Assembly: GCA_030248295.1 (NCBI GenBank)
Contig: JASANH010001401.1
Coordinates: 25,856 to 89,855, forward strand
From: Mesodorylaimus sp. YZB2_4
Lineage: Eukaryota; Nematoda; Enoplea; Dorylaimida; Dorylaimidae
Direction: 5' to 3'
DNA length: 64,000 nucleotides
Numbering within the stretch: the stretch's first letter is position 1; the number at the start of each line of letters is the position of its first letter. This document shows positions 1 through 64,000 of the stretch, piece by piece. The notes beneath the pieces are model-generated. The model saw only the letters and a list, made by a program, of their open reading frames with translations, did not search any database and had not been told where the DNA came from. The translations under genes were made by a program, and so were the position numbers.

Positions 1-1956
1 TTCAAATTTGTGCACAAATTCTCGGCATGTGCTGTGGTTGTTGATGCAGTAGCCAGATTAGTAGTAGTTGTGGGCAGCATAGTTGGGCCTAAACATGCAA
101 GCACTGAAGAATGCCACTGCCATAGTCGAGTCTGCCTTACTGTTGGATAAGGCTTTAGTGGTCGCTGGAACACTAGCAGCAGCCGAAGAATTGATCGCAG
201 GGACTAAAACATTGGAATACAATAAAAAATGGGGCGCAACTATTGTAGCTACTGTAGTGGACTGGTATCTTACTGCTGACGGAATTCATTAATAACATAA
301 ATGTGGAAGGGTGAGCGCTTGGCGCAGACTTGGTCAAAGCTGAAGATAATGCAGAGCTTGCTTCATCCATACTCGTTGTAGGTAGAGATGCGGGAGCCGT
401 GATTATTGGGCTGCTGCTTTCTAGCTTAACAGTTCTTGTGCTAGTCGTAGTTGCGAGCGTGGTGCTTGAGGCCGGCGTTACTCGTGGAGTATGAGTAGTG
501 GCCAACAAGGTAGACAGGGTTGTGCTCGTCGTAGCCGAAGTGCTAGACGTGGTGCTCGACGTGGTGATGATAACTAGCTTTGTTGTTGAGGTACTGGTTG
601 TCGTAGAAGTAGAGGATGTTGCTGGCTTTGTTAGTCCTGTCGTGGCTAAAACGTAGAGAAAACACTTCAGAACATTGTTCGACGGCCAGAAAACGTTGCT
701 TACAGGTTGGCCTCAAATCAAGCATGCATATGCCGTTGAGACCTTGCTCACAGTCGGCCATGATCCAGTTGTACAGACCAGTGTTGAAATCTTGCAGGAT
801 GTTCACGCAATCTCCAGGCCAAGAATCGGGCTCCCCTGGCTGATCCTGTCCCCACGGCGCCCAATCCTTACCTAATAAGTAAGGCTGCCCATCAGACCAC
901 TGGAACTGTTTGATCGTTCTATTGTAGAACAAACCGACCCAGAAATTTTGCATTTGGGAGCCCAGATAGCTGTAAAATCTAAAAGTCATGTCCCACTCGC
1001 TATTTGCGGCAAGTCACACTGGACCTTACTAGGTGGCGTAATCCCAAAGTTGCTTTTCCCGTGTGAATAGGACATGACTTTTGATACTGGCGCATGTCTC
1101 CGTAGCGTCAGCATAAGTGACCATATCTTTGTTGTATTTCATGCACGCGCCACCAAAACCGAAGAGACCAGGAGGACACGCTGAAAACTCTAGATTGCAC
1201 TAAAGCTGTGATAGCCATATGGTTTGGAGGTGTGTCTTGTGGACTGACTGACTTACATATTGGTTCGAAAGTTGGCAAAGTAAACGGTGTGCCTAAAAGG
1301 TGATTTGAGCTTAACAGAGTAACACCAGCTGTGCGGCTAGTACTTACCTGTTCCAACAGTTGTGGGCAAAAATTTGATGCAAACTGTCACCATAGGGGAC
1401 TCGCATTTTGCTGAAATCCATACTAGACCCTGGTCGGTCGATGCCATATCGGGCTTCATTACAACACAATGGCCGACGTCGAAGTTAGGCTGTCCAGGGC
1501 CCCACGGTACCCAATCCTTTTTGGGGTCATAGGTAGTAGCATCAGACCAAGTCCAGACGTCTGTCTTTTCATCATGATGAAGACCAACCCAAATTTTGGT
1601 CAACTCGGAGGGACCAGCCCTAAACAGCCAACGAAAGGAGATCAATGCTGAACACGCTTTGCCTTAGTGAAATTCATACACTTTTATAATAGACCATTGG
1701 GTTGGATCTTTCATAACGAACATGGCTGCCTGCGCTTTCTCACACGTCGCCTGAGCGACACTCCAAGGTGCTGATTTTCCCATCATTACACAGAGACCAG
1801 CCATTTCTGTGTACGTTTCCGGGCATTCTCCTTAAAAATGAACACTCGACTAGCTGATTGGTGGCCAAATATTCGAAGGGGCCTACCTGAACAGAAAAAG
1901 ACTTCAAATACGATTATTAGTATCACATACAGAATAGGCGTTGGTAGTTTTCTCAT
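1..1956 (-). CDS. Secreted double C-type lectin with mucin-like tail, copy A (partial, runs off left edge)
   Basis: The first exon starts at the ATG at 1954-1956 and encodes a hydrophobic signal peptide beginning MRKLPTPILYVILIIVFEVF, cut by a GTAGGC donor. The next exon (about 1850-1700) gives the start of lectin domain 1 (ECPETYTEMAGLCVMM). The exon at 1645-1340 completes it with IWVGLHHDEK, WVPWGPGQPN and a C-terminal Cys. A second lectin domain follows (about 1190-1075 and 985-720) with NFWVGLFYNRT, QPGEPDSWPGDC and NWIMADCEQ. From about 650 down to the window edge the protein is Thr/Ser-rich and mucin-like, with small introns, and the PAN domain seen in the sister genes would lie outside the window. 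Both lectin domains lack the WND calcium motif. The protein is probably secreted and heavily O-glycosylated. The lectin fold is certain; a sugar ligand is inference. Confidence 0.85.
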
Positions 1957-2431
1957 AATTCACATATAATTAGAAGACAAGGGCCCTTCTCGTCTTTCAT
2001 AGTCTTCATCAGTACATCGTACCTTACAAGGCCTGTAACAGTCACTATTCTGCTTCAGTTTGCTTCGAGGTAGTCCCGTAGCAACGCCGCGCAATGACGA
2101 GTCCACCGGGAAATAGGTTCTATTCTCTCACGCAGCGGATAATGTTAGAAGGGGTGGTCTTGTGCTTAAATTCTTCTTCCCAAATTCTAGTCAAGAAGGT
2201 CAACTTGCGAATGCTCCGATCTGAATTCGGCTTGGGCAATATGGGAAGGGGCGATAAACGCAGATCACCATCATTTTACTAGCCACTGGACAGGTCAGTT
2301 AAAAGCAAGAACCGCCCTCCCTCGCGCAATCACAGTCAATCAATCACAGCTTCTCCTAATCACTGGCCACTCAATGTCAACAACCAGAAACGTTTCTACT
2401 CGGCCACTCTTCGTGCGACCTCATCAATCAG
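1957..2431. other. Intergenic: 5' flank of lectin A and 3' flank of the dikinase gene
   Basis: No coding signal is convincing here. A local imperfect repeat of ATCA(A/G)T(C/T)ACAGCTTCTCC occurs around 2340 and 2429. The second copy contains the final codons of the dikinase gene. Confidence 0.5.
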
Positions 2432-5400
2432 TTACAGCTTCTCCAAGATTCCCGTACTCGCATCCAATCTTGCCCTGTCACCTAATGACATACTCTCATG
2501 AGTGCATATCAGTTTTAAAATTGTAACGATTTAATCCATACCCGTTTTGAACAGCTGAGTGGCATTTTGAGCATTGACAATGCAAGGTAAGCCGTACTCA
2601 CGGGCCACCACAGCGCCATGGGACAAAAGACCACCCAGTTCGGTCACGACTCCTGACAACATTGGAAAATAGGGTGACCAGCCGATATCGGTTGAAGTAG
2701 CGATAAGGATTTCGCCAGGCTAAAACAAAAAATTACGGAAATTAGATTCGTGTGATCAAGTATGCCTTGCAATACTTCAGAGTTCGAGGGCATGTCGGTG
2801 GCAGGGCCAAGCAATCTCAGCACATACTGTACCTGCGTATCCTTAGCATCAATCAGCCTTCTAGCAACTCGGACAGGACCTTCCGTGAGTCCTTGCGACA
2901 CTGGCGTGCCTTTAATGACAACCGACGCAGGTGCATGTGCTTTATGAACATTCTGTTCGATCTAAAAAACGTCAGAAATACAACCACAAGGTCCTTCCTG
3001 AAAGGAAATCAGTCTTACAGGTTTGGGTTGTCCAATCATGACCTCTGGATAGTGGTGTGTCTTCAGAATGTGCATAAGCTTACGCCTGCGTACAGCCTTT
3101 GCCACCAATTTAGCTGGCCTCTCTTGAATCAAGTCGGCGATTTCGAGGTGTGACAAGTAAAAAATAAGTTCTGAATCTGGTAGATAGCCCTAAGGTGGTG
3201 ATGATTTCGCATTAGATTCAAATTAATGTGAGATCAGAGTAAGAGACAAACCTGATTTGCTAAAAGTGTTCCTAGCTGGCGATATCCGCCTCGAATTAAA
3301 TCTGTCACTTTAATGGCCACGTTCTAGAAAACAAGACCTAAGGTCTGCTATGTTCTTCTACACGGAATAAGTGGAGCATACTCGTACCTTGGAATGTTCC
3401 CGTCGGACAACCCCAGTTCGGGCAACTGGCACGAAAAATTTCAGCAATTGTCTGAAACAGCGGTTAATCCTAGAATTAGAGCCAAACGCCGCGGCGCGAC
3501 TAACCTTTGAACGAAACCAATACTCTTCAACTTCGCGATGGCTTCTTCCACCGATAGTTCCTCCTTCTTAGTCCACAGTGACTTCTCGTCGCGAAGCATA
3601 GTCTGAAGAAAAAGTCGAGCATGCATCTTTACAAAAACTGGCGGCAATCTTCGACTCACTTGCAACGTAGCAATAAGAGATGTTGGGTCGGACTTCCATG
3701 ACGTAGCCCCAATGTCAATCTAAACCATTCGCTCGGGAGAGATCAGCTGAGAAAAGATATATAAGATGCCTTACTTCGGCGATGCTCCTGTGCCCATGTT
3801 TAGCCAAAAATTCTTGGAACTTTGTACCAGCTTGACCTGATTCAGACCCGTTGAGCCAGTCCATAGCATCGGACGGTTTCATTTCCTGAAACTCTCTGGC
3901 TCGTCCAGCCGTGATAATTGTCTGAGCCAGCTCTTTTATTGCAGCAGGCACATCAGCACTGACGATGTTCTGGCAACTAGAGAACAAGGTGGCTATGTCC
4001 GAGAAGTGGTCCGCTGTGAGCTCTAAAAATATGTTGATACATTCCAGATCGGCAGTTATCAACTCAGCTCACTCAACGCACCTTGATTAGGGTCCCGGGG
4101 AAGTAAGACGGCAGCCACGAAGTTGTAGCCAAAGGAGGAGGCCATACTGTTCCGTAAGTGATAGTACCATACCTAAAAGACGGGCCAGTAGATATGCATT
4201 AAATAAGACATAGCGCTGGCCCGCACCCCAGCTGCCTCCTTCAGGCTCTTTTCGATTTGAGCATAAAGCAACTTCGGATCTTGCACGGCTCCCAAGTCAA
4301 GCTTATAATTTTCAAAGTGATGCGTCTCTTTCTCTTGTATTGATGGCACGATCACAAATGTATTCTAAAATTGATCGTAACCAGATTTGGTTCACCTCGT
4401 AATGTTCGTAGACTTACCCATAGCACGTCAATGAAACGGTAAATTTGAGTAAACACGCTCGGTATGCCAAACCGATCGACGGCCGTCTTCTTGACATCCG
4501 GCCGGTTCAATGGATGGCCCATAAAGCAAATTTCTGGCACTCTCGTATCTTCCATATAGCCGATCTCGCGATAGAAGGTCTAACAATGGTACCATCTTGT
4601 TTGACCATCGCATCTACTGAGGGAGTGCTAGCATCGGGTACGACTTACTTCCATCATGTTGAATAAGGCCCGATTGCAATTTGTGTGAAGCATTGTCCTG
4701 GCGTAGGGATTGATCTCATCGATCCCTCTAGAGGCTCGCATGGCCTAAAACTGCAAAAAGTGAATTGTTCCGACACGATAACAGCTTCAAATGGCTCACG
4801 TGTCCAGAGACTTCAATGGCTGTGACTTGAGTACTCAGTGACAAGGGTGTTTGTGGTTCGGACATGACTTCGCTAAAAAACATCGAATAAAAAACAGCTA
4901 ATTATAATAATTACCATCGCGTACCCGACGTTGGCAGTAGTGTAGCAGTCGTCGTCATTGCGGATGGCGTCATCAAACTCATGCATCAGATCGTACTCAG
5001 TCTCGGTTTCTAGCGACGTTATATCGCGTGCCTTAAACAATATGCTTTCAATTTTGATACTTGTACAGTATCTGGCCCAAGGCCGTGTAGCGGGTAGGTG
5101 TCTGCTTTCATGCAAGGTATAAGCACATGCAGGCGGGTGCTCATGCCGGCCTGCGTTTGATGACGTAACGTTAGCAAAACATGAACACGTGGTGGTCTGT
5201 TTACTCAGATTGTCTTTTCCTTATCGACTGAGCAGCTATCAGATCTTCTGACATTGTCCCATCGTCCTCCTTCTTCAAGCGCCCTCGAGACCTTTGATTG
5301 GAACAGTCGACTTTGCCCCAACCATCACTACCCTACTTATCTACGTAAGATGCCAACTTTTCCTCGCTAGGCGTTATCGTGACGCAATTTTGGCACTCTC

Positions 5401-8400
5401 ACGCGCAAAAACGTTGAGCTTTAAGAATGCTTTTACCAAGTGGGATTACGTTATCAGTCGGAAAGGCCAAATTCAGTGATCCAATTAGCTGAACCAGAGT
5501 GCCCTCTCCGCAAATACACATGTATATAAGCACGGGCGGAATATCGTAATGTCACTGCAACCAAGTCGACCCTCATCCTTACTAACGACATTTTGCTCAA
5601 GTCCACAATGCGTACTGTAGTTCTGGTCTGCCTTGCTCTAGCCTTTCCAGCGTGGTCACTGCCCGTCGAAAACGTGAAGCTATGGAAATCGCCATTTTCG
5701 TTGGGCGGAAGCACAGACCCCGAAATCCAAATGTCACCAGTAAGGTTTGGAGAGGTAGCTTGTCTCGATATGAAGTCAATATATCTCTTAAATTCAGGAC
5801 CAACTTATCGAATACTGGGGCTACCCTGCTGAACAGTACACTGTGGTCACTGACGATGGCTACATCCTACCTCTCTATCGCATCCCACGTGCAAAGGGCG
5901 AAGCACCAAGCACGCAAGCTACCAAGAAGCCAGTCGTGTACCTGCAACACGGTTTGGAGAACAGCGCAGCCGACTGGGTCATCAACTTGCCCAGCGAATC
6001 GGCCGCCTTCGTCTTCGCCGACGCTGGTTTCGACGTGGATTGGAAACTTCCGAGGCACCCTATACAGCGAACACCACACGACCCTTTCGACCAAGGATCA
6101 CCAATTCTGGCAGTTCAGCTGGGACGAAATGGCCAATTACGACTTGCCCGCTTTGCTCAATAAGACCTTGGAAATCAGCGGAGCCAGTCAAGTCTACTAC
6201 GTGGCACACTCCATGGGCACCATTACCGGCTTTGCTCAATTCTCTAACGACAAGGAACTGGCCAAAAAGATCAAGCACTTCTACGCTATGGGACCAGTGC
6301 TGAACATGAGACATGTGCAAGGGCCCGTCAAGATCGGTGCTCCCTTCACCAAATCTGCCAGTTTGGTCGCCTCTAGTAAGTACCGACCTTGTTAGAATCT
6401 TCCTCACACTCATGGCCAATTTTTAGTTCTGGGAGTCGATGAATTCCTGCCAAACTCCAAATTGCAACAAATGGTGGCCAAATATATATGCCCGCAGCCA
6501 CTCACCGACATTCTCTGCCAAAACGTTTTGGTCATGATATCTGGACCGACTGGTCAGATCAACTCCAGCCGAATGCCAGTCATCGATGCTCACAGCCCTG
6601 CTGGCACATCCGTCCAAAATGTTGTTCACTTTGGCCAGATGATCAACAGCGGCCTGTTCCAAGCTTACGACTACGGAAGCGCCAAGGCCAACCGCGCCAA
6701 GTATGGAACCGACCAGCCACCGATTTATGATGTCTCGAAAATGAATATACCCATTTCGATCTACTACGGAGGCAACGACTGGCTGGCCCCAGCATCCGAC
6801 GTTCTCTACGCTATATCGCAGTTCCCGAAAGTAGTCGATTCGTTGTTCTTGCCTGATTTCAATCATATGGACTTCGCCTGGGGCGTCAGGGCTGCTCCTC
6901 AAGTTTATCAACCCATCGTCAAATCCATCAACAACGACTTCAAGGCTTAGAACAAGGGACGATGACAAGCCTAATCGAACGCAGGGTCGATATTCCACAA
7001 AATGTGGAGAATGAGAACAGGGTATTAGTGATAGACGCCATGTGCCTTACGACAAAAATCTTATATTCTTTTGCAAATAAAGTTCATTACTTCTTGATCA
7101 AAGCCCTTGAAACACTCTGCCATTTTGCATGTGAATCTTTTGCTAATGTGCAAAATCATTTCCCTGCGCTATAGTAAGCAAACGGAAGCATAATTGGAAG
7201 AACCTGATATGCCCTCATCTTATCTGGCTCGTACGCATGAGCAGATTAAAAATATATCTCCTTTCTGTTCTTTAAACAACATCTAAAAGGTACTCGTATC
7301 TTACCTGAAGCAAATAAATATTCCCGTTGCGTACAGCCCATTCGATATCTTTCGGCTTTCCATTTGATGCATGCTCAAGCTAAAGAAAAAGCTTTGCAAA
7401 ATTTTCTTTTATTGATAGTGATAGGCTTTTCTGCAGGAATCATTCAAATTCAGGCGCCATTTTTGGAATAGAGACACTATCAAGAGCTTTCTAACCATGA
7501 TGCCAATTTCGCCAAGTTTTATAGCCAGTGCTTGATCCAGGCAACACGACTTGTTTGCTTCATCTGAAAAGTAACAGAGGTCAAACCACAGTCAGCTTCT
7601 TATACCTGCAGTACATGCTTACTCCCGAGCACCACTTTGTTCCAGGATACAGTGTCTTGAAAATAGGATCGATCGAGAGTGATTGTGTCAGGAGTGACAG
7701 CACCACTCACGACAAGCTGCAAGCTTACTGCTCAAGAGAAGAATCGATTCGGTAAACTATGATCTTACTTCTCCCAAACCCGGATTAGCATTAATAATTA
7801 TTTTCAGTGGGTCCCCATCCACTGGGTCCACTGTGAATAAAACTCCGGATACGTCGGACTCTATCATTTCCTGCACTACCACTGAGACTGGATGTGTTAA
7901 TGGTTGGCCGTGCTGTCTAAAGATAAACCGACAGTACTGGGCGGTTCGTTGAGCGATTTCAATTCGAAGTCATACTTGCGATATTGCACAGCAGGCAAGC
8001 GAAATTGTGACGCCCAGCAAAGACGTAGCGCTTCGCAGATCTATAATTCAATTCAATGTTTTTCATCTGCAGATCCTGGTCCTAGCATTTTACTCACATT
8101 CTGCAGTCCCTGGCGATCAAGGTAAGTTTCCAATTGACCAGCCGTAGATAAATCCGAGCTATCTTCACCAACAGCGGACGATCGGACTGCGAATTTCTTG
8201 TCAGTCCAACCAGTCAAAGCGAAGCATCGATTTAATTCGTACTCAATACTTGACTTCAATTTTTTTGAAAGTTCACTTTCGGAAAACAGTTGTTCGATTC
8301 TGAAACGAGTATCGCCCGCGTACAATCTAAGGAAGCAGTGATTATATTATCGCTCACTGTCGGCAAGTAGATTCCAACTGATCAGCTGAGAGCCTGCAAA

Positions 8401-10743
8401 GAGAATCGAGTGAGACTGCTGTCCTTGGCTATATGCTCTTCCGTACTGGCCATAAGTTTCCAGTTCATTCACAAGCTTCTTCAAATTCTCGTTTTCATTA
8501 ATGTGCGCCGTGTAAGCAGCGGTCGTGACACAAAACCCAGAAGGAACGGTGAACTGAAACACGACGTGATTGATCTTTGCATCTGATGAACCTGCTTTAC
8601 TGTACCTCCCCTTGTAGCTGCGATAGATAAGCCAAGTTGCAACCCTTTCCTCCAGTCAAATCGCTTGATGAGGCAGCCCGGTGGCTAAGTGGTAATATAA
8701 AGAGAGAAGCCTCGGCCGAAGTATATTCTAAAAGCATGATGCGAGGATCACAGGTACAAAAGAACTCATGTATGGCGAAACAAAACTACAGTTCCTGCTC
8801 GGGGCTCCTACCTTGTAAAAGGCTCAGTTAGCAATATGTCTTGATATCTAATTTCTTATTGTGAGTCTCTTACTGTTCAAAGTTCATCGAAAACACATGT
8901 TGATGGGATTAACGCAACAAAATTCCTTGCTCCGCCCCCACAGAGCACTATCACTCACTGTATTTAGGCGAGTGATATGGAATTTCAGTATCGATTGACT
9001 GCGGAATCAGCGGCTGGCCTTTCGATGATGACAGTAAATTGAATCCGTATCCACTCAGACCGTTCAGATCAAACTTAGCCAACCTTAGACAGGTCGTTTC
9101 GACAGTCTTATCACCAGTCAATAATAACGGCACTGCTATCTCTTTTTGAGCCCGGAGAAGAAAATGCTTCTTGTCTAAACAAGAACAATATGTTAAATAT
9201 AAGGAAAGAGAGCACTTAAACGTTATCATACCAGACGAGAACGGCAAACAGAGGAGGTCCGACTGCGCACTTGATTGGTCCTCGTAAATCAGATTGCCGT
9301 CAGTGACAGAAGTATATCGACCGCATGGCCAGTTTATGTAGCCGAATCCAAAACTAGAAGTAAATTCGACTATGATCCGTGATGCCATTTGACTGCCAGT
9401 CCAGGCTACCTCTTTAATGTCCCCATAACTTCCATCGACCCCAGAAACATGTAGGTACCGTTCTGAAGAAAAGAATTATACAGCCACGAGCCAAAAAAGA
9501 CGACTTTCCAAATACCTCAAATGCTACGACATGAGCCTCAAGTTTGGACAGCGCGTCCCAAGAGAGGTTAGCTGAAAAAGAAACCGCAGTGTTCTAGCAA
9601 GTGACAGCAAAGGTCGAGAAAGCCCTTACTTGACATGCGCGATTTTAGGCAATGCATCGATATCTCAGAGACCAGTACTTCATCACGATTCACGATCTTC
9701 ATGTCACCAATCAGTTGACCCCATTGGTGCGTGATTCGAGGTTTCGCCCTGCGGGTAAAAAAGGTGGGTACAGACAGGGGACTCAAAAAGGCGTGATCAG
9801 ATTTACCCATTGATCAATTGAAACAGATCTTTAGTCCATAAACTTCGAGCCAATGACTTAGAGAGCATGCTCGGATCATGATCAGTGTCGAATTCAAAAA
9901 GGTCAGTATTCACGTTCCACCTGAAAAGGTGCGATGGCTTTCATCAATTTATTTTACGCATCGTATTCGTAACTGCTTACCATCCATTTATTTTCAAATG
10001 CACCAAAGTCGACTCGTCGTCGTCTGACGCGTTGAAGATGCCTTTCCTAAACTAGCTCGGAATCAAATCATGCAATCCCCAGTTCCACATCTTTGCGCAC
10101 CTAACAGTGGTGCTTATCCAAACTCTCCATTTTCGACAAGGCTCTCGTAATTCGAATCGCAAGCCCTTTCCGACAAACACCCGCTTGTCATTTTTAAACT
10201 TTTTCTGCACTGTGGCTGGATGCTCCGGCAAAGTATAGACCTGATCTTGATAGCGAACTACCAGCCAAACTTCGGTGTGCTCTTGCCTATGGGTAAGTGA
10301 GACAAAGCAAGAATTCCCTTGTTTGTCCATTCCAATGAACTGAATTGAATCCATCTGAAACCCAAACAAGGCCATCCGATGGATAACTTGCAAATAGGGC
10401 GAATCGCCCGCACTTACGCCATTTTCTCCTAGTTCTCTTGGAGAATCCTTCACCCAATCCTCCTCCATTGGCACCATCTTCGAGGCAAAGTTTTCTAAAC
10501 TGCGCCGTTTTCGTTTTAGTGCACATCGCTTTGCGAATTTGGCCAAAAATACAGGATAAGTCAAAGCAAATTTAAACAAATGGACTAGTTTCTCTGAAAA
10601 GTATACTCCGTTACTAAAAAGTCATAAAAACGACACAACACTATCCGACCTGACAAAGCTTTATGTCTCCACAAGGCACTGGCAGAAATCAACTTGCTCA
10701 TTAGCAACGATAAAATCGTCACCAATGTTAGAGTTAGCCACAT
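2432..10743 (-). CDS. Membrane-anchored ATP-dependent dikinase, PEP synthase / rifampin phosphotransferase-like
   Basis: A many-exon gene starts with MWLTLTLVTILSLLM (ATG at 10741-10743), a signal anchor. An N-terminal animal-type region follows (10580-8950). The ATP-binding half reads GGKGCNLAYL (8650), VPSGFCVTTAAY (8540), FAVRSSAVGEDS (8200) and VQEMIESDVSGVLFTVDP (7880). GKPKDIEWAVRNGNIYLLQ (7380-7305) is spliced to ARDITSLETETEYDLMHEFD (5031). A linker domain of several hundred residues (4900-2960) leads to the swivelling phosphohistidine domain with TSTDIGW and TELGGLLSHGAVVARE; the catalytic His codon is at 2618-2620. The last exon ends GDRARLDASTGILEKL before TAA at 2432. No PEP/pyruvate-binding barrel follows, so the domain order matches rifampin phosphotransferase rather than true PEP synthase. 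Family knowledge predicts ATP cleavage to AMP and phosphate with phosphoryl transfer through His; the acceptor is unknown. The exon join near 8660-8950 is unresolved. Confidence 0.88.
5523..5529 (+). promoter_or_regulatory. TATA box of the nested acid lipase gene
   Basis: TATATAA lies 79 bases upstream of the lipase ATG, in an intron of the gene on the other strand. It supports an independent promoter. Confidence 0.55.
5608..6950 (+). CDS. Secreted acid (gastric/lysosomal-type) lipase, with an apparent frameshift
   Basis: The ATG at 5608 begins a signal peptide (MRTVVLVCLALAFPAWS). After a 55-60 bp intron comes the AB-hydrolase lipase signature LIEYWGYPAEQYTVVTDDGY, then LQHGLENSAADW (oxyanion region). 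Downstream are FWQFSWDEMANYDLP, the nucleophile elbow AHSMGT, an intron at 6376-6425, GGNDWLAP (acid residue) and FNHMDFAWG (catalytic His). The triad Ser-Asp-His is therefore present. At about 6035-6038 the reading frame breaks: FDV is followed in the original frame by DWKLP, while the family's expected WIGNFRGTLYSEHH continues in another frame, as if two bases of GTGTGG were lost. Expected activity is hydrolysis of triglycerides or cholesteryl esters in gut or lysosome. The gene lies entirely within an intron of the opposite-strand dikinase gene. It may be a recent pseudogene or carry an assembly error. Confidence 0.85.
7076..7081 (+). promoter_or_regulatory. Polyadenylation signal of the acid lipase gene
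   Basis: AATAAA lies 126 bases after the lipase stop codon and upstream of the next dikinase exon (7305). Confidence 0.6.
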
Positions 10744-12246
10744 TTTCGGTAAGCGAAACTTGGAATCGAATTTCGAGTCTGGACAACGGAATTGCGAGGC
10801 GAACGAAAACTGATGCCTACTAAGCCCAAAGACGAGGAGCCGTCGTCCTGGACGGCAAAGATAACTTTAGTGTAAAAGCTAATCGTACGCACGGGGCACA
10901 TTCCTTCCTTATCTAGCAGACAGGCCTACCTAGCATACTAGCACCATCGCACTATGCGTACAGCTCTGACGGTGGGGTGGCTGCACTGTTTCTGGTACAA
11001 ACGACCAGTTTTATTTCACAAGGCAGCAACTATAGACCCGAGCAGCACTATTAGTGAGATGTTCGAGTTCGAAAAGAACTTGTTTCGACCCTCTTTCTGA
11101 TCTGGGAGTAGAGTTTCCAGATTCAACTTGTTTCCGCGGGGTTTCACCGACTTCAAGTCTAAAGATCGCAGAAAGATGATCGCGACAACACAATCACAGC
11201 ATACAGTATGCGCATCCTTTTGAGAAAGGGCTCTAGAATTCCTGGTACTTGCCTAATTACCAGCCTGTTTTAACAAACACGGTTCCTGCAGCCGACCTCT
11301 CGCACTGATGATGAGGTGACAACCACGTGCGATGCGACCGCTGCTTCCGCAGCATAGTTCGATGCGATGCGACGTGCTGTGTGCGATGCGATCGGTACCA
11401 ATGCCTTGCCTTAGTTGGTCTAACTCTTGGGTCCCGAGAGCCAACGCGTCTTATAACACAGGGCGAAATGGTTTTATCTGCATATCTCGACAACCGGCCA
11501 TTGTTATGCAAAATCGTTTAGAGGATTATAGGTCGATAGGTAGGACATGCCAGTACCAAAAATTATTAAAATCTATCCCGCGGTTCTCGAATGGCGGCCC
11601 AAAAACCCCAAAAAAGTGCACAAAAACAATAATAACTGCAATTGTACAAAAGGAAGAACTATCTTCTATCACAGGCATCGTCCAGTTGCAACTTGATGCT
11701 GCAAACAGTCGGACGGGATAACTTCCAACAAGCCCTTGCGACCGCCTTTATTTGACGCATCGCATAACTTGTTGCGACCGTTGCATTCCTATATATATAG
11801 TATAGTTATATCCTCTTTACGATGCAGCAAATAAGCTTAATCGCGACGCCCGTTGTGATAGTATACTTGCTTGCGGAAAATATGGGTCGACTGCGTCAAT
11901 TAGCACCCTAAAGTGACGCATCGCATCGAACTATACTTCGGGCTTCATCTGTTTCCTTGTTCGAGCGATTGCTTTGCTTCTCTCACACATGCATTAGCAA
12001 TCGTGGGTTGGAGAGTGTGAAAATGTGCACGAGATTTTTCGCTCGCCCGCATTTGACGTGACTGCTCTCATGACTACATATATCACATGTAACTAGCATT
12101 AGCATACCCACTGACTGCAAGACTGTCGCACTTTGCAATATGCCTTCGTCTTCATTTGCACTTTGAGCTTTGCTGCATCAAGTTGCGCTCTCGTCCGAAG
12201 CGTTGACCAAGGCTTGCTACCGGGATCGAAAGCTAAGTAGGTAACG
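10744..12246. other. Intergenic, with dispersed GCGATGCGA-type repeats
   Basis: This is the 5' flank of the dikinase gene and of the plus-strand membrane protein gene. No exon is supported. Short repeats related to GCGATGCGAC and GACGCATCGCAT recur at about 11327-11400, 11755 and 11914. Confidence 0.5.
11327..11400. repeat. Cluster of GATGCGA motifs
   Basis: GTGCGATGCGACC, TTCGATGCGATGCGACG and GTGCGATGCGATCGG occur within 75 bases. The complementary form GACGCATCGCAT appears twice more at about 11755 and 11914. It could be a decayed tandem repeat or a cluster of binding sites. Confidence 0.5.
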
Positions 12247-13020
12247 ATGGGAAGGGAGATAAGGATCAAATGGAAAGTAGCGATCGGTCTAGATGTGAAC
12301 AAATGCCGGAAGGTCATCCGCGCCGCCATCATCATGTTCTCTCTTGGCTTCGTGACTGCCGAGATGGTCGGCCGAAATCTACCGTTGAAATGGATCCTCA
12401 TCTCGACGATGGTTTTGTGGGTCATAGCAGCTCTCTGGTCCGTTCTGCTTTCTCTTCATATCGGTGGTGAGTTGGCGACGTTGGTGAGCGATTTGGACTG
12501 GGAGGGGCCATAAATAAGAGGAATACGATTACAGGCCTTGATGTGGAATATCACTGGCTTGGGAGTCATCGAGGGGTCAATGGTCAGCGATAGTCCTTGC
12601 GCTCTCTACGTCGTGCCTTTGACATTCGCCGTCGCCGTGTACGCTGCCAGTCGGTGGCCCGCCTTAGCCTTGCTGCTGGTACCTTTCATTTTCATCCCCA
12701 ATAAACCTTGGAAAACCGACTTTCTTGCAGGTAGTGCTGGCTGCCATCGCAATGTTCAAACGCTTCGGAGCCACGATTAGTGGCACTGGCCTTCAAGACC
12801 AAGACTTCCCTGGAGGATGGCAGCGCCTGGCAACAGGTGAGCAGTGACAGACTGTGAGCACAAGAATTGCCGGGTGATGTTGGGTCCAATTCTCTCTTTC
12901 TGGTTACATGCGCTTTTGTGCTTGCGTTATTTGGCTCCTGTGATGCTGTTGTGCGGTATTGTAGTCAATGGTGAGAGGACAAGGCCCCGTGTTTTCGTCA
13001 CTGAAGACGCAAATCAGTGA
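12247..13020 (+). CDS. Small four-helix membrane protein, family not recognised
   Basis: Four exons join in frame: 12247-12483, about 12535 to 12680, about 12730-12836 and 12965-13020. The introns are about 50-130 bp and have GT-AG ends. Hydrophobic stretches are IRAAIIMFSLGFVTAEMVG, WILISTMVLWVIAALWSVLL, CALYVVPLTFAVAVY and WPALALLLVVLAAIAMF; the last is created by splicing. A polar tail (SGTGLQDQDFPGGWQRLAT, then ERTRPRVFVTEDANQ) ends at TGA 13018. No enzymatic motif is visible. The product is about 190 residues and is probably a multipass membrane protein. It sits between the dikinase gene and lectin B and converges on lectin B. Confidence 0.7.
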
Positions 13021-13056
13021 TTTATTGCATTAGCTAAGCGGATCAAAGCGAATAAA
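13021..13056. promoter_or_regulatory. Opposed poly(A) signals of convergent genes
   Basis: TTTATT at 13021-13026 is AATAAA on the minus strand, about 105 bases past the lectin B stop. AATAAA at 13051-13056 on the plus strand lies 31 bases past the membrane-protein stop. The two 3' UTRs probably overlap. Confidence 0.5.
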
Positions 13057-13129
13057 TTTTTCCACTGATCTCACATCATTATTCTCTTTGACGACAATAG
13101 TCGCCAGCGCTCAAAGCACAGTTTTCTCA

Positions 13130-15828
13130 TCAACAGTAGCAAGCCTGGTCGACGCTGACCAAATCGTAGTGCTGATAATTAGCGCTGTACACGAAATTGG
13201 AACAATCGTTGTTGTACAGTTGTCCCAATAAATGGCACTCGCCCGTTTGGGTGTTCCAATCAAAGCTTCCGCAACCAGATTGCCGCAGGCAAGTCAGTGC
13301 GCAATCGGCATTGGTTAGGTTCTGGATGATTTGCAAAGGCGTGTACGACAAGTAACCATTGTCTGTGAGGGGTGAGAAGCTGCCTGTGTACTTTGGAATG
13401 CAGCCTGAAATATGTACATTGAGGAAAGATGCAGGATAATACCGAGATGCAATGGACCGTGAGTGTACCTGACACGGTTGCTCCAGAAATCCTCGTGGTC
13501 GCCGTTGGCGAAAAAGGATTGCTCTGAGCCATTGCGGGTGAAGGCGATGGGAGCATGGAGGTCAGGGACGAAAAGCTCCCCGTTGGTTGGTTTGTGGGAG
13601 GGAGCGCTGGTGACATCGATCCTAGGAAAAAGAGTGCCTAGCCTAGAGTGTTTGGCACAGCCATGTTGCTGAAACGTTATGGTTTTATCGAGGTAAAACA
13701 CAATATGGAGATATAAAAAGTACGCTTCGACTGCGCTGCGCGGTCGTCAGTAGCTGGCGATGTACTCATGCGTTTTGCTTCAAATAAAGCATTCTGTTTC
13801 AATTCAGAACGCGAAACAACAAATACTTGACGCTTTTGACCTTACCAATTACAGTTGACCCAGTCTGTGCTGAAGCAGGCATTGACGTACCAGTTAGCAT
13901 TGTTTGAGGGACTGATGACTGCGAGTTAACTGCTCCAGTGCTTACGGGTTGGCCCGATGACCCGCTTGTACCTTGCATTGTAGACATAGGTGCAGCAGTT
14001 GAGTCAGTTGTACCTGGAATTAAAGATGTTGGAACTGGAACCGACGAAGCGGATGTGGCGGGTCCGCTTGCGGGTGCTACACCAATCGTAGTAGTCGCGG
14101 GCTGCATAACACTTGCGCCGCTGGTTTCCATCCCACTAGTCGGCGGTGGGGGAGTCATTGTTAGGATTGTGGTGGTCGGCTGATCGGCATCTGTTGTGGC
14201 AGGCATTACTGTCGTGGTAGGCATATCTGGCATGGTAGGAATAGCTGTCGTTGTGGGCATCGCCGCCATTGTGGGCATCGCTGTTGTGGGCATTGCCGTC
14301 GTGGTGGGAATAACCGTGGTGGGCATTGCCGTGATGGGCCTTGTAGTCGTAGGCTCTGCCGTTGTGGTGGGCACAGGTGTATTAGTAGGCGTAGTAGTAG
14401 TGGTGGGTGTCGTAGTCGTGGCAAATGTAGTAGTCACGGTCGTGGTGCTTGTGGTTGTCGTCGTAGTAGCGGGAGAAGCTGAAAGACGAGGGCTGGCTCT
14501 ACTGTAGGAATAGAACACTAGCAAGTCGGAGTGACCTCCAAAACTGTCAGTTACAGCAAAAATGGGAGAAGCTTCTTACTCGGGGTGGGCATATTCAATA
14601 GACAGACCCCGTAGAGGCCTTGATAGCAATCACCCATGTACCAGCAGTAGTCGCCCGACTCGTAGTCTTGCATGACGTTCACGCAGGTGCCAGGCCACGT
14701 CTCGGGATCTCCGGGTTGACCCGGGCACCAAGCCGACCAGTCCGTCGGTTGAAGCACGCTTCCGTCAGACCATTCAAACTGCTGGGTCGCTGTATTGTAG
14801 GAGAGTCCGAACCACGCACTTGCCAATTGTGAACCGATGTAGCTGACGAGAGGAAATGCTTGGCTAGATCTCTTAACAATTATTCAGATTACATAACACT
14901 CACTATTCGGCATATTTCCAGACCCATTCCTCTTTGGCGAAGAGCACGTGGCTGTTGTTAGCAGCGCAGCTGGCCACAGCATCCTCGTACGAAACTGGAT
15001 CTTGACTGTATTTCATGCACTGACCACCCCAGGCGGTAAAACCGGGAGGGCAGGCTAAATATCGTAAAAAGCCATGGATAAGCGGTTCAAAGGACAGTTT
15101 CGTTCACTTACTGACGTCAGCGAAAGATGGAAAGGTGTATGGGGTACCTGCAACAACCGATATTCAGTCCTTGCTTAAAAGATAACTGGATGCAATTAAC
15201 TAACCCGTTCCAATAGTCGTAGTCTGTGCTTTCACACAGACTGGCGCCAAGGTTGTGCCACACGAAACCGCGAACCAGGCCAAGGTCTTCAACCTGATAT
15301 CATACTTGATAGAAACGCATGCTCCAGAGTTCATGTTTGGTTGATTAGTGCCCCAGGGCGCCCAATCAACGCCGGGGGTATACGTGGTGCCATCGGCCCA
15401 GCTCCAGACCTGAGTGGGCGCGTCATAGTGTAGTCCCATCCAAATACTGGTCAACTGTTGCTGAGGGAGGTTCCTAAAGAGTTGGTCTTTTCGATGGTCT
15501 GTTTTTGTAATAGCCCAAATATGAGTGCCTTACTGTACGATCATCTCCCAGTCACTCTGCTTTTTTACAAAAAAGAGGGTGGCGTTGTCTTGAGCGCACG
15601 TGTCCATGGCGTTTTGCCACGGCATCTTGCTCGTACTCACCATCGCACACTGACCAGCCATGGAGTTGTACCCTGGCGGGCACTGGCCTGAAAAGTAGTG
15701 AAAGGACTGCCACGACCGAATTCATATTTCGTGGTTAGCTTACCGGCGCACAGCTGAAATTCAAGAAACAGGATAATCAGCCATTTTTGGAATCCTACGA
15801 AAAATCGTAAGTTATATGCGCCAAGCAT
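13130..15828 (-). CDS. Secreted double C-type lectin with mucin linker and PAN domain, copy B
   Basis: This is the fullest copy. The ATG at 15826-15828 opens a signal peptide (MLGAYNLRFFVGFQKWLIIL...CAG). Lectin domain 1 is QCPPGYNSMAGQCAMV (exon about 15690-15530) joined to SIWMGLHYDAPTQVWSWADG and WAPWGTNQPN (15455-15200). Lectin domain 2 is first coded around 15055-14900 (CPPGFTAWGGQCMKY), then FGLSYNTATQQFEWSDG, QPGDPETWPGTC and CWYMGDCYQG (14830-14580). A Thr/Pro/Met-repeat mucin exon runs 14490-13850, and a second S/T/P-rich exon lies at about 13621-13492. The PAN domain exon (13405-13130) begins GCIPKYTGSFSPLTDNGYL, contains C...CLRQSGCGSFDW and ends ACYC then stop. The architecture suggests a secreted cuticle, gut or immune surface protein; the ligand is unknown. 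Confidence 0.88.
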
Positions 15829-16192
15829 CTTGTGACTCAATTTCGACCAGACGCTTGGTGTCGATATCTCAAACTCTGCTTGTTAGTCCTCAGGAGCTCC
15901 TAACTGCAGTTACCAAGCAACGGCCATGTGAACAAGCTAAAATCGGCAAAGCGTCAAGAATCTCACGATCCACATGGGACAGAGCTGATCGTGAGTGTGT
16001 ATGTGCTCCAAGGTGATGGTCTCTGCTGTGCATGTAACTCTGCCAGGTATAACGGATCTGTGAAATCGTAATAATATCTCGTTCCGCGGATCAATCTGCT
16101 ATGGACGAAAGCCATAAAGCTTTACTGCGTACCCTATACAGTACGTGGTATCATCCTTTCGTCACGACCTCTTTCGTCCTTCTGTGCTTACA
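15829..16192. other. Intergenic between lectin copies B and C
   Basis: Promoter side of copy B and 3' flank of copy C. No feature is supported. Confidence 0.5.
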
Positions 16193-17913
16193 TCAACAGG
16201 AGCACAAATGTTCCAGACTTCTAAACTCGAAGTGACTATAATCTTGATCTGGCACAAAATGCTCACAGCCTCTAGCAAACTGCTGCTCGAGTAGGCGACA
16301 TTCGCTGGTTTCTCTGTTCCAGTCGAAACTGGCGCATTGAACTTGTCGCATGCATTCCAAAGCGCACTCATTGTCGTTGCTTACATTCTTCACTGTTTTC
16401 ATGGGCTGATAATCTAAGTAACCGTTTTGTGAAAGTGGCAAGAACTGTCCTGTGTCGACGGTTTTGCAACCTGAAATGAGACAGGCATGCAATTCCTCAT
16501 CTACGAGCTATTATTCCTTTGTGGATACTTTTGCTGGGCAAATTCAAGAAACACACAGCATATAGTGCGTCAGAGCAACTGCTCATTCGCCAACAATATT
16601 GCCCCAAGAGCCCTTTTGAGGTCGAGACACACTGCCCGATCCATTGCTCAGGGGGTCCTGGTTGATTTGGGCACCAGGGAGTGTAGTCGGATGCACTGAG
16701 CGGGCTTCCATCAGCCCATTCGAACCCAGTCTCTGTGTTGTAAGACAGACTGATCCAAAAGTTAGCGTGCAGCGACGGAGGGAAGCTGTAAACCGCAGGG
16801 AAATTGATGTTACCACCAAAACCATCATGTTATGGCTCATATAATAAAGGTTCATAACTTACAACTGGGTGAACACCCAAAACCAGTTCTGTTTGCCGAA
16901 GAAAATCTGGCTGTTTTTAGCGGCACATTGACTTGCGGCACTCTCATAGTCCATGGCTCCTTGAATATTTATCTTACATCGGCCGGCGTACTCTTCGAAG
17001 CCAGTTGGGCAAGCTACAGTAGGAAGAGATGAAGATGGGATTTACAAAACGCGAGTTTCACTCCACCACGACATGTCTCGCCTGACACCAGGTCTCTTCT
17101 TCAAGGTGTCAGTCTCGTCAGCCAGGCATGTCAGTTCGACCTTGGTGATCAAAAACACCGCACGGCATGTGAACATACTTACTGGAATCAGGGAATGATG
17201 CAAGCATGACTGAAGGAGAAATCGCATATCGCATGTTGAAACTAGAGCTATCCAGTTAACTTACCGCTTCCCAATTCGGTGTCCCCGTTCTGCAACACAT
17301 ATTCACATAATTTGAAGCTGCAGCGAGTAAAGTACACACTTACGATCGGTTTAACGCAGACTGGAATCAAAGGAGTGTCACATGGAATAAGAAACCAAGC
17401 GAGCCTTTCGAGTACCATATCATATCTGATGTTGACACATTGACCAGTGTTCACGTTCGGTTGATTGTGCCCCCACGGAGCCCAGCTGACCTCTGGATCA
17501 TAAGGAATGCCATCCGACCACAAGTACATACCCGTGTCTACGTCATATCGCAGTCCGATCCAGATACTGGTCAGTTGCTGCTGGCTGACACTTCTGCAGT
17601 GCAAGAAAAGATGCTGGAGCAGACACGAACCAGGGTCTTTTTTCCTTACTGTACTATTTGACTCCAGTCCATTCGGCGCTTTATAGTTACCAGCGTGGCA
17701 TTCTCTTTGGTGCACAGGTCTATAGCATTCTGCCACTGAACCTGGACGGCCTTAATGGAGACGCACTTGTAAGACGCAAGTTGATACCCAGTCGGACATT
17801 GCCCTAAAATTATTCAACTGAAAGCAATCAGAGGCAAAAACCTTTGCAAATTCACCTTTGCAAATATGAACAATCGAGGCGAGTAATACAAGCAATGAAC
17901 GTAGGTGGATCAT
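16193..17913 (-). CDS. Secreted double C-type lectin with PAN domain, copy C, lacking the mucin segment
   Basis: The ATG at 17911-17913 gives a signal peptide (MIHLRSLLVLLASIVHICK). Lectin domain 1 is QCPTGYQLASYKCVSIK (about 17815-17645) plus SIWIGLRYDVDTGMYLWSDG, WAPWGHNQPN and WFLIPCDTPLIPVC (17600-17345). Lectin domain 2 is CPTGFEEYAGRCKINIQG (about 17012-16861) plus NFWISLSYNTETGFEWADG, WCPNQPGPPEQWIGQC and CWRMSSCSD (16770-16550). After NLPSK the coding sequence splices directly to the PAN exon (16471-16193; GCKTVDTGQFLPLSQNGYL, ECALECMRQVQCASFDW, LCSC stop). Unlike its sisters it shows no Thr-rich segment between lectin 2 and PAN. Confidence 0.85.
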
Positions 17914-18232
17914 CCCGAAAGTACTAGCTCACACTGCCTTTTACTTGCAATCGGAGGCACTGATCGTGAGTTATAAGTTTATTTTGGTTTTGTAAGTCGA
18001 CCCAAGCCGAGGCTCTCACTCAGCAACCACATGATAAAGCAAATTGGCAAGGAGACGTCTAGATTGCTTTTAGCGCCCACGGTTTTATGGATATGTATAT
18101 GATCTCTCCCTGTATGTTGGCATGGGTATCAAAGACTGATCATAAAAGACATACGAACATGACCGATGTTTCTGCATTTTATACAGACAACCAGTTCTTG
18201 CTTGAGGAAAAATATGGAAGAGCAGGCATCAA
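17914..18232. other. Intergenic between lectin copies C and D
   Basis: Upstream of copy C and downstream of copy D. Nothing else is recognised. Confidence 0.5.
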
Positions 18233-20211
18233 TCAGAGATAGCATTTATTATCGACATTGATCAGATCGAAATGTTCATAGTTAGGATTAGGGATGAAAT
18301 TGGTAAGTCCACCCGTAGCCTGTTTACCCAGGAGACGACATTCACCCGATTGCGCGTTCCAATCAAACCCGTGGCATTCGTTTCGCTTCAAGCAGGCTGC
18401 AGCGCAACTGCCGTCAGTGCGGTTGTTCAAAATACTGACGGGAGTGAAATCAAAGTAGCCATTCTGTGAGTGTGGCAGGAAGCTACCAGTTCTTGTGGGT
18501 TGACAGTCTGAAAAGTCAGGAAAATTTTATGCGCAATCGGAGCTGACGAGAGAATCGATCAACTGAAAGCCGAGTTACGCGATGCCAATAATAGGCAAAT
18601 CCGAGCATGATTGTGAGTCATCTACTCTGGCAAAAAATTCTCCCGTTTCCATGTTTATCGATTCCCTCATGAGTCTGCAGTCGTAATACCGACAGACGCG
18701 TCCATCTTAATCGGAGAAAAATAGAACATCGGTAGTTTAAAGGTAACCGACAGGCCTTTAGATGGAAGCATTGGGCTCGGAGATGACGGTGTGGATGCAC
18801 TGAAGTCTGAAGGAAACCAAACCCGTAACAATATGATGCATGTCACAATGAGATCTTACTCGGACGTGTCGACGTAGATGTGGGCCTAGCAGTCGACGCG
18901 GAAGTTGGCTTGGGGGTCTGTCCAGATGTGGGGGTTACTCGAGACGCGGTAGTGTGTGGGGATGAAAGTGTGTAAGGAGCTGATGGCTTAGCAGACGCTG
19001 TTGGAAGGACTGATGATGGCAGAAGTGAATTGTGGGTCCTGGTAGAGCCGATGCTAGGACGCGATGATAAAGTAGAACTTGGTGTCACAGTTGAACGGGA
19101 CGTGACAGTGCCTAAACAAAGATTTTTGCCTATCAGCGGCCTCTTTCCATGTTAGAATTAGTACCTGAACTCGAACTTGTTACTGGGCTTGAGGACGTCG
19201 GCAGTAACTTAATCGTCGTGCTGGTCGAACTCACTGATCTCGAGGGAGATGCCGTGGCAGAAGGCGATGGAACTGCTGGCGCTTTGCTGGTTGGCCCAGG
19301 CGCAATCGTGCTTGGGAATTTCGTCGTAGATCGGCGTGTGCTGGAAGAGCGACCTGAACTGGAGCTTCTAGTCGTCGAGGGGTGCGTGCTCTGAGTCCTC
19401 GTGCTCACCGACGATGATTTGGTCGAGGTACTGGTGGCCATGGCGGGTGGGAGAGTACTAAGTGTGGACGACGCTGCAATAAGATGAAATGTCCTCTGTC
19501 TAGCACCAATGGGCAAAAAAACGACTTGTATACCTGTACTGAACACACAAATACTGACTGTTGGCTTACTGCAATCAGCCATGTACCAACAAAATTTCCC
19601 AGCTTCTGTTTGTTTTACCCTCACACAATATCCGGATGATTGGTCTGGTGTTACGACATCGGATGAACACCAAGCTGACCAATCGCTCGATTGATTGAAG
19701 ACGCTTCCATCAGCCCATTCAAATTGTGTGGTAATTTTGTTGTAACTCAAACCTACCCAGACATCGTACGTCATAACCATGGAATTTACACTGTAATAAC
19801 AAGTCTTAGTTTCAAAAAACGTGCCAGGTTACAAGGGCATACCAGGAAAAATACTCCCATTTCTCGGCATCTTTGGCAAAAACGATCTGCCCGCTCACGT
19901 CAGCGCATTGTTTCTTTGCGGTGTCGTAATCCTGCTTGATACTTTTATTGCAGTACATGCAACTGGTGCCGCTTACTGTAAACGGATGTGTGCATCCTGC
20001 GCGAACAGTACAATGGCAAGATAGCCCTCGGCACAAGTCAGAAGTTCACCTACTTATACTGGGAGCGTTCGGATCAACTCTTGACACAACGCATCCTGAA
20101 GACAATTATTTTCCATGGATCCAACACTACGAAGGATGAAGTAGGCAATGCTTACTCACCTTGGTCTGCTGGAAAAAGAGTGGCTGCTAGAAGAAATGAG
20201 AAGAACAACAT
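18233..20211 (-). CDS. Secreted single C-type lectin with mucin linker and PAN domain, copy D
   Basis: A hydrophobic leader (MLFFSFLLAATLFPADQ) starts at the ATG at 20209-20211. An in-frame ATG at 20272-20274 would add about 21 polar residues, and I prefer the inner start because it gives a clean signal peptide. Only one lectin domain is present: CTHPFTVSGTSCMYCNKS (about 19995-19850) then YDVWVGLSYNKITTQFEWAD, SAWCSSDV and CWYMADCSK (19775-19540). Ser/Thr-rich mucin exons cover about 19475-19160, 19115-18860 and 18800-18700. The PAN exon (18507-18233) carries GSFLPHSQNGYFDF, CAAACLKRNECHGFDW and NKCYL stop. The lectin most resembles domain 2 of its neighbours, so copy D has lost (or never had) domain 1. 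Confidence 0.82.
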
Positions 20212-20274
20212 CCTGGAACCATTAGAACTTAAAGCTGGCTCTGTTCCTCCTCTCTCCCTCTCATAAGGATTCAT

Positions 20275-20725
20275 CGGTTTAGCGGACGACAAAAACGTTT
20301 GAAAATTGAGTAATGAAAAACCGGCGATTCTGGATAAGGGTATAAGGAGAGGCTTTTAGTAGTCATGGATTAGGCATGCTAGATCCAATAGATTACACAA
20401 ATGGACGGAGAAAATGCGTTCCAGACAGACTTGACTGTGATTCTCGCCGTGGTAAATCGATATTTTATGGTAAAATCCATATACTGTAACCACAGTGCGT
20501 TTCCGTTTTCTCCAATCCTACGAACTGATTACACTGCATGAAGTTTGAAATATCCGCCGTTTTGAGCTAAAGTATGATATTCAGGAGACAGAGCAGACAG
20601 AGCACAAGCGGCAACTGTCGATCAAATTTGTGGCAGGTTTCTTGGAAACAGTTTCTTTTCTTTAAGCTGCTGATAAAACTGATTTTTTTTCTTCAGTGAT
20701 CGTAATATATGCAAAATCTTGGAAA
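20275..20725. other. Divergent intergenic region between lectin D and the coiled-coil gene
   Basis: A shared upstream region for divergent genes. A pyrimidine-rich acceptor (TTTTTTTTCTTCAG) ends at about 20696, some 30 bases before the plus-strand ATG. It suits a 5' UTR intron or a trans-splice site. Confidence 0.5.
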
Positions 20726-22194
20726 ATGGGTCGAAAACGTAAAGTCTTTATGGAAGAGCCTGTGCCCGAACAAACGATTCGAACAGTTGCATCGATGAAA
20801 CAAATGATTGCCCGGGCCCAAGCTGTCGAAAATTCGAGAGTTCGTATTGCCATAAGGAAAAAGAATTATAGTTTGGTTGCTTCGCAAGGTAATATTGAGC
20901 CTACTAGTCCATCAGATCAAATTATCGGCGGCGGCGAAACTGTGGCGATGAACAGTGATATCAGGCGTGATGAAGAGGATGACCGCCTAGTGAGAACTGT
21001 TTTTTTGCGATGTTTGCAACCAATTTTAATCTCACTTGCAGTTTAAGCAGAAGTTTTTATATTTTAGCGTATTTCTTTGACACCGATTCCGCAAGAAGAG
21101 CAGTCAGGTGCTGATGGTGAAACCAATACTGAATCTTCGTCGAAAATCGATTTAACCCCGACTGCCATCAAAACCGAGCAACAGAAGTTCGAATTCTACA
21201 ACGATCAAGCTGAGGTCTGTATGACATATGCGATAATATCACGGGGACTTTATGCGAGCAGCTGATCAGTGTTTTAGAATCAGGGGTGCCCTCTTCTGAG
21301 GCGAGGGGGAGGTTTACTGTTTAGCCTACAGTATGTACAGTACCGGTATAAACTTAGACAGTCATTCTCTGTAAGCAACTCAAGTTGAAAGTTTTCAGTG
21401 TAACTCTCTCGTTTAGGATAATTTTCAAAGAATCGATGATTCGTTCAACGCACAAACGCTGTCGTGCGGAGAGGCGTGCATTTGGCATACCAGATGTCAA
21501 ATGCTTGAAAATCAATTAAAGGTGGAGTACGAGCGCTATGTCGAATCGAATCGAATGTGTCTCAAATTGCAAAAACAAAACGAAAATTTGGAGAAACAAA
21601 ATGAATTTCTTCTAATTCAAACTAAGGAGTTGGAAACAATTGTAGCAACTCTGAAAGAACAAGGCCCCTTGAAGTGTTCTCAAGAAAGTCCAGTGAATAC
21701 AGGGTGCTTGGGCAAAGCTGACCCCGCGAAGGTACCGGATTGCCGCATCCAAATTCCTATTGAGCAACCGATCATGAAGGATACTGGAGGAACCGCGAAA
21801 CCAGATTTTACCATTATCAGTTCTTCGTCTAATTCGTGCTTTTCTCCTCCAATCAATTTGCCTCACTTCATCCTTCCTGATCTGACCCGCCCACCTCCTC
21901 CGCTGCCAGTAAGCTTTCTATCAATGATCAAGACTTCCACTGGAATACCCGTGCTAAAAGTTAGCGGTAAACGAATGCCTTTGTTACCTGATCCAGTTGA
22001 ATTGAGAAATAACCAGCAGGAGGTGCTGAGTAAGTGGCCAAAAAAGTATTAGTTTCGAGTTTGGAGGCACAAACCTGATTTAAGTGGCCGTAAATAATGA
22101 CACTGTAGCCAGTGTACAGTAATTGGTCTCGTTTTTCTTGTCATTTCGCAGGACACTTACGGATTTTGATCTCATCCTTTCAAGTTCCAGGTGA
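20726..22194 (+). CDS. Basic/coiled-coil protein, family not recognised
   Basis: Four exons join in frame: 20726-20991, about 21068-21213, about 21417-22030 and 22152-22194. The N-terminus is basic (MGRKRKVFMEEPVPEQTIRT, then ARAQAVENSRVRIAIRKKNY), suggesting a nuclear location. An acidic Ser/Thr-rich middle (EEQSGADGETNTESSSKID) is followed by a coiled coil rich in Gln, Asn, Glu and Lys (VESNRMCLKLQKQNENLEKQ). The tail is Pro-rich (LPDLTRPPPPLPVSF) and ends SSSR before TGA. The second intron would start with the weak donor GTCTGT. No known domain is recognised; a bZIP is unlikely because the basic block is far from the coil. The gene interrupts the lectin array on the opposite strand. Confidence 0.65.
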
Positions 22195-22382
22195 CTGCAG
22201 TATATAGCGCTGTTTTTTTCTGGGCAGTCATGAATATTGGGCTTATTCATGTTGAAAAATATGTTAGCATGCGATTAGGTTTGTATTATATTCTTTTAAT
22301 GACATTGATACGTGTTTTCAATGTATGCCTAACCCTACATATGCATGCCATATCGGCACAGGTATGTACGCCTACAGTACGT

Positions 22383-25031
22383 TTACACCATGTCACTGCT
22401 TATCAGATCAAAATGTTTAAAGTTGATGTCTTTGATAAATTGCGTGCAGTCATCGGCGAATGTATAAGCGAAACAGCGGCATTCCATAGTGCTCTTGTTG
22501 TAGTCGAAACTGGCGCACATGTGAGGACGCATAAGACAGGCTTTGCCACATTCCATATGGTCCGTGGTGTGGGTGGTTTCGAATGGAACGAAGGCCAAAC
22601 GCCCGTTTTCAGGTGCTGGCAAAAAGCGTCCGACTCGATAACAAGCTAAAATAAGTGTGCATTGGACTCTGTTGGGATTGAAGGATAGGTCCTACCTGCG
22701 GGTGGAGCAGTAGAATCGGCTGCATGTGGTGCGGATGGCGGTGGAGGTGAAGCATGGCCTGAAGAACGAAGGACGAATGTATACGGTAGAGCTGCTGTGG
22801 GAAGGGAGTAAGCCTGCGGATGCTGCAAGAGTCGAAAAATAAAAGTGTCTATGGTTCGGGCACTGATCCTCAGTCGCTCGTATTACCTTGATTCCCGTGG
22901 GTACCACTATGACTCGTCGGAGCATGTTCTGGTGCCATGATGCCCGAGGAAGGTGCGTTGTGTGCTATCGTCGAGCTAGCTGACGTTGCCCCTGTTGAAT
23001 AGGCGCCAGCATTTGGACCACTGGTCACGAGAGGGACGGTATGGGTGGGCGTGTGCGAGGAATGGTGAGGAAGGTGAGAACTGTGCTCCGAGTGTATAGT
23101 GGGCACAGTGTGAGGTGGTGGAGGCTTTGAAGTGGCGTGATCACTTGCTGGCGGGTTTGTGCCTGTAGCAGACCAAGAGGCAGCATGGTCCGGATGGGCA
23201 TGGGTGCTTGTTGATGGCAGAGTTGTTGGATGGCTAGTTGTGGTTGTGGGTGCAGGTGCTCCGGTTGATGGATTGGCTGGAGCAGCAGTTGCATGCGCTG
23301 AGGTATGTGCAGCAGCCAGAGTTGAGTGGACATGTGCCACTGTCGGGGCACTTGTTGCAGCCACTGTCGTTGGATGTGGGACCGTTGTTGGAGCAACGGT
23401 AGGAGCGAGTGTTGGGGCAACTGTAGTAGGTGCGGCATGAGCGACTGTCGGAGACACAGTTGCAGCATGTGTTGTTGGAGCATGGGGAGCAGTCGTTGGA
23501 GCAGCAGTTGAAGGAGTAGTGGCCGCCGTAGTTGTTGCTGCAGGAGCCGTAGTTGTAGTTGTGGTGGGTATCGCCGTCGTCGTCGACGTAGTACTAGTGG
23601 TAGCTGTTGTTGTTGTTGTTGTCGTTGACGTCGTTGGTGGAGGCGTGGTGCTTGAAGTACTCGTAGTCGGTGTGGTTGCTGCCGCAGCTATAGAATATCT
23701 AACATTCTAAACCAAACACTAGCAAAGTGGGCAGACACATACGTGTTGTAGGCATGTTGTACAAGCAGACGCCGTTCAGTCCGCTCTCGCAATCAACCAT
23801 GATCCACTGATAGGCGCTAGTCTCATAGTCTTGCTGTACACCCACACAGTTACCAGCCCATTCGCCAGGCGTACCAGGATTGTCTTTGGCCCAAGGCGCC
23901 CAGTCCTTGTCAGGGTCGTATACATCGCCATTGGAGTATTTGAATTGTTTGGCTTCAGTGTCGTAGTACAGTCCGATCCAAAAGTTGGTCAATTGGAATC
24001 CCAGCGCGCTGAAAATCAGATAATGGGCAGAATATCGAAAACCGCTAATTCTGTCGCTTACTATTCAGCGTAATGCCACATCCAGGCATCCTTGGTGAAC
24101 AGAACGTAGCTATTATTAGCTACACATGCTGCCGTGGCGTCCTCAAATGTCATTGGATCTTGGCTATACTTCATGCAATTTCCAGCGAATGCCATCAAAC
24201 CAGGCGGACAGGCTAGGAAACAGAACCCAGCTCATGGTTATCACAACGCCAAAGAGAGAACAATCTAGCCACTTACTGACATTGGGGAAGGAGGGAAAGG
24301 TGAAAGGGGTTCCTGCAATATACCCTCGATTAAGTATGTGATCGGCTACTGTAGATCACAGATTCTTACCTGTTCCAATGGTGGTCTAAAAAAGTAACGT
24401 TGTGAGCTACACATGGACCCTTAGCGCCACTACTATTTTTATCGTACCTGTTGTGGTTTGATACAAACTCCTGTCATTGCCTGATTGCATGACACAGTGA
24501 ACCAGAGGGGCTTGTTTTCCTGTTTGGTGTCTATTTTGACCACGACACACTCCCCAACTTTAGTGTTTGGTTGGTTGGTTCCCCATGGCGCCCAATCTTT
24601 TTCTGGATCATACGGCTGGCCGTCACTCCAACTCCACGTTCCACTGGCTTTATCATAGTGCAGGCCAAACCAAACGCTGGTCAGCTGTGCAGTGGGAATG
24701 GCTCTGCGTGTTGGCTAGGTCATTGTAAAAGTTATTGGACGGAACGTTCGATGACTTACCCGCCGGTTGCTTGATCCCACAGATCTTTCTCCTTCATCAC
24801 GATTAGGCTGGCATTATCGCTGGCGCAACTCGCTTGAGCCTTTTCCCACGGAACTCGTTGACCCATCATAACGCACATTCCCGCCATGGCGCTGTAGCCA
24901 CTCGGACATTGGGCTAGAAAGGAGCTTCAGGATATCGGTGATTCAAATAGTCTCGCTTGCGTACCTTGACAAAAATGACAGAAAGTCAGAAAGATGAAGG
25001 CCAAAATTGCCACGGAATATTGCGATGCCAT
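22383..25031 (-). CDS. Secreted double C-type lectin with long mucin linker and PAN domain, copy E
   Basis: The ATG at 25029-25031 encodes the leader MASQYSVAILAFIFLTFCHF. Lectin domain 1 is CPSGYSAMAGMCVMMGQ (about 24915-24765) plus SVWFGLHYDKASGTWSWSDG, WAPWGTNQPNTKVGEC and WFTVSCNQAMTGVC (24700-24445). Lectin domain 2 is CPPGLMAFAGNCMKYSQDP (about 24215-24062) plus NFWIGLYYDTEAKQFKYSNG, NPGTPGEWAGNC and WIMVDCESGLNGVC (23990-23740). The mucin region (about 23690-22690) is very long, rich in Thr, Ala, Pro, Val and His with PTTVAPT-like repeats. The PAN exon (about 22650-22383) has CYRVGRFLPAPENGRL, CLMRPHMCASFDY and DDCTQF, ending SSDMV stop. Confidence 0.87.
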
Positions 25032-26415
25032 GACTGTACGATTGCACTGTAAAACGAGGTCCGAACAGACGGCTCTACGTTACCAGCGCCTGATATCAAA
25101 TCTTTTCGATGTGCTCTCCACCAGGTCAGGCCTTTCAGTTGGTACGCATGGGACTGGTTTCCAGGCTCAGCTTGACAACAATTAGCCGTTGTTTTGTAAG
25201 TTATACGTTGGAACAGGATGGTCTGCTCCGCCGAAGCCATTTGGAATCTATGTGAGTGATATGACGGCATAAGATGTGGCTGACAGGGCGAGGAAAACAA
25301 TAGGGATATGCTCATAGGGTGCTGACCAGCGGAGAGGGAACGAAGGGAGGGCTGTCCATGGCAGAAAGACTACTCTGCAGATTGTCCCTAACGTAAAATT
25401 ATGTCTGCTACTTTTCTTTCAAATTGAAGAAAAGAGTTTGGTGAGGTTTTGCGGTCTGCATTGTGTACATATCTATATTTGTGCTCGCATTGAATCAGTT
25501 CTGACTTAGGACACGTGCAAGCCTTATTGACATTACGAGCTGGCCTCTCCTATTCAGCTGCTTCGTAAAACTTTTTCGATCGGACAATGGCGTCGCAGAT
25601 ACGCAAGGCTACTTTTCTTATCCGACCGTCATCTACTGTACTTAACAATAAGTCAAGAATGTAGCATTTCCCATTTTCTACGCATCACTGCTAGAGGCGC
25701 GGGTAAGACACAATAGCTAAAGCCCTGCGCCCTTTCCGCTTATAAATCGCAAGGTAATTATCCCAGCTCAGTTAACGGCTCGAAGGAGGTATGAAGAGGA
25801 TAATCCCTGACATACCTGACTGCAAGCCATTTAATCGTTCGATTGACGCACGACCTAAATTTACCCTCCCATTAATCGCCCACCGGATGGATTTCTTCGT
25901 GCACAGTGTAAATGTCGTTTGTGCGATAACACCCAGAATTGAGGCTCTCGGCCGGCAGTAAGTGTATGTAGTGTTAGGCGAGATTACGCGGGCTCACCGG
26001 AGCTCACTACCTAAGGCAGAGCATAATAAGATACCGTTTTGACATAATTACTTTAGCTTCCGCTCCAAGTCTACAATTTTCTCTGACAATATCAGTCGGC
26101 AAAAACAAGGTGCAGCTTAATGATGTTGACTCATTCACGGTGTCGTCTGCTACATGATACGAGTAACTACTAGTCTTCTTTTATCTTCCGTCTTCTACTC
26201 CTCCATGGTACCAGTTTAAATTTCAAGCAAGCACGCGCCGCAACGCAACATACTTACTGTAGATTTGTGTAGGAAATCATACGCTGGTGAAGGAAAGGGA
26301 AAGATATTTTATTATGCAATGGATATCTCACGAACACTTGGTACAATAAACAGTACTGTATAGAATACGATGCACGTCACTCTATCTGGACATCTAAAAG
26401 AAAGCCTGAGCACGC
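25032..26415. other. Intergenic, no gene seen
   Basis: Upstream of lectin E and downstream of the orphan gene. A minus-strand AATAAA (TTTATT at about 26308) fits the 3' end of the orphan gene. No ORF here has a recognisable product. Confidence 0.5.
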
Positions 26416-26895
26416 TCAAAAATTTTTGACGACAGTTTTTATCATTGATACAACTTTCACACCAGGAGTAGCAGATTTAGTGCCCAGACGTTGACAATTT
26501 TCTCTTGCCTTCTCGTTGGATTTTACTGCCTGGGAATGAGCGCACATGGAAGTCATCGCATCCAAAATGGTGCGAATGTAAGCTTCCCACAGCGATGCTC
26601 CTCGAAAGTACAAATTGGCCACATTGTGGTGCTCGGATCTGATCATAGAGGACAACACGTCCAATATGCAAGTGTACATCTTTGGTGAGTCGCCAACGCA
26701 AACGGGTATACAAAACTTGAGTGTGTTTTCCAAACGAACCAAGGCTTCTTCGACTCGTTGCGGCAATGGTCGGCCATGCCGATAGTTGTGGTGGCCCATT
26801 CGAAGCTTCTCCAGGATCAACTTGCAACGAGACATGGAATCGTGCATGGAAAACGGTCTATCAACTTCAGACGGTACCGCTTTGGAATCAGTCAT
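26416..26895 (-). CDS. Orphan 159-residue protein
   Basis: An uninterrupted frame from ATG 26893-26895 (MTDSKAVPSEVDRPFSMHD) ends KTVVKNF before the stop at 26416. The frame stays open upstream to a TTTTTAG acceptor near 26954, so an upstream coding exon is possible. The composition looks protein-like: helical segments such as RVEEALVRLENTLKF and ASLWEAYIRTILDAMTSMC, mixed charge and several Cys. There is no signal peptide or transmembrane segment. I do not recognise a family. Confidence 0.5.
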   Translation of the reverse strand: MTDSKAVPSEVDRPFSMHDSMSRCKLILEKLRMGHHNYRHGRPLPQRVEEALVRLENTLKFCIPVCVGDSPKMYTCILDVLSSMIRSEHHNVANLYFRGASLWEAYIRTILDAMTSMCAHSQAVKSNEKARENCQRLGTKSATPGVKVVSMIKTVVKNF

Positions 26896-28402
26896 CTTGA
26901 CTGCGTCTGCTGAACGAAATGTTTGACGAGGCCGCACACCCAACCAGACAAACTAAAAAGGAGGCGAAGACACTGTCAGAACTGCCGCTACTTAGTCTTT
27001 TCGCATCTTTCCGTCCACGCATCTTATATACTCGTACTTAGTCCACATCGCGGAGCAATTGCAGCCTACGCTTCGCTCACCAATCGGCGCCCCCAGCTGA
27101 TTACATCTCGGCAAGCCCGGCAGGTGGGCGAAGTGCTTTGACGAAGATAAGTGTCACTGATGACACGATACAATACCTGCTCTTGATCGTACCCCTTCCA
27201 AGCGATGAACAAGCTAATCAGAACTTGTAGGACGAGCAGCGTAGGTATGCAAACAACTCAAGGCGGCGTATCTTAACTCTTGGCGCTAAGCTAGTATCGA
27301 TGCGCTTTATCAGCGCGGATTCAGATTGAGCCGCCGCAAATCACCCTTCTTAAACCACACTAAAAAGTCGCTAGCAGCTGAGGCCTTTTAAGGTCTATGC
27401 TAGTATAGCGCTAATCGGACGGTAAGTTGGAATTCAGTGATAGCGCCCATTGACTGAGGTCATTAGCGCCTAATGAGTCCGGAAATGATTGGTGACCACT
27501 GAAAATGACACAGCAGAGTTTTTATCTTTTTTGTTCCTTTTTGCTCGAGCTAGTGACCTCACTACTGAAAAAACGCGCTGCGCGCGTATGTTCATTTGCT
27601 GGTTCTCATTCTCGCAGCTCCTATTCTTTTACCATAATGACTGCCCCTATTGTTCCGGCCAGAGAACAATCACGGCATTATGTCGTCAAATGTTACCCAT
27701 GAACATTCTCATTAGCATTTGGCACGATCAGGGAAGACCCTACCACCATGTGATTATCATTATCGTCAATGATTACTTGATTCTTGACACGTCTGCTCTG
27801 TTCGTTGCTAGTACTTCTTTAGCATGCCTAGCGAAAAACTGCTCTTCTGCTGGCAAAGGTCTTGCGAGAACATTGCTCTAGTCTTCTTTGATATGAATCA
27901 CCAGGGTTCACAAAAGTGCTTCATCCTGCATGCCCTTCTCCCGCGGACTGATTTAGAGTCCTATCCAACCTGCGCAGTCACAAAGTGTGTGTCTCCAGCT
28001 CCAACCAGGACCTCGTCACAAAGCACTGTGCATCCTTCTAGGCAAACCTAGCCTGACGACGATTTAACGAATTTTGTTTAGCACCACAAAACTAAACGCT
28101 CATTTTTCGTTCAGTCCATCATGGCGCCAGATTTCAAATGATCCTGTCTATGTCACGTGATCCAAATCAATATCGATTCGGACATACAGCGGCTGATAGC
28201 GAAACGTGAAAGACAGTCACTCTTTCGTATTGATTTCTAGACTGGTGCACGCACTGCTCCGGCACGCCCTTATAAGCCTCCCCGTCTGACCAGAAACAGG
28301 CTGGCGACGTGCTCGGGCGCATCAAACGAACCACAAGACCGATGTTCGTAAATGTAGACTAGAAGAGATTTCTCCTGGAAATTATTATAACCTTTTCCAA
28401 AA
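26896..28402. other. Intergenic, no gene seen
   Basis: Only short frames without recognisable content. It contains the upstream regions of the minus-strand orphan and the plus-strand Ly6-like gene. Confidence 0.5.
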
Positions 28403-29256
28403 ATGGATCGACTCCTCCCCTTCGCCGTTTTATTCTGTCTAGCCCACCTTTTTTCTCTCTCCAGGTCACAAAGTAATATTTTTATAAGGCTAGTCGTGCC
28501 TATTGGATGGTTCGAACATGTTTCGTTGTAGGCAAACCCAAAACCGATGTTAGTTTTCGTATAACTGGAAAGCAATCCAGTCCACAATCGTCGCAAAAAT
28601 CTTCGGCCACTCAAGCACCGATGCCCAACGAGAATGTGGTGATTCGAGTTCTGGGTGATGGTTCGAGTAAATATAACGATAGCCGTCTTTCCTGCTATGC
28701 GTGCGATTATGAACAGGATGGCGTGTGGTGCAAGGAACCAGCCAACAAAAGCCTGTTCAGCATGTCCAGGTGCCCGAATAAGGACGATGTGTGCCAGGTG
28801 AGATGGTGGAGAAGATTGACAGCATGGACCAACTGAACCATATCATAGGAACCAGCGACTGATAGTAGAATGCAATGGACTTATCACCTTGTGGTGGTGG
28901 CGGGATGAGAGTCCGTGTCAAATACGATCTCGATTACCCCCCCCCCCCCCCCCAACTGATCTAGGTATAACTGCATGACCACATCCACTTTTCTTGTTCA
29001 GGTCTGGCATTTCTATTCGACCAATACGGACGAAAATTATGGCCGAGCCACCTACTATTTCACCCGAGGCTGTTCAGAGACATGCCAACCTGGGTGCACT
29101 TCATTGGATGATATGGAACATCGATTTGTTAGCTGTTTTTCCTGTTGCACGGACAGTTTATGCAACATTGATAGCAAGGCGACAACCGCTTCCCTTTCTA
29201 GTTTGTATTTACTCTTGTTTTGTGTCACGTCTTGGCTTTTTACAGAAATGAGGTAA
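28403..29256 (+). CDS. Ly6/uPAR-like GPI-anchored surface protein
   Basis: Exon 1 starts at ATG 28403 with a leader (MDRLLPFAVLFCLAHLFSLS) and is spliced at a GTAATA donor to an exon beginning about 28532 (SKPKTDVSFRITGK). A Ser/Gln-rich linker precedes the three-finger domain: LSCYACDYEQDGVWC, then an intron after DDVCQ (28797), then VWHFYSTNTDENYG, GCSETCQPGC and the hallmark CFSCCTDSLCN. The C-terminus is hydrophobic (SLSSLYLLLFCVTSWLF) after a small-residue stretch, as expected for GPI-anchor addition. The intron contains a C15-16 homopolymer near 28938-28953. Likely a cell-surface adaptor or receptor; the partner is unknown. Confidence 0.75.
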
Positions 29257-29699
29257 TCTTGGCCAGCCGATATATATATGGCATGTGTATAAAACGAAGA
29301 TTTTATGATGGTTTTGAAGAGCGGAATTCAGTTATTTGATTGTCCTCTCCTCGAATCTGATCATGAGAATGGCCACCAGTGGTTTAGATAGAGCTACAAT
29401 GGAGCATCCTTTCGCAATGCCCTCATTTCTGCCAGCCCGCGATCTCAATCGAGTCCCAATAGACCACTTAACATCAAAGTTTTCTGACATAGGCCAGGCC
29501 ACAATGAGTTACGCAGACATCTTAGAAATGACCCAGTGCAATACTTTAACTGGTCATAAAAGTGTATCCACCCGCGTTTGACCTACTTACTAGTTTCACC
29601 CTATCCTATCAACTTTACTAAACTGGGAGGGCATCATTTTAGTTTCGCCCAGTGTCGTGGAATAGTTGGGGTAAGAAAAGTGCTCTAAAAACTCAAAGA
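29257..29699. other. Intergenic, no gene seen
   Basis: 3' flank of the Ly6-like gene and upstream region of the ShKT-DB gene. No feature is supported. Confidence 0.5.
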
Positions 29700-30763
29700 A
29701 TGCCCTATTTGGTATCGAGCGCCACTTGTGCGTGGTTTCTACTTTGGTCAGCCCTATGCTATGCTTCGACTGAGAGTGAGAATGAGTGCAGCGACCACCC
29801 TCGATTCGGTTCTGCTTGCAAAAATGTGAATAATCTGAAAGAATGGTGTAATCGATCGCGGCTACAAGATCGAATTGGGTTCAAGAATAATTTTGCCCAG
29901 GTCTGCCGAGCCACATGCGGACTGTGTAATAAAAATGTGGGAAAATCAGTAAGTCTGTTCGAAATCCGGCCAGGTTGCTTCTTCTACGAGAATCCTGTAC
30001 ATTGTAGCATCCTTCGACTGACGATCACTTACCTTATTCTACGCTAACCCCAAACCCAGTTGTGAAACTGGCCTTGATTCGGCCCGGATTCGTCACGGAG
30101 AAGCCGAAGAAGGAGGTGAGGAAGACACACAAGGGTGGCCTGTACTGATCTTCAGCCTATCTCACAGATTGTGTTCATTAATGGAACTCGCACCCGAGCC
30201 CTGTCGAGAGCGGCTACCACACCGAGTACCAATGGTCTGTTCGCCAACGCAACGACTGCATCGCCACCAGTAAGTGCCCCCTTGCTCGTCCAATCTCCTT
30301 AACAGTCTTCTTGTCTTCAGTCATGTGGCCAACCACCATCTTACACTCCTTGTCTTCCACTGGCCTACTCCAACCGATTCTTTCAACAATGCTGTCAGGA
30401 CCTGGGCATTGGACCAGCGTGCCAACACTTGTGCCGCTATGATGTGAAAGTGGAGGAGGTACCCGTTCATCCCATTACCCATCCCCGGATGACCCCACCA
30501 TCGTTCTGCTGTAGGTCCAGCTGGCCGCTGCTAAGCAGCAGTGCCCCTTCAGCATATTGCCGACCTATTTCACCTGCGCCTCCAGGACGAAGAACAACGC
30601 TGACTGTTGCCGCGACACTGGGGTTCTTACTGAAGCTGGTCCTCAGTGCGTACAATTCTGTGATCCGAGTGGTGGTCCATACGAGGGCATCGGCATAAAG
30701 CATTTGAAATGTGCCGTGTATCTCGAGGAGATCATGCAGTGCCATTGGGCCGGACTCCGATAG
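29700..30763 (+). CDS. Secreted ShKT plus DB-module protein
   Basis: The ATG at 29700 opens a leader (MPYLVSSATCAWFLLWSALC). An ShKT domain follows with CSDHPRFGSAC, WCNRSRLQDRIGF and VCRATCGLC. Short exons (about 30060-30115 and 30167-30268) give VKLALIRPGFVTEKPKKE and IVFINGTRTRALSR, a linker with an N-glycosylation site. A Cys-rich DB module is spread over two exons (about 30321-30457 and 30514-30763): SCGQPPSYTPC, FFQQCCQDLGIGPACQHLC, CPFSILPTYFTCASRTKNN and ADCCRDTG...CVQFCDP, ending WAGLR stop. The phase of the first splice does not fit cleanly and may use another donor. DB modules are best known in nematodes. Probably an extracellular-matrix or secreted protein; function unknown. Confidence 0.75.
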
Positions 30764-31944
30764 TGCTCTTTTGCCAGTGCCTTATCGACTTTGGTCATTG
30801 TGCTCATTACAGATCTTGCCAACTAGCTGGCCAGACGTCGGCGTATGCGTCCGCCCGACGCACAAAGGTGACCGCCCCAGCGAAGCTATCCATGGGCTTC
30901 TCACGCTATCTAATGCCTAATTGCTTAACATGATCTCGCCAAGTCCCTTCCAGTCTCACCTCCTCCTAGACCCTTAGCACAAGTTTCCTTCCACGCGCTC
31001 ACTTCCGCCGAGCTCATTTGCCCACTTTCATCGTCTTCATCAGCGCGAATCGACCAAAAGCTAACGCCCACAGCTTTCCTTCACGCCCCTTCGAGAATTC
31101 CTCGCACATTCTATGCCCCCATCCGACTTTACTTTCATACTGTCTAAAAAAATCACAAAGCGATCTTTCAAGCCCATGGCCACCCAAAACACGAGTGTAC
31201 AGTAAGCGTGCCATACAGTATAATACACCAAGGGTCAAACAAACATGGGTATCATTCGGGGAATCCTAGGCAGAGATACGACAAAAACACAGCTTTCCGT
31301 CAAAAAATCCACCCCAATCACATTCCCAAAGAGCTCAGGAAAGTACACGTCCAAAAATATAGCAACACGAGACTTGGTAATCTCAACAAAACAATGGCCA
31401 AGTGCTATCAAGAATAGTGAGAATGAACACAATTTGACTCGTCCTAATCAAAAGCCTCAGGGTAGAATAGCTACCAACCGTCAAAAATAACCCTAGCCAA
31501 AACGTGTCGAAAACGTATTTACACCAACAAACCGAACGACAAGAGCACTAAAATCAATCCTGCATATAAAAGCGGATGGTTCTTCCTAATGCTGAAAAAA
31601 GCTAGCAAAGTTAAAGCCGCCTAGCCCCAATTCTAACGCCCGACTAGATAAGCATTAACATCCCCAAAATGTACTGTACAGTCCCCAGTTGATCCCGAAA
31701 AAACGAAGCTAACTACCAAATTATGCCTTGCGTTACATGCAGTGAGTGAATAAGAAGTGCTGTCTGCGAAGCGTACTGCTCTGACGAAACGACAAATAGT
31801 TCGGCAAGAACCAAATTTACGTGCGTACAGTCGATGAAGCGAGCCACAGCGGACACCAATTACATCCGTATTCCCGCGTCGTCCGAAAAAACCTCAAGTG
31901 ACAGCAGCAGCTGATGCAGCAGAACGGCCAAAGTGTTTCTTGAC
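30764..31944. other. Intergenic between convergent genes, no gene seen
   Basis: 3' flanks of the ShKT-DB gene (plus) and the SPSB gene (minus). Frames present are short and without recognisable domains. Confidence 0.5.
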
Positions 31945-33307
31945 TCATTGGTAAAGCAAATATTGCTTCAACGCCGGCGGTAAGTTCAATGCGGTTACAC
32001 AATGTAATCGATCCTTGCCCAACTGGCGTCTAATCACGCGACGGCAAACGTCCATTAATGGCAGCGGCTCGGCTGTAAAGAAAACGTGTTATTGTAGACA
32101 AGATCAAAACACATTAAAAGCTAACTTACGATCGAGGCCACCCAAATATCGCATCGTGATCTCGCAATGGCCCCAAACAGCCGACACAATAGGATACAGT
32201 TTCTTTCCCTTCAGTCCCCGGAACGCCACACCCAAGTATTGACCGTCGGCGGCGAAGGAGAGCGTGCCTTCATCCATATCCAATATTACCAAGAACGTAT
32301 CTGGTACGACGAAATTATCGGCCAGTTCCGCCACAGCTGCCGCAGCTTGCTGCTGGTTCTGAAGAATGTTATTAATGGCTCCGTTTGGCTGACGAGCGTT
32401 CGGAGATGCTTGGGCATTATTTTGCATTTGGCCGCCGCTGGAGGACGATGGAGATACCGACGCTGACGACGTCGATGCCGCAGCAGCTACGCCCAGAGCC
32501 GCTGCTAAAATCGATGGATACGTAACAGGAGTCTGATTTTTGCTGTCGTGATACAGTTTGTTTCGACCGAGATCCCAGCCCCAAGATTCCGTCGACGAAC
32601 CGACCAGCGAGCAATAACCAACAGCGTGCAAGGGAGCATCCGCAGTCGCCACACCAACCACTGCGTGTGTGCCACGTTGACGAGCCGACCAAGTCATTTC
32701 CCAAACATGGAATCCACGTGTGTATCCCACTTTGCCACGAATACAATCAGTACTTTGCGCCACCGGATGTCGATGAAACGTCAGTTTGTCATCTTCTTTG
32801 ACAAAAATGTTCAAACTTCTATCTTCTGCGTTCCACGCGTGAGCTTCCTGGAAAGCGAAACGTACTGTCGTATTAAGTAGAGATCTACCCCGCAGCTTAG
32901 GGAAGGAAGCCCGCAGGAAAACATAGCAACTAAATTTAGCGCAGCACCTGCACGTTCTATGCGAAATGAACGATCTAGACCGAATAGTGGTCGCGTATGT
33001 ACCCACTTACACCGGCATACACAAGAACTAAGAGGCGTCAACGTACCTGAATTTCTTTCGGCAGGGGAGGCAAGGTCAGAATAACATCGAGCCGACTGGG
33101 TCTAACAAAATCTTGATACAAAGCCAGTAAACAGTCAGTTCCTTGAAGATTCCCAAAAGCGGAGGTGCTGGCACCGTCAGCCGAAGCCGCCGCCGCAGCT
33201 GCGGCTAAAGCTCGACGGTAATGTTCGGGCAGAAACTGATTCGCCGCTGCTACGTTGCCATCTCGACTTCCTGTTCGATTCATTCCTCCCGACACTTTCT
33301 GGCCCAT
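31945..33307 (-). CDS. SPSB: SPRY domain-containing SOCS box protein (SPSB1/4, gustavus-like)
   Basis: The start [14 protein letters not shown] (ATG 33305-33307) is the conserved SPSB N-terminus, followed by an Ala-rich insert. Exon 1 ends at 33047. The SPRY domain (exon from about 32852) has [66 protein letters not shown] and, later, [36 protein letters not shown]. About 64 residues rich in Ala, Ser, Gln and Asn are inserted between TYPSIL and FVVPDTF. The last exon (about 32073-31945) encodes the SOCS box, [17 protein letters not shown] through LKQYLLYQ stop. In this family SPRY binds short D/E-N-N-N-x motifs and the SOCS box recruits Elongin B/C-Cullin5 for ubiquitination. The product is about 370 residues, longer than usual. 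Confidence 0.93.
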
Positions 33308-36300
33308 CTTGCTACCGCTAGGGATCGGATTACGTTTGGAATCCAGGAATGTACCTGGAATTCAAAGCCATTAAGATTGATCATACACCACGATTGCGCT
33401 ACAACCTACGTCGACATATCTGACACACGTACCTGGGGCAGAAACGAACGCATACAAAGATTTTAAAGGGCACTTTGAGTCGATTTAATTATGCTCGCTA
33501 TTGAACCAACCGCACTTTTCCTGGTTCGAGATCAACAATGGCGATTCTTGCTATTAGCGACAACTGAAGAGCCACGTATCATCGATCCGGACGAAAATGC
33601 CAAACACGAACAACACCACAAAACAATAGAATAAAATCCGGTTTACGGCCCCTTACTAATCGTTAGCCAGGTGTATAGAAAATGTGTTGGTTCCTTGCAC
33701 GGCCGTGGTTCCTTGGTTCCTCGGTTATGCGCACGCGATTGGACCATTCTTCTGACATAAGCAGTCGGCGAGTGACAAGAAAAGCGGCAGATTCAAAATT
33801 TTAACAGCCCCGTTCACAGTTGGTGACAGGCAGAGTCGTCGAATTTTATCGCCGTCAAGTTCAGTCAAAGATTTCTGATGATGTCTTAAGATGAAAGACG
33901 AAACGTAGAAAATGCTAATAAAGAATGTCTGTTTTGAGTTATTTATTAGTCTTCTTATTCCTTTGGAAATGTCTCTATAAAGACGTCTTAATCTCTACAG
34001 TCAAAGTATTAAGAGAATGAAGTCAAATCGCATGTTTAAAGTAGCTGCTTATTTCACATACCTTTGTTACTCACCAATCAATGATCACTTACTAAGTTCA
34101 ACCTATCCTCATATTATTCTGCCTCAAATTGGAAGATGTAGCAGTGTCAGCTCTGTGGACCATGTTATAGCCTGATTCGACAAGACAGCCCTAACTGTAA
34201 CACGTGAAAAACCGCGGGATAAAGGTTGCTCTACAAAATATCGCAAAAATAAGATCGCATAGGGCTTTCCGCGCAGCACCGAGTACTCCCCGTCGTATTA
34301 TTATCTGAACTGTACGTTTCTTACATGGACCTGGCGGAACTTGGCCTTGCATAACAGCTGATAACCAGCCATCACTGCAGCAATAATCTGATGGGTCGAT
34401 TCCTGGACTCCTGGTGCTGACCTTCGATGCTGCTTACGATGGTATTCACAGCTGTCTTATCTGCGGCAATCCTCCGCAGCCTCCTTGCATTCGCGATCGG
34501 CCGTTTCCTCTGTGTTTTGAGCTCCCGCATTTCCAATCAAGTGTTTGTTTGATGTGGGGCATGAAGTAATTATTGTTAATGCAAAGACAGGGACCACGTC
34601 CATGTTCGAATTCAGAGACAACGACGTCAATCTAGGATCCTTCCCAGGCCCAGGTCACAATGACGATTGGGCAGGCCGATGTCGTGGGCTAACTAGAAGA
34701 ACAATAATTCCACTGCTGGTTCTAAAGGAGGAAGTGAATGTCGAATTACGTGTAGAGCATATTCGTATTATCACTTGGATTCGGGTGCACTGTCGGTACT
34801 GAATTTCTCAGGTATCTCGGAACTGTGACACGCTGATACCCTCCATGGTAGCCAGCGAAAGGACTAGGCTGAAGTTTCGATCAATGTGTCCTTAGCCTCC
34901 GAAGAAAAAATGACGTATTCTTACTCGTATCTAATTGTGAATACACAAACTATTCAAAGCAGCTAGTTGCTGTGAAAATATGGCCATCGGGTTGGAGTGG
35001 CTCGCTAAAAAAAGTCTCTACAAAACAGTGTAGCCCACGGTGACGTTCAGAGGCAATCTACTTTATACAGTGAGTTCACATGTTGTACATACTGCCATGT
35101 GACTCACTAGTACAAGAAAGCCTGTTCCTCTCCGCGATCACTGCGAGGACTGGACTGGACTATCAAAGACAGAAAAAGTTTTGAACCAGCTAATGTACAG
35201 TGGCTGAGCAATACCTAAACTAGTCAGCCACCACAAAACGAGGCTGCACCTGATGAAGCAGATACAGGATCGAGCAGAGCCTACAGCAGATTCTTCTGTG
35301 TGAATATCTGCAATTACTAAAAACTTTATCAAAGGGACTAGTTTAACAGTTTAAAGAACATGCGTCGGGGAATTTCTGGTGCGAAATTACCCCAGGCAGG
35401 GTCGTTTTTTAGCCACTTGTGGCGTAAGATTCAAACGGTGAACAGAGAAGGTGCGGGCCGGGGTTACTGCGAGCGCTCACCTGAACAATGCCAAAAGTCA
35501 GAAAACTGTCTCACACGGGGCGATTGCCAGTTTCATTCATAATGTTGTTTTTATTTATTTTTCGTAATTTATTGTTGAGATTTTTCTGGTTTCGAACTAT
35601 ATGCACGATTACGGACCCGGAAGGTCTTCATGTCTTCAAGACGAGGAACCCAGCGCCAAAAGTAGAGCAGTGATTTTTGAAATTATTACATGAAAAATAT
35701 AACAATATATCAATAAGCAACGTATAGGAATTCATGATTGTGGAAGAAAATAAAATTATTTTAGAAGTCAAAAAGAACTGAGCTTGGAAGGGTTCGAACC
35801 ATCGCGCACAGCACCCCAAATGCAGGATTTATGCGTCAGTAGTCCTTCTGCGCGACAGACTTCACACGCCTTCCTTGCAGAAGTCAGAAGACAAGCGCTT
35901 TTAGACCCCTTTCATGCCTTCTCTGTCTTATCGGAAGGGATTTTCTCAGAGCGGAAACGGTGGATATCTGGAATGCAATCTTTGTTTTGGAGGCAGCAAG
36001 CACGAATTGACTCAAATGACAGAATTGTCCAGCCTTATCTGCGCTATATGTACTTTGCACGTGATGGACCATTTTGCGCCAAGCAGTGTGGATGGTCAGA
36101 GAGTGGCCAAGAGACCATTTCCTAAATCTGAGTGGACAATGGTCAGTGTCAACTTTGGTTGCCTCAGACAGGTTTCCTGTTCTCTACCGAACTATTCTTA
36201 GCAAGTTTCACGCCTTTCCGCTAAACCTCGATGCATGCTTGCCTCTAAGAACGAAAATTCTTGCGGGGGTTTTCTCATAACATAATTGGTGTGCGTTTTG

Positions 36301-36677
36301 TTCCATCGAAAGCCATTTTCTCTGGGTTTCAAGCGGACAAGTGGCACTAATGCAGAGAATAACGGAACCTACTTTCTGTTTATTTCTCGGGCTCGCACTT
36401 CGCTGACATGAAACGATTTCGATTGTTCGTGCGCGTACTGTGCGTAGGTGCAGCATGTACTGAAAATTTGCCAACGATTCGGCAGATCATGAGCTTACTC
36501 GTGATCTCTGCCAAAGACTTGTATAGCATGCCGCGTATGTGACCTCAATCTTTGACATGTCCATTGACTAGTTCATCGACAGGTTCACTCAACACACATG
36601 ACAGTTGCCACGAGCAGCTGATTTCGAATCAGCACATCACACCATCTTGTCACTTCAGACCATGACCCTTCTCACTG
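33308..36677. other. Long intergenic region, no gene seen
   Basis: About 3.4 kb without a convincing exon. A 24-base piece (35133-35156) is identical to part of the Arg/Ser-repeat coding tail of the MSP-domain gene at about 36857-36880. A perfect tRNA B-box-like GGTTCGAACC occurs near 35793 but has no tRNA body. Confidence 0.5.
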
Positions 36678-37441
36678 TCAGTCGTTGCTCCTCTCGCTGG
36701 ACTCATGTTCACGCTTGCTTCGTCGTTTGTGGCCGTCGTCTCTGTGACCGCGACAAGGACTGGTCCAGCGAGGGCTGCCTGGATTGTTCGGATCGCGGTG
36801 ACCGCGGCAGGGCCTGGTCCAACGGCGGCGCCTGCTCTTACGTCGGCGGTCCTCTTCGCGATCACTGCGAGGACTGGACTCACGATCGCTGTGAGGGCTG
36901 CTGCTGACTTCGCTGCGAGGACTGGATTCGCGATTCATAAACGATTTTCGACGCTTGGCATCTCGCAGATCGACTCGAAACGGCCGAACGTGCGCATCTT
37001 GAACCTGCCAAGCTTCGCGCACTTCCTAAACATTAAATTGCATAGAGGCCCAAAGAACCATGAACGCTCAAAAACGCCTTCCTCTACCAGTATTAGAATT
37101 AAAGCCAAACTTACGGGCACATCGAACCCGACGGGCAACGGCTTGATCATGAACGTCAGGTGGTCTCCTTTTCCCAGAGGGCGGTCGCTGCCTCGTGGTT
37201 GATAGAAGATCTTGCCAGTCGCTTCACTGCCCGGCTCAATGATTCCGAACGTGTGATTCGGGAAGATGCTGTGGTGTCGGGTGGTCTTCACCTTGTACGT
37301 CAGCAGGCGTTGGCTTTGATTGTCGATCATGAACGGAACCCGATCGTCAATTCGCAACCGCAGCAGGTTTGGGTGGATTTGAACGCGATCCCACCATCGC
37401 TCTTCGTACGTCATACTGCTTTCCTCAACAGCGTCGTCCAT
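36678..37441 (-). CDS. MSP-domain protein with Arg/Ser-rich tail
   Basis: The ATG at 37439-37441 starts MDDAVEESSMTYEERWWDRV. The MSP (major sperm protein) fold follows: VQIHPNLLRLRIDDRVPFMI, LTYKVKTTRHHSIFPNHTFG, IIEPGSEATGKIFYQPRGSD and HLTFMIKPLPVG. An intron (37026-37115 region) is spliced in frame after FDVP to EVREAWQVQDAHVRPFRVDL, then KRRKSFMNRESSPRSEVSS. The tail has SPRSDRE-type repeats, RRRKSRRRRW and two copies of a W-T-x-P-C-R-G-H-R-D unit, ending ERSND stop at 36678. MSP domains bind membrane-contact or cytoskeletal partners; the RS tail resembles phosphoregulated or RNA-associated proteins. The combination suggests a germline or sperm role, but that is inference. Confidence 0.8.
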
Positions 37442-39818
37442 GGTTTCGTTGAATTAAGCAGCAAACGACACAACCGACCTCTCTGCACAATTTTCAGGCC
37501 AGGACTAATTTTGCTCCACCATATGCTACATACAGTATGTCTATGCAGCAATGTGAAGCGGTACGTGCAGGATTTTCAGAGTGCTGATCGATTTTACAAA
37601 GTTTCGAGGCTTCGCACTGCAAAATGATTTGCCAGTGTTTTGATTACGTGCAGTATATGAAATCTCCCCTACAGTTTACGTTAGCGATGCATAATGATTG
37701 CAATGTGCATTTTAATTTGTATTTTCTATGTTTCATACGTGTATAACTGTGCTCACGCGTTCATGTATGAATAAAGCATGACATGACCCGTGCAAATAGC
37801 ACATCTCAGATCCTACTGCGAAGTACGTGGATGCTCCGAGCAGTCTGAGCTAACGGTAAGTGTCTTGTTATGCCCGTACGCTACTTGAATGAGGCCACCA
37901 AAGTCAGGTCTGGGCGGCAGGCAGGTCACGATCGGCAGCGGCGGGTGGCAGCTCAAAGCAAACGTGACAGTTCTGAAAGGCATGTGAAGTGTGATCGGAG
38001 GAACATAGGGTCTGTGATCGTGTCTAGTGATCAATGCCTTTTGTGCGAATATGTCGTGTGTATGTGATTCTTGTCTTGTCTGGTGAAATGGTTGGGATGG
38101 ATCGAGCGGAATTAAAATGACCACAATCGGTTGATGTGCCAGGTCAAAGAATAGAAGAGATTATTGCCAGGTCCCTACTCTCCGATGAGCTTACCACTTG
38201 CGCGAAGGGCAGTCAGATCACGAGGCGTACAAAATATATGCGTAAGACGTATCCTTTGGAAACTTTTCATATTTTTGTGGAAGCATAGCTGTTCCGGTTT
38301 GAAACCTCAGAACGGAGGTTACAGAAATAATTTTGTTTGACTTAAATGAGAGGCTTTTAATGCGAAACGAGTGTATACCCAGAAATTCCGAGCAAATACA
38401 TGTCATGTCATATTTTATACATAGCCAAGCACTATACAGCGTACTCGAGGGCTAAGGAACACAATAAACGACAATCATTTTGTACCGAGGGGGAGTCGAA
38501 ACCTCCCCTGTAAGTGCGCACCCAGCGTGAAAGGCAGACGCCTACACGCTGTTTTTTCGTTATCCTAACCTTTTCTTGAACCTACCTTATACGGTGCCAC
38601 CACTCAGATGTTTAATGGCCGCCTAAGAAGCCCACTGCGAGTTGAAACACACCACTCAACTTACGCGACAGCTCTGGTACGTACCCGTGAACCAAAGCTG
38701 ATCCAAAGCGCTCCAACGATCAGGGGCTATGCCTTGAGAAAGCCCTTGTCCCAAGCCGTTCGACCACTTGAAACTCCAACGCTGATTCGGTTCCACACTC
38801 GTCGCTTGGCTAGTCGCCTCACAAATCGCCTCTCGCCTCGCAACACCGCCTCACTTCACCGTAACCAGTGAAATACGAGCAAGGCGAATCAACACAACGA
38901 AGCGACCAAACCGAACCGAGTTTTTTTCCCCGAACTCCAACTAAGCTGTACAAAATCAGGCACAGCGCACCAAAAGGCGGGTCATCATCATCGTCAACCC
39001 TCCAATCACATCACATCCTTCAGGGTCTTCACTGGTAACTAGTCCTTTTGGTCCGTCCGCGAGCGCCCCCGCCACTGGTCTTGCTCTTCTCCGAGGCGGT
39101 CGCTGGTCGACGCCTGGCGCACGAGGTCGCGGCGAGGCCCAATGCTGAGGCGGCGAGTACAGTATGTCCCGACGGCAGCACGTGCTCCGTCCAGGCTCAC
39201 CACACTCGGCATAGGCACCGCTCGTGCCGTTCACGCCGACCCCGGCCCCCATATCCACCACTCGACCCGGGTGTTGTCCACCTGATGTCCGCCGACCATT
39301 GTCCACCGTTCCAAATTTACGACCTTGTTTTGGTCGTCCGGGCCACCACTAATCCGCCGCTAATCTGTTTGTTTTCGCCAAATTCGAATCGTCAATGGGC
39401 GGTAAGATGAGCTTACTGTGCCTGACTGGCACATTCACAACATACTCCCCCCCCCCCCCTCCCGTCACAACACCGCCTAGGCCACAGATGCCGGTCACTT
39501 TTTGGCAACTTTTTTGCTGTTCCATGCAATATCTTGGATTTATCATGATACAGTAAGATCCGAGTTTAACTGCAGTCGAATCCTAGATGCAGAAGCTTGG
39601 CATCTGCTCTGAGTACTCGTACATAGCTAACGTAAATTTACTTATTGTAACGACCAATCACGATAGTGGGCAGTAGTGTAAAGCCACTGTTGTACCACGT
39701 GACTGGCTTAGAGCTCTCCAATATTTTCTGAAAATTTCGCTCACCGTGCGCAGGCCCAAGTGTTGTACTTTGCCAGAGGCGGCAACATCGACCAAGTCAC
39801 TTGTGCAACTTGCCTAAG
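37442..39818. other. Intergenic, no gene seen
   Basis: About 2.4 kb. A tRNA-Glu-like degenerate stretch lies on the minus strand near 38486-38560, without an intact acceptor stem. A C-homopolymer (13-14 bases) occurs at about 39449. No coding exon is supported. Confidence 0.5.
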
Positions 39819-40675
39819 ATGGGATCGAATCAGCCCGATCAACAACTGGCTATTGGTCCTCCACCACCTGCTGATTACGCTCAGCAGAAACAAACAAAGT
39901 CGGACCTGGAGCGGGTCAGAGAATGGATCCACCGCAATGATCACGTGCTGGGGCGCCGATTAGAAGATTTGCGACGACACTACGGCATCGATCCGATGTT
40001 CGCCGTCCTGTTCTCGGCTGCCCTGATTTGCTTGTGGATGGTGTTCAATCCCAAGTGGGCTCCATTCGCCAGCCAAATCATCTGCTGCTGCACGTACCCG
40101 TTGTACGAGTCGATCATGGCCCTGGCCTATCGCGATCAGGATGGCCTTCGCATTTGGTGCGTCTACTGGTACGTCTACGACTGGATGGGAGTCTTCGTAA
40201 GTGCCCCTTTTATAGTGGCAACATGTGACAGGAGCTCGCTTTGTTGTTTCAGGACGTCTTGGCTCATTTAACCTTGGTGTACTATCCAATGAAGACCTTG
40301 GTGGCTATTTATCTGTTCCTGCCCCCAACGCAATACATCAGCATCATCTACGACGCCTGGCTTATGCCCGTCATCGAGCTGGTCTACGGAGAGATGCACA
40401 TCGAGACCCTGCGTTGGTCTCACCCGCTGGTACTCAAGGCCATGGGTCTGGACCGCGAGACAGTGCGTAACTGGAACCAGGAACAGTTGACTGCCTACAT
40501 GGCGCACGTGAGTGACGCAGTCCTTTCTCCTTCGCCTAATCGATTGGCTAGTATGTTCTAGTGCAAAACCCTGTTTTACGCGCTCATGATACGATTGCAC
40601 CTTCTGGTCGGCGACGTCTCGCAAAATGCTCCTCACGCCCAGCATCCCATGGTCGTCGAGATGCCATTAGACTAG
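39819..40675 (+). CDS. REEP / TB2-DP1-HVA22 family ER membrane-shaping protein
   Basis: Three exons (39819-40196, 40253-40507, 40562-40675) sum to 249 codons in one frame. After MGSNQPDQQLAIGPPPPADY and a charged segment come two hydrophobic hairpin helices, MFAVLFSAALICLWMVF and the TB2/DP1/HVA22 core SQIICCCTYPLYESIMALAY. Next are WCVYWYVYDWMGVF, DVLAHLTLVYYPMKTLVAIY and LFLPPTQYISIIYDAWLMPV. The family (REEP5/6, Yop1) inserts hairpins into the ER to make tubules. The 90-residue C-terminal extension ends VVEMPLD. No coiled coil or other domain is seen in the tail. Confidence 0.88.
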
Positions 40676-40869
40676 AAAACGTGCGAGCATAAGCCTGTGT
40701 GAGATCTGTGATGGGTCACCATGCTTTTGTGGTCGAATGTGTGATCAGCGAAATTTCATGGAAGACTGTAGAATGCTATATCTTTTGCAGTAAACGAGGC
40801 GAGGGCTTAAAAGTTGTGTACCAGGCCTGGATATCTTATCTACACCTATCGTTGGTCTGATTCGCCTCT

Positions 40870-41079
40870 ACCCTCAACCATGCACAGATAATAGCTGCCC
40901 CAGTGTTCAGCCTACTTGTCAACAGGATGTTCAGCCCATCGTATTTGGCTCGGTATGTAGTGACAGGGTCGCACGCAGGCACTAACGATAAGTCACGTGT
41001 GGGACTGGTTTTTGGCGAGTGGTTTATTCCTGTGACCAAAAATAGCTTCGGTATCTTTTGTCCCTCTATTATTGAATAA
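40870..41079 (+). pseudogene. Relic 3' end of a pancreatic-type lipase copy
   Basis: Translated pieces match the C-terminus of the intact lipase about 700 bases downstream: CTDNSCPSVQPTCQQDVQP versus SSDTCPAVQPTCKPGLQP, VFGSVCSDR versus FASACSDR, and FGEWFIPVTKNSFGIFC versus FGMWFVPVTKNGFQLFC. The pieces lie in different frames with stops between them, and the catalytic part is missing. The copy keeps an overlapping stop and AATAAA (41075-41080). It is the remnant of a tandem duplication. Confidence 0.75.
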
Positions 41080-41578
41080 ACAATGTGCTCACAACCCCGT
41101 TCGTGTTTGTTTTGGCAGCGAGGAGATTGCTAGGCTGTTGATATTGTTTGTAATCATGAGCTCAGCATCTGCTATGTTTTTTGGTTGCTTTTACGCCGAA
41201 GAATTCTTATGCCTTTTTGAGACGGCCGACATCTGTTATACACAGCTTGCTATGATTATGTGAAATAGCAGCGACTACTTATATACTCGTATATACTGCA
41301 GCCACCGTTGTTTCTGATTTGTATTTGAAGCGCCGGGTACATCTAGCTTTTGAACTCGGAAGTTTATGGCCGTGTACTGCTCTTTCGGTTTTCGCCTTGG
41401 CAACGGGTGTGGAATGTATTACAATGACTCGTTAGTTCGTATTTTTCGTGGCTTGACTCGGGAACTGCAACGTTAATCTGAATAAACTGTCATACGATAT
41501 TTCCAGCATCCGTGGGTGGGTGCGTTGCGTCCTCTCTCTTTTATGTACTGTAATACCCTTTTTGGATCGCATTTCGAC

Positions 41579-42778
41579 ATGACATTCCTTTTGATCGCGC
41601 TCTTTTTCACTAGCACTAAAGCACTCTATTCAAATGTTACCACGAAGAGTAAGCAAAGTAGGTTAGCTTAATAATTGTCTCAAGATCACCCAGTATTTAG
41701 ATATTGCAAATGGAAATGCTTCGATTGGAACTTCTTTCCCCCGCTATTGTGACTGGCCAACGCCGTACAGCTTGGAAGTAATCGAGCCAACTTTTCTAGT
41801 CAAGTACAAGAGTGGTCAGGTGGCCTTCAATATCTCTAGTAATGCCGAGATCTTAGACATGATCACAAGCCTGAAACAGAAAGCTCTACTCAAGAAACGA
41901 GTGCTGTTTGTGATCCATGGCTACGAGAGCAGTATCGAGACTCATTGGCTATCCGACATGTCCAAGGCCTTGTTAACAGCTGGAGATGATACGGTCATTG
42001 TGATCGGGTGGGGCAAAGGGGCCGATGTTGGAATTCATTTCGCACAAGCAGCTTCGAACACGCAGATAGTGTCGGCTGCTTTGTTGGTGGTTGTCAAGAA
42101 GCTACGGGGTAAGGAAGCCTATTACAGCAGTACGTGCCCTTGCTACCTTTGGCTAGTCATATTTTTTCAGAGCTGTCAGTTGCCTATCTCTATTGTATTG
42201 GACACAGTCTGGGCGCGCATGTTTGCGGTCAGGCTGGGAAAACGAGCAAATTCGATCGTATCTCTGGCTTGGACCCCGCGGGACCAGGTTTTGAATACTG
42301 CCCGCGTAATCCAGGATTGGATAATACAAGCGCATTGTGTGTGGACGTAATACATACGAATGGAGAGTCTTACGATGGATTAGGCCGTCTTGATCCCCTG
42401 GGCCATATTGACTTTTACCCGAGTTGCGGGCGCAAACAACCAGGTTGTGGAAGAACCAGTCCAACTTGCAGTCACCACAGGGCTATCGTGTACTTTATCC
42501 AGACTGTGTACGCATTTCAGACTCAACCGCTCAGATACCCGGCTGGTCAAGGGGAATGTAGCGCTCGCTTTACTGCCGATTGCAAGCCATGCAGCAGCGA
42601 TACATGTCCAGCTGTCCAACCCACATGCAAACCAGGCTTACAGCCTTTCGGTTTCGCGTCTGCATGCAGTGACAGACCACTAGCCATTTGCAATAATGGT
42701 AGGAGAGAACGGTTTTTTGGAATGTGGTTCGTCCCTGTGACTAAGAATGGATTTCAACTGTTTTGTTCAAACGTCTAA
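41579..42778 (+). CDS. Secreted pancreatic-type (PF00151) lipase
   Basis: The ATG at 41579 opens a leader (MTFLLIALFFTSTKALYSN); a GTAAGC donor follows. Exon 2 (about 41698-42110) gives YCDWPTPYSLEVIEP, VLFVIHGYESSIETHW (oxyanion His-Gly) and TVIVIGWGKGADV. Exon 3 (about 42172-42778) has the nucleophile elbow GHSLGAHVCG, the acid site GLDPAGPGFEYCP, and CSHHRAIVYF with the catalytic His, so the triad is intact. The C-terminus is Cys-rich (CKPCSSDTCPAVQPTC) and ends FQLFCSNV; there is no PLAT domain, as in invertebrate and phospholipase A1-type members. The substrate could be triglyceride or phospholipid. A poly(A) signal lies at 42822. Confidence 0.88.
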
Positions 42779-42821
42779 TCGAATTCAAGATGTCACTGTC
42801 ACTTTTATAACCAATTGCTTC

Positions 42822-42827
42822 AATAAA
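42822..42827 (+). promoter_or_regulatory. Polyadenylation signal of the pancreatic-type lipase gene
   Basis: AATAAA lies 44 bases after the lipase stop codon. Confidence 0.6.
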
Positions 42828-42992
42828 GTCTAAGCCAAGTGTCGCTGGTCTTACTATCAAACAATATAATGCATGTACTACAGAGTACATTTGTAAACAC
42901 TCGAGTATATAAACATCACAATTCCTGCATTCACATTGCATCCTTCAAAGTACAAGTACTCACAAAGTGACAGAAGCCTTGAATGCATAGCC

Positions 42993-45900
42993 CTAGGCTA
43001 CACACAACAATTTTCTCCACCCTTTTCTCGACTTGTGCGTAGTAGAATCGAGTTGTTTCGATATTTTATCGCGACCGTTCACCACACTGTACTGGTCTTT
43101 TTGCCCATCCGCATTCATGATAACGGCATTCAATTCCACACCCATTGTGGGCACACTAGCCGTGCTAAGCTTGTTCTTATTTCTTGTCTTCATCACGTTC
43201 ATGTGCGACGCCGATGAATGAGTACTGTATCGCTCAACTGGTCGTGCTTGTATTTCGGTTGTCAAATCACCATTTTTAACCCTCAGGTTAGGATTTTTCA
43301 CTGAATCGACACTGCTTGTACGTGTAGCTGTCAACTTTTCTTTAAGTTTTCTTAATGACTTGCGCCCAGGGATCGCTGACCCTCCACCCGATCGGCCGTC
43401 CTCGCTCAAGCTCGTTAGAGAGGAGGCTTCCAATCCGACCAGAATGGCAGCATCAAAAGTCTCTTTTAAGTTCAGTTGCGTCAATGAAGAGCACTCCAAA
43501 TATGTGGCAGCTCCCAATTCGTCAGCCAACTGACGAGCTTGCGATTCGGTGACCGGGGTCAATTGGTGTCGATGCAGGTCCAAGAGGACTTTGATGTTCG
43601 TACGAAGATCGCACTCCGTACCCACTAATATGAAAGGGGTGCGCGTGGAGTGGTGACGTATTTCGGGAATCCAATGCTGTTTCAGGTTCTCGAAGGAAGT
43701 TGGGTTGACTACGCTGAAGCATACTAAGAATACGTCCGTGTTCGGATAACACAGCGGTCGAAGAGTATCGAAGTCATCCTAAAACAGCAATATAATGTTT
43801 TCGCCTGAAGTAAAATTCTTGAAAAAATGTGTGTCAGAGTCCTATCCAACACCAGGCTCGATATCTCTGTCAAAACCATATTTTAAGGACTGCTGCACTT
43901 TGACGGTCCCTTAACCACGTGCCATTCTCTCTATCGAAGTCCTTAACCGATCTTTAGTGACACATTTGAAAAATATAGGGCGTGAAACGCAGTGTCGAAA
44001 ATACATTGAGTAGGCATCAATTTCGTTTACCGTCCCAGGTACCCAGTCAATTTTCAAGTACCGACATTTTGCAAAGTAAGTCATCAGCGCGGCATTCGTG
44101 TCTACACTTCACATCGGGTCCGATTATAGTTTATGGACCCAGTTTCGACGCATTCTTTGACTGAATGTAAATCGAATTCATCATTTTCATTATGATTGTC
44201 ACTTGAGATCAAAACATGCATTACTCGTCGTGACAGGCACGCAATGCATGAATACCTAACAGGCTGTATGGAATGTCAAATAGTCAAAGCAGCTTTGAAC
44301 TGTCCAAACAAGCAGTGCCAAAATTAGCGTCTGTTACCGACCAGGTATACCAGTAGGTCCCTATTCGCCACCCATGCAATCAGTTACGTAACGAACGCCA
44401 TATACATAATGTCATATGATCCAGTGTCCAGACGTGTCACCAACCTCATTTCGACCTCCCGTCTGCTTTGTTTGCCCTTTTGCGAGTATAATCGCCTCCG
44501 TAACGAGCATTGCGCATTTTACGAGCGTGCAGATTTCAGGCTGTCCGAAACCAAGTACAAGGCCATGAATGGACATCATTTGGGCATTGGCGGGTGGCGA
44601 GGTCTCGATGACCACCAGCAGAGCCAAGATAACGAACACGCCAGAAGGACGTCGTCGGACAGGATTGGTATTGGTTTACTCAACAAATTTACTTCTCCCA
44701 TTACCAAATAGACAAGATCCGACTCGAGATACCAGCCAGACATGAAAACACACAAATGCGTCAGCCGTGGCCTTTGATTCGCAGCAGCCGGCCAATGTCC
44801 GGCAACGATAATTGCTTTTAGATAAGACGCACACTTCGGATGACCCAAGGAAAGAATCAGGCTAATGGAGCTGCATTCGGAGGTTCGTCTTTCATGTTCT
44901 TCCTCGGAAAAAAAATCGATGCAATAACGATTTTCCCTTTTGCGAAACACGGACTAAATGACCGTCGACCAGAAGTGGTCAGCTCGAATGCAGGCGCGCG
45001 GCCACTTATCTAAACCCCGTAGGCCAGCTAGTGGACACGAATGTAAACAATAAACAAGACTCGGTATGCGATACTCGTGAATTTTCAGCTATTCAACTTT
45101 GTTATGCCCGGTAGGGGTCTCAGCAGTCGGCCTTTAACCGTGTTTATGCTGTCGGCGTGATACTACTCAAACACAGCACCCTCTATCTGCATGCACTCGT
45201 GCTGCGAGCCCGTCTAACTAACAGCACCATCTAACATTTCTTTCGGCATTTTACAACCCCTTTGCCTCCCCTTCCTAGCCTAACAAACACATCGCCAAAC
45301 TGTACACATATCCGCCTGGTCGATTTTATTATAGCCAGTCCGAGTCCACAGGCCACTCGCTGGCAGTGCCGGTCGAGTGAGTCGAATTGTTGACGCAATT
45401 GAGCTCATCGATCATTTAAAGAACACTGGACCAGATTGCGATGAGTGGAAATTTTGACCACAGATTCGCCAAAGTGTGCTTTGGAAGAAAAAGCTTCGAT
45501 AACACAAAGCCGAAGACACCACTGCGAATTCGATTATACTTGCAAGTAGCGCAAGAGTAGTTTTTAAAGCAGCCTTGGCGAGTCGTCAACCGCATAGACG
45601 GGAAAAAAGTTGTGATCAAAGGGCGCCGCTCCGTGAGAAAAAGCCAGCACTACGGCAGAAGTAAAATATTTGACAGTTTTGATATCTCACAATGACTATG
45701 TAGTCCGTGAAGTGCCTCGTCTACATGAGCCAAACCCGACAAAGCGTGAATATCATTGTTTTCCGTGTCAGGTGTACATCGTCCTGTCCGAACACGCCAA
45801 GAGTACTGGACCGTGCTCCATTCATCACGCCAATTCGAGCGGTCAAAAACAGCGACGGCGTCTCATTATGAATGACCTCCACGCCTATTTTGAATTTGGA

Positions 45901-48900
45901 TTAAGAATCGGCCCCTCTATTCCCTGTCACCTACAGTACCTGCTTGGGTCAACCTGGCGCCGGGTCCGCATCGAATTTTGTCCGATTCGTTTCGGAGAGC
46001 CGTAGCGAGTCGAGCGAGGTCGCGAATTCGGCGGCATGTGTTTGTTCAAGCTGTCTGCGAGAAAAGGCAATGCACCAAGCAGAACAATGAGTAAACGGTC
46101 CGAAGAAGGACCATGTCACAGGATGGGGGCGCCAAGCATCGAAATGAACTGAGTCTGCGCCCGAGTCCAAACGTCGAAGCACAAGACGGATATGAAAAAT
46201 ATATTGTCCCCGTGATGATTTGCGCAAATAAAACCGTCTATCTCAACCCGAATAAAACCAATCTTTCCATAACTTAACCTCATTCCCACGTGGGAGTGTC
46301 AACTGGCTCCCCGTCTTCCCACACATGCAGCCTGCTATAAGATACCGTTATGAATTTTGTATGTAGATATTTTCGAAAGTCGGCCGCAAATCAATGCCTA
46401 AATCATACAATACGCCAACACACCATTCATCCATAATTCATCGTTCAGCTGGTGTGGTCTTGCTTTTTTTAGCAGAGGGCGAAGCTAGCTTTGAACGGTT
46501 TCTATTTGCGCTGGCGTCCTTCAGCAATTTCTTATTCGCTCGAATTGCCGCAAGAGCAAAAAAGGTTGAATAAAATGTTAGTGCTTCCCATAAAAGGACT
46601 AGCACTCATTTCAGCACAACCTTACAAATTGCGAGCATTCCTCCTTCCCAAAAGGGCTCGCTAGCCGCTCGTTCTGCTCGCTTTCCTTTTACGTCGAGGG
46701 CACTACTCTCGTCGGGATGTTGGCGAAGCAATGACGTTGAAGACCAAGCACCACAAAAGTGGGTCTGAATAAACTTGCTTCCAGCCCCTTGGCCACTTTT
46801 CTACCGAACATTCTTATTTTTACTTTTTCTCACTCAAATCCGCTAAAAGGCTCTTTTCAAAGGGATAAAATCGAACAATAATTGATAGCAGCTTTTTCCG
46901 CTTGAGAAAAACTAGTTTCCTAAATTACGTTAGTTCTTGTGGTATGAGAGGGCTTGGGTAAACGTCATCAATAAATGCCTAGAATTCTCGTGGGATCCTC
47001 GATTGGCCGCCTCTTGGACTGTGTATAATTTGCTTGGGCATAACATTGCGCGAAAAGCAGTAAAAAAGTTGAAACGGATTTGTTTATCTGAGCGAAGGTC
47101 CAAACTAAACGACTTCTTATCTTTAGGTCGGGAAGAACACTCGAGACGAGATTTCTTACGCCACACGGACAGATGTAATCTGATGGTAAAGCGGTAGTGG
47201 TTACAAGATCAAATCAGCATCCACTCGGGATCGAGTCGAGCCCACTTGACTATACTCTCAAAACTCGAAGGATGATCCCTGTTTTCCAATCTCCTTCAGA
47301 AAAGCCGGTTTATAAACTTGGTCCTTCTAAACTGACAAACTGACTGACCGCCTTCGAATCGCATAAAAGTAAGCGAATCGGACGCCAACACGCGACTACC
47401 ACTCGTCGGCCATAGTTGAATAGTAAATAGTAGTGGCCAGCTAGTACTGACATTCCTAGCTTGCAGGAAGAAACCGATAAATTTTCACTACTTTCTTAAA
47501 CTTTAGTCACCAGCAGAATTCTCTTATGAAAAAGCAGTTGCGCACAAGTCTTCAACCAGTTCCCTGTTGCTAAGTTTTTCGCGCCTACGAGCGTAAGCTT
47601 GTGAAGTCGACCACTGTTTCGAGTAGGTGCTGAAAAAGCTTATCGCCTCGACTCGTAGCTGCAAACTAATTTGAACCAAGAATGAGCTCAGACATTTGGC
47701 TACCGCCTGCCGGAAGGAAAGAGATACGAGCAGTAAAGGCCGCTCTGATTGAACACATTGTCTTCTAAATGGCTCGAGCAAGGCCTAACGAGCGGAAGAA
47801 GCGAGATGACGAAAGTAAACTGCGCAAATAGGGCTGCTGATATGATGGCACTCGAACTTGCGTAAGGCTAACTGGAGGAGAGGTAATAGAGCCATCCATT
47901 GGACTTGTAAGATTTCTTGAAAGTCACTCTTAGAAATATGACATACCTGGCCAGCCGTATCGCATAGCTGTAATTTAATCGGCTGATTATCGACACGTAC
48001 CGACACTGAAAAACAAGAAATAACATTATGTTCATTCGACTACGAACCGTATGCATATGCTATCAAGGAAAGCGACATCTGGCATTTGAGGTCTCTGGCG
48101 TGAATAATTTGGTTTGTTGGGGCTGTTTATTCGAAATCGCGATCGCTGAACACCTGTCCCTCAGCTTATCCTGCACAGCGTAAACAATTCCCATCTGAGG
48201 TATACCGCAAGCAGTAAGGGGGGGGGTGTGCTCTGCACTAAAGTTTTGGGTGACTGAGAAGATTTTGGACAATGAGAGCCCTTTGTTCCACCCACTTGAT
48301 CCATAAAACAGGATAAACCGGCATTGGCCAGTCATTGATAAATCTCAAGTGAGAAATGAAAAAACGGTTTGGCCCAATGACAATCGAGTGATAGATTATG
48401 GATGCATGTTGTCCTCGCATCTCCTTGAACGTCTACGGCACGCCCCGTAAAAGGCATAAACAGAATTCATTTGGTATCTTGAGTGTTATTTACGTTTCGA
48501 CTAAATCCCTATCCCCGCTGCACCTTGTCTCGTCCCATGCCTGCAGCGGAACCGCCTCTTCAAGTTCACTGTCATACTTCACTTTACGTAAAAGGAAGTT
48601 CTCGCTTCCCTCCCCGCCATGACGGCCAAAGGGTAAAAGCGTTCATCGAAATACCACAGAGTGTCTGCGCGTGCTCAGAGTATTGCCGACGGGCGACCTT
48701 ATTTCTAATGTCGGGACTAGAAACCTTACAAGAAAAATTTTCGATTTGGCAACCGTGCATGGTAGCAAAGAATCGTTCGCACATGCCTGCGGTTTTGTTG
48801 TATGACCTTCGATCGGGGGCGGTGACTCTCGAATCAATCGTCCAGACTTATGAGGATAGAGACGAAATCATGAATTTTTTACTCACGCATTAGAAAATGT

Positions 48901-49736
48901 AGCAGTGAACTTTCCCGAGTCAAAGTGCCCATGACACCTTTTGTTGCTCATTCAGACAACTTTTCGAAACTATGGCTTATTTCGATCTTGACTAATGGGT
49001 CAAAATTTGAAACTACCTAGACGGCGGTGCAAAATTTCAGCTGCCAAAACATAGGATTTTGAAAATGAGAGGGCCAAACGAGCATGAGCAGGTGTTCAGG
49101 GTTGTTGGCACGCGGCGAAACACGTCAGCCATTCCAATCAAGATTCTGACTGACGTGGACCATCAACACTCGATCCAAAATTTGAACAGTCGCAGGGTCA
49201 ACATAAAGACGTCAAAATGTTGGCAGAGTAAAGTGGAATTTGAAATATAGAACATTGTGTCAAATGCATGCGGTGCGGATAAGGGGTTGCGAAAGACCCT
49301 GGCTTATTCAGAGGGTACCAATATTTCAATAAGGTCACTCAAAAAACTTACCAGTATAGTTATCGAATGCAGTTGGAACATATTCGTGGGGGTACCCATT
49401 GGTGGTGTAGCTGACGATAAGACTCGTCTTCCCAACCGCGGCATCGCCCACAAGCACGCATTTCACTTTTCTCCAGTCAGCATCGGCCGAAGAATGGGAG
49501 GATGATGGCTGCGACGCGGCTTCTTGACACAAAAACTTATTCAATTCTTGCTGATATACCATCATGTGGTTATTGTTGGTATAAATCTGGTGCTTGATAT
49601 TTGATAGTGGATTCATCGCATTCGGTTCCTGGCCGCGATGATTAGGGCCATCTGTGTTGCGGGTTGACGAGGCTGATGACGACGAAGCACACGGGGTAAC
49701 AGGGCGACGAAGTAAGTCGGGTGTGTGCGGAGCCAT
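42993..49736 (-). CDS. RhoU/RhoV (Wrch/Chp, CHW-1-like) small GTPase
   Basis: Three exons (49736-49352, 48005-47947, 43778-42993) sum to exactly 410 codons. The N-terminus is long and Ser/Pro/Asn-rich ([16 protein letters not shown]). The GTPase core has [20 protein letters not shown] (P-loop with Ala at the Gly12 position), effector [30 protein letters not shown] (switch II), [11 protein letters not shown] (base recognition) and [20 protein letters not shown]. These choices match RhoU/V rather than Rac or Cdc42. A tail of over 100 residues, basic at the end, finishes GWRKLLCVA. The penultimate Cys region suggests palmitoylation, as in RhoU/V, instead of a prenylated CaaX box. Likely roles are actin remodelling, adhesion and axon guidance. 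The introns are unusually large for this window (4.17 and 1.35 kb). Confidence 0.92.
43779..47946 (-). other. 4.17-kb intron of the RhoU/V gene
   Basis: Read on both strands, it holds only short frames with no domain I recognise. It is about 80 times the usual intron here, so regulatory sequence or an unseen nested gene is possible. The smaller intron 48006-49351 likewise shows nothing, apart from a G9-10 run near 48219. Confidence 0.55.
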
Positions 49737-50312
49737 AAGCACTCCCTCCAATTCTCCGTCTCTTAATTAAACGTCGTATCCCAGTGAGGACAGAAAGCTT
49801 AATTGAGTCAGAAACGCGGGCGCGAGGTCGACGTAGAAGGCTAGTTTCTCAGCTCGAGAAATGAACTTGATGGCAAATGGCACTCGTTTATAATCTAAAT
49901 TCGCTCCAGTCTCAACAGCCGGCTGGCGAATTTTCACTGCCACTGACGTACTATGGACTGACGGTGTACGGACAGGCCCATCGTCGAGACTACCCTCCCA
50001 AGGCGCCACGGCGACATCTGGCGGCGAATGCGAGGCGAAGCGAGTAGCCTTTTTTTGGCATGCGGAAGGTGTATCTGCATCGCACATCAGTTCTCGTCCT
50101 TCTCATTCTGTTGCAAGCACAAAATGAGATGCGGCCTCTTGCAGGGTGAGAAAACTACGACTATAGTTGTCGGGGGTATCTTCACAGTACATGCATGACA
50201 AAGTCGGCGCGAAAAGGAAAATCCCTTGTGCCTGTTTGTGGGCTCTGCATACTGTCTCTTCAAGTTCTCACGCCCTGTTTTACTGCTCAATTTTTTGATA
50301 ACACTGAAACAT
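49737..50312. other. 5' flank of the RhoU/V gene
   Basis: No coding exon is supported. It may hold the promoter and 5' UTR of the GTPase gene. Confidence 0.45.
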
Positions 50313-50640
50313 GCCCCAGCAGATCGGCACTTTTGCCGTTTGATCCCCAACTCAAAGGCTCTAAGGTTGGCTGAAGCCTAATATCAGCCTAAGCTTAAGT
50401 CTTATACAAGACTAAGCCTAAACCTAGTATCAGTCTGATAAGCCCAAGTCAAATGCCAGCCTAAGCCTAATACCAGCCTAAGCTAACCTATACAGGGGAC
50501 CAAACAGCAAAAGTGCCGCTCTGCTGGGGCGTATGCTTCAGTGTGGTCTGGTATAAGACTTGAGCGGAGGCTGATATTAGGCTTCAGCCAGCCTTATACC
50601 AGCCTTTGACTTGGGGACCAAACGGCAAAAGCGCCATCAG
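50313..50640. mobile_element. Fold-back / MITE-like inverted-repeat element
   Basis: The left arm GGCACTTTTGCCGTTTGATC (50326) is matched in reverse by GACCAAACGGCAAAAGCGCC (ending 50634). The match continues through ACTCAAAGGCT and GGCTGAAGCCTAATATCAGC against their complements at about 50569-50605. A further inverted copy with GCCCCAGCAG ends lies at about 50496-50531. No coding capacity is seen. The interior is full of AGCCTAA/GCCTAA units. Confidence 0.7.
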
Positions 50641-50797
50641 ATCGAGGTAAATCGTGAGTCCTGACAAAAAAGTGAGTGAAAGAAGAATTTATTTTGACTA
50701 TCGAGCTTACAAAAGTATTCAAAACTACCCCGTCCATTCAGCTCGACTGTTGGTCTCATTTTCAGCTGCAGACAGACGACAAAACCAGGGTGTAGTC

Positions 50798-50883
50798 ACC
50801 CGTGGAGGGGGTCGAACCCTCGACCTTTGGATTTCATCTCCATATATAGAAGTCCAACGCGCTATCCACTGCGCCACACGGGT
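50798..50883 (-). tRNA. tRNA-Arg (UCU anticodon) with a 14-base intron
   Basis: The minus strand gives acceptor stem ACCCGTG paired with CACGGGT, D arm GGCGCAGTGGATAGCGC, anticodon stem TTGGA/TCCAA with loop CTTCTAA, and T arm with GGGTTCGACCCC. A 14-base intron follows position 37, where tRNA-Arg(UCU) introns sit in animals. CCA is not encoded. All four stems are intact, so the gene looks functional. Confidence 0.92.
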
Positions 50884-51157
50884 ACTTCCTCTGTCTACTT
50901 TAATCTCAAGCCAGCCAGACTCAGACAAGACGTGCGGATCGCACGTTAATGAGCCACAGCTGAGCAAACCTGTTGAAAATCGCTATGATACTTTTTGAAT
51001 ATCTGCCCCTGATCCGCATCGACGTTACCAAACTGCTCTTGAGCCTTTTAGCCTTATAAGTGTCACATCGCACGATGGGTGTTTTAACGAGTGTATGACA
51101 GGCAGATGGACTGTGAGAGTAGATACGGATAGTAAGCTGCCCGCACACTGCCCACGA

Positions 51158-52279
51158 CCAGGGTCGACCGTACCACCGTACCGGCCGTACCGTACCGCCG
51201 TACCGAAGGTGGTACGGTACGGTACGGGTACGGCGCTGAAAATAGGCCGGTACGGCCGTACCAAGTTTTATTATAATTTGTGCGTAATTTAACGCTCAGG
51301 TACATTCCTTCGCTTCAAAGCGGCCAATTTTTAAGAAGAGAAAATGAGTCTACCAGCTGTTGTTTTATAATCCCAAATTAGTGTTAGGTAACCGATCTAT
51401 AAGAGTGACCGAAATTTCAAGCAATTACTCGCAGAGCATCTTATCTTACAATCCTTATACTGACGGCGGATGGCTGGCGGGCTGACTTTGGAGCTGTGAT
51501 CCTTATGAATTCTACCCGGTGCTACTAAAAATGCTTCTTTCTTGAATTGAAATGTGGTCATTCATGGAGTTGCTGTTGCTGAATTTGAGGCGCCTGCCAT
51601 GCTACAGTTTCCTAAGTACATGAAAGACTAAAGTCCTTGCCTACAATTTTTCGAAGAGCTGTTAGGGAACCCATATATTGCTTAAATTTCAAATGGTGTT
51701 TTCTGCAATGTTCCATCATCCATCTTCAGTCATAAATTTTGTTGGCATCTAAGTGCAAGACATCGAAACAGGAGACTTCTGGATCTCCAGTATGAGCATA
51801 TATCATCGAGCTTTGCGAGCTTCGTAGATCGCGAGTTCATATCTAGTCCCATATATAGGTACAGTAGCATGATGGAGCAAAAGGATTTCTGGTAATCTGC
51901 GATGTCAAAGGAGGAGTGGAGTCAGCTTTGAAGTCAAGGACTTTTGTATCTCAAACCTGCACTTCCATACTTCATTGCTGTTCTTGGTTTCAATATCGTA
52001 AAACTCGACGATGATCAAACTGTTCACAGCGAAGAAATAGATGAATATAATAGGTGTGTCAATTTTGAGACGCACACCAGACCAGGCCAGACCAGGCGGA
52101 CCTTAATCGATAAAATCTTTTGAAAAAAATTTCAAAGTTTTTGGCTGCCAAGATGGAGTTTTTTATTAGTACGGTACGGTGCGGTACGGCGAGGCCGGTA
52201 CGGTACGGTACGGCCGTACCAGGCCCCAGGTACGGGTACGGTACGGGTACGGTCCAAAAAGTCGTACGGTCGACCCTGG
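51158..52279. mobile_element. 1.12-kb element with GTACGG-rich inverted termini
   Basis: The left end CCAGGGTCGACCGTAC (51158) is the exact reverse complement of the right end GTACGGTCGACCCTGG (ending 52279). Next to each end is a roughly 100-base array of GTACGG/CCGTAC hexamers in mixed orientation (51170-51265 and 52170-52265). The 0.9-kb interior is AT-richer, with no transposase recognised. No clear target-site duplication is seen. Likely a non-autonomous DNA transposon, immediately upstream of the first recognisable ZDHHC16 exon. Confidence 0.65.
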
Positions 52280-52455
52280 ACTCGAGGGCTGTCTAGGGCC
52301 TGCTAGGAGGTGGCCTAAGTCACAGTAACAGCTAGGGAGTACAGTATGTACCCCTCTGCCTAGGAGTGCTGGCTACAGCGGGATGGAGCCACTATCTTGG
52401 ACTTTCTCTCAGAGGGCGGAGACTAGATGTGGGTGGTATAGTAGGTTGGTTTCAG

Positions 52456-54819
52456 GTGTTCGTGGGCTTCCTGGTGGGCATGATGGGAATGGTTATCGTG
52501 CTGACCTACCTTATCATCGTCCCCTACGAGTGGCAACGAAAGTCGTGGTTCGAGATTGTCTTCTATTTAATCGTGGGTCACTGGCTGCTGATCAGCGTTC
52601 TCTTTAACTATTACAGCGCCTATACAACCATGCCTGGATATCCACCCGTGGTAAATCGAGTCGGCGGGGGACGTAGTGAGTGGCAGTGCGGGGTCGGCTG
52701 CTACTCCTAGGAGGTGGTGGGTAGCCGTTATGGATTAGCTGGTACAACTCTCGTCGCTGCTAGTATCAGGCGTGGATTGAGTGATTAGTCTGTGGATTGG
52801 GGCATGAATAAGTGGCTGTGAAAGTAATGCAGCACGTCCCCTGTTTCTCCGCAATGCTAGGACCCCTGACCAGGGCTAAGGGGCTTTAACATTTAGGCTT
52901 TGTTGTGAAACTGTTCCCAATTTCAGTGATTAGTCAAGATGTTTCCTAAACTTTAGACATGTCCTAGATGATTACGAAAGTGGGCCCCAGCTGCCAAGCG
53001 ATAGTACAGTCCAGGAGTACCCTTGGTGGTCAGGGCTGTCCATGGCAGGATCGTTGAAAGCTTTTTCCTTTCTCCCATTTTTGATCGTTTGCGAGAATGA
53101 ACAGTTTGACCTCCTCGTGCCACCCTTCCCTTGTGTGTTCCAACTACTGGCATATCAAGTCGAAACCGGTTCTCTTGTTTAGGGTCGCGTATTATTGGAA
53201 GCAGTCGGTATGTGCAAGCACTGCATCGCACCGAAGCCCCCGAGAACTCACCACTGCCGTGTGTGTAATCGATGCGTCTTGAAAATGGATCACCATTGTC
53301 GTAAGTTAGAGGCGTTCACCGAAGGGTGCCATGGTCAATGTCTTCCGCTCATTGACCCCACCCCCTCTGGGCCAAAAATTAGTCAAGGGCTCCCTATCCT
53401 TGAAGTCTGTTGAAAAAGCACGTGTACCCCCACGTGCCCCTATGAAGATGACGGGCTTACAAAAAGGTACATTATCGTTGGCTATTATGCATGGCTTTTT
53501 TTTAAAAGCGGCAAGAAAAACCAAGATTTTTAATTAAGCCAAGGCAAAATATATGCGCCAATCCCACCTTTAGCATGTGGACCCTGTTCAAACACTATTT
53601 TGCTCTGTTTAAGCTTGGTTGAATCAGTGCGTGGGTCATTACAATCACAGATATTTCTTCTTCACCATGTTCTTCATGTGGCTGGGATGTTTGTTCATTG
53701 TGATTGGATCATGGCCCTCATTTGTTGAACATTATTGGATCGAACAGGTGAGTTCAAGGTTGGACTGTCATGACGTATAACGCAGTTTTCGTATGTTGCT
53801 TTCAGGGACCTGTGGCACCCTGGTGCTCGAATATTAACGATGCGCTCTATTATGGTCCACTGCTTTGTGGTGGGATCGAAGCGAAGAGTCGAAAAGATAA
53901 GGTGGGTTTTATTCTTTAGTCTTAGAAATAGAAACAAAAATCGTAAACTCGAGCGGTATCGAACCCACAACACTGTACCGTATAAATGGGTACAAAACAC
54001 TGCCATGTGCCGCCACTGGTAAATGAAAGTTGGTTCGATTCCCGCTCGAGGTTCGTATTTTTAATCTGGTTTTGCTTCTTCTCTGGAGCGTTCTTGGTCT
54101 CAAATTCCGTCTGCCACTGGCGAAACCAAGCATTCGATCAAGTGATTTGTGAAGAGTACAGCACGATGTGCTGTTTCCCTTCTGTGTACTCTATGATCCT
54201 GCTGGCTATCTTATTTCAAACTGCAAAGTCTTAGCTATATTTTTAGTCCTGCGATTAGTCTGTGCTGATTGCCGATGATTTGCTTTTTCAGGCGCCGACA
54301 CCTGGTTTGCCTGTCGACGTTTCTCAAATTATCGAGTCTGCGCTGCAAGTGGGTGGTGCAGCACGAAATGTGTTCTCTTCGCCTTTTTTACCGCTGCTGC
54401 GGTTGTGCTGGCAATTGGGGCGTTGATAATTTGGCACGTGCGTCTAATCGTCCGAGGGGAGACCAGTATTGAGCAGCATATCAATAAGCAAACGCGCCAA
54501 AGATTCGAGAAGGAAGGAAAAGTGAGGACATGACGGTTTGTTGACAAAAGGGGACAGTACGTTCTTTTAGGCGTATGTTAATCCGTATGACTTCGGCTGG
54601 CGAGGCAATGTGTGGCGATTTCTCGGCTTGAATGCTCCGGGCCGGTCGTTCTGGCGCCATATTGTGCTCCCGTCGAGACATCCCCCTGTTGGTGATGGGC
54701 TGACTTGGGAGAGTACCACATTCGAAATTCGCCACGATCAAGATTCAATTAGTCTGACTGCCAAAGGGTTGGAAGAACTGAAGAGGCGGACCGAGATGAT
54801 GGAGCAGTTGCGAGCCTAG
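52456..54819 (+). CDS. ZDHHC16: DHHC palmitoyltransferase, ZDHHC16 orthologue (5' end not identified)
   Basis: The first clear exon starts after a TTTCAG acceptor (52455) with [40 protein letters not shown] and TTMPGYPPV, two membrane helices and the ZDHHC16 TTxPGYPP motif. Next is [20 protein letters not shown] with KMDHHC (53165-53300), spliced to [16 protein letters not shown] (about 53612-53750), so the catalytic DHHC Cys is intact. A later exon gives [20 protein letters not shown] and [15 protein letters not shown], then [20 protein letters not shown] and [17 protein letters not shown], all typical of ZDHHC16. The C-terminus is EMMEQLRA. The start codon must lie further 5', perhaps beyond the 1.1-kb element. 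The join near 53870-54360 is out of frame with the simplest exon choice. Predicted role: S-palmitoylation at ER/Golgi membranes. Confidence 0.85.
53948..54050. repeat. 103-base inverted repeat in a ZDHHC16 intron
   Basis: The left arm CTCGAGCGGTATCGAACCCA is the near-perfect reverse complement of the right arm TGGTTCGATTCCCGCTCGAG. Both arms carry a tRNA B-box-like GGTTCGA core, so the element could be tRNA-derived or a small fold-back transposon. It sits between the exons ending near 53901 and starting near 54292. Confidence 0.65.
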
Positions 54820-55475
54820 TCCAGGTGGGGTCTGCGTGGATGAGGATATAGCGAGGTTTGTTAACGGTCAATTATGGATGGCACAATTTGAAGCGTCGTG
54901 GTCGTATTTTAGGATGTGGCTGGTCGTGTGCATTCCAATCGTCCTTCTAGTCATTTCACGATTTGTATCTATTTTCGTTGTTGATCTCTGCCTGTGACCA
55001 ACCTGTACATTGGGTTCGAATTTTGTGGTTTCGTTGAATAGAATTGCAATCAAACTAACGCTAAGACTCGATCGTAGATATCACATATTGTTGTACGCTG
55101 TTTGTCATTTGCGCTCGAACTGATCTTTGAGTGAACACTTGACGAGGAGCGTTTTGCGGTGCTTCAATTCGGTTTGTCGATGGCAAACCAAGCATTCGAT
55201 TGGAGTGCAGAGCACAGCACAGAGTGCCCTGGCAATGTACAGTAATGTATAGGTGGCGCACACACGAACCGTCATTTGTTGGCCTTCCAGTCCAACGTGC
55301 GGCCGGTCTGGAGACGGCAGTCGGACGTGATGGTCGCGGAAAGGAAATGCGCCAACCTGGCAGCAGCATTGAGGAACCTGTCGATGTGAATACCAGCGAT
55401 CGCGATCTCGAGAATGCCATGGAAGAAACATCGAAGAGCCGATCAAAGAAGATTTCCGTCGCGTTCGGATCGTAG
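54820..55475. other. Intergenic; possible 5' exon of the USP48-like gene
   Basis: A plus-strand frame at about 55200-55470 (ending SKSRSKKISVAFGS) might contain the first coding exon of the next gene, but no homology supports it. The sequence AACCAAGCATTCGAT occurs here (about 55187) and again at about 54125. Confidence 0.4.
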
Positions 55476-57434
55476 CTCCGTTCAACAGCCACTCGTTCCT
55501 CCGTCGATGCCCGCCATCCGTCAAAGCGCAAAGCAGAATTCTTCCGTCAGCAGATGCATTTGGGCAAGTCGTGCGTCCAAGACCAATGCCCCGCCAACAA
55601 CGAGTACGACCCGTTCTGCTTCTGCCGACTGGAATCCCGTGAACGAAACAATCTGCAGATGGCCAACCGGAGATCAGTAAGCGCTCTTTTGTTCTATATT
55701 GTCACCCTGGCTGGCAGATCGCAGGGCCTGTTTTGACACCGAGATGCTCTTCAGGGCGCACCCACCGGCTTGCGCAATTATGGCGACACGTGCCACGTGA
55801 ACTTGTAGGTCCTCCGCAAGTCCACTTCCCAACTGTCCCTTTTAGACGCTGTACCACACACTTCTGATTCGGAGAAGTCTGTACGAATGGAGGATGCCAG
55901 AGCCCGCCAATCGCGACCCGAGCAAGAAGTACGCCTCGTGGAAGAACTGCGCGATCTGTTCGTTCGAATGCAGGCTAGCTGGCAGACGTCAGCCACTCCG
56001 CAAGGCTTCGTCAGGGCGGCTGGTCTGAACGTGGCGCTGAAGCAGGACGCTCAAGAATTTAAACTTCTCTTCCTGAACTGGGCCGATCAGGCGCTCGCGG
56101 TACGGCCGGATGAAGAAAAGCTGCAGAGCTTCTTCAAAGGCAGGCTACGATCCGCGATCAGGTAGGCATTTTAGTCCTCGGATGGCAGCGCAGCCAGCTC
56201 TCCGTTCAGGTGTGGTGTGTGCCGCGCGGAGTCGGCGACTGACAATTTCTACAACCTCGCCTTGCAGGCCAAGGACGTCGAAGACCTCGAACAAAGTCTG
56301 ATCGTGAGTCTCTTCCTTGCGGTGGGTCACTTCTCCCTGGTTCCATCAATCCTCTTCATGTGCGCCCTTTCAGGAAGAACAAATCGATGGCTACCAGTGC
56401 CAGAACTGCGGCGAGCGGAAGGACGAGTAGAAGCGAGCGAGGCCAGTCGCGTTGCCTCGGTTCCTGATCTGCACTTGCTTCGATACCACTTCGGCAGGTG
56501 GTGAGGCCGCCAACTTGACTGATCTGCTTCTTTTCGCGTGTTTAGAGCGAGGAATTCGCAAACGAATCTGACGCACCCAGTCGCATTCCCGAACATTCTC
56601 AGCCTCCGCAACTTCCTGACCGAGGAACAAGTCCGTGAGTGGGGCGACGACGGATGTCGGTACGAACTGATGGCCATCCTGGTCCACCTGGGCGACGCGC
56701 AAGGCGGCCGCTACTTTGCCCGAATCCTAGTGGCGACCGATGGCCGATGGTACACGTTCAACGACGAGAGTGTCACCCCATGCGCCGACGCAGGTAGGAG
56801 ATCATGCGGGCCTAGAAGGGCTTCTACGACCTTCTCTCTTTGCAGACCGAGACGTCGATGTTCGCAATGCGTTCTTGTTCGTGTACGAGAAGATGAGGGA
56901 CGTGGAGCGCAACGTGCAAGAACCCGCCCTGCCCAAACATCTAGAATGCGTCCATGGGGGCGACTGGCAATTGCCAGCGTTGTGGCAGCGCTACGACCAA
57001 GGCCTGTATGGATTCCGGAAGTTCTTGAGGAGCCTGAAGGTGCAAGATGGTGAGTCGACCTGGTCCGCCTTGTGAATAAAGTCCATTGATGGGAACGCTC
57101 TCGCCAGACTCAGTGATCCAATGGTTGCCCACCGACTGGCTGGCCGACGTTGCCCAGATGATCAAAGACGCACCTTCAGAAACGACCGTAGCAGCCCCGA
57201 ACATGAGGCTTCATCTATGCATTCACGATCGCCTGCCAAATTTCCATGGTCTGAAGGCAGTGAAGTCGGTCGAAGCGGAAGCGTTGTTTGATGCGGTGGC
57301 TGTGGCCTCTGTGCCGTTCGTCGTCGATTGGTAAGCATGTGCTTTGCCTTGTATTCGATCTGTGCCTCGAATGTATCTCCTTCAGATCCATCTTCTGTAA
57401 CGAATGCGGCAATGGCTCGGGCGACGGGCAATGA
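55476..57434 (+). CDS. USP48: USP48-like ubiquitin hydrolase, frame-disrupted and with the catalytic His replaced
   Basis: Exons read SCVQDQCPANNEYDPFCFC (N-terminal Cys-rich region), then GLRNYGDTCHVN with the catalytic Cys box (about 55755-55805). Next come TLYHTLLIRRSLYEW, LVEELRDLFVRMQASW, GFVRAAGLNVALKQDAQEF, CGVCRAESATDNFYNLALQ and EEQIDGYQCQNCGERKDE. Further on are FARILVATDGRWYTFNDESV, DVRNAFLFVYEKMRDVERN and a DUSP-like WLPTDWLADVAQMIKD with LHLCIHDRLPNFHG. The order and motifs match USP48. Problems: the position expected to be Gly-His-Tyr reads GGRY (Arg codon CGC at 56709-56711). The frame changes between SLYEW and LVEELRDLF and again near 56470, and TAG at 56428-56430 interrupts the Cys-finger exon. 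Either a pseudogene, a dead enzyme, or assembly errors plus one substitution. The start codon was not found. Confidence 0.75.
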
Positions 57435-58644
57435 CTTTTCCCGCGAGTGATTCGTGACGTGTAGTAGGACGGTCTCGTTCTCACGTGCTGTGATCTTGGT
57501 TGTGTGCTGTCAATGTGTTCTGTTCGCGGGTGTCATAAGCAGTGCTCAGCCACAGGGATGCAATATGGGGTGCACGGGCCTCGAAGCCTAGCTGCTGCTC
57601 TCCTTTCTGGTCTCATTAGGATAGGTTGGAGGAGGGGAGCCAATGGAGACTAGAGTAGCTTTCGAGGTTCCCTTTAAGAGATATACAGTAAGCGATAAGT
57701 GCCCAATAAGTAAAGGACTCCTGTAAAAGCAAGCTACTTTTTGGAGATGGAAGATGCCATTTGAAACGGATAATTGAAATTTAGTCGCCGCGGCACCTGT
57801 CGCTCAGAGGCGCCTATTTGATAATGTCCCAATGTCTTGGAAGCTTTGCCAGCAGAGCCATTCTGTCAAGATAAAGAGCATCATATTCTTTGTGCTCGAC
57901 CATGCCCAATCTCTTATGAGCTCGGTCGAGTTGAGAAAGGTCGTAGAATTATCGGAGCTGATGTCATTCAAGCAAAACGTCGCTGGCGGAAAGATCGGAA
58001 GTCTCAATCCTCCGTGAGGACAGGGACCCTGAAGGAACCGACCCAGACTAGTGTATAAGTGCATATAGATCTGCAACCTTCACAGCACATGCGCAGGTGG
58101 CTAATAGTTAGTTCTTACCCTTGGAAAGCTGCATGAGTGATAAACAGGTGCAGAATGGAGGGTGCAAGGAGTCGGGCAATGCAGTGTAAATTTCCTTAAC
58201 TGTAGGCGTGGCTCACCGAATGATGAAACGACGTTTTTCAAAGTATCTGCTAAGCACCTAACCCAGTCTGATTCGAGTGTCAACAAAAGTAAGAGCGGTC
58301 TCGGACGGGAAATAACGTCGGTCTTGACTTTCATTTTCAAAATTGTAAATCATGACGTCACCATACCGGCGGAATGACAAATCAGGGAGTGAGACATGTA
58401 TTCTGAATCATTTGTAAAGTTCGATATTGAGGACGTCTAAAATCTCGATCTGTATCTCACTTGCTGTGCGTGCTAGTTGGTCTACCGAAATTCAAATTTC
58501 CCGCTCTAACTTACACCGTTGTCTGCTGAAAGAGGGAATTACTTTGAATCCCTAATTTGGTTGGATTTAGAAAGCTGTGGGGCCTTTTTGTTAGTTGAGT
58601 TCTATTTTCTCTCTGCTCAAGTTTTTTCTCACTCGATCGTAGCA
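57435..58644. other. Intergenic, no gene seen
   Basis: 3' flank of the USP48-like gene and promoter side of DHFR. Frames are short, with no recognisable content. Confidence 0.5.
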
Positions 58645-60092
<1,448 letters not shown>

Positions 60093-60411
60093 ATATGTGA
60101 TCGGTTTTCTTACTCGGTATTTTCAAGTAACATATTTTCATGCTTTTCAATTGGATTTTTCCAAGAAATTGCTAAATGCTGATTCAGCTAAAGATTAGAG
60201 GTCTCCAATACAATTCTTTTCCTCCGTGTTTCATACATTTCCAAGTGCGCTTACGTGTTTACGGGCCTACCGTTCGGCCAATAAGCCTTCGAACTGATTG
60301 ATCAGTACTCGGGTCTGAATCTGACGCCGATACCTCGAGTTGCTCCACCGCCGCCAGTCGTGCCGCAGCAGCAAGACGCCGGGCAGCCACCCGTGCTCGC
60401 TCCCCCGCATC

Positions 60412-61002
60412 ATGTTCGCTAGGCCACCGCCAGTGCAAGAACTGCCACCGCCCTTTGGCGCCGACGCAACGCCACTACCGCCAGCTCCGCCACTGCCCCA
60501 AGAGGCACCGAAGGAGGGAGAAAAGGAGGGCGCCGACGAAGGAGGGCCGAAGAAGAAAAAGAAGGTAAGTCCTGAAAGGGTCTGATCCGGTAACGTTCAG
60601 ACTGCATTCCGCATTCTTCCTTTTCAGTCCAAAAAAGGGAAGAAAGGCAGCAAGAAGGGCGGCGCTGCGACGGAAGAAGGGGGCAAAAAGAAGTCGAAGC
60701 GGTCCAAGAAGAAGAGCAAAAAGTCGAAGAAGGGCAAAGAGGCCGAGGCGGGAGCGGAACCAGGCGCGCCGGAAGGTGGCGGAGGGAAGAAGAAGTCGAA
60801 ACGCAGCAAGAAGTCCAAGGGTGGATCGGAGGCGGGAGGAGAGAGCGGTGGCGAGAAGAAGAAGAAATCGAAGCGATCGAAGAAGTCCAAGAAGGGCAAG
60901 AAATCCAAGAATGGCAAGAAATCCAAGAAAGGTGGAGCCGAAGTGCCCGAGGGTGGACCGTCGCCGCCGCCGCAGCTAGAAGAAGCCCCACCTGACGTGT
61001 GA
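60412..61002 (+). CDS. Pro-rich, Lys/Ser-repeat basic protein, family not recognised
   Basis: Two exons join in frame through a GTAAGT...TTTTCAG intron (about 60565-60627). The first is Pro-rich (MFARPPPVQELPPPFGADAT) and ends in acidic then Lys-rich sequence. The second is built from KKSKRSKKSKK-type units separated by Gly/Glu-rich spacers (GAEPGAPEGGGG, GSEAGGESGGE) and ends QLEEAPPDV before TGA. A Pro-rich frame upstream (about 60318-60420, VAPPPPVVPQQQDAG) is of the same kind but in another phase. It may be a missed 5' exon or lie behind a one-base error. The lysine repeats suggest nucleic acid or microtubule binding, which is inference. Confidence 0.6.
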
Positions 61003-62077
61003 TGAGCAAGTGATCGTGGGTGATGACTGACCGTTGTAAGCTGGCTGTGCCTTCTCTGCCCCTCGAGTTCTCGCCTGTGTCTTCTGGTGAATGAACAGAA
61101 AAATGTCGCATAACTTGACAAAATGCAGACAGCGGGACTGCACTGATCGTAACAGCAGACGATTGACTCGCACACGGCATGCACTGTCCGATTTATTGCA
61201 TCCAGCCAAAGATGTACACAATTGTAGGTCAGTCCCAAATGCGCCAAAGCTTGAAGAAGAGGTGTGAGTACTGATAGCCCGCTAGTTTGAGCGGATAGGA
61301 AAGAAGTTTTACAATATTCATGGCCTAAACTGACCTCGTCATGGCTAGCAGTTATGCTATGATAAGCAAGGCCGTGAGGTGACTGACTCTCACGGCTTAT
61401 CTCTCTGTAATAGCCCTTCATTGGAGAAGATACCGCGGGGAACGAGTGGTCTCTAAAACCCTCCAAGCAGGTCACCTAGTCTTAGGTGCCAGACATCAAC
61501 CCGACGGGTTTCAGCCTCACCTGGAGGAGCGTACCGAGTGGCCAACGAAGGCAACTGATACGCTTTATGCGAGGCCAGTCAAGGCAACCACATACCCTAC
61601 CTTCTCCACAGGCTAAATACGCACTACACCTCTAACGTCCACTATGTATGAGCATCTCCAACTAGGGCATCCTGTCTGTGTGCCTGCACCAGCGTCCTGG
61701 GATGATTTTCCCGCATTTTTTTATGCGCAGGACCTGATCCCTCTGTATCATCTGTTTTCTTTGGGAATGCTTGTATCATTTGTTTTCTTTGGGAATGTAC
61801 ACGCGGCACCATGCAAAACGTGGGGGCGTGCATATTCTCAAATAAAATAGGTTATAGCTTCACCTTTTTGGATACACATTCACACTGCGACTCTAAGCCA
61901 GCTGACCGAATGAAGTACAGACAGTACGATCACTAAGGTGCTTTCGCTTATGCTTTCATGCAATCTTCAGGGTCTGTAAGCACAGCTTATGAAATTTTAT
62001 GGAAGTAGACATTGTCAGAGCAGGATACAACACTACAAGTCAGCGAGAACACTGCACCAAGGATCACTCAGGCAGCT
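61003..62077. other. Intergenic between convergent genes, with a 25-base tandem duplication
   Basis: No gene is seen. Near 61747-61797 the unit TATCAT(C/T)TGTTTTCTTTGG occurs twice in tandem. Confidence 0.5.
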
Positions 62078-62980
62078 TCACTCTTTCTTCATGCGACGGA
62101 AACGCTTCGACTCAAGCATCATCTCGGTGAGCAGCTGCGGCTTCTCGTGGGTCATTTTTCGCCACTCCTCGTTCCTGCGCGCCTCCTCGGAGTTGTTGTA
62201 CAGGCACCTGAAGCAGACAGACTTGGCGGCGGTCATTCGGTGCTCTTCGGCTTCGACCAACATTTGCAGGGCGGCGTCGACGCTCGAGACTTGCTGGGCG
62301 GCCATCTCCCGTTCGCACACACGCATCAGGTCGGTCACTTCGTAGGTGGACGCCAAAACGTGCACCAACGGGGCCAGCTGGAAATAGGGCGTTCATGAGG
62401 GCGGACTCATGCATTATCCATGGTGTCTCACCTTGGAGAAGTCGTCGCTGGGGTCCTGGCGATAGATGAATCGAAGGAGCTCCTCGACCACGTCGTCGTC
62501 CATGTCGTCCATGTAGGCCATGTTCATGTCGGTGACTTCGGACTCCTCCTGCAGAAAAGCCGCGAAGGCTGGCGAAATGGCGCACACGATTTGAGAGTGG
62601 ACGTGGAATTGCGTGCCTCCCTTGGTCATGATCATCTTGTCGCTGTAGGCGTGCCTCTTCCTCAGTCGATCGCTGTTCCGCCACACGGCCCGCACGCCCT
62701 GCGAGAACGAGCTGAGTTTCTCGGAGTCGTCCTGCTTCAAAGGTCGCTAGTCCAGATTTTCCTTCATCCACTCCAGCGACGCCTCGAACATTTTCTCCAG
62801 CTTGTCCGGACGATTCCAGACACGAGCCCAGTCTCGTTCTTTGACAATCTTCTGACCAAGTCCTGGATCTGAAAGGGAACAATGTTGGTTCCCAGCAGCC
62901 GAACTGTCACACAGAAAGATACCTGCTTGATGGGCAGGCTCTCGTTGCCATAGTTCACCCCTACCTAACCGTCTAGCCAT
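62078..62980 (-). CDS. BTB/POZ protein (SPOP-like), with an internal TAG
   Basis: The 3' exons are clear. RKRHAYSDKMIMTKGGTQFH, VHSQIVCAISPAFAAFLQEE and DDDVVEELLRFIYR (62740-62432) form a BTB domain. Then LAPLVHVLASTYEVTDLMRV, CEREMAAQQVSSVDAALQML and EEWRKMTHEKPQLLTEMM (62378-62078) form a SPOP-type 3-box/BACK-like tail ending RFRRMKKE. The same frame continues upstream into KERDWARVWNRPDKLEKMF and EASLEWMKENLD but is broken by TAG at 62747-62749, followed by CGA. Likely a Cullin3 substrate adaptor. The true start may lie further right, and the right-edge gene might be its 5' part. Confidence 0.75.
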
Positions 62981-63404
62981 ACGAAATGTTCGGTTGGCAC
63001 ATGATCAGAATGGCTGATTGATTGCGTGGCATAGTTGCAAAGGACAAAAGTAACGGAAACTTTTTACAAACTGTGAGACATGCAGTCAGCCGCATAATTG
63101 AACATGGAAACGATGCAGACGGCAAACACTGTACTGTACTTCCCCTTCTTCAACCCCGTTTCTGCGTCCAGGTGGGACCTTTACGTGCTTGATAGAGTAT
63201 TCCTATAATGGGTACCTCCGTAAACGAAATTGCATTCCCCTCCACAGGGAAAATCACAACTCGCATAACCCCCAGCCTTCCAAAAACCCCTTCCAAAACC
63301 TCCATGAAAAAATTAATGTTGATTAATTTGCCTAATCCCCAAAACCAAAGAAAGGCCAAACCGCCAAAAATTTCCAACCCAAGAACCCCCCCCCCCCACA
63401 CACA
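62981..63404. other. Intergenic or intron, with homopolymer tracts
   Basis: No exon is supported. A run of about 13 C followed by (CA) repeats lies near 63387-63402. It may be an intron if the two flanking minus-strand features are one gene. Confidence 0.4.
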
Positions 63405-64000
63405 TCACATGACCACATCACCAGTTCGATTTGCCTGAGTCATTTTTGACCGCGGAACCCCTGGTTTGGTTGCGCGCGTTTGGGACCCAAGGAAACGGGA
63501 TTCAGGTGTGGGGGACTTGGGCACAATCGTCGGGTCGTGCTTCAGTCCAACGGCTGGTTCGCTGCCTGACGAAGGGTTCGAGTTTTCTGCGGTCGACTTG
63601 AGGATGGTCGTGTTCTGACGAGGCGCCTGCAAAGTGTGTGGGTTCATGCGCATGTAGCCCACGCGATCTTGAGCCGACGGGATCTGGCAGTGGGACGTGT
63701 AGAGCGTCATGTTCATGGGCCTCTTGACATTGGGTGACTTGGCCAGGGATCGCTTCGTTTCCGCGTCGATGGCTGATTGATTGTCCGTGATCATTATCGA
63801 AGGAGGCTGTTTTTTCGCCATCCGCACTTGGGTCGCCTTCAGAGTCTTCATGTCCTCTAGATTCTCTTCCGCCTTGGCTGGTTCGCTCTGTTTCGGCTTG
63901 GGACTTGGGCTCGCCTTGACCTTGGCTCCTTTGTCAGCGATGCACGTTTGTGATGTGAGCAGCATCTTGTCCGCTGCAACGGATGCTTTCTTTGGGGCCG
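63405..64000 (-). CDS. Partial Lys/Pro/Ser-rich protein, family not recognised (5' end outside window)
   Basis: One frame is open from the right edge (KKASVAADKMLLTSQT) to TGA at 63405. It is low-complexity and basic: KVKASPSPKPKQSEPAKAEE, KKQPPSIMITDNQSAIDAET and AENSNPSSGSEPAVGLKHD. No domain, leader or helix is recognised. The composition and conserved codon-like structure favour a real exon of a disordered protein. It could belong to the BTB gene downstream if a donor inside the last residues (GTGATG near 63414) is used. Confidence 0.55.
   Translation of the reverse strand, partial: APKKASVAADKMLLTSQTCIADKGAKVKASPSPKPKQSEPAKAEENLEDMKTLKATQVRMAKKQPPSIMITDNQSAIDAETKRSLAKSPNVKRPMNMTLYTSHCQIPSAQDRVGYMRMNPHTLQAPRQNTTILKSTAENSNPSSGSEPAVGLKHDPTIVPKSPTPESRFLGSQTRATKPGVPRSKMTQANRTGDVVM

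Follow-up and report, generated by a model that had tools for sequence, protein, structure and literature searches.

A nematode gene joining a small-molecule dikinase to a lyase-like domain, possibly descended from a bacterial kinase-lyase gene pair

Does the minus strand between positions 10743 and 2432 of this window, the whole 64,000-nucleotide stretch of Mesodorylaimus DNA that was analysed, encode a single protein, and if so, what might that protein phosphorylate? Using hand assembly from GT-AG exons, with the exon chain picked by eye, 3915 nt were read as one open frame across 33 minus-strand exons, from an ATG at 10743 to a TAA at 2432, specifying 1304 amino acids. All 32 introns have GT-AG borders and their median length is 58 nt; the least certain, of 120 nt, separates exons 12 and 13, and the 63-nt intron that follows exon 2 keeps the reading frame and might stay in the transcript. 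Exon 1 (10650 to 10743) encodes a hydrophobic N-terminus (amino acids 1-31), exons 2 to 10 (8959 to 10593) an N-terminal domain at about amino acids 86-425, and exons 11 to 18 (7305 to 8727) an ATP-grasp domain up to the residues YLLQ. A 2.27-kb intron (5032 to 7304) separates these from exons 19 to 30 (3019 to 5031), which encode the end of the ATP-grasp domain and a middle domain with R1101, E1102 and K1105, and from exons 31 to 33 (2432 to 2961), which encode a phosphohistidine swivel domain with H1263 and then the stop. An ATP-grasp half, a middle domain and a terminal swivel followed by a stop, in the order of rifampin phosphotransferase (RPH), had been proposed in the preliminary description, and the 33-exon frame and the Pfam matches given below bear this out.

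The 2.27-kb intron encloses a plus-strand alpha/beta-hydrolase (acid-lipase-like) gene (5608 to 6950), recognised by Pfam Abhydrolase_1 in two ORFs, one above the cut-off and one below it. Read by eye, the frame of this nested gene is apparently broken near 6045. An opposite-strand gene lies between the ATP-grasp and swivel halves, and these, joined in the gene model, might be taken for two genes or for a decaying pseudogene. The junction itself speaks against this: exon 18 ends in DIEWAVRNGNIYLLQ (7305) and exon 19 begins with ARDITSLETE (5031), the family motif Q-x-R-x-I-T (Q-ARxIT) is cleanly split by the phase-0 junction of exons 18 and 19, and the phmmer alignment to 5hv1 (query 433-734) crosses it. 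Since the motif is cut here and the alignment runs through, a two-gene artefact appears unlikely under the gene model, and separate genes for the ATP and His halves were rejected; with the frame open through 33 exons and the compared catalytic residues kept, the chance of either two genes or a pseudogene would be very slight. At this motif, ARPIT is replaced by ARDIT in the window protein.

The C-terminal part was matched by Pfam PPDK_N (amino acids 446-744, E 1.1e-62) and PEP-utilizers (amino acids 1229-1299, E 2.1e-21), both above cut-off; the sole further Pfam match at E up to 1 was MltA (0.24), below its cut-off. With PPDK_N and a swivel in one chain, and with the ATP-site Lys/Arg, the acceptor-domain Arg-Glu-Lys and the swivel His all present, the protein belongs to the RPH/PEPS-like small-molecule dikinase superfamily. 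The swivel domain runs to its end in the last exon (FKTG|DRARLDASTGILEKL), and bacterial relatives end alike. The PEP/pyruvate barrel, said to be missing in the preliminary description, was found neither in a Pfam scan of the 1304-amino-acid protein nor in the three downstream minus-strand ORFs scanned, two of which encode C-type lectins and one of which gave no match. Identity as a true PEP synthase, the name given to similar animal genes, was rejected on this ground. The best NCBIfam profiles do bear the name phosphoenolpyruvate synthase, but the scores (372 against a cut-off of 945 bits, and 261 against 740) are far below the curated cut-offs and the swivel is at the C-terminus, which makes this identity extremely improbable. 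Neither the rifampin phosphotransferase cut-off (317 bits against an equivalog cut-off of 999) nor those of prodigiosin ligase PigC and RedH (304 and 279 bits against 1300 and 1350) were reached.

In an alignment to RPH, all ten ATP-site and phosphotransfer residues compared are identical in the window protein (K22, R117, T136, E297, Q309, R311, R666, E667, K670 and H825), with Q309 and R311 being residues that we take to belong to this group. The reference row, the L. marthii RPH (L019), has one residue fewer than the RPH-Lm used for numbering, and with this offset applied 23 of 23 reference letters agree. Roles for the compared residues other than Q309 and R311 are given in the available portion of PMC4844700. 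None of the 13 rifampin-site residues of RPH is identical in the window protein, several of them falling where the alignment has many gaps. Because the ten catalytic residues are kept and those of the rifampin site are not, and with no barrel found, the window protein is probably a working dikinase whose acceptor is neither rifampin nor pyruvate, in line with the small-molecule acceptor first suggested. Orthology to RPH was rejected, as the acceptor site is not kept.

The N-terminal region had been described as not bacterial, and this claim fell. A profile built from bacterial N-proteins alone (13 of the 16 encoded beside dikinases, as described below) matches amino acids 86-257 at E 7.1e-14; the rest of the domain was placed by alignment only. 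Pfam models DUF7065 and DUF7064 gave no match to the window protein at E up to 1; DUF7064 matches all five bacterial relatives scanned, four of them above cut-off. Judged by this homology, the domain is a member of the DUF7065/DUF7064 family and bacterial in kind, retaining only 11 of the 27 columns that are invariant across 17 bacterial N-proteins. Exon 1 had been read as a signal anchor. Its hydrophobic nature stood (best 19-residue Kyte-Doolittle mean 1.85, within amino acids 1-21), whereas an uncleaved anchor did not prevail over a cleavable signal: an A-x-A-like site (SASA/LW) was also seen by eye, and the segment could equally be either, making anchorage in a membrane possible. By hydrophobic moment, no amphipathic membrane helix was detected where the bacterial N-proteins begin: 0 of 17 bacterial rows and 0 of 4 segments from the window scored above shuffled sequences at the 5% level.

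Of 54 bacterial loci selected for a dikinase, 16 carry the gene for a homologue of this domain (the N gene) immediately upstream of the dikinase gene; these count as 15 independent cases because L011 and L013 are near-identical. The other 38 lack it in that place, and some loci are truncated by contig ends; in L002 the N gene is about 2.9 kb downstream of the dikinase gene, and L048 holds only a weak match to it. A class-wide search recovered the N gene in 5 of 247 genomes, with the dikinase gene adjacent downstream in all five (L013 included), and two of these genomes are outside the 54-locus set. The distribution of the N gene is uneven: further genome searches gave 1/296, 1/52, 1/296 and 0/5, the sole match in each of the first three being the genome at the search centre, and it was present in 4 of 10 genomes reached through the loci and in 10 of 10 of another set, chosen for holding it. 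In another bacterial order, an APH-type kinase is encoded directly downstream, and on the same strand, of at least 8 of 89 DUF7064 matches (some of these below the Pfam cut-off) against 0.33 expected, the 8 being a lower bound because the comparison, expectation included, rests on the 150 APH matches listed from a longer list. The comparison of stand-alone swivel genes near DUF7064 rests on 7 of the matches listed. Rv3168 and Rv3169 form an operon, according to the accessible part of PMC5340868. A scan of genomes with the whole spliced protein gave 6 pattern matches and no relative; viral contigs compared with the N-domain and swivel alignments gave 42 and 197 pattern matches, respectively, and no relative.

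The bacterial kinship suspected for the dikinase was upheld in both trees. The full-length tree (midpoint root; 47 of the 54 loci, L049 twice, plus the window, with rows shorter than 780 amino acids or covered over less than 650, such as L006, left out) grouped the window dikinase with the operon dikinases at 100/100, and a two-domain tree rooted on PEP synthase did so at 96/89. Both were flagged for long branches and for uneven composition, and the window dikinase itself sits on a long branch (1.77 and 2.11 across the two trees). A 99/98 branch of the full-length tree separates the other 17 operon-side rows from the window dikinase; in the two-domain tree, the nearest rows by path and the best identity (41%, L035) are outside the operon clade.

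The bacterial N-protein L013 (predicted model, pLDDT 92) served as a stand-in for the spliced window protein in a fold comparison. Its best Foldseek match was 25-phosphosteroid lyase (25-PSL; E 1.7e-13), a moderate likeness (TM 0.56-0.59, rmsd 7.6-8.3 A, 11-12% identity). Matches of TM about 0.5 were also obtained with kievitone hydratase, AttH and pericyclases, so the ancestral N-protein was not necessarily a lyase. The bacterial N-profile matched the 25-PSL sequence at E 4.2e-4, RDRSWGVR included, with no single stretch passing alone. Deposited 25-PSL sequences differ, D versus N, at this RDHSxG-type motif, suggesting that the Asp was chosen for mutation since it matters. As published (PMC8449060, in the sections available), the tandem of 25-hydroxysteroid kinase (25-HSK) and phosphosteroid lyase carries out an ATP-dependent dehydration, in which the alcohol is phosphorylated and the phosphate is then eliminated; those sections report no lyase candidate near the 25-hydroxysteroid kinase gene of Sterolibacterium, so such pairing is no rule there. 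By analogy, this phosphorylate-then-eliminate chemistry suggests an ancestry as an ATP-driven dehydratase.

In the window protein, the RDHSxGxRxW motif is absent, with HCLKSRMSTNLSW in its place and HCLKSR aligned at the RDHSxG position. Some arthropod copies may retain a motif resembling RDHSFG. We infer that lyase activity has been lost, and therefore phosphorylation of a lipophilic alcohol would be the likeliest activity to remain. That the enzyme of this species still performs both steps, the dikinase phosphorylating and the N-domain eliminating phosphate to leave an alkene, would follow the 25-HSK/25-PSL logic and the bacterial gene pair, but with the motif replaced, and with its Asp apparently important in 25-PSL, this is improbable. 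We favour, with rather more confidence than doubt, the reading that the window gene arose by fusion from a bacterial kinase-lyase pair and that its dikinase phosphorylates a lipophilic alcohol. The C-terminal ~860 residues would form a three-domain small-molecule dikinase of the RPH/PEP-synthase superfamily, in which ATP would phosphorylate H1263 of the swivel with release of AMP and phosphate, and the phospho-swivel would then move to the middle domain, where R1101, E1102 and K1105 would help to pass the phosphate to an acceptor hydroxyl. The N-terminal domain would be a lipocalin-like relative of 25-PSL. In bacteria, the N-protein probably takes the phospho-ester from the neighbouring dikinase and turns it into an alkene by eliminating phosphate, an ATP-driven dehydration; in the animal copy, the N-domain may hold or present the greasy alcohol, perhaps at a membrane, for the dikinase to phosphorylate. 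Much more tentatively, the bacterial dikinase-lyase operon may have given rise to an animal line of one-polypeptide ATP-driven alcohol dehydratases, converting a tertiary or allylic isoprenoid or sterol alcohol to a phosphate ester from which the lipocalin-like domain eliminates phosphate, with the lyase step dropped secondarily here and a phosphorylating, ligand-presenting membrane version kept.

Many animal database entries are labelled phosphoenolpyruvate synthase. Products with this label are listed, in the portions of the reports available, from tick midgut (Ixodes; PMC5099782) and flesh-fly pupal brain (Sarcophaga), and a eubacterial form of phosphoenolpyruvate synthase is likewise reported from bdelloid rotifers; a literature search combining tardigrade with the enzyme name found no paper; the survey of animal copies covers some of the papers listed and is no proof of absence in print. 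The tick data bear on another alternative, a plain RPH-like phosphotransferase that detoxifies xenobiotics, with an N-domain acting only as a solubility or membrane module. In Ixodes ricinus, a contig with the annotation phosphoenolpyruvate synthase shows a fold change of 451 in midguts of partially fed ticks relative to fully engorged ones; the table, as far as available, also lists lipases and a sulfotransferase (PMC5099782), and retention of the dikinase residues while the lyase motif is gone would suit such an enzyme. However, the tick contig is a candidate relative by its annotation label, the bacterial gene pair indicates a dedicated substrate, and the absence of all 13 rifampin-site residues would leave only other xenobiotics as acceptors; we regard this alternative as conceivable, if rather unlikely. 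Under the favoured descent from a kinase-lyase pair, the bacterial gene pair and its lyase-like partner point to a testable substrate class, lipophilic and probably isoprenoid or sterol-like alcohols, and, if this is true, a kinase-lyase dehydration module has been assembled in bacteria around different kinds of kinase and has become a single fused gene in an animal. If the labelled arthropod products are relatives and the window gene is typical, the label 'phosphoenolpyruvate synthase' is misleading. Overall, the preliminary description is partly supported.

Among known systems, RPH of Listeria (PDB 5FBS) shares with the window protein the ATP-grasp, middle and C-terminal swivel domains, the lack of a barrel and the ten compared residues; unlike RPH, the window protein has an extra N-terminal domain and none of the rifampin-site residues, forms part of a separate clade in both trees and scores far below the RPH profile cut-off. 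PEP synthase and PPDK also have ATP-grasp and swivel domains, but their domain order is different, and the window protein has its swivel at the C-terminus and no barrel that could be found. PigC and RedH are similar in the ATP-grasp and swivel, with the window protein far under their cut-offs. The 25-phosphosteroid lyase (9FZN, 9G2I, 9G4C) is the closest structural match of the bacterial N-protein, to which it also shows a weak profile match and the RD-SWG motif, whereas the window N-domain is without the motif; its partner kinase is described, in the available part of PMC8449060, as a 40-kDa phosphotransferase and not a dikinase. The bacterial dikinases of the 16 loci (about 790-830 amino acids) form one clade with the window dikinase and have motifs such as TDIGW[ST]PY, HGHR and N[VI]GE in common with it, nine aligned operon dikinases being without about 40 ATP-grasp residues that the window protein and RPH have. 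Their partner protein is homologous to the window N-domain, and what is a pair of genes in these bacteria is one fused gene in the window.

The dikinase gene was modelled by hand on the minus strand, from ATG 10743 to TAA 2432, as a single 3915-nt frame over 33 chained exons encoding 1304 aa. All 32 introns are GT-AG (median 58 nt), and G+C content is 0.467 in exons versus 0.446 in introns. Reading frames, splice sites and family motifs guided the chaining of exons, which was done by eye, so the gene is a model and not a transcript; soft spots in the chain are a 63-nt intron before exon 3, which is in frame, and a 120-nt intron with a weak donor before exon 13. The sole intron longer than 250 nt (5032-7304) encloses a plus-strand alpha/beta-hydrolase gene. 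It is preceded by residues ...DIEWAVRNGNIYLLQ and followed by ARDITSLETE, and splicing across it restores the family motif Q-x-R-x-I-T; the sequence thus answers the worry, raised in the preliminary description, that the ATP and His halves might belong to two different genes. Pfam placed PPDK_N at aa 446-744 and PEP-utilizers at aa 1229-1299 and found no PEP/pyruvate barrel domain in the 1304-aa protein, bearing out the proposed order of ATP-grasp and terminal swivel without a barrel. In the search against the RPH (rifampin phosphotransferase), PigC and PEP synthase families suggested there, the NCBIfam models named for PEP synthase, RPH, PigC and RedH did match, but all fell below their cut-offs among the matches listed. 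The domain anatomy is secure, so far as that of a gene model without RNA can be.

The nested gene (5608-6950, plus strand) is acid-lipase-like and shows by eye an apparent frame shift near 6045, so it seems either to be a recent pseudogene or to bear an assembly error. C-type lectin matches were seen in five minus-strand ORFs flanking the dikinase gene (543-1013, 1337-1663, 14551-14883, 15200-15529 and 19133-19828), some of them adjoined by Ser/Thr-rich stretches. The window also has SPRY, Pfam-Lipase and Ras-family pieces, which together with the lectins fit an animal source, and a tRNA-like gene of about 90 bases (50795-50884, minus strand) scored 59.9 bits with the Rfam tRNA model, ARAGORN assigning it no amino acid.

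A swivel-domain search yielded at least 54 bacterial loci. When the whole window protein was compared with their ORFs using phmmer, it matched the dikinases and also ORFs directly upstream of them, those of loci L011 and L013 matching window aa 88-256 at 30 bits. An N-type ORF of this kind, with some 340-400 aa between stop codons, directly precedes the dikinase in 16 of the 54 loci listed (L003-L007, L009-L014, L039, L041, L045, L047 and L051). The N-terminal region had been described as non-bacterial, a view overturned by a bacteria-only profile built from 13 of the 16 N-proteins, without the window, which matches window aa 86-257 (E 7.1e-14). The association also holds starting from the N gene: a class-wide profile search matched 5 of 247 genomes, including the newly found G568 and G582, and a dikinase adjoins the N gene in all five; the N gene is otherwise rare among the genomes searched. 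For five bacterial N-proteins, Pfam reported DUF7064 in all (four over cut-off) and DUF7065 in four (one over cut-off), and NCBIfam matched the Rv3169 family in all five, far under cut-off. In L002 (Bacteroidales) an N-type gene (8231-9421) lies about 2.9 kb downstream of the dikinase, not directly upstream. In three Bacteroidota loci, the N gene is immediately preceded by a tyrosine-phosphatase-like ORF (NFRD.GG..T..G.., family assigned by eye; L039 1185-1961, L047 1111-1959 and L051 135-947), hinting at a kinase-lyase-phosphatase operon.

A midpoint-rooted tree of 49 full-length rows grouped the window with 15 operon dikinases, L001 and L002 (support 100/100), and in it a 99/98 branch also separated the other 17 rows of that group from the window. 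A two-domain tree of 53 rows, with PEP synthase as outgroup, recovered the window and the same set as a clade (96/89), and the window's nearest rows by path length and identity fell outside that clade. Both trees placed the window outside the clade holding Listeria RPH; its exact place is uncertain owing to its long branch. The tree grouping and the common N-domain would be most simply explained if the animal gene were a fusion of two bacterial operon genes, old enough for the gain of 32 introns. The operon-to-fusion relation is well supported.

The first 21 residues of the window protein reach a Kyte-Doolittle maximum of 1.85 (19-residue window) and are followed by basic residues, so that by the positive-inside rule the kinase would be cytosolic if the N-terminus is uncleaved. 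SASA/LW offers a plausible site for cleavage as well. A likely homologue is the Ixodes ricinus midgut contig IrSigP-110295, annotated as phosphoenolpyruvate synthase and listed at a fold change of 451 for partially fed relative to fully engorged ticks, in a study that employed SignalP to gather some frames (PMC5099782).

An AlphaFold2 model of the L013 N-protein, from a 17-row alignment, had a mean pLDDT of 92.1. Among solved structures, Foldseek ranked five 25-phosphosteroid lyase chains as its closest matches (best E 1.7e-13; TM 0.56-0.59, rmsd 7.6-8.3 A), followed by kievitone hydratase, pericyclases including Fsa2 and Phm7, and AttH (TM about 0.42-0.53), the last being lipocalin-like (PMC2954199). 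The N-protein profile matched the lyase at E 4.2e-4 over the whole sequence, no stretch being significant alone. The lyase motif RDRSWGVR, in which N replaces D in entry 9g4c, compares with RDHS[WFY]GxR in bacterial N-proteins. Published work places the lyase in an ATP-dependent dehydration, where a tertiary alcohol is first phosphorylated by a kinase and then loses its phosphate through the lyase to give an alkene; the lyase was called putative in both reports, its structures coming later (PMC8449060, PMC11061730). No lyase candidate was found near the kinase gene in PMC8449060, which counts against a simple gene-pair rule. The window's N-domain keeps 11 of the 27 columns invariant across 17 bacterial N-proteins and has HCLKSR at the site of RDHSxG, which was not found by eye in another reading frame there; the lyase step has thus probably been lost in this copy. 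We infer the reaction of the window's dikinase-N-domain protein, whose N-domain may bind or present the substrate.

DUF7064 was surveyed in 30 genomes of another order, giving 89 matches. An APH-type kinase domain begins 179-203 nt past the end of DUF7064, in the same orientation, in at least 8 of these, versus 0.33 expected, and at least nine more same-strand downstream pairs occur at 1.5-3 kb, three sharing an APH of the first eight. Most of the 89 are without a kinase neighbour among the matches listed. At least two DUF7064 genes adjoin a stand-alone swivel-domain gene. Two genomes (L077 1205-4900, L078 1359-4974) share one cluster, possibly a split dikinase system, in which a DUF7064 gene is accompanied by an ORF that looks HAD-like by eye, a stand-alone swivel ORF (146 or 156 aa) and another ORF of about 480-495 aa. 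Another such pair is mycobacterial Rv3168-Rv3169 (PMC5340868), Rv3168 being a putative APH (PMC3691515). Repeated pairing with different kinases would fit a phosphorylate-then-eliminate module.

The best PDB sequence matches of the dikinase were 5hv1, 5hv2 and 5fbs (E ~2e-73), all deposited as phosphoenolpyruvate synthase; 5hv1 and 5hv2 are RPH. Entry 5fbs is Listeria RPH, for which residues K22, R117, T136, E297, R666, E667, K670 and H825 are discussed and an E297A mutant is still active, so that E297 is not essential there (PMC4844700). In an alignment to the L. marthii copy (L019), all ten RPH residues compared are identical in the window, whereas none of 13 rifampin-site residues is (Q336, Q337, Y351, T354, P356, A357, M359, V368, L387, L478, F479, T523 and M673; several in a gappy alignment region). 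The ten are the eight residues named above together with Q309 and R311. The phosphoryl-transfer machinery therefore looks intact when set against RPH, while the acceptor probably differs from rifampin.
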